Assembly (NCBI GenBank): GCA_023251295.1
Contig: JAHEYZ010000008.1
Location: 1-32,250 of the forward strand
Source of the DNA: Nitrosotalea sp.
GTDB lineage: Archaea; Thermoproteota; Nitrososphaeria; Nitrososphaerales; Nitrosopumilaceae
DNA: 32,250 bases
Reading direction: 5' to 3'
Positions 1-32,250 of this stretch are shown piece after piece. The notes under the pieces are model-generated. The model ran no database searches. It was given only the letters and a program-made list of their open reading frames with translations, and was not told the origin of the DNA. Position 1 is the stretch's first letter, and every line of letters begins with the position of its first letter. The translations under genes were made by a program, and so were the position numbers.

Positions 1-307
1 CGCTTCCTCCTGGTTCTCCTCCTCCGTTTGGCTTCATGTTATTCCAGAACATAGCATGGTTATCATATCCTCCACCGTGGAAGTTTACGGCACCTCTAAC
101 ATTTTCAGGTACCTTGTCTATGCTGGATAACAACTTGGTTAATTCCATGTTTTGCAATTCAGCGCTAAGACTTTCCAAAGCAGTGTTCAAGCCGTTTGTA
201 TATGCTTGGTGATGCTTAGTATGATGTATTTCCATTGTCTGCGCATCAATATGTGGTTCTAACGCATTGTATGCGTAAGGTAATTTTGGTAGTTCATATT
301 TCGCCAT
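1..307 (-). CDS. Fe/Mn superoxide dismutase, N-terminal part (truncated by the window edge)
   Basis: Reverse-strand translation from ATG at 307: MAKYELPKLPYAYNALEPHIDAQTMEIHHTKHHQAYTNGLN...FHGGGYDNHAMFWNNMKPNGGGEPGG. Typical SOD metal-ligand context (HHTKHHQAY, NHAMFWNNM). Confidence 0.95.
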   Translation of the reverse strand, partial: MAKYELPKLPYAYNALEPHIDAQTMEIHHTKHHQAYTNGLNTALESLSAELQNMELTKLLSSIDKVPENVRGAVNFHGGGYDNHAMFWNNMKPNGGGEPGGS

Positions 308-386
308 ACAAACCCCACGAGTATATACAATTTATGGCTTTGGTTACATAATGAATTTTATCTGATGATATTTTGATAAGAAATGG

Positions 387-2420
387 ATGTATTACAAAAT
401 CATATTTTGCTTGGTTGTTATTTTGTGCGCTATCTTAATTTTTTCTAATTTTAAAACTAGAGAGTTTGGCAATACATATCTTGACAAAAGTGTTCCTCTG
501 ATAGGGGCTGATGTTCCTAGAAGTAAAGGTTTTGAAGGTAATGGAATTAAAATTGCAGTAATAGATACAGGGATAGATTACACACATCAGGATCTTTTTG
601 GTTTTGGTCCTGACGGAAAGGTAGTTGGAGGATATGATTTTGTGGACAATGATGGACAACCGATGGATACTAATGGTCATGGAACAGAAGTGGCTGGCAT
701 AATTGCAGCGGATGGAAACTTAAAGGGTGTTGCTCCAAAGGCAAAGTTACTTGCTTATAGGGTTTCAGCAACGGGTGAAGCTGTCTCATCAGAATTCATT
801 GTCAGTGCAATAAATCGTGCAATTAATGATAAAGCAGACATCATAAACATTAGCTTAGGTATAAACAAAACAAATGAGGAACTTGATACAGCTGTAAGTA
901 AAGCTGTAAAGAATGGCATTGTTGTTGTCACAGCTGCAGGAAATAGTGGACCTGGGATTCAGACAATTGGAAGTCCTGCAGAAAATATTGATGTAATAAC
1001 AGTCGGTGCTTCATATAACAACATAACATCAAGCATTGTTTCAACATTGGAAATTGAAAAAAAACAATATGAAGTAATACCAATGCGTGGAACCACCCCA
1101 TTGTCTGAATCAATCATTGGAAAGGTGGTTTTTGGTGACTACGGTAGAGAAAGTGATCTGATAAATACAAATGTAAAAAATTCTATTTTACTTGTAGAGA
1201 GAGGTAGTAATGTTAAAGATGAAAAAGTATTTTTTTCTGAAAAAGAACATAATGCTGCCCAAAGTGGTGCCAAAGCAATAATAGTTTACAATAATGAACC
1301 AGGAATATTTTTTGGTGAGCTTGTTCATCCAAATTCAAATGTAAATTATAAACCAAGCATACCAGCCTTGTCAATATCAAGAGATGACGGACTTGCCCTG
1401 AAAGAAAAATTACAAAATGAAACGATAGCGAATCTTAATGTCTTTTATCATCCAGATTTTGTAACACCGTTTAGTTCACGTGGACCAGTTTCACAATTTT
1501 ATATAAAGCCTGACTTGGTGGCACCAGGTGTATTCGTTAATTCCACATCCATAGGAAATAGATACAATCTTACAAGCGGAACAAGTTTTGCTGCACCACA
1601 TGTGTCTGGTGCTGCTGCCATACTTTTAGAGAGAGATCCTGATTTGGAACCATCCGAAGTTGCCTCATTGCTTGCCACCACATCGGATCCAGTATCAAAT
1701 CCTTATGGAGGTCTTTTCCCTGTAGAAATAGCTGGTAGTGGAAGAATAAATGTCGCAAAAGCATTTTCTGCAGATCTTATTATAGTCCCGCACAGTCTTG
1801 TTTTCAATCTTTCTTTAGAAAACCCAACTGATATTAAATCACTACAGTTGAATAGTCTACACGGAAAAATATCTCCCAAAAAAGTAGAAATTTCTTCGAA
1901 GGAAAAGAGTATAAAATTTGAGCATCATATGGAAAATGATCGTCTTTATGTCAAGACATCCATTACGGAACGACAACTAGGAGATTTTGAAGGAATTCTA
2001 ACAATCAATGATGATGTAACACTTTATCATATTCCTATTCTTATACACATAACAAAAGGTACAATCAATGCTACTGAAAAAGACGGACTGTTGAGTTTTA
2101 ATCTAGCATATCCAGAAGATTGGACGTACGCAAAAATTTCCTTAATAAATAGAGAAACTGAAGAAACTACAGTTACGTCAATTACACCATTAAAGAATTC
2201 TTCACTCAGAGTATACGACACGGGTGAATTTTGGATAAGGGCACAGATTACTACGAATAATACGGTTGACGATGCCTATGGAACAATCACAGTAGATAAA
2301 TCATCAGAAAAAATCTATATCGAATTTCTAGAGATGTACATACCATTAAAACAAGTTCTTATAATTTCTGGAATACTTTTAACATCTGTTATAATAGGAC
2401 AAAAGATTAGACGCCCATAA
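387..2420 (+). CDS. Subtilisin-like (S8) serine protease with PA-type insert, N-terminal signal/TM and C-terminal TM
   Basis: 677 aa ORF. Catalytic motifs AVIDTGIDYTH (Asp), NGHGTEVAGIIAA (His) and SGTSFAAPHVSGAAA (Ser). N-terminal hydrophobic segment and C-terminal VLIISGILLTSVIIGQKIRRP. Confidence 0.93.
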   Translation: MYYKIIFCLVVILCAILIFSNFKTREFGNTYLDKSVPLIGADVPRSKGFEGNGIKIAVIDTGIDYTHQDLFGFGPDGKVVGGYDFVDNDGQPMDTNGHGTEVAGIIAADGNLKGVAPKAKLLAYRVSATGEAVSSEFIVSAINRAINDKADIINISLGINKTNEELDTAVSKAVKNGIVVVTAAGNSGPGIQTIGSPAENIDVITVGASYNNITSSIVSTLEIEKKQYEVIPMRGTTPLSESIIGKVVFGDYGRESDLINTNVKNSILLVERGSNVKDEKVFFSEKEHNAAQSGAKAIIVYNNEPGIFFGELVHPNSNVNYKPSIPALSISRDDGLALKEKLQNETIANLNVFYHPDFVTPFSSRGPVSQFYIKPDLVAPGVFVNSTSIGNRYNLTSGTSFAAPHVSGAAAILLERDPDLEPSEVASLLATTSDPVSNPYGGLFPVEIAGSGRINVAKAFSADLIIVPHSLVFNLSLENPTDIKSLQLNSLHGKISPKKVEISSKEKSIKFEHHMENDRLYVKTSITERQLGDFEGILTINDDVTLYHIPILIHITKGTINATEKDGLLSFNLAYPEDWTYAKISLINRETEETTVTSITPLKNSSLRVYDTGEFWIRAQITTNNTVDDAYGTITVDKSSEKIYIEFLEMYIPLKQVLIISGILLTSVIIGQKIRRP

Positions 2421-2427
2421 GATATAC

Positions 2428-4050
2428 TTATTCTGAAATTTGTGGACCGGCATCACGTATTTCTTGTGGTGTCCCCCCAAATTTCTTAAAGTTCTCTATG
2501 AACATACGTGCAAGTTTTCTAGCTGAGAAATCATATGAATCTTTTTCCACCCAAGTGTTTCGTGGATCTAGAATTTCCGATGGAACATCAGTACATGATT
2601 TAGGCACATCTAAATTGAATATGTCATCATGTCGATAATTTACTGTTTCTAGTTTTCCCGTAAGTGCAGCAGTAACCATATTTCTTGTATATTTTATGTT
2701 TATTCTCTTACCAATTCCATATGGGCCACCAGACCATCCGGTGTTTATGAGATAAACAATTGTATTGTGTGTTGTAATTTTTTCTCCAAGCATTTTTGCA
2801 TATACAGATGCATGGCGTGACATGAATGGAGCCCCAAAACACTCTGAAAAGGTTGCCTTTGGTTCTGTGATTCCCCTTTCTGTTCCAGCAAGCTTACTTG
2901 TATATCCTGACATAAAATGATACATTGCACCATCTTTTGTTAGTCTAGCTATGGGCGGCATCACACCAAATGCGTCAGCGGTAAGAAAGAGAATCACTTT
3001 TGGATTTCCACCTAAACTTGGTATTACGGCTCCAGGGATATAATCAAGTGGATAGGCAACCCTAGTATTTTCAGTTAAACTTCCATCCTTAAAATCTGGT
3101 TTCATTGTGTTTCTATCGATTACAACATTTTCTAGAACGGCCCCAGATCTTATGGCGTCCCATATTTGTGGCTCTGCATCTCTATTGAGGTTTATGCACT
3201 TTGCATAACATCCGCCCTCAAAATTAAACACACCTTTATCAGACCAACCGTGTTCATCATCTCCTATTAACATTCTATTTGGATCTGCTGAGAGAGTAGT
3301 TTTACCAGTTCCTGAAAGTCCAAAAAACAAGGCAGTGTCACCGTTTCTTCCGATATTAGCAGAGCAATGCATAGGAAACACTCCTCTATCTGGCAGAATG
3401 TAATTCATTACAGAAAACATTGCCTTTTTTATTTCTCCAGCATAACTTGTAGCGCCAATCAATACTAGTTTTCTTGAAAAGTTTATCAGAATAAATGCGT
3501 CTGAACGAGTCCCGTCAATCTCTGGAGTGGCTTTAAAGTCATTTATTGCAATTAGAGTGAATTCTGGTTTGAGTGATTCTAGTTCTGCAGCTGATGGTCG
3601 TATGAACATTTGTCTTGCAAAAAAACTTTGCCAGATATGATCATTTACGATACGTATTGGTAGCTGATTATTAGTGTCTGCACCGATAAAACCATCAAAA
3701 ACAAATATTTCTTTTTCTTCCAAATGTTTTTTCATTTTTTCAAATATTCTGTCAAACTTTTCTTCAGAAAAAGGATGATTGACTTTACCCCAATCTACTT
3801 TGTTATGAGTTTCATTATCATCTACTATGTAACGGTCATCTGGTGATCTTCCAGTATATTTTCCTGTTCTAACAGAAAGTGCGCCTGTAGAGGTAAGGAT
3901 TCCTTCGTTTTTAAGTACAGATAGATCTATCATATTTTTTACAGGCAAGTTTCGGTGTGTCTTTCCTGCCCTAATTCCTATTTCTTCTAGTTGAGACATG
4001 AATTTACCTGTGTTTGTTGATTTAAAGTCCTCAATCATGAGATAAAACAC
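2428..4050 (-). CDS. pckA: Phosphoenolpyruvate carboxykinase (ATP)
   Basis: 540 aa ORF with GLSGTGKTTLSADPNRMLIGDDEHGWSDKGVFNFEGGCYAKCI and RSPDDRYIVDD, typical of ATP-dependent PEPCK. Confidence 0.95.
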   Translation of the reverse strand: MFYLMIEDFKSTNTGKFMSQLEEIGIRAGKTHRNLPVKNMIDLSVLKNEGILTSTGALSVRTGKYTGRSPDDRYIVDDNETHNKVDWGKVNHPFSEEKFDRIFEKMKKHLEEKEIFVFDGFIGADTNNQLPIRIVNDHIWQSFFARQMFIRPSAAELESLKPEFTLIAINDFKATPEIDGTRSDAFILINFSRKLVLIGATSYAGEIKKAMFSVMNYILPDRGVFPMHCSANIGRNGDTALFFGLSGTGKTTLSADPNRMLIGDDEHGWSDKGVFNFEGGCYAKCINLNRDAEPQIWDAIRSGAVLENVVIDRNTMKPDFKDGSLTENTRVAYPLDYIPGAVIPSLGGNPKVILFLTADAFGVMPPIARLTKDGAMYHFMSGYTSKLAGTERGITEPKATFSECFGAPFMSRHASVYAKMLGEKITTHNTIVYLINTGWSGGPYGIGKRINIKYTRNMVTAALTGKLETVNYRHDDIFNLDVPKSCTDVPSEILDPRNTWVEKDSYDFSARKLARMFIENFKKFGGTPQEIRDAGPQISE

Positions 4051-4146
4051 CGCCTTCCATTTCCTTATTATCTCTTACTGCACTAGAAATCATCAATTTT
4101 GTTCCCAGAAACGTATTTATTTTAAAATTCGAACAGAGTCTTCTAC

Positions 4147-4548
4147 ATGCCAATCAATAAAGAGATCTTGGAATTGCGAAGAAAGGCGTCAGAACGCAGA
4201 CCAGATTTTATCAGACAAGAAAGTTGGAGATACGATAGACTTGCAGAAACATGGAGGAAACCTAAGGGTATTGATAATCATCAGAGGAAACAGAAAAAAG
4301 GTTGGCCAAAAATCGTTAGAGCAGGGTTTGGAGGACCAAAAATTGCACGTGGATTACACCCATCTGGGTTTACTGATAATTTAGTTTACAATGTGAGAGA
4401 CTTGGAGAAACTTGATCCAAAAACCGATGGAGTGAGATTTGGTCACGGTGTTGGAAAAAAGAAAAGACTTGTGATCATATCTAAAGCAATGGAGAAAAAC
4501 TTCAAGATGTTTAACGCACGGGTGTCAACAAGTGGTAGTAAATCTTAA
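4147..4548 (+). CDS. rpl32e: Ribosomal protein L32e (eL32)
   Basis: 133 aa; FIRQESWRYDRLAETWRKPKGIDNHQR...VRAGFGGPKIARGLHPSGF is typical of L32e. A TATA-like element lies at 4116-4127. Confidence 0.93.
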   Translation: MPINKEILELRRKASERRPDFIRQESWRYDRLAETWRKPKGIDNHQRKQKKGWPKIVRAGFGGPKIARGLHPSGFTDNLVYNVRDLEKLDPKTDGVRFGHGVGKKKRLVIISKAMEKNFKMFNARVSTSGSKS

Positions 4549-4987
4549 AACAAAGAGACATCTAGTCTCAAGAATTTTAGGAGTAGGAGCAAATAGAGTC
4601 AGATTTGATTCGGATCATCTTGACGATATTGCAGATGCAATTACACGAGACAACATACGAAGTTTAGTTACTGCAAAGATAATTGAGATAAAATCAATAA
4701 AAGGAACTTCTCGTGGTCGAGCACATTTTAAAAAATATCAGAGACGAAAACGCGGTGCAAAACAAGGTTCAAAAAAAGGCAGGAAAGGTGCCCGGGTAGG
4801 CAAAAAAGAAGTATATGTAAAAAAGATACGCGCCATGAGACATCAGATTAAAGTTTCAAAATCAAGAAAAGAGATCACAAACAAAGATTACTGGGATTTG
4901 TACAAGCAGGTTGGCGGAAACCAAGTAAGAAACTTGGCACACTTGAGAAGCTTAATAGAAGAAATTCGCTCAGGAAAACATATCTAA
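4532..4987 (+). CDS. rpl19e: Ribosomal protein L19e (eL19), GTG start overlapping L32e by 17 nt
   Basis: 151 aa; LKTKRHLVSRILGVGANRVRFD...SRGRAHFKKYQRRKRGAKQGSKKGRKGAR. Confidence 0.94.
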   Translation: MVVNLKTKRHLVSRILGVGANRVRFDSDHLDDIADAITRDNIRSLVTAKIIEIKSIKGTSRGRAHFKKYQRRKRGAKQGSKKGRKGARVGKKEVYVKKIRAMRHQIKVSKSRKEITNKDYWDLYKQVGGNQVRNLAHLRSLIEEIRSGKHI

Positions 4988-5283
4988 AATCTGTGAATAG
5001 ATATTTTCACATCCAATATTTTGCCGTTTTTTATTTTTATTCCTTCATTTGACAACATCTTAGCTTTTACTTTTTCGCCCCAAGCATAACCACCTATTTT
5101 ACCGTCTGATTTTATGACCCTATGACATGGAACTATAACTGGATATGGGTTTTTGTTCATAATTTTTCCAATTGTTCGTTGTCCATTTTTAAGGCCAACC
5201 GCTTTGGCAAGTTCTCCATATGTAGTTATTTTTCCTTTTGGAACTTCTAGAAGTTTTCTGTAAACTTTTTCTTCAAGTTTCAA
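4984..5283 (-). CDS. MGMT-family methylated-DNA--cysteine S-methyltransferase, C-terminal-domain-only form
   Basis: 99 aa; LLEVPKGKITTYGELAKAVG...NPYPVIVPCHRVIKSDGKIGGYAWG with the active-site PCHRV cysteine present. Confidence 0.9.
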   Translation of the reverse strand: MKLEEKVYRKLLEVPKGKITTYGELAKAVGLKNGQRTIGKIMNKNPYPVIVPCHRVIKSDGKIGGYAWGEKVKAKMLSNEGIKIKNGKILDVKISIHRF

Positions 5284-6056
5284 ATCTTTATCACTTCTAG
5301 ATCTGTAGATTCTATAAAGTTTATTACTTTCTGTTTATTTTTTCCTAAACCACGCCAATCCAAAAGTGCGAATTTAGCTTCGTTATTTCGTTTTAAAATA
5401 TGAGAGAATAGGCTTTGATCTAAAAATTCCAAGGCGTATTTTGGCATAATGCTTCCTAAGGCATATTCACCATCTAATAATATCTTTGTAAACTTTTCAG
5501 GATAATGAGTACCACCAAAGCAAATTGCTACATCGTGCTTTTCTGTGGGATGTGATATTACATCGACTACAATCTTGGCAATATTTTTGCATAATTCTTT
5601 ATCATTCCACTCTTTTTCTGTTGTTCCCACTTCAATAAATAAAACAGGTTTATCGAGTGCAGTGGGACCATGATGTGTAGCTTCTAATGTGATTTCAAAC
5701 TTTGCAAAATCACTTCTTTTTTTCCATAGAGTTTGCAGATACGATTTCTGTAAATGAGGGTGTGGTATTGCGACTTGTTTTTTGAATCCACCAAAATGTG
5801 CTTCTGCGAAATTACCAGTATTATGACAGGTAAGCGCAAGAGTTCCTGTTTCAGCAGCATGTTTTGATAAAAATACGAACCCATCATAGTTGTACTTCTC
5901 CCCCAGCCAATCAGCTGAGATAGATGGCGTTGAAATTACAAGTAGGTCAAAATTTTTTCCACGGTACAATTCTTTATCTTGTTCCATGTTTTGCGAAATA
6001 AAACTGGCCATGTTATAACCTGCAGGATCTGATTTGTACGCAACAAGCAACTGCAT
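5280..6056 (-). CDS. dtdA: D-aminoacyl-tRNA deacylase (archaeal DtdA type)
   Basis: 258 aa; MQLLVAYKSDPAGYNMASFI..., ATHHGPTALDKPVLFIEVGTTEKEW and CFGGTHYPEKFT match the archaeal DTD2 family. Confidence 0.88.
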   Translation of the reverse strand: MQLLVAYKSDPAGYNMASFISQNMEQDKELYRGKNFDLLVISTPSISADWLGEKYNYDGFVFLSKHAAETGTLALTCHNTGNFAEAHFGGFKKQVAIPHPHLQKSYLQTLWKKRSDFAKFEITLEATHHGPTALDKPVLFIEVGTTEKEWNDKELCKNIAKIVVDVISHPTEKHDVAICFGGTHYPEKFTKILLDGEYALGSIMPKYALEFLDQSLFSHILKRNNEAKFALLDWRGLGKNKQKVINFIESTDLEVIKI

Positions 6057-6095
6057 GTGATAAGAGATATAAGTACACTTTATTAATTTCCTCCA

Positions 6096-6272
6096 ATGGG
6101 CAACCCAAGACAGATGTTAAGAGACATGGCAAACACTTTGAAGCTTGCCAAAAAATCAGATAGAGATGACTATACACAACACCTTAGGCTGGTCCTTCTT
6201 GGGATTGCTGCAATTGGAACAATTGGATTTATAATTCAGTTTGTGTTTTCAGTAATTACTTACGGGATATAG
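6096..6272 (+). CDS. secE: Preprotein translocase subunit SecE (Sec61 gamma)
   Basis: 58 aa ORF missing from the supplied track: MGNPRQMLRDMANTLKLAKKSDRDDYTQHLRLVLLGIAAIGTIGFIIQFVFSVITYGI*. Sits directly upstream of Spt5/NusG as expected. Confidence 0.88.
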   Translation: MGNPRQMLRDMANTLKLAKKSDRDDYTQHLRLVLLGIAAIGTIGFIIQFVFSVITYGI

Positions 6273-6728
6273 ATGACATTGAGTCAAGAAAAATCTCATT
6301 TCTTTGCTGTTAGAACTACAGGAGGACAGGAAAAGATAGTGATGGGACTATTAGAAAACAGAATCAAATTAAAAAAGATAAATATCCAATCGGTTTTGTT
6401 ATTAGAAAATCTCAAGGGTTATGTCGTAGTTGAAGCAATTGATGCAAATGCTGCTTTTGATGCGATGCAAGGAATTAGACACATACGCGGTCAGTTAAGG
6501 GGCGAATTACAGTTTAAAGACATAGAAGGATATTTGGTGAAAAAATCAACTGTATCAGAACTCGCAGTTGATAAGATTGTGGAAATAATAGGCGGACCAT
6601 TTAAGGGTATGAAAGCAACGATTACTAGAGTTGATCATGACAAAGAAGAAGCAACTGTGATTTTACTTGATGCTCCTTATCAATTACCAGTAACTGTTGA
6701 CGCAAATTACCTAAAGCTCTCCGCGTAG
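6273..6728 (+). CDS. spt5: Transcription elongation factor Spt5/NusG
   Basis: 151 aa; FFAVRTTGGQEKIVMGLLE... and KOW segment VDKIVEIIGGPFKGMKATITRVDHDKEEATVILLDAPYQLPVTV; SecE-NusG-L11 context. Confidence 0.95.
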   Translation: MTLSQEKSHFFAVRTTGGQEKIVMGLLENRIKLKKINIQSVLLLENLKGYVVVEAIDANAAFDAMQGIRHIRGQLRGELQFKDIEGYLVKKSTVSELAVDKIVEIIGGPFKGMKATITRVDHDKEEATVILLDAPYQLPVTVDANYLKLSA

Positions 6729-6765
6729 CAAGGATTAAATTTATAGTTTTAAGTAGAGAAAATTC

Positions 6766-7248
6766 ATGGCCGACATTCAAACAGTTTCTGCACTTGTAAC
6801 TGGTGGACAAGCTAATGCAGGACCACCACTGGGTCCATCGCTTGGTCCATTAGGGGTTAACATTTTACAAATTGTAACTGCAATAAACGATAAGACAAAA
6901 GACTTTGAGGGTATGAAGGTTCCTGTCATAGTTTCGGTTGATAAGGGAACAAAACAATGGACTGTAGAGGTTGGGATTCCATCTGCTGCAGCTCTTATTT
7001 TAAAAGAAGCCGGATTGCAGAAAGGTTCTGGAACATCAGGTGCAACATGGGTTGGAACAATCAGTATTGATTCCATAGTTAAGGTTGCAAAATTAAAAAT
7101 TGATTCTTCTTATGCTCAGGATATCAAAGCATCTGCAAAAGAAATTGTTGGAACTTGCCTGCCATTAGGCATTAAAATAGATGGTAAGAATCCAAAAGAA
7201 ATTACTGCTGAGATTAACGCAGGCAAGTGGGACGAAAAACTAAAGTAG
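6766..7248 (+). CDS. rpl11: Ribosomal protein L11 (uL11)
   Basis: 160 aa; ALVTGGQANAGPPLGPSLGPLGVNILQIVTAINDKTKDFEGMKVPV. Confidence 0.97.
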   Translation: MADIQTVSALVTGGQANAGPPLGPSLGPLGVNILQIVTAINDKTKDFEGMKVPVIVSVDKGTKQWTVEVGIPSAAALILKEAGLQKGSGTSGATWVGTISIDSIVKVAKLKIDSSYAQDIKASAKEIVGTCLPLGIKIDGKNPKEITAEINAGKWDEKLK

Positions 7249-7251
7249 ATT

Positions 7252-7710
7252 TTATTCTGAAGAAATGTAAACGGGATCCTTTTCAGTTCGTTGTAATTCT
7301 ACAAAAGTTTCTGTGTTTTGGATTCCTTCAATTCTTCCTATTTTTTCTATTGCTACAGTGTGTAGTTCTTCCAAGTTTTTTGCACGCACTGTAATTATGA
7401 TATCGAATCTTCCGGTTACTTCAGATATCATAGATACTTCTTGGGTCTTCAAAAGTGCTTTGTGAATTTGATCTTTTAGTTTTGGATCTCTATTTATCCC
7501 CATGGTTGCTTTTACACCTATGCCTATAAGTGATTCATCTACCATTATGGTGAATTTTTTAATGAGTTTCTTTTTGATTAGCCTTTTTATTCTGCTATAC
7601 AGAACAGAACTATTAATTCCAAGTTTTTTTGAAAGATTTGGAACAGAAACATTACCATCCTTTGTCAATTCGGTAAGAATTTTCATGTCAAGTTCATCAA
7701 ATTTGTGCAA
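7252..7710 (-). CDS. Lrp/AsnC-family transcriptional regulator
   Basis: 152 aa; FDELDMKILTELTKDGNVSVPNLSKKLGINSSVLYSRIKRL (HTH) followed by a RAM-like domain (VTGRFDIIITVRAKNLEELH). Confidence 0.93.
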   Translation of the reverse strand: MHKFDELDMKILTELTKDGNVSVPNLSKKLGINSSVLYSRIKRLIKKKLIKKFTIMVDESLIGIGVKATMGINRDPKLKDQIHKALLKTQEVSMISEVTGRFDIIITVRAKNLEELHTVAIEKIGRIEGIQNTETFVELQRTEKDPVYISSE

Positions 7711-7847
7711 GGCTTTGCGATTTAGTTTTCTTACGATTTAATAAATGTAAGTTTCTAGTTTAGATAATTTTGTTCTTACAAGATTAATTCAATAACATGA
7801 AAATTTTAGACAAAGCCATTATTTTCGCGGTTTTGACCTGTAAACGA

Positions 7848-7856
7848 TTTTAAATA
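7848..7856 (+). promoter_or_regulatory. TATA-box candidate for rpl1
   Basis: TTTTAAATA about 25-30 nt upstream of the ATG at 7880, consistent with a leaderless or short-leader archaeal transcript. Confidence 0.5.
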
Positions 7857-7879
7857 GGCAATTCAGAAAAGTTTGCGTA

Positions 7880-8536
7880 ATGATTAATGAAACCCAGATT
7901 GCAGAGATGGTTAAGGAGGCCAAAACTGGTCAGAAAGAACGTAAGTTCAAACAATCAGTTGAGTTGATTATGGTTTTCAAGGATATCGATATCAAGAAGG
8001 GTTTTGCAATAAATGAAACCGTCCAACTTCCGAAAAAGCTTAGCCAACCAGCCTCTGTATGTGTGGTTGCTTCGGGAGATTTAGGTTTGAAAGCAAAGAG
8101 TGCAAATGCAGACAGAGTAGTAGATGGTGCTGAAATAAACCAAGTTGGTGCAAACAAGCGTGCGTCACGTAAGCTAATCAATGGTTATGACTTTTTCCTA
8201 TCAGACACTCAACTTATGGCTACAGTTGGAAAAACTCTCGGTCAATTTATGGGACCAAGAGGAAAGATGCCAACACCTGTACCTTTTAATGCGCCAATTG
8301 ATTCTATTTTAGAAAGATTTCGATCTTCAATAAGAGTAAGACTAAGGAACTCTCTTTCTCTTGCTTGCAAGATTGGTGATGAATCTATGAGTGATGGAGA
8401 TTTAGCAGCAAATGCTCATGCAGTAATAAACTTGGTAGAAAAAAAACTACCAAGCGGAGACAAGAACATTAAAAGAATCATGATAAAGACTACAATGGGA
8501 AAGGTTGTGAAACCACCACAAGGAGAAAAGAAGTAA
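7880..8536 (+). CDS. rpl1: Ribosomal protein L1 (uL1)
   Basis: 218 aa; RKFKQSVELIMVFKDIDIKK...FMGPRGKMPTPVPFNAP. Confidence 0.96.
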   Translation: MINETQIAEMVKEAKTGQKERKFKQSVELIMVFKDIDIKKGFAINETVQLPKKLSQPASVCVVASGDLGLKAKSANADRVVDGAEINQVGANKRASRKLINGYDFFLSDTQLMATVGKTLGQFMGPRGKMPTPVPFNAPIDSILERFRSSIRVRLRNSLSLACKIGDESMSDGDLAANAHAVINLVEKKLPSGDKNIKRIMIKTTMGKVVKPPQGEKK

Positions 8537-8537
8537 A

Positions 8538-9404
8538 ATGCACCAAAATAGAACCAAATATCCACAAAAGAAAGTACAGATGTATCAACAAATTCAGGAG
8601 GTTCCAAAAAAGTATAATGTTATTGCACTTGTTAGAATGGAAAAAGTCAGATCATCACAATTATTGCCTTTGAGAAAGAAATTCAAAGGAGAAGTTGAGA
8701 TCATTAGCATAAAGGACAAAGTTGCCCAGAAGGCTTTGGCGGGAATAGGAATTCCAGGGATAGAAAAGCTGGCAGAGAAACTTGTTGGACAGTGTGTTTT
8801 GATGTTTACAAATATGAGTCCATTCAAGCTAAACATACTACTAGGAAAAAATAAGATAATGATGGCTGCTCGTGGAGGTGACATAGCCAGTAAAGAAGTC
8901 ATAATAAAGGCAGGCAACACGGGTATAACACCAGGACCTATTCTTACTGATTTTAAAGAAGCAGGGGTTGCAACAAAGATTGATCAAGGAACGATCTGGA
9001 TCACCAAAGATTCAACAGCTGCTAAAAAAGGCGATGTTATTACTGCAAAGCTTGCTACTTTATTGAGTAAACTTGATGTCAAACCTGTTGAGGCTGGAAT
9101 TTCCTTAGATTCTGCAGTAGCTGAAGGAATCACGTACTCCAAGGATGAGATGGTAATAGATGTAGAGAGGTATCGTAATGCCTTTGCTCAAGCATATCAA
9201 GAAGCATTAGCTCTTTCTATAGAGATTGGTTATGTTACAAAAGAGAACATAACTTCATTACTTGTAAAAGCTGCTCAAGGAGCAAGATCTGTTGCTATTG
9301 AAGCTGGATATTTTGTAGATGAAACAAAAGAACAAATATTGCAAAAAGCTCATGCGCAAGCAAGAGCACTTGCTTCAAAAGCAAAAAATTATTCTCCTGA
9401 ATAG
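8538..9404 (+). CDS. rpl10: Ribosomal protein L10/P0 (uL10)
   Basis: 288 aa; NVIALVRMEKVRSSQLLPLRKKFKGEVEI..., FKLNILLGKNKIMMAARGGDIASKEVIIKAGNTGITPGPILTDFKEAGVATKI. Confidence 0.95.
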   Translation: MHQNRTKYPQKKVQMYQQIQEVPKKYNVIALVRMEKVRSSQLLPLRKKFKGEVEIISIKDKVAQKALAGIGIPGIEKLAEKLVGQCVLMFTNMSPFKLNILLGKNKIMMAARGGDIASKEVIIKAGNTGITPGPILTDFKEAGVATKIDQGTIWITKDSTAAKKGDVITAKLATLLSKLDVKPVEAGISLDSAVAEGITYSKDEMVIDVERYRNAFAQAYQEALALSIEIGYVTKENITSLLVKAAQGARSVAIEAGYFVDETKEQILQKAHAQARALASKAKNYSPE

Positions 9405-9426
9405 AAAATCAGAATTATAAAATTAA

Positions 9427-10065
9427 TTAGGATTTTTCTTTAACTTTTGGCAGATTCCAGTTATAATGCATTGCTACAAGTCTAAGTAATGTAGTGACTA
9501 TCATACCTATTATTGTAGTAATATAGAAATTTATATCCAAACTCAAAAGAATGTAGAAAACTAATATTCCAATGAAACTTGCAGAAGCATACAGTTCTTT
9601 TACAAATACAATTGGTATTTCATTCACAAATACATCTCTTAGTATCCCACCCCCAACAGCAGTAAGCATTCCAGCTAATGCTATAGCAAGAAAATTCAAT
9701 CCAAATACATGATATGCAAATGTGGCTCCAATTATTGTAAATACACCAAGACCCAGTGCGTCAAACTTTAGAAGTAAATCCCAATGTTTCTGCATTTTCG
9801 GATATAGGAAAAAAATCACAATTCCTGTAGAGGCGGTAATAACAACATACCAAGGATCAGAAACAGAATGTGGTGGAAACTGGCCGATAATAACATCTCG
9901 AAGTGTTCCTCCTGCTACACCCGTCATGGTTGCAAGGATTATTATTCCTACAATGTCAGCTTTATGCTCTATGGCTTTGAATGCTCCCGTTACGGCAAAT
10001 GCCATTGTTCCAAAAAGATCTAAACCGTAAACAAGAGTTTCAATAGATAGTGATAACCCTTCCAA
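9427..10065 (-). CDS. TRIC/UPF0126 family membrane protein
   Basis: 212 aa, multiple TM segments; duplicated motifs GVAGGTLRDVIIGQFPP and AVGGGILRDVFVNEIP. Confidence 0.92.
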   Translation of the reverse strand: MEGLSLSIETLVYGLDLFGTMAFAVTGAFKAIEHKADIVGIIILATMTGVAGGTLRDVIIGQFPPHSVSDPWYVVITASTGIVIFFLYPKMQKHWDLLLKFDALGLGVFTIIGATFAYHVFGLNFLAIALAGMLTAVGGGILRDVFVNEIPIVFVKELYASASFIGILVFYILLSLDINFYITTIIGMIVTTLLRLVAMHYNWNLPKVKEKS

Positions 10066-10142
10066 ATCATCACTTATTATTATACATAGTAAATAATGTT
10101 TAGAAAATCGAAGTTTAAGATGATTGAAAAAATATGTTTTCT

Positions 10143-10445
10143 CTAGCCAAACAACGCAGATAGGCCTTCCATTGCCTGTTCTTCTGTCTTTGCAGATGGA
10201 GTTTCAACTTCTTTTGCCTTCTCTTCTTTTCCACCGGCTATAGGTGCGGCTGGTGCTGCGGCAACTGCCACTGGTGCAGATTTTATTGCCTCATCAATAT
10301 TTACATCAGCAAGTGCAGCAACAAGTGCTTTCACTTGGGCTTCTTTGACCTCTGCTCCCGAAGCTTTGATTATGTTTGTAATATTAGCTTCGTTTATCTC
10401 CTTTTTCTGCTTATGTAAAAGTAATGCAGCGTATACGTATTCCAT
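10143..10445 (-). CDS. rpl12: Ribosomal protein L12/P1
   Basis: 100 aa; [45 protein letters not shown]..., Ala-rich hinge and C-terminal MEGLSALFG. Confidence 0.96.
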
Positions 10446-10544
10446 TGTAAACGAATTTTGCTACAGGCATAATATAAAACTATGGAAGATAATGTGAACA
10501 ATATGCTGTAGAACAATAGAAAATTTTAGAAAAGCACTATTAGA

Positions 10545-11051
10545 TTAATTTAGAATCTTCAAACTTCTACATATTGAATAGAGATATTTTTTCAAATCTT
10601 TATCGTATAAAGTATCCATCCTTTGTTTTAGAATTCTTTTTGCTTGTTCTTTTTCAGAATCGTCTGGAAGAGAAAGTACGTTATTTATTAATTCAGGCAG
10701 CGATTCTCTAACCCAACCATCAATCACCGCATGTATTTTCTTGTGTATTTTTACTACAGGATCTGAATTTACATCTAATATGCCAGTAAAATTTTCATGC
10801 TCAACTCTGTAGATCAAAGCAAGTACATAATTTGCATAGTTTGGATTTTTTAAAATTTCTTCAGATTTTGGGCCAGCTTTTCCTTGTGAAACTTTGTTTT
10901 TCAAACCAACAGGATTTATTATTATTCCATTTACTCCTATTTTGGAATCCTCTATTCCTGTAACTATACCAATTATTACCTTAGTATATTCACCGTCTGG
11001 TTGTGTTACAAACACGTAGTCACCCTCTTTCCAACTCTTTTTACCAAACAT
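10545..11051 (-). CDS. Conserved-looking hypothetical protein
   Basis: 168 aa ORF with normal codon usage, divergent from alaS; MFGKKSWKEGDYVFVTQPDGEYTKVIIGIVTGIEDSKIGVNGIIINPVGLKNKVSQG. No family recognised. Confidence 0.75.
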   Translation of the reverse strand: MFGKKSWKEGDYVFVTQPDGEYTKVIIGIVTGIEDSKIGVNGIIINPVGLKNKVSQGKAGPKSEEILKNPNYANYVLALIYRVEHENFTGILDVNSDPVVKIHKKIHAVIDGWVRESLPELINNVLSLPDDSEKEQAKRILKQRMDTLYDKDLKKYLYSICRSLKILN

Positions 11052-11130
11052 AACAAATTTTCAAAAATGATCATATTTAATGTGTTGCCTCAGAATACTT
11101 AATATCAGTCAAAGCAAAAACCTCTCAAAG

Positions 11131-13836
11131 ATGAATAAAGATCAGATTCTTGCAAAGTTTTCGATTGATCCTGAAAGGTATTACAAAGTATCCTTATTTG
11201 AGAAAGAAGGATTTCAACGAAAATCCTGCGTTAAATGTAAAAAGTTTTTCTGGACAATTGATTATTCTCAGAATTTTTGCCCAGAAGATTCAGAAAATAA
11301 TTATTCATTCATAGGAAATCCACCTACAAAAAAAAGATTTGATTATGTTCAAGCTTGGAAAGAGGTAGAATCGTTTTTTGTGCAAAATGGCCACAAGTCA
11401 GTAAGTAGATACCCAGTAGTATGCAGATGGCGTGATGATCTATATTTTACAATAGCATCCATTGTCGACTTTCAACGAGTCATGGGTTCCAAAGTTGTTT
11501 TTGAGTTTCCAGCAAATCCCCTAATCGTACCACAAACTTGTCTTAGATTCAAGGATATTGAAAATGTTGGTGTTACTGGTAGACATTTTTCTAGTTTTTG
11601 TATGATTGGTCAACATAGTATACCAAACTCACAAGGATATTGGAAAGACAAGTGTGTAGAATTAGATTTTAGACTTTTGACCGAAAAATTTGGCATTGAT
11701 AAGAAAGAAATCGTGTTTGTTGAAGATGTTTGGGCTGGCGGAGGTTCATTTGGATCTTCACTAGAATATTTCGTACGTGGACTCGAGCTTGGAAATGCAG
11801 TCTTCACGGAATTTCAAGGTGAATTGAACAACTATTCAGTCTTAGAACAAAAAATAATAGACATGGGAGCTGGTCTTGAGAGATTTGCATGGATAACCAT
11901 GGGAACTCCTACTGCATACGATTGTTGTTTTGGTCCCATAACAAATAATCTTATACAAAAAATTGGCATTGACATAGACCCTAAGATCTTAGCATCATAT
12001 TTTATTGCAATATCAAAAGGACTCGGAGCACACGGTGATTTAACCCAAGTTAGAAAAAATGCAATAAAGAAAGCAGGTATAGATGAAACAACATTAAATA
12101 AAATGATATCACCTCTTGAGGGAATCTACCTGATTGCGGATCATCTAAGAACTTTGATTTTTGCAATTTCAGATGGGGCGCTTCCAAGCAATGTAGGTGG
12201 AGGATATAACCTGAGGATGCTTTTGAGAAGAGCTGTCGCTACAATGGACAGATTTGGGTGGAATCTTGATCTAAAAGAATTGGCAGACATGCATATTGAT
12301 TATTTAAAATCAACTTATCCTGAGCTGGATGAAACTCGTGAGGAAGTAAAGACAATTATTGGAATTGAAAGAGAAAGATATGCTGAATCAAAAACCAGAA
12401 TGAAAAGTATTGCAAGCACTATAAAGACTCAAAATAAAAAATTGACAGTAGATGATCTGATTAGACTCTACGAATCAGATGGCATTACTCCTGATTTTTT
12501 AAAAGAGACACAAATAATTTCAGAAATCCCTTCTACGTTTTATGAAAAACTATCAGAATTGCATCAATCAGAAAAAGTGAAAAAGGAAGAAGTTCTTGAC
12601 ATAGATGGAATCCCAGCAACTGAGCCATTATACTATAAGGAAGATCCTATTGAGTTTGAAGCAAAAGTGCTCAGAGTGCTTAATAAAAAATTAGTTGTTT
12701 TGGATAAAACATCATTTTATCCAAGAGGAGGAGGTCAGGAACCAGATCATGGAAAGATTGAAGATTTTGAAGTAATAGATGTAAACAAACATGGAAACGT
12801 AGTTGTACATGAATTGAGGGGAGGCGTACCAAAAGAGAATGAGATAGTAAAATGTAGAATCGATTACATACGTCGCTATGGCGTAACAAGAAATCATACT
12901 AGCACTCATGTGCTAAATGCGTCAGCAAGAAACACGTTAGGTTCATGGGTATGGCAACATTCTGCATTTAAGGAAAGAGATTATGGTAGACTTGACATAA
13001 CCCATCATTCAAACCTAACCGAAACAGATATTGCAAAAATAGAAGATTTAGCAAATCTCACTATCAGAAAAAATTTACCTATTTTTATAAATGAATATGA
13101 AAGAGGAGAGGCAGAGCAGAAATTCGGATTTAGAATATACCAAGGCGGGGTAGTTCCAGTAAAGTCGGTTAGAATTGTAAACATCGACGGATTTGATGTA
13201 GAAGCATGCGGTGGAACCCATGTGAAGAAAACAGGAGATCTTGGATTGATAAAGATAACAAAAGCTGAAAGGATTCAGGATGGGGTTGTAAGGATGGAAT
13301 TTGTTTCAGGAGACACAGCTATAAAATATACGCAGGAGCAAGATAGAAAAATTTCACAGATTGTCAAATCACTAGGTTCTAGCAAAGAGAAGGTTTTAGA
13401 ATCATTTGAGCATGCTATGTTAGATGCAGATTCCTCAAAGAAAAAATTGAAACAACTCATTAAACGCATTTCTATGTTTTCAGCACAGAAAGCAATTTCA
13501 GATGCAAAGAATCTAGGAAAAATGAAAATATTCATTACTGTTGACGAAGAACTTGACGAAGAATTCCATATTGCAGTAGGCGAACAAGTAATAAAACTTG
13601 ATTCTAAGATGATATACTGTGCATTAATTTTGAAAAATGGTGTAATAAGAATAGTTGCGTTTGCAGGTTCGGATGCAACAAAAATCAAGAAAGCCGGGGA
13701 TTTGGTAAGGGATATTTCAAAAGTACTTGGAGGATCTGGTGGCGGTAGTGATAGTTTTGGGCAAGGTGGAGGAAAGGATGCCTCAAAGCTAAAAGACGCA
13801 CTTCTTGCTGCGGAACAATCAATTCTGGTAAAGTGA
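11131..13836 (+). CDS. alaS: Alanyl-tRNA synthetase (archaeal type); track ORF begins at 11080 but 11131 is the likely start
   Basis: MNKDQILAKFSIDPERYYKVSLFEKEGFQRKSCVKC..., HTSTHVLNASARNTLG, VEACGGTHVKKTGDLG, C-terminal Gly-rich GGSGGGSDSFGQGGG. TATA-like ATACTTAATA at 11095-11104 supports the 11131 start. Confidence 0.96.
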   Translation: MNKDQILAKFSIDPERYYKVSLFEKEGFQRKSCVKCKKFFWTIDYSQNFCPEDSENNYSFIGNPPTKKRFDYVQAWKEVESFFVQNGHKSVSRYPVVCRWRDDLYFTIASIVDFQRVMGSKVVFEFPANPLIVPQTCLRFKDIENVGVTGRHFSSFCMIGQHSIPNSQGYWKDKCVELDFRLLTEKFGIDKKEIVFVEDVWAGGGSFGSSLEYFVRGLELGNAVFTEFQGELNNYSVLEQKIIDMGAGLERFAWITMGTPTAYDCCFGPITNNLIQKIGIDIDPKILASYFIAISKGLGAHGDLTQVRKNAIKKAGIDETTLNKMISPLEGIYLIADHLRTLIFAISDGALPSNVGGGYNLRMLLRRAVATMDRFGWNLDLKELADMHIDYLKSTYPELDETREEVKTIIGIERERYAESKTRMKSIASTIKTQNKKLTVDDLIRLYESDGITPDFLKETQIISEIPSTFYEKLSELHQSEKVKKEEVLDIDGIPATEPLYYKEDPIEFEAKVLRVLNKKLVVLDKTSFYPRGGGQEPDHGKIEDFEVIDVNKHGNVVVHELRGGVPKENEIVKCRIDYIRRYGVTRNHTSTHVLNASARNTLGSWVWQHSAFKERDYGRLDITHHSNLTETDIAKIEDLANLTIRKNLPIFINEYERGEAEQKFGFRIYQGGVVPVKSVRIVNIDGFDVEACGGTHVKKTGDLGLIKITKAERIQDGVVRMEFVSGDTAIKYTQEQDRKISQIVKSLGSSKEKVLESFEHAMLDADSSKKKLKQLIKRISMFSAQKAISDAKNLGKMKIFITVDEELDEEFHIAVGEQVIKLDSKMIYCALILKNGVIRIVAFAGSDATKIKKAGDLVRDISKVLGGSGGGSDSFGQGGGKDASKLKDALLAAEQSILVK

Positions 13837-13840
13837 TTTT

Positions 13841-16720
13841 GTGATAGATTTTTCATCAATAGAATCCAAATGGCGTAAAAGATGGCAAGATGAAAAATAT
13901 TTCGAGGCAGACCCTAATGAGAAGAAAAAATTCTTTGTAACTGTGGCATATCCTTATCCAAATTCGCCACAGCATATAGGACATGGAAGAACTTACACTT
14001 TGGCTGATGTTCATGCAAGATTTATGCGCATGTGCGGATACAATGTACTTTTTCCCATGGGATTTCATTATACAGGAACTCCAATTCTTGGAATGGCAAG
14101 ACGAGTTCAAGAAAATGACAAGGAATTGATTGATGCTTTCAGAACAATTTACAAAGTACCAGAACAGAACATTAAGGAATTTGTGGAACCAGTAAAAATT
14201 GCAAGCTATTTTCACCAAGAGATAAAAACAGGCATGATTGAGATGGGATATTCAATTGATTGGAGGAGAGAATTTACAACAATTGATCCTGTATACAACA
14301 AGTTCATAGAATGGCAATTTAGAAAACTAAAAAGCAAAAATCTAGTCATACAAGGTTCTCATCCAGTTGGTTGGTGTCCAAAGGATCAGAATCCAGTATC
14401 GCAACATGATACTATAGGGGACGTAGAGCCTTCTTTTACTGAATATGTGCTTATCAAATTTAGGTATAACAAATACATCATACCCACAGCTACGCTAAGA
14501 CCAGAAACAATATTTGGCGTTACAAATCTTTGGGTAAATCCAGTGACACTATACAAAATTGTTGATGTCAACGGAGAGAATTGGATTGTGAGTGCAGAAT
14601 GTGCACGAAAGTTAGAGTTCATGGATAAAAAAATCAATATAATTGATGAGATCAGTGGTTCTGCACTTGTAGGTAAAACAGTCAGAGTTCCAGAAAGAAA
14701 TGATCAGATAACAATACTTCCTGCTAGCTTTGTTAAAAGTGGAAATGGTACTGGGGTGGTAATGTCGGTACCAGCACATGCGCCGTTTGATTATCAAGCT
14801 CTAGAAGACATTAAGAAAAATACGATGAATTTAGAGCAAGATGTTTTGAATGTTGTCATGGCAATAAAACCGATATCAATAATACAAACGGAAGGGTATG
14901 GAGAAATTCCTGCAAAAGAAATTACAGAAAAATTCAAAATAGATAGTCAAAATAGCCCACGTCTTGAAGAAGCTACAAAAGAGCTTTATAGTAAGGAATT
15001 CTATGAAGGCAGATTAAAAAATAACACAGGTCAATTTGCAGGAAAAAAAATTACCGATGTTAAAGAAGATGTAAAAAATTGGATTTTACAACAGAATAAT
15101 GCAGATGTTTTATTTGAGCTAAATGATAATCCGATCAGATGTCGATGTGGTGCTGAATGCGTTGTAAAGATTTTAAATGATCAGTGGTTTTTGGATTATT
15201 CTAACAAAAATTGGAAAGAAGATGCACATTCGTGCATCAATGAGATGAAAATTCTTCCAGAAGACATACGTAATGAGTTCAATCATGTAGTAGATTGGCT
15301 ACGTGAAAGAGCTTGTGCAAGACAACATGGTTTAGGAACCAAATTGCCATGGGATAAAGATTGGATAGTAGAAAGTCTTTCTGATTCTGTAATTTACATG
15401 GCGTACTACATTCTTGCAAAATATGTAAATAAAAAACAAATTACTCCTGATAACCTAGGAGATGAATTTTTTGATTACATATTTTTAGGAGATGGTGACT
15501 CTAAGAAAGTTGCTTCTAGTTGTAAAATAGCAGAAACCCTTTTGGGGAATATCAAAAATGAGTTTACATATTTCTATCCAGTAAATGCAAGACATTCAGG
15601 GCGTGATCTTGTTCCAAATCATTTAACGTTTTTTGTATTTAATCATATTGCAATTTTTCCGAAAAAATATTGGCCAGAAGCCATCGTTGTAAATGGTTCA
15701 GTTTTGATGGATGGAAAAAAAATGTCAAAATCAATGGGCAATATCATTCCTCTTCGTGATGCAATACAAATCTACGGTGCAGATCCTATCAGATTGGCAA
15801 TATTAATTTCGGCTGAACTCTTACAAGATGCAGATTTTAATCTTGAAGCAGTGAAAGGAATTAAAAACAAACTTGAAAATATGCTAGAAGATTGTTCTAT
15901 ATACAAATTAAACGAAAAGTCAAATCTACATCAAGAGGACAAGTGGCTCTTAAGTAGATTACAGCAATTAGTTTTAGAAACTACGTCGGCTATGGAAAAA
16001 ATGAGATTGCGTGAGGCGTTGCATTATGTATTATACCAATTTGATTCTGATATGCAGTGGTATCTTAAGAGAACAAATGCAAAGAATAGAACAGATGTCT
16101 CAAGTACGATTCACAATGTATTATCTACTAGAGTGGCAATGCTCTCACCTTTTGCACCACATATTGCAGAAGAAATGTGGGAGAAATTGGGGAATATAGA
16201 TTTAGTTTCAAAATCACTTTGGCCATCAGTTGATAATGATGCGATTGATAGTATAGCATTACAAAGAGAGAATCTTTTGAAATCAACTATGGACGATATT
16301 AGAAATATACTTAAAGTAACTAAAATTATTCCAAAAAAAATCATCATTTATACTTCAGATGCTTGGAAAAACAAAGCGTATCAGAAAATTCTTATCAATG
16401 TTATAAAGGGTGAGATGAATATAGGAGTTTTAATAAAATCGCTTATTTCTGATAAGGAAACAGAACATGTGAAAAAAAATCCAGATTTTGTTAAAAAAAC
16501 TGTTAATGACATATTGTCTGAACCGATCGAATCACGAGAAATAAAAGCAAAAACAGGTTTCATAGATGAAAAGGAGATCCTTTTAGAACTTGATTCATTG
16601 ACACAAAAAGATTTTGATGTAAATGTTCAGGTGTTTTCTGAATCCGATCCACAAAAATACGATCCAAAAAATAAAGCTAGAACAGCAAGACCATACAAAC
16701 CTGCCATATTGATTGAATAA
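13841..16720 (+). CDS. leuS: Leucyl-tRNA synthetase (archaeal/eukaryotic type), GTG start
   Basis: 959 aa; HIGH-like PQHIGHGRTYTLADV, KMSKS in VLMDGKKMSKSMGNI, editing domain VTNLWVNP... Confidence 0.96.
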   Translation: MIDFSSIESKWRKRWQDEKYFEADPNEKKKFFVTVAYPYPNSPQHIGHGRTYTLADVHARFMRMCGYNVLFPMGFHYTGTPILGMARRVQENDKELIDAFRTIYKVPEQNIKEFVEPVKIASYFHQEIKTGMIEMGYSIDWRREFTTIDPVYNKFIEWQFRKLKSKNLVIQGSHPVGWCPKDQNPVSQHDTIGDVEPSFTEYVLIKFRYNKYIIPTATLRPETIFGVTNLWVNPVTLYKIVDVNGENWIVSAECARKLEFMDKKINIIDEISGSALVGKTVRVPERNDQITILPASFVKSGNGTGVVMSVPAHAPFDYQALEDIKKNTMNLEQDVLNVVMAIKPISIIQTEGYGEIPAKEITEKFKIDSQNSPRLEEATKELYSKEFYEGRLKNNTGQFAGKKITDVKEDVKNWILQQNNADVLFELNDNPIRCRCGAECVVKILNDQWFLDYSNKNWKEDAHSCINEMKILPEDIRNEFNHVVDWLRERACARQHGLGTKLPWDKDWIVESLSDSVIYMAYYILAKYVNKKQITPDNLGDEFFDYIFLGDGDSKKVASSCKIAETLLGNIKNEFTYFYPVNARHSGRDLVPNHLTFFVFNHIAIFPKKYWPEAIVVNGSVLMDGKKMSKSMGNIIPLRDAIQIYGADPIRLAILISAELLQDADFNLEAVKGIKNKLENMLEDCSIYKLNEKSNLHQEDKWLLSRLQQLVLETTSAMEKMRLREALHYVLYQFDSDMQWYLKRTNAKNRTDVSSTIHNVLSTRVAMLSPFAPHIAEEMWEKLGNIDLVSKSLWPSVDNDAIDSIALQRENLLKSTMDDIRNILKVTKIIPKKIIIYTSDAWKNKAYQKILINVIKGEMNIGVLIKSLISDKETEHVKKNPDFVKKTVNDILSEPIESREIKAKTGFIDEKEILLELDSLTQKDFDVNVQVFSESDPQKYDPKNKARTARPYKPAILIE

Positions 16721-16792
16721 AATATATTTTTAGACATAGTTTGAGTAATAATTGAAAGCATCCTTTTATTAGGTATTTTTAGAATTAGACTT

Positions 16793-17800
16793 GTGAAAAT
16801 AGCAATTGTGGGCGTGGGTGTCGCTGGCGGATATCTTCTTTCTAGATTAAAAAATGAACATGAGGTGATAGGATTTGAGAGATCTACGCAAGATGCTCAT
16901 GATTCAATTTGCGCATGGGGTACAACAAAAGGTCCAATGCAAGATTTTGCAAAAAAATGCGGACTTGATTTTAATGATTACGTAATACACGATGGTAAAA
17001 ACATGTATGTTGATATGAATTCTGAAAAATTCAGTATAAAACTAAGTGGTTTATGCACATATGATAAAATTGGCTTGATAAAAGATATGTCAAGTGGATG
17101 TAAGATTAATTACAACACAACCCCAAAGTTGGAAGATTTGGAATCAGAATTTGACCTTATAGTTGACGCAACTGGTTTTTACAGGACATATCTTCCAAAA
17201 CCTGCTAGAGATTTTTACTTACCAACATATCAATACAAAGTAGAATATGAGGAACAGGTACCTTTTGATGATTTTTATCTAAAGCCATTCTCTTCTATCA
17301 CTGGATATTTTTGGTATTTTCCCTTAGGAAAAAAACTTGCTCACATAGGTGCGGGTGATAAAAACAGAAAACATGTGGAAGAAACTGATGCATTTTTAAA
17401 AAAATACGGAGGCAGGATAATCAAAACTGTTGGAAGACCAATACGCCTTGCAACTCCAGACATGTGTGAACCTTTCTATCATAATAAAGTGGTCGGAGTA
17501 GGCGAATCAATTGGTACTGTTTATCCTCTTTTAGGAGAAGGAATTATTCCAAGTATGATTTGTGCAGACATATTTATAGAAAATCTTCATGATAAAGAGA
17601 TGTACAGAAAACAAATTCTTGAAAAATTTTCAATATATTCAAAAGTACTAACATTTGTTAGAAACAAAATGGACTCCAAATTTGGAATGATGAGACACTT
17701 TGCTGATCTCATAACAATTTATAGATACATGAAAAAGAATGAAAAAAGATTTGGTATGGAAATTCGTATTGGTGATATGATGAAAGTTGCCAAGGCCTAA
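16793..17800 (+). CDS. Geranylgeranyl-reductase-family FAD-dependent oxidoreductase, GTG start
   Basis: 335 aa; MKIAIVGVGVAGGYLLSRL FAD-binding motif, YFWYFP (GGR YxWxFP motif), GVGESIGTVYPLLGEGI. Confidence 0.88.
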   Translation: MKIAIVGVGVAGGYLLSRLKNEHEVIGFERSTQDAHDSICAWGTTKGPMQDFAKKCGLDFNDYVIHDGKNMYVDMNSEKFSIKLSGLCTYDKIGLIKDMSSGCKINYNTTPKLEDLESEFDLIVDATGFYRTYLPKPARDFYLPTYQYKVEYEEQVPFDDFYLKPFSSITGYFWYFPLGKKLAHIGAGDKNRKHVEETDAFLKKYGGRIIKTVGRPIRLATPDMCEPFYHNKVVGVGESIGTVYPLLGEGIIPSMICADIFIENLHDKEMYRKQILEKFSIYSKVLTFVRNKMDSKFGMMRHFADLITIYRYMKKNEKRFGMEIRIGDMMKVAKA

Positions 17801-18504
17801 GAGCCAATAGTAACAGAGCCAAAATTTTCTCGTATTGTCCTATTCGAGCTCATGTTGTAATCATAAATGATCTTTGAGTATTCTAAAAGAATATCTTTCA
17901 TTGGATCTAGTGATTCTGAAAGATAAAAACCTGGACAGTCTCCAGTAAATTGAAAAGTAGCGTGTACTCGTGCACTACCTTTTTCATTTTCAAGCCAAGA
18001 TGAAAAAGGATACAAATAACACACACCAGGTCGACCAGGATGTAAACCACAGTAACCTTTGTCATCTAGAAATCTACATGGAATGTGTGTTCCATCTTCA
18101 TTGATAGTTTCATCCTCTTTTCGTTTTAGATTGATCATAGTCATAATTGTATTTACATTACCTGAAGGACCTTTTTCTTGCCAAGTGACTACATTGGTCT
18201 CGTTTTTTATAAAATCAGAAGGTTTTTGATATTTCAAACTTTTACTAATTGTAATAAGATCATCTGATGTAAGTGGTAATCTTCCTTGTCGATTACAACA
18301 ATTATGACAATCAGGCCAATAACATTTCCATATAATATAGCTGTGTTCTTTAGTCAAATACGGAATATGAAAAACAACATTTTTTACTTTTATTGCAAAT
18401 TCTGAAATATCGTCACGATTACCTAAAATGAAATTTTTTATAATTGGATCAATATCCCAGTCCTTTGATAAGAGTTCAAGGGATTCCTCGAGTTCTTTAT
18501 GCAT
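17797..18504 (-). CDS. YkgJ-like cysteine cluster protein (CxxCxxCC type)
   Basis: 235 aa; CYWPDCHNCCNRQGRLPLTSDDLITIS and PCRFLDDKGYCGLHPGRPGVCYLYPF. Stop codon overlaps that of the convergent GGR gene. Confidence 0.85.
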   Translation of the reverse strand: MHKELEESLELLSKDWDIDPIIKNFILGNRDDISEFAIKVKNVVFHIPYLTKEHSYIIWKCYWPDCHNCCNRQGRLPLTSDDLITISKSLKYQKPSDFIKNETNVVTWQEKGPSGNVNTIMTMINLKRKEDETINEDGTHIPCRFLDDKGYCGLHPGRPGVCYLYPFSSWLENEKGSARVHATFQFTGDCPGFYLSESLDPMKDILLEYSKIIYDYNMSSNRTIRENFGSVTIGS

Positions 18505-18545
18505 TAATTAATAAATTACAACTCAACTTTTGAACGTTATCAATC

Positions 18546-18863
18546 TTGGAAGAAAAAGGCAAATATGCTTCTGCTACTCAGAACAGAAGACTAGTGTGGG
18601 AAAAAGTCATGTGGCCTCTAATTTTAGAGCTAAACAGTGTCGGCTTCACAATGGAACAATATAAGAAAAAAAGAAATGAAGTGTGTAAAGAATTGAACGT
18701 ATCACCGTCTACAATTGCAGGGGGTTTTGTCTCATTGTTGTTAAAAGGAATGCTATACAAGGAGAAGGATCTTTATTCAATTCATTATAGATTAATTCCA
18801 TATATGCGGCTTAGAGCAGATTGTGATTATGCAACAGCGATACGTGAAACTAGTGTTAAATAG
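18546..18863 (+). CDS. Small protein of unknown function, possible helix-turn-helix; TTG start
   Basis: 105 aa; EQYKKKRNEVCKELNVSPSTIAGGFVSLLLKGMLYKEKDLYSIHYRL resembles a wHTH segment (inference only). Start codon uncertain. Confidence 0.6.
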   Translation: MEEKGKYASATQNRRLVWEKVMWPLILELNSVGFTMEQYKKKRNEVCKELNVSPSTIAGGFVSLLLKGMLYKEKDLYSIHYRLIPYMRLRADCDYATAIRETSVK

Positions 18864-18945
18864 GAGCACAAGATCTAAACAAAATTTCAATTTAGTAATT
18901 AAACTAGGAATAATTATATTCTGAGATAATTACACTCGTTTCGGT

Positions 18946-19049
18946 AGCCCGATAGTCTAGTGGCCAAACAATTTTTGGGTTATGGATTCCAGGCTCTGGA
19001 TCTTAGGAGAGGATACCTGGGGACGGCAGTTCGAATCTGCCTCGGGCTA
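18946..19049 (+). tRNA. tRNA-Gln (anticodon CTG at 18996-18998) with two apparent insertions: 18964-18979 (D-loop) and 19000-19014 (after position 37)
   Basis: Acceptor AGCCCGA/TCGGGCT with discriminator A; D-stem GTC/GAT; anticodon stem CCAGG/CCTGG; T-arm GGCAG TTCGAAT CTGCC. A1:U72 pair fits archaeal tRNA-Gln. CCA not encoded. Confidence 0.92.
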
Positions 19050-19074
19050 CTCTTGTCTAATTATAATTTAACTT

Positions 19075-19674
19075 CTATCTGGAAGCCATAGCTATTCTTT
19101 CTAGTTCATTCTTTTTCTTGACAGAAGGCGCATTCATATCATTTGTTGAAGCTAATATTAGATGTTCAGCAAGATTTTCCTCTATTGCCTTTGGATTTGA
19201 AAATGACGCATCACGTACGCCTTCTGCTATGAATCGTAGTGCAAGATCAACTCTTCGTAATGGTGCTACATCCACTGAAACATGATAAACTGTACCACCA
19301 TAAACTATTCTTGTAGTATCTTCATTTGGTGCAGAGAATTCAATAGCACGTACTAATACTTCGATTGGATTCTTCCCAGTCTTCAGGTTTATGATTTCAA
19401 AAGCCGCTTTTACTGTATTAATTGAACGTGTTTTCTTTCCACCCATTCTACCAGTATTTTTTGCGTATTTTTTTCCAAAATGCAAGAGTTTGTTTGCAAG
19501 TCTTTCTACTATGTTAACATCAGCTTTGTTGAATCGTTTTAGAGCAGATCGACCAAAAGTCAATGGTATTATGGTCTTTTTTACCGAGATAGCATTTTTC
19601 AGTCCTGGATCTTTGATTTCAATATTTGAAAGATCCCATTTCCTAAAAAGTAAGAGATTAGCTGACTCTGCCAT
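19075..19674 (-). CDS. rps7: Ribosomal protein S7 (uS7)
   Basis: 199 aa; LTFGRSALKRFNKADVNIVERLANKLL..., RVDLALRFIAEGVRDASF, C-terminal KKNELERIAMASR. Confidence 0.96.
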   Translation of the reverse strand: MAESANLLLFRKWDLSNIEIKDPGLKNAISVKKTIIPLTFGRSALKRFNKADVNIVERLANKLLHFGKKYAKNTGRMGGKKTRSINTVKAAFEIINLKTGKNPIEVLVRAIEFSAPNEDTTRIVYGGTVYHVSVDVAPLRRVDLALRFIAEGVRDASFSNPKAIEENLAEHLILASTNDMNAPSVKKKNELERIAMASR

Positions 19675-19676
19675 TT

Positions 19677-20123
19677 CTATCTCCTAGGTTTTTCTTTCTT
19701 TCCATATACAAGTTCTTTTAGTGAAGTACCGTTTACTTTGAAGACTTTCCATCTTACACCAGGAATATCTCCCATGGCTCCACCCATAGTTGCACCCATT
19801 CCTTCTACATGTACTTCATCATGTTCATCAACGAAATTCATTGCACCATCTCTTGGTAAAAAGGCAGTGACAGTTTTTCCGTTTTTTATGAGTTGAACAC
19901 GAACACATTTTCTTACTGCAGAGTTTGGTTGTTTTGCTTCAATACCTACTTTTTCTAAAACAATTCCTCTTGCTTGTGGAGCACCTCCTAATGGATCGGC
20001 TTTTTTATTAAGACCTAGGTTTCTTCTTTTGTAAGTTCCTATAGACCATCGTTGTTTCTTTCTTTTATCTTTTAGAACTCTTCCTGAAAATAAGCCAAGT
20101 GGTGATTTTGCCATTTCTATCAC
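19677..20123 (-). CDS. rps12: Ribosomal protein S12 (uS12); start possibly the internal MAKSPLG
   Basis: [60 protein letters not shown]. Confidence 0.97.
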
Positions 20124-20578
20124 TCCATTATTTTTTCTGGGCTTTGTATCAGAACGCTTGAAATTTGGAAATATCGTTTTGCTAGAAGACGCGCTTTTTC
20201 AGCATTACGACCTTCTCGTCCTACAACTATGCCTTTCTTTTTTGGATCCACTAGTACTATTGCTTGCATAGAACCATCTAATCTTTTGTTTATTTTAACT
20301 TCAGAAATTAGTTTGGGGTTTAATGTATTTTTGAGAAATTCGATTGGGTCTTCAGCATATTCTACTAGCTCTACATTTCTTTTCACTACATTTTGTAAGT
20401 TTCTAATAGTTGTTCCACCTTTACCAATGGCAAGACCCATTTTACCTTGATTAACAACAAAGATCACTCTATCAAGTTTTTCATCTTCTATACAATCTCT
20501 TGCAGTTGCACCAGTCACATTTTGAAATAATGACATTAATTTTATTTGATCTGTCGTAAGTTTGATGGTTTCTGTCAT
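20120..20578 (-). CDS. nusA: NusA-like transcription factor (archaeal KH-domain form)
   Basis: 152 aa; [24 protein letters not shown] and [27 protein letters not shown]; rpo-operon position. Confidence 0.95.
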
Positions 20579-20655
20579 GTCTGCGTCTATTTTAAAGTCG
20601 ATGCCTTGTGTGGCTCATTTAAAGCTTGATAACTAAATGTTAAAAAATAAGACAT

Positions 20656-20940
20656 TTATTCTCGAGTCTCCTGTTCCGCTTCCTTTAAAATTGATTTGAG
20701 ATTAGTGTCACTCAAAGTTTTTAATGAAAGGGCGGAGATTCTAAATTGTGCACCGCAAAGTCTTCCAAGTGCTACAGATGAACCCTTGAAATCTATAGTT
20801 GACACTTTGGAATTTTTAGCATTCTCATGTATTTTTTGAGACATATTTTTTGGAATAGATTCAGACAGAATTACAAGTTTTGAATTTTTTATTGAGGTTA
20901 CTACTTGTTTTGTACCAAAAGAACATTTGTTATCTTCCAT
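20656..20940 (-). CDS. rpl30e: Ribosomal protein L30e-like
   Basis: 94 aa; SFGTKQVVTSIKNSKLVILSESIPKNMSQKIHENAK...VALGRLCGAQFRISALSL; located between rpoA and nusA. Confidence 0.85.
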   Translation of the reverse strand: MEDNKCSFGTKQVVTSIKNSKLVILSESIPKNMSQKIHENAKNSKVSTIDFKGSSVALGRLCGAQFRISALSLKTLSDTNLKSILKEAEQETRE

Positions 20941-20968
20941 TGCATCTTTGATTACTTTTTCTAAAAGT

Positions 20969-23900
20969 TTACTCGTTTTTTATCACCTTCATGTAAAGAT
21001 CTACTGTACCTGTTCCCACTGGAATATTTGCACCTACTATAACATTTTCCGTTACCCCTTTGAGTTGTTCAACCTCACCAGCAAGAGCTGCTTCTGCAAT
21101 TGTAGGAACAGTGATTTCAAATGCAGCTCTTGCAAGTACACTAGTTTTCGTACCTGCAATTCCATGTCTGCCAATTTGTTGCATGTATCCTCTAGAACAC
21201 ATCAAATCTGCTACAAGCATGATGTATCGAATATCTACTTCTAAACCTTGATCTTCAAGTGTCGTACTAAGTTCATTTATTAACGCATTACGTGCAGCTT
21301 CGATACCCAAAGTATTTGCAATCTCAAAGACATTGTTTGTACGAATATCTTTTTTATCAATTCCTTCAACTTCGAACACTTTAGCAATGTTAGAACCAGA
21401 TGTTTGTATAACCCATTCATCATCCTGTTGTACAATTGTAACTCTTTCCACATCAGCTACACCCTTTACTTTTGTTCCAAGAATTTTGTTTCTAAGAGCA
21501 AGTATTGTTTGTGCGTCAGACTCCTCAGTAAGAGTAAGTGTGATGGAATTACCATTTGTTTCAATCTCAAATTTCTTTTTTGATGACTGTAGTGCCTCTT
21601 CAACATCACCAACTGTGCATGCTCTCTCTTTCAGTTTATCAGAATTGAGGTTTAGTTTTATTTTTGTTGAATAATCAGTCTCTGTGCTTGATATCAATGC
21701 CAAAATTTTCGTATGTAAAATCTCACGAGCTACTTGTATGGCTTTTTCCTTTGACTTTTTAAATTTTGGTTCCAAGTAGATATCCATTGTTGGGGTTAAC
21801 GGTTTTTTACGTGCATCAACAAGCTCAATTAGTCTTGGAAGACCCAAAGTTACGTTTCTTTCTCTAATTCCTGCAAAATGGAATGTCCTAAGTGTCATTT
21901 GTGTACCAGGTTCACCAATTGATTGTGCTGTAACTATTCCTACTGCTTGACCAGGTTCTACCTTTGCATTTTCATACAATTCAAGTGCTTTCTTACACAC
22001 TTTTTCTATCCCTTCTTTACTTAATTTTGCTTCAAGTAATGCGTCTTGAACCATTTTTGTAAGTCTTGGATTGAACGTCTTTGTGTATTTTTTAGCAAAC
22101 TCTGCAATATCTTCTTTTGTTGTTTTTTTACCAGAATCAACTATAGTTTCAGATTCTATCAATCTTTCGATTCTAAATGCTTCGCCATGATCACTTTTTG
22201 CAACGTCAATTCCATCTTCTCCATACAAAAATTGTATTATATGGCCATGCGGATCTCTTACTGTTCCATCATATTCGAGCTTAAGATGTTCAAGTGCATT
22301 AATCAACCTCCTTTGCATGTAGCCACTTTGTTGTGTTCTTACTGCCGTATCAACAAGCCCTTCACGACCTCCCATTGCATGGAAGAAAAATTCTAAAGTA
22401 GAAAGACCTTCTCGGTAGTTTGATTTTACAAATCCTCTTGCGTCAGGGTTTGTATCATTTTCTTTGTAGTGTGGCAGAGCTCTGTTATTATACCCTTTGT
22501 GAATCCTTTTTCCACGGATTGATTGTTGACCTAATGCTCCGGCCATCTGCCCTATATTTAATGATGAACCTCTAGCACCGGTAGTTGCCATTATTCTGCC
22601 TGAATTTGTTTCATCAAATGATTTATCAGCTGTACCCCCTGCCTTGTCTCTTGCTTTTGAGAGCTCATTTACAATATATGCTTCTAATGCCTCCTCTGCA
22701 GAGAGTCCTCTGCTAAGCTGTAAGGTTCCTTTTTTTGCTTGAGATATTAGATCGTAAACCTTGTCATATGTTTCATGTATTCCTCCAACAATGTTTTCTT
22801 TTGTTTTTTGTGAAAGTTCTAGGTCAGAATATCCGTAGCTGAATCCATAATGAGTAATAAACTGTTTTAACATCACAAGTATAGAATTTAAGAATTTCTT
22901 TGCTTCATCATTGCCATAATCCTTTGTTATTCTGTGTAATACACTATCTGGTTCTTCGGCACCAATTGCTGCTTTGTCAATTACACCACTGAGTAACTGA
23001 CCATTTTTAATAACGACATCTTTTGAGGGACCTTTTGTACCTTTAGACCATTTTGATGTAATAACATAATTGAAATCTTTTGGCATGAAAAGTGAAAATA
23101 GTTGTTTTCCTGTGTATAGTCCACCGCTTTTATTTTTGATTGCAGGTTCTGGGAATGTTCCTTTATAGTTAGCAATCATTGCAAGATTTGCAAACTCTTG
23201 AGGTGTAAGCGTTGTCCCGTCTTTTGTTAACAAGTAAGCTCCAGTAATAAAGTCACGTAGAGCTCCAATTATAGGACCACCGTATCGTGGCGAGATTAAT
23301 TGATCTTGAACTCGCATCAATAGAATTGCTTCTGCTCGAGCTTCCTCGCTTTGTGGTACATGTAAATTCATTTCATCACCATCAAAGTCAGCGTTGTATG
23401 GTGGACATACAGATGGATGTAATCTGAAGGTTTTTCCTGGTAAAACTTTCACATAGTGAGCCATAATTGACATTTGATGCAGAGATGGTTGTCTGTTAAA
23501 CATTACAATGTCACCATCTGAAAGATGTCGTTCTATCAGGTAGCCAATCTCGATGTTGTTGGCAATGGCTTCTCTGTCTTCTACAAAGTCAAGTCTGATT
23601 TTAACTCCGTCAGGTCTTACAATATAATTAGCACCTGGAAATTTAATCGGTCCGTTAATGACAAGTTTCTTTAGTCTTTCAACATTCCATTCTGTCACTA
23701 TCTCAGGTATAGTAAGCTTAGTTGCTACAGATTCTGGGACACCTACTTCGGAGAGATCAAGATTAGGATCTGGAGAGATGACAGTTCTGCTGGAAAAGTC
23801 AACTCTTTTCCCTGAAAGCGAACCTCGGAACCTTCCTTCTTTTCCTTTTAATCTTTGTGTAAGAGTTTTCAGCGGTCTGCCTGATCTATGGTGAGCTTGT

Positions 23901-24763
23901 GGAATACCAGAAACCTCGTTATCAAAATAGGTGGTTGTGTGATATTGTAACAAATCAACGAGATCCTGTACAATAAGAGGTGGAGTTCCTGCATCTTTGC
24001 TTTCTTTTAGCCTCTGATTTACTCTGATAATGTCTACAAGTTTGTGTGTTAGATCATCTTCAGATCGGATTCCGGTTTCCAGTATAATGGATGGCCTTAC
24101 AGTGACAGGTGGAACAGGTAAGACTTGTAGTATAAACCATTCTGGTCGTGCAGTAGTAGGATCATATCCCAAAAGTTTCAAGTCATCATCAATCATATGT
24201 GAGAATCTTTCTCTTATTGTAATTGGAAGTAATCTATTTTCTCCAAGTTCAGTCTTTTCAATAAAGATTGTCGGTTTCGTAAATATCATATCGTATTGAG
24301 ATTTACCACAATGTGGACAGGTCTTTTCTTTTTTTGCCTTTTCAATTATTTCATCAGGAATGTGTTTTATTGAAATTACGGTATACGCAGCTTCTTTGCT
24401 TTTTATTCTATGATATTCTTCAAGGTCTTCTTGTAAGATTTTAAGCCGGGCACATGATCTGCAAGTAGTTAAGAGGAGTTTGTAGATATTATCAATAAAT
24501 GCAATATGTAGAACAGGTTCAGCAAGTTCTATGTGACCAAAATGTCCGGGACATCTTGCTGCTGTGTTTCCACAAGTTACACATTTTTGTCCTGGTTCCA
24601 AAGTTCCAAGTCTTCCATCCATTAATCCTCCTTGTACTGCCATACCATCTTCATCATAGGTTTCTGGCGCCGTTATTTCAGCAACGGAATATTTCCTTAT
24701 TTCAGAGGGAGACCATACAGAGAATCTGATTCCATCTATTACTTTTATTGTTTCAAGTGCCAT
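20969..24763 (-). CDS. rpoA: DNA-directed RNA polymerase subunit A, A' and A'' in a single uninterrupted ORF
   Basis: 1264 aa; CVTCGNTAARCPGHFGHIEL, NADFDGDEMNLHVP (catalytic Mg site), EPGQAVGIVTAQSIGEPGTQMTLRTFHFAGI (A'' region) in one frame. Confidence 0.97.
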   Translation of the reverse strand: MALETIKVIDGIRFSVWSPSEIRKYSVAEITAPETYDEDGMAVQGGLMDGRLGTLEPGQKCVTCGNTAARCPGHFGHIELAEPVLHIAFIDNIYKLLLTTCRSCARLKILQEDLEEYHRIKSKEAAYTVISIKHIPDEIIEKAKKEKTCPHCGKSQYDMIFTKPTIFIEKTELGENRLLPITIRERFSHMIDDDLKLLGYDPTTARPEWFILQVLPVPPVTVRPSIILETGIRSEDDLTHKLVDIIRVNQRLKESKDAGTPPLIVQDLVDLLQYHTTTYFDNEVSGIPQAHHRSGRPLKTLTQRLKGKEGRFRGSLSGKRVDFSSRTVISPDPNLDLSEVGVPESVATKLTIPEIVTEWNVERLKKLVINGPIKFPGANYIVRPDGVKIRLDFVEDREAIANNIEIGYLIERHLSDGDIVMFNRQPSLHQMSIMAHYVKVLPGKTFRLHPSVCPPYNADFDGDEMNLHVPQSEEARAEAILLMRVQDQLISPRYGGPIIGALRDFITGAYLLTKDGTTLTPQEFANLAMIANYKGTFPEPAIKNKSGGLYTGKQLFSLFMPKDFNYVITSKWSKGTKGPSKDVVIKNGQLLSGVIDKAAIGAEEPDSVLHRITKDYGNDEAKKFLNSILVMLKQFITHYGFSYGYSDLELSQKTKENIVGGIHETYDKVYDLISQAKKGTLQLSRGLSAEEALEAYIVNELSKARDKAGGTADKSFDETNSGRIMATTGARGSSLNIGQMAGALGQQSIRGKRIHKGYNNRALPHYKENDTNPDARGFVKSNYREGLSTLEFFFHAMGGREGLVDTAVRTQQSGYMQRRLINALEHLKLEYDGTVRDPHGHIIQFLYGEDGIDVAKSDHGEAFRIERLIESETIVDSGKKTTKEDIAEFAKKYTKTFNPRLTKMVQDALLEAKLSKEGIEKVCKKALELYENAKVEPGQAVGIVTAQSIGEPGTQMTLRTFHFAGIRERNVTLGLPRLIELVDARKKPLTPTMDIYLEPKFKKSKEKAIQVAREILHTKILALISSTETDYSTKIKLNLNSDKLKERACTVGDVEEALQSSKKKFEIETNGNSITLTLTEESDAQTILALRNKILGTKVKGVADVERVTIVQQDDEWVIQTSGSNIAKVFEVEGIDKKDIRTNNVFEIANTLGIEAARNALINELSTTLEDQGLEVDIRYIMLVADLMCSRGYMQQIGRHGIAGTKTSVLARAAFEITVPTIAEAALAGEVEQLKGVTENVIVGANIPVGTGTVDLYMKVIKNE

Positions 24764-27700
24764 TATACTCTCTCCTTAATCAAGAGTCTTGGAGCAACAT
24801 CTAAGCTCATCATCTCTTGCAATAACAATTTGAATGCATATGCAACTGAAATTGAAGTCACTTTTGCTTTATCACCACACACACGACAAACAAATTTTCT
24901 TTGTTTTATATCATAATATGATACTAGCCCACATCTCTCACAAATGTAAATGTCAGCTTTGTCAGATTCGTCAAGCAATCTATCCTTTAGCATCATTGAA
25001 GCACCATATGCAATTAGACAGTCTCTTTCCATTTCTCCAAATCTCAATCCACCACCACGTGCACGTCCTTCTGTTGGTTGTTTTGTTAACATTTGGACTT
25101 GTCCTCTGGCTCTAGCATGGATCTTGTCAGCAACCATGTGATGGAGTTTTTGATAATATACTACGCCAATGAAGACTTCTCCTTCGAATGCTTTCCCGGT
25201 TCTTCCATCATACATTACTTCTTTTCCAGAATATTTGAATCCAGCAGATTCTAGTACACCTTTTACATCATCTAATTTTTCACCAACAAATGCGGAACCA
25301 TCCATTTTTGTTCCCCGCAAAGCTGCTGCTTTACCTGTTACTGATTCAAGAAACATTCCTACTGTCATTCTAGATGGAAATGCATGAGGATTAATTAGAA
25401 CATCCGGAACAACACCATTAACAGTATATGGTAAATCTTCATGGTTGACTAGCATACCAATAACACCCTTCTGACCATGTCTTGATGCAAATTTGTCACC
25501 GATTTCAGGAATTCTTGTATCCCTTACTCGTATTTTGTACATCTTTCCACCATCATGTGATTGAGTCATCACTACGTTGTCAACAACACCGTTCTCAGAT
25601 GGCCTTACACCGATAGATGTGTCCCTTCTATAAGGGCCTTTTACTTCAAATTCTCTGTATTCTTCCATAAATCGTGGTGGGCTAGTTTTTCCTATCAGGA
25701 TGTCTCCTCCTTGAACCATAGATTCTGTTGCAATTACACCGTCTTCTTCTAATAATCGGTAAGCCTTGTCTCCTCTAAATCCTCTAATGTTTCCTTCTGC
25801 ATTTGGAATTTCAAAGTTGTCACGCATACCTCCAGGATATTGTTTTGCTTCCGCTTCATAGATTCTATAAAAGAAAGTTCTGCCTAGTCCTCGCTCCACT
25901 GATGATTTACTAAGAACTATCGCGTCTTCTATATTATACCCGTCAAAAGGCAACACAGCTACAATACAATTTTGTCCTGCTGGCCTATCTTCAAGTCCCA
26001 AAAGCCCCATAGCTTTTGTTGTAACAATTGGGATTTGCGGGTATAACATAAAGTGTTGTCTTACATACGTACTTGCATTCATCAAGGGGGTCGAAAATCC
26101 GAGACTTTGTTTGGCCATAGCAGATTCATATGTATTTCTTGGAGATTGATTATGTTCTGGATAAGGAATGATTGATGCGCCAGCGCCCAATATTGCAGAA
26201 GGGAAAATTTCCATATGAGTATGTTTTTTGACGTTTTCTTCATCCATGGTGATGTAACAGTTTTCTTCCTCATTTGCATCTACTAGTTCAATTATTCCCA
26301 TATGTAGAAGATCGTTCCATGAAAGGAATTTTTTACTTATTTTGTCTATTAGTTCTTGTGTTAAAAGTGGCTTGTTATCTTTTATAACAATCAATGGACG
26401 CAAAACTCTTCCGGCATTACAATTAACATAAAGTCTTTTTGTTGAACCCTCAATATTAGATTGATATAGAAATATGCCAATATGTGGATGAATTTTAAAG
26501 TTACGTCTAAGTTCACGTAGTGAATCTGCAAGCTTCTGTCCATCTTTATAATATCCAATTAATCTTCCGTCTACAAAGATTCTAGCCCCATCTTTTTTTA
26601 ATTCGTCTTTTGCTTCTGAAACATAAGTTACACCTAGATCATAAAGTTTTTCAATTATATCCTCAGATGGGACATTTACTGATATTATGGCTGAAAGTGC
26701 AAGATTCTTCACCAATCCACAGTTTGAACCTTCAGGGGTTTCACTTGGACAGATTCTGCCAAAATGAGTTGCGTGTAGATCTCTTGCTTCAAAGTTTGGT
26801 TGGCTTCGGCTAAGTGGCGATTGGATTCTCCTAAGATGACTTATGGTAGAAAGATAGTTTGTTCTATCCAAAAGCTGTGTTACTCCCACTCTACCTCTTC
26901 CCCAGTTCCCAGTTGCTATTGCGTTGTTTAGTTTATCAGTAACTATGCCTGGTCTTACCGCTGCTGCTACTGCATTGATCCCTCTTTTCTGGCCTGATCT
27001 TTCTAATTGGTATTTCATATCACGAACCAAGTTTCTAAAAGCTGTTCTGAATAGATCTGCTAGCATTTGACCTGCAAACTTTATGACTTTGTTTCCATAA
27101 TGATCCTTGTCATCAGGAGTTAGCCAACCAAGTTTTAATTCAATTAATTTACAAGCTGCTTCTCCCAAAAACTGTGATTTTTCTTTTCTATTATCAGGGT
27201 GCTTGCCAAGATGTGGTAATAAACCCCAATCAAGTAAAGTTTCTGCTCTCTTTATCTGGAATTCTTCAAGCATTCCAGGTGCTATTCTTTTGCTAATGTA
27301 AACTATAGCATCTTTAGCGGTTGGTACGTCTCCTGATTTTTCAAAGGATGCTTCCAGTTCATCTTGAATTCCGTTAACAAGAGAAACTGCAGCTGCAATT
27401 TCTCTATCTGATTCAAGTCCAAGGGCTCTCATTAATGTAACCACTGGTATGTCAACAGGAGATCCTGGAATTTTTGCAACAATCAATCCATCATTTTTCA
27501 TAATGAGTTCTAGTTTCGCACGATAACCAACGATTGATGAATATACTTTTGCTTTGAATACAATGTTCCCACCAACAATTTCTTTGTCAACAATAATTTT
27601 ATTATAAGAAAGATCTTCTAAGCCTACAATTACTCGTTCAGAACCATTTATGATAAAATATCCTCCAGGATCATTTGGATCTTCACCATGCTCAACTAAT

Positions 27701-28110
27701 TTTTGTTCAGAAAGATTGTGTAAAACACATGCGTTTGATCTTATCATCAACGGCATGTCACCAATGTGAACAAATCTAGATTCTAGAATTTTTCCATCTT
27801 CTACGACACTTGCTTCAAGCATTACTGGTGATCCATACGTAACATTTCTTAATCTTGCTTCCATTGGGGCAATGTGTGTTATTGAACCATCAAGCTCCAT
27901 CATCCTTGCTTGTTGAAGTTTTAACTTACCAAGTTGAATTTTGTACGGATACTCTGCACTTTCAATTTCAATTTGTCCTACTTCATCAATTATACTTTGA
28001 AGACCACGTTCTAGAAATTCATCATAGGAGTTAAGATGTTGCCTGGCAATTCCTTCCCGTTTTAATATGTCTTGGATTATTGGCCAGCGTTTATTTGAGA
28101 TATTTACCAT
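24763..28110 (-). CDS. rpoB: DNA-directed RNA polymerase subunit B (unsplit)
   Basis: 1115 aa; GDKFASRHGQKGVIGMLVNHEDLPYTVNGVVPDVLINPHAFPSRMTVG, CERCGLVSYYDIKQRKFVCRVC zinc site. Confidence 0.98.
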   Translation of the reverse strand: MVNISNKRWPIIQDILKREGIARQHLNSYDEFLERGLQSIIDEVGQIEIESAEYPYKIQLGKLKLQQARMMELDGSITHIAPMEARLRNVTYGSPVMLEASVVEDGKILESRFVHIGDMPLMIRSNACVLHNLSEQKLVEHGEDPNDPGGYFIINGSERVIVGLEDLSYNKIIVDKEIVGGNIVFKAKVYSSIVGYRAKLELIMKNDGLIVAKIPGSPVDIPVVTLMRALGLESDREIAAAVSLVNGIQDELEASFEKSGDVPTAKDAIVYISKRIAPGMLEEFQIKRAETLLDWGLLPHLGKHPDNRKEKSQFLGEAACKLIELKLGWLTPDDKDHYGNKVIKFAGQMLADLFRTAFRNLVRDMKYQLERSGQKRGINAVAAAVRPGIVTDKLNNAIATGNWGRGRVGVTQLLDRTNYLSTISHLRRIQSPLSRSQPNFEARDLHATHFGRICPSETPEGSNCGLVKNLALSAIISVNVPSEDIIEKLYDLGVTYVSEAKDELKKDGARIFVDGRLIGYYKDGQKLADSLRELRRNFKIHPHIGIFLYQSNIEGSTKRLYVNCNAGRVLRPLIVIKDNKPLLTQELIDKISKKFLSWNDLLHMGIIELVDANEEENCYITMDEENVKKHTHMEIFPSAILGAGASIIPYPEHNQSPRNTYESAMAKQSLGFSTPLMNASTYVRQHFMLYPQIPIVTTKAMGLLGLEDRPAGQNCIVAVLPFDGYNIEDAIVLSKSSVERGLGRTFFYRIYEAEAKQYPGGMRDNFEIPNAEGNIRGFRGDKAYRLLEEDGVIATESMVQGGDILIGKTSPPRFMEEYREFEVKGPYRRDTSIGVRPSENGVVDNVVMTQSHDGGKMYKIRVRDTRIPEIGDKFASRHGQKGVIGMLVNHEDLPYTVNGVVPDVLINPHAFPSRMTVGMFLESVTGKAAALRGTKMDGSAFVGEKLDDVKGVLESAGFKYSGKEVMYDGRTGKAFEGEVFIGVVYYQKLHHMVADKIHARARGQVQMLTKQPTEGRARGGGLRFGEMERDCLIAYGASMMLKDRLLDESDKADIYICERCGLVSYYDIKQRKFVCRVCGDKAKVTSISVAYAFKLLLQEMMSLDVAPRLLIKERV

Positions 28111-28361
28111 TATTCTTCCACCACATATCTGTAATAGATGCTTTCACCTGCTGTTGCACTTTTTCTTGTTATTTTCATCATGTCACCCGGTTTGACCCCC
28201 AATCCCTTTATGGCAGGATCATTTACGTAGATAAGTGGCATTTCAGTCGGTTTAGTATGAAACTTTTCTAAGATTCCCTCTGCTTCTTTTTTTGACATTA
28301 TTTCGTGCTTTGGAACATAAATATGATCTGGTACTAGTATGTGATCTTTTCTAGTTAACAA
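28110..28361 (-). CDS. rpoH: DNA-directed RNA polymerase subunit H (TTG start in the track; start uncertain)
   Basis: DHIYVPKHEIMSKKEAEGILEKF...DPAIKGLGVKPGDMMKITRKSATAGESIYYRYVVEE matches RpoH. Confidence 0.93.
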   Translation of the reverse strand: MLTRKDHILVPDHIYVPKHEIMSKKEAEGILEKFHTKPTEMPLIYVNDPAIKGLGVKPGDMMKITRKSATAGESIYYRYVVEE

Positions 28362-28503
28362 ATAAAAAATCTCCTTTGAGCAACATTAGCTGTAAATGTA
28401 TCATTAATCCACAAACTACGAAAATTCCACCGAGAGGTTAATATATATGTAATCTAGAGGTCATCGTTAAATTCTGTTTTTTGTCAATATTTTTTTCCGT
28501 AAC

Positions 28504-28512
28504 CTTAAATAG
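28504..28512 (+). promoter_or_regulatory. TATA-box candidate for the first PEFG paralogue
   Basis: CTTAAATAG about 25-30 nt upstream of the ATG at 28537. Confidence 0.45.
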
Positions 28513-28536
28513 TTAAAAGAGAAGACTCCAAACAAG

Positions 28537-29364
28537 ATGAGTACTCGTTTTAAGGGATTTGCTTTGCTTGCAATTCTGGCCGTAGCAATAGTAACTATTC
28601 CAGCTTTTGCACAACAAGAAAATCCTTTGGATACAGTACCAATAACTGTCACGACAGATAAAGAGTCATATGCAGATGGAGAAACCATCGTCATCTCTGG
28701 TGAATCAAAAGATTTCATCTCCGGCGTCCAGGTTAGCATTGTTGTTACCAATCCCATTGGAAATCGGGTAGCAATTCAACAATTAGATCTAGAACCTGAC
28801 AAAACATATTCTACTTCAATTACTGCAGGTGGCGGTTTGTGGAAAGCTGCTGGCACATATACAGTTAAAGTACAATATGGAAGCGACAACAGATCAAATG
28901 AGACAACATTTGAATTCAGTGGTTCTTCTGGAACAACTTCAGGGAAAAAAACTCATGTTGAAGGAACTGACTTTGATGTGAGCTACAGTATTACAGGAGG
29001 TAAAGTTCTAGGAATCACAGCTGATGTTGAAGCCAAATCTTTACTCGTGTCAATCGAAACTACAAGTGATGGAACATTAATCATTACTTTACCAAGAGGA
29101 TTGATCGATGCCAAGATAAATGGTGAGGATGACAGTTTCTTTGTCCTAATAGATGGTGAAGAAGTAGAGTTTACTGAAGAAATAACGTCTGAAGATAGAA
29201 CTCTGACAATTCACTTCCAAGATGGAGCTGAAGAGATAGAGATAATTGGTACTTGGATAATTCCAGAGTTTGGTGCAATAGCAGCTTTGGTACTTGCAGT
29301 TGCAATTATATCGATAATTGCTCTTTCTGCAAAGACAAGGCTAAGACTGATGCCAAAATACTAG
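28537..29364 (+). CDS. PEFG-CTERM surface protein paralogue 1
   Basis: 275 aa; signal peptide (FALLAILAVAIVTIPAFAQQ), beta-rich ectodomain, C-terminal PEFG-TM-basic tail (IPEFGAIAALVLAVAIISIIALSAKTRLRLMPKY). Confidence 0.92.
   Translation: MSTRFKGFALLAILAVAIVTIPAFAQQENPLDTVPITVTTDKESYADGETIVISGESKDFISGVQVSIVVTNPIGNRVAIQQLDLEPDKTYSTSITAGGGLWKAAGTYTVKVQYGSDNRSNETTFEFSGSSGTTSGKKTHVEGTDFDVSYSITGGKVLGITADVEAKSLLVSIETTSDGTLIITLPRGLIDAKINGEDDSFFVLIDGEEVEFTEEITSEDRTLTIHFQDGAEEIEIIGTWIIPEFGAIAALVLAVAIISIIALSAKTRLRLMPKY
29262..29364 (+). repeat. 103-bp identical PEFG-tail cassette, copy A
   Basis: Identical to 30552-30654 and 31444-31546. A and B together are identical over 124 bp (29258-29381 = 30548-30671), including 17 nt after the stop codon. 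Confidence 0.95.
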
Positions 29365-29372
29365 GAATTTCA

Positions 29373-29386
29373 ACTTTTTTCTTTTT
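29373..29386 (+). terminator. T-rich tract, candidate terminator of paralogue 1
   Basis: TTTTTTCTTTTT directly after the stop; oligo-T tracts are typical archaeal terminators. Confidence 0.4.
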
Positions 29387-29457
29387 AAGATTCTCTAAGA
29401 TAGCAGTTGATCTAAACTTTTGTGGCTCCTGTACAAATTGCGGTTTATTTATAATAT

Positions 29458-29480
29458 TTATTTTATAGATTATAAAATAA
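29458..29480. repeat. Perfect 10-bp inverted repeat with 3-nt spacer in the intergenic region
   Basis: TTATTTTATA-GAT-TATAAAATAA. Confidence 0.6.
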
Positions 29481-29742
29481 TTGGGATTTAGTTCTTTATT
29501 TGAATTTTAATAATTGTAATAATAAAATTTTGCTTCATGTCTTCTTTAGGAAAAGAATGATTAGTTATTCATATAGAATTTTTGCCATCTAAATATGACA
29601 ATACGAATCTGTTTGCAGAATAATTTCGTATAGGTCACGAAACAAATATTTTGATAGGTAAATTTAAGAAAGATCTAGTTTATTCAGAATTTAACTGACC
29701 AGAATACATTGGAAGAAAACCATTAAAGTGATGACAAAATCC

Positions 29743-29762
29743 TTTTTAAATATATATAAATA
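29743..29762 (+). promoter_or_regulatory. Strong TATA-box candidate for paralogue 2
   Basis: TTTTTAAATATATATAAATA about 25-45 nt upstream of the ATG at 29788. Confidence 0.6.
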
Positions 29763-29787
29763 GTGTTTCATCTTTATTCGAAGCAAT

Positions 29788-30654
29788 ATGAGTACTCATA
29801 AAGAATATGCGCTGATCGCTATTCTTGCTACAGCGGCAGTAATGGGAGCCATTCCAGCTTTTGCAGCTGATGAACTGGCATGCCCTGATTGTGTAGGTAG
29901 AGAAGATACAGAAAATCTACTACCGATCTCAGTTTGGACGGACAAGGCAGTGTATAACCAACCTAGTACAATTCAAGTTGGTGGCCATGTCAAAGATTTA
30001 CGTCCTAACTTGGATGTCACACTCAAAGTAGTTGGCCCCACAGGAAATATTGTCAAAGTTGATCAAATTATGGTTGACGACAATGGTGACTTTGAAACTA
30101 CCTTGGATACGTCAAGTCTATTATGGACCAAAAACGGAGTCTATACAATTTCAGTTCAATACGGGAAGATTGGTAGATCAAACGAAGTTCAAGTAGAGCT
30201 TTTCGCAGGCGGAGTTTGCGGGGAATCATCACTGGCTGTTAAAGCAGGCATGGAGACATACTGCATACCATATAGTGTCACTGGTGCTACCGTAAAAGGT
30301 GGAACAATTGATATGAAATCCAAATCTCTGATAGTGCAAATCGATTCAGAAAGTGATGGAGATCTTACTCTAAACATTCCAAGATCAGTACTGGATTCAA
30401 AATCAGGAAGTCAAGATAGCAGATTCTTTGTCCTAGTAAATGGCGAAGAACAAGACATATACAGTGAAGAAAAAACAGACGATACCAGATCCGTAACAAT
30501 TCAGTTTGAAAGTGGGGTTGATGAGATAGAGATCATTGGTACAAATGTAATTCCAGAGTTTGGTGCAATAGCAGCTTTGGTACTTGCAGTTGCAATTATA
30601 TCGATAATTGCTCTTTCTGCAAAGACAAGGCTAAGACTGATGCCAAAATACTAG
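29788..30654 (+). CDS. PEFG-CTERM surface protein paralogue 2 (Cys-containing)
   Basis: 288 aa; signal peptide ending IPAFAAD, same two-part ectodomain pattern, same tail VIPEFGAIAALVLAVAIISIIALSAKTRLRLMPKY. Confidence 0.92.
   Translation: MSTHKEYALIAILATAAVMGAIPAFAADELACPDCVGREDTENLLPISVWTDKAVYNQPSTIQVGGHVKDLRPNLDVTLKVVGPTGNIVKVDQIMVDDNGDFETTLDTSSLLWTKNGVYTISVQYGKIGRSNEVQVELFAGGVCGESSLAVKAGMETYCIPYSVTGATVKGGTIDMKSKSLIVQIDSESDGDLTLNIPRSVLDSKSGSQDSRFFVLVNGEEQDIYSEEKTDDTRSVTIQFESGVDEIEIIGTNVIPEFGAIAALVLAVAIISIIALSAKTRLRLMPKY
30552..30654 (+). repeat. 103-bp identical PEFG-tail cassette, copy B
   Basis: See copy A. Confidence 0.95.
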
Positions 30655-30662
30655 GAATTTCA

Positions 30663-30679
30663 ACTTTTTTCATTTTTTT
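30663..30679 (+). terminator. T-rich tract, candidate terminator of paralogue 2
   Basis: CTTTTTTCATTTTTTT shortly after the stop. Confidence 0.4.
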
Positions 30680-30727
30680 GTATTAATGTATAGTAAAGGA
30701 AATATACAACATAAGAACATTTTTTCT

Positions 30728-31546
30728 ATGCGTTATTTTTCAATAATTATAATTTCAATTTTATTAACAAGTATAATTCCAAGTTTTTCCCAAGAAGTTG
30801 CCCAACCTCTTATCACCGTTTCTACTGATAGATCTTCATATAAAGATGGAGACATGATAATAATTTCAGGTTCAGTAAAGGCAATTGTAGAGGGTACACC
30901 TTTAACGATTCAGATTTTAGATCCTAATCAGAATAAAGTTCAGATAGCTCAGATAGGTGTTGCCCAAGATGGAAAATATACAACTGCTGCCCAAGCTAGT
31001 GGGCCGTTGTGGAAAAAAGACGGCATGTATACAGTGAAAGTGCAGTATGGACCTCCAAGTGTTGTTGCTGAAACAAATTTTGAATTTAAAAGCGTGTCTT
31101 CAACACCAGCTATGGAGATTTTCGAGGTGGATGCGGGGGATCAGGGAACTTTTGATGTCGAATACAATATCAGTGGCGGGATAGTCAAAGATATGAGTAT
31201 TGATTTTGAAGGTCTTTCTTTAATCGTATCTATTGAATCTACAAGTGACGGTACGATCACATTAAAGATGTCAAGAGAATTAATAGATGCAAAAACAACT
31301 GGCGGCGAAGATGATGTGTTTATTGTTCTAATAGATGGAACACAAGTAATTTCTGAAGAAGAAATAACATCTTCTGACAGGACTCTTACAATAAACTTCT
31401 TAGAAGGAGACTCGGACGTTGAGATAATTGGCACATTTGTTGCTCCAGAGTTTGGTGCAATAGCAGCTTTGGTACTTGCAGTTGCAATTATATCGATAAT
31501 TGCTCTTTCTGCAAAGACAAGGCTAAGACTGATGCCAAAATACTAG
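30728..31546 (+). CDS. PEFG-CTERM surface protein paralogue 3 (track ORF starts at 30686; 30728 preferred)
   Basis: From 30728: MRYFSIIIISILLTSIIPSFSQ is a compact signal peptide; AAATATA at 30700-30706 sits about 25 nt upstream. Tail APEFGAIAALVLAVAIISIIALSAKTRLRLMPKY. Confidence 0.88.
   Translation: MRYFSIIIISILLTSIIPSFSQEVAQPLITVSTDRSSYKDGDMIIISGSVKAIVEGTPLTIQILDPNQNKVQIAQIGVAQDGKYTTAAQASGPLWKKDGMYTVKVQYGPPSVVAETNFEFKSVSSTPAMEIFEVDAGDQGTFDVEYNISGGIVKDMSIDFEGLSLIVSIESTSDGTITLKMSRELIDAKTTGGEDDVFIVLIDGTQVISEEEITSSDRTLTINFLEGDSDVEIIGTFVAPEFGAIAALVLAVAIISIIALSAKTRLRLMPKY
31444..31546 (+). repeat. 103-bp identical PEFG-tail cassette, copy C
   Basis: Identical to copies A and B from the last base of the codon before PEFG through the stop codon; sequence after the stop differs. 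Confidence 0.95.
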
Positions 31547-31573
31547 AACTTCGAGTCAACTTTTCTTTTTCTA

Positions 31574-31584
31574 ATACATAAATA
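31574..31584 (+). promoter_or_regulatory. TATA-box candidate for paralogue 4
   Basis: ATACATAAATA about 30 nt upstream of the ATG at 31614. Confidence 0.45.
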
Positions 31585-31613
31585 CTCATTATTCTCCATA
31601 TTTTCCTAGTAAC

Positions 31614-32250
31614 ATGGCTTTACGATATGCAGCTTATGCACTAGCAGTCGTTTTAATATCTTCAATTGGTATTACCATTCCTGCATTTGGAGCTGGACTT
31701 GATGACCATAATGTTCCACCGATCAGTTTACAAACTGATAGCGATTATTATGATCAAGGAGACACAATAGTAGTAACTGGTCTTGTAAAGAAACCAGGAG
31801 AGGGCATACCTATCACCTTAAGAATTCTTGATGCAAATAGCAAGTTAGTTCAGATTGATCAGTTTAACCCATCAGCAGATGGAAGTTTTTCAAAAACATA
31901 TGTAGCAACTGGTCCATATTGGAAGGCTAAAGGAAACTATACCGTAATAGCACAATATGGTTCAGCTCAAAAGGTAGATTCAACATTTTTCTTTAGTGGT
32001 GGTTCAGGATCGTCTGAGATAGGCAAGGTGGAGAAAAAAGTTTTCACAATTGATGTAAAGGGAGTAGGAGAATTTGATGTAGAGTATATCATAAGAGGCG
32101 GAATTGTTAAAAATATGGAAATTGATCCGGAGAATTTAGCACTAGTAATAACAATAGATGCAATAAAAGATGGTTCGATTACAGTAACCCTTCCAAGAGA
32201 CATGATAGAGGCGAAGAAACCAGCTAACCTAAATGCTGATGACATTCTAG
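31614..32250 (+). CDS. Fourth paralogue of the same secreted family (3' end beyond window)
   Basis: Open to the window end: MALRYAAYALAVVLISSIGITIPAFGAGLDDHNVPPISLQTDSDYYDQGDTIVVTGLVKKPGEGIPITLRILDANSKLVQIDQF...GPYWKAKGNYTVIAQYG...GEFDVEYIIRGGIVKNMEIDPENLALVITIDAIKDGSITVTLPRDMIEAKK. Same domain pattern as paralogues 1-3; not in the supplied ORF track because it has no stop. Confidence 0.88.
   Translation, partial: MALRYAAYALAVVLISSIGITIPAFGAGLDDHNVPPISLQTDSDYYDQGDTIVVTGLVKKPGEGIPITLRILDANSKLVQIDQFNPSADGSFSKTYVATGPYWKAKGNYTVIAQYGSAQKVDSTFFFSGGSGSSEIGKVEKKVFTIDVKGVGEFDVEYIIRGGIVKNMEIDPENLALVITIDAIKDGSITVTLPRDMIEAKKPANLNADDIL

Follow-up and report, generated by a model that had tools for sequence, protein, structure and literature searches.

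Tail-confined concerted evolution in a tandem array of PEFG-CTERM protein genes of Nitrosopumilaceae, probably by recurrent gene conversion

In Helicobacter pylori, segment 3 of homA and homB undergoes concerted evolution by intragenomic gene conversion (PMC2795765), and the same is given for segment 3 of babA and babB in the passage of that paper that cites Pride and Blaser 2002. Among archaea, long-lasting gene conversion of one domain has been described for mtrA-1 and mtrA-2 of the Methanococcales and Methanomicrobiales, the other domain having remained distinct (PMC4632066). In Haloferax volcanii, intermolecular gene conversion efficiently equalises genome copies (PMC11276520). PEFG-CTERM proteins (TIGR04296) of ammonia-oxidising archaea have been described by proteomics (PMC6593220); a search of mostly open-access literature found no earlier report of homogenisation of PEFG-CTERM tail DNA.

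The locus described here is like hom and bab, in which the 3' segment of paralogous surface protein genes clusters by strain and the central segment diverges (PMC2795765). However, hom and bab are pairs of bacterial outer membrane protein loci within strains of one species, whereas the present case concerns an archaeal membrane-sorting signal of ~102 bp with its probable terminator, in arrays of three to five genes with fixed orthologous ectodomains across many genera. With mtrA it has in common that one domain of archaeal tandem paralogues is homogenised; there, it is the soluble catalytic domain and the transmembrane part differs, whereas here only the transmembrane and sorting tail is affected. 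In H. volcanii, conversion is allelic, between chromosome copies of a polyploid, in contrast to the ectopic conversion between paralogues proposed below. The pattern is one of known segmental concerted evolution, and what sets it apart is the short unit, its composition of sorting signal with terminator, and its persistence over many genera.

The window (the whole stretch of 32,250 nt analysed here) belongs to a 69% complete assembly of 57 contigs and holds the following features; genera are denoted g1, g6 and so on, and gene classes are those defined by ectodomain orthology.

24763 to 28110, minus strand: rpoB, syntenic anchor
28110 to 28361, minus strand: rpoH, divergent neighbour, array anchor in most relatives
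28537 to 29364, plus strand: gene A (open reading frame, class A orthologues), 275-aa predicted secreted PEFG-CTERM protein with signal peptide, MG2-like beta domain, second beta domain and PEFG tail
29263 to 29364, plus strand: tail cassette copy A, PEFG codon to stop, 102 bp, 100% identical to copies B and C
29365 to 29381, plus strand: homogenised 3' flank of A with T-run (probable transcription terminator), same as 30655 to 30671 after B
29788 to 30654, plus strand: gene B (open reading frame, class B orthologues in g1, g6 and g9), 288-aa PEFG-CTERM paralogue
30553 to 30654, plus strand: tail cassette copy B, 100% identical to A and C
30655 to 30671, plus strand: homogenised 3' flank of B, identical to flank of A
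30686 to 31546, plus strand: gene C (open reading frame, class C orthologues throughout), 286-aa PEFG-CTERM paralogue; translation may in fact start at an internal ATG
31445 to 31546, plus strand: tail cassette copy C, 100% identical to A and B
31614 to 32250, plus strand: gene D (class D orthologues in g6, g8 and g9), fourth paralogue, truncated at its 3' end by the contig end, open frame of 212 codons

The tail of gene D lies beyond the contig end (32250). RNA polymerase subunit A is split into A' and A'' genes in most archaea, with the unsplit form known for this phylum, and at 20969-24763 of the window it is a single unsplit gene of 1264 aa.

The products of A, B and C have a signal peptide, then two beta domains and then the PEFG-CTERM sorting tail, which is recognized by TIGR04296 at the C terminus with 40.1, 40.9 and 40.2 bits, respectively (curated cut-off, 25). 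By profile they are members of the PEFG-CTERM class, a membership from which putative anchoring or cleavage of the tail by an archaeosortase is predicted. Pfam MG2 matches of the first beta domain are weak and under the cut-off. A low-confidence structure model of the gene A protein (pLDDT 66) places a helix at residues 246-270 and matches the MG2 domain of alpha-2-macroglobulin (2p9r; target TM, 0.70-0.72); as a prediction, only its MG2-like N-terminal domain is credible. A contig search with protein A returned only two relatives and one unrelated weak match. A near relative of the window (L086, labelled Nitrosopumilaceae) has 91.6% DNA identity to it over about 4.5 kb.

A preliminary description of this DNA had claimed that the tails of the three paralogues are identical while their ectodomains have diverged, and each element of that claim was confirmed. 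The 103 bp that end at the TAG stop (29262-29364, 30552-30654 and 31444-31546) are the same in A, B and C, third codon positions included, with the three-way identity starting one base ahead of the PEFG codons, and the longer A-B identity of 124 bp does reach past the stop, with 107 bp up to it and 17 bp beyond. In codon alignments of the three genes, the longest identical runs are 100-104 nt, whereas the longest obtained by shuffling the columns 10,000 times was 32 nt. The tails have a dS of 0 over about 27 synonymous sites and use the same codon at 32/32 positions, compared with 41-57% of the amino-acid-identical codons of the ectodomains, for which dS is 1.56 (A-B), 1.67 (A-C) or saturated (B-C). 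Runs so far above the shuffles, together with the contrast in dS, indicate that chance and protein constraint do not explain the identity of the tails. The genome-wide search that had been proposed for the tail block found copies only in A, B and C, in an own genome that is 69% complete.

Among 121 relatives, tail DNA was detected in 57; when a second query was used, it was detected in 219 of 252 family genomes. Arrays were extracted from 39 genomes and then from further ones, with one genome per species in the comparison; several of the genomes are MAGs. The gene order of the array is conserved in the Nitrosopumilaceae: ectodomain classes A, X, B2 and C are found in most genera, A, S, B, C and D in g6 and g9, and A, B, C and D in the genus of the window. 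Because classes A, X/S, B/B2, C and D are orthologous across many genera, the duplications must be older than the genera. The phenomenon first described from one locus extends over a whole family with conserved gene order. In two sister genomes (L117 from G168 and L055 from G013), the stretch fetched beside the array contains no rpoH, and an extra A-like gene is located upstream.

That the gene copies are young products of a recent tandem duplication, with the tail merely their slowest part, would be in keeping with the tandem layout and the partly similar ectodomains. However, low synonymous divergence is not seen over the full length of the genes, and the ectodomains form orthologous clades across genera, which leaves this explanation with practically no chance of being correct.

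Across the family, the tails were found to follow the genome rather than the gene. The 67 genomes that carry two or more array tails yield 238 within-genome pairs, for which the median tail DNA identity is 99% and the minimum is 87.3%; 34% of the pairs are fully identical. Median synonymous-codon identity of paralogous tails within genomes is 100%, with an ectodomain amino acid identity of 35%, while for orthologous tails it is 88% between congeneric genomes and 68% between genera. When different genomes of one genus are compared, orthologous tails are no more similar to each other than paralogous ones (92.9 and 92.8% in g12, 95.9 and 95.9% in g15, and 95.3 and 95.2% in g9, respectively), and hence a tail retains no memory of the gene it belongs to. 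The nearest neighbour of 87 of 109 tails lies in their own genome, and in most congeneric comparisons there are sites fixed for different bases in each genome across all copies. The tail tree, with 68 gene-class changes and 14 genus changes, is ordered by taxon; the ectodomain tree, with 7 and 32, respectively, is ordered by gene. Clades of A tails (p=7e-39) and of X tails (p=5e-62) were rejected by the AU test, and the tail pattern was replicated in 38 further genomes. Thus, paralogous tails of one genome are more alike than orthologous tails of different genomes, the duplication is older than the homogenised divergence, and the tails of relatives track their own genome and not their own orthologue.

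Partial tracts are present as well. In two g22 genomes, the C tail equals the A tail for the first 61-62 bp and then diverges abruptly, as would be expected of a conversion tract. A mosaic test found clustered mismatches (P<0.001) in several pairs, for example A-X of G013 and X-B2 of G004, and many other pairs were not significant. GC-biased conversion was considered and showed no sign, GC3 being 0.218 in homogenised tails and 0.253 in ectodomains. A bimodal identity threshold (<70 versus >87%) was likewise dropped, being blurred by the intermediate values of g13 and g22.

The tail is a functional signal recognized by TIGR04296, and its amino acid identity is high between genomes too, with a median of 85% for other genera. 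To that extent, purifying selection that acts on nothing but the protein sequence of the signal could be thought sufficient. The preliminary description had judged otherwise, and we agree: such selection does not account for synonymous codons that are the same within genomes and differ between them. Furthermore, PEFG tails outside the array have only 44-47% of synonymous codons in common with the array of their own genome (synonymous identity of an unbiased set of unlinked tails to the array in two complete genomes, 0.44 and 0.47, versus 1.00 within the array), and an unlinked tail on contig C20 of the window's own genome is 64% identical to the array. The C tails outside the window clade and the tails of g13 have diverged yet kept their signal: homogenisation has been lost in g13 (A-B2, 75%), and C tails outside g1, g6 and g9 differ in both sequence and length. 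Selection on the protein alone is consequently a very improbable explanation.

The excess of within- over between-genome identity is limited to the stretch that starts at the P codon and ends about 24 nt after the stop. Upstream of the P codon, it is near zero, even where paralogues are 75-95% similar (A-B2 and B-C). These limits, together with tails that follow the genome, support the earlier proposal of gene conversion or recombination confined to the tail, with the refinement that the block usually also takes in about 20-25 nt of terminator. A run of at least five T residues within 35 nt of the stop was found for 203 of 215 family tails, and this T-run past the stop is likely to be a transcription terminator. 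In every array examined, gene C is followed by a 3' flank of its own, and its homogenised stretch ends at the stop codon.

From pair to pair, the start of the identical run lies 0-48 nt upstream of PEFG and its end 0-28 nt downstream of the stop, and this variability means that no fixed site is involved. In a search for a site-specific cassette or mobile element, no inverted repeats were found in the array region and no boundary was fixed between pairs; precise site-specific exchange is excluded by the variable boundaries. It is conceivable that an element acting at the nucleotide level, such as an RNA structure or a regulatory site, constrains the tail DNA, and the extension of identity into a 3' flank with a T-run terminator would fit with this. 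However, an element of this kind would be conserved between genomes too, whereas the synonymous sites agree within genomes and differ between them, and we regard this explanation as vanishingly improbable.

An assembly artefact, in which repeats are collapsed or polished to one consensus in metagenome bins, was also weighed. Contigs do break at the tails: L086 ends 21 bp inside a tail, and contigs of several other relatives (L049, L023 and L032) end in or beside one. On the other hand, the three window copies are located on one contig with unique flanks, complete genomes on a single contig show the same pattern (for example G046, with A-X-B2 at 100%, and G198, G255 and G010), and consensus was not forced, given that many copies are 1-6 bases apart. 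It is therefore highly unlikely that the identity was produced by assembly. Short-read assemblies will nevertheless break or be mis-joined at identical PEFG tails.

The preliminary description had further suggested that the tail would be a homology block by which ectodomains could be exchanged or deleted, and loss or fusion of ectodomains was seen in three genomes. In G060, only A and C are left, X and B2 are missing, and the A ectodomain continues via the tail into the 3' flank that belongs to B2; what follows the A tail scores 97-99 against the B2 flank of congeners and 18-21 against their A flank. G013 lacks the B2 gene of its sister G168, and the flank after its X gene matches the one after B2 in G168 (score of 105 versus 61). 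G043 carries a fusion in which the first half of B leads, out of frame, into the second half of C, and the tail of the latter is followed by the B flank. This frame-broken B/C chimera (L028:2139-3878) is accompanied by a shortened D, and the array of G043 appears to be decaying. That about 70 arrays include two clean deletions and one chimera indicates that crossovers through the tail occur but are rare or selected against. With regard to the earlier suggestion, conversion without crossover is thus the rule, and deletion mediated by the cassette is rare.

Two further observations concern homogenisation in other places. A second tandem PEFG cluster away from rpoB (L089; G007:C9:316500-322500) has tails that are 87-96% identical and ectodomains that are 26-57% identical, so tail homogenisation may extend beyond the array at rpoB. 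In several genomes (G043, G065, G044 and G066; L028, L025-L026, L030 and L031), the signal peptide DNA of genes S and B is 87-100% identical, and both ends of these genes may be homogenised in those arrays.

As far as sequence comparison can tell, recurrent short-tract ectopic gene conversion of the array tails is very probably the best explanation for these data. According to this model, the tandem array would be old and would encode secreted surface proteins anchored in the membrane, with concerted evolution confined to a C-terminal sorting cassette that runs from the PEFG motif through a transmembrane helix and a basic end to the stop and takes in about 25 nt of terminator. The sorting signal would be preserved by purifying selection, so that the tails stay the sole near-identical stretch among the paralogues, and homologous recombination would therefore copy one tail into its neighbours. 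The direct repeats, which lie about 0.6-1.5 kb apart in most arrays, would be the conversion partners, and tails would be copied as short tracts, mostly inside the array and mostly without crossover, with synonymous differences being reset each time. The ectodomains, too diverged to recombine, would evolve as ordinary orthologues. Rare resolution as a crossover between two tails would delete the intervening ectodomain or ectodomains, and copies whose similarity is lost, as in g13 and most C genes, would escape conversion. The enzymology would presumably be that of ordinary homologous recombination, with tract ends set by loss of homology; however, as upstream DNA of 75-95% similarity is not homogenised, a homology limit alone would require a fairly strict identity threshold or, in addition, selection against hybrid ectodomains.

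Some observations stand against recurrent conversion within arrays. Homogenisation is incomplete or lost in g13 and in the C tails outside g1, g6 and g9, and in G168 and G013, a gene far from the array, with an ectodomain 54% identical to that of B2, has a tail identical to those of X and B2 at 102/102 positions. This unlinked tail contradicts a strict linkage requirement.

It has also to be considered whether selection favours uniform tails, either to fit the single archaeosortase of a genome or as a recombination hub, so that conversion would be adaptive. An archaeosortase-type gene was found in 11 of 11 genomes tested (one in ten of them, two in one), TIGR04178 being over its cut-off in the window's own genome (G000, C9:2636-2923) and in 10 of 10 relatives. 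With the Pfam profile Exosortase_EpsH (PF09721), no archaeosortase was found in G046, G067 and G060, whereas the shorter NCBIfam profile TIGR04178 finds one in each, a difference that is a pitfall for annotation. In favour of adaptive uniformity, the homogenised unit coincides precisely with the sorting domain, and the tails carry amino acid changes that are fixed genome by genome. However, the PEFG tails found elsewhere in these genomes are for the most part very different, although they presumably use the same sortase; many unlike tails coexisting in one genome argue against a strong need for uniformity, and a neutral by-product model suffices. We therefore consider adaptive uniformity unlikely. 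The wider idea that the re-copied module of tail and terminator would act family-wide as a recombination hub for ectodomain loss and fusion, with homogenisation selected for uniform sorting, is offered as a tentative and rather doubtful proposal.

Annotation or phylogeny based on PEFG C-terminal tails is misleading in these organisms. Recombination in abundant marine archaea is difficult to investigate, and for gene conversion the array provides an unusually clean natural experiment, with a unit of ~100 bp that has the limits of the sorting signal, dozens of replicate genomes, and controls in the form of escaped C tails, g13 and unlinked tails.
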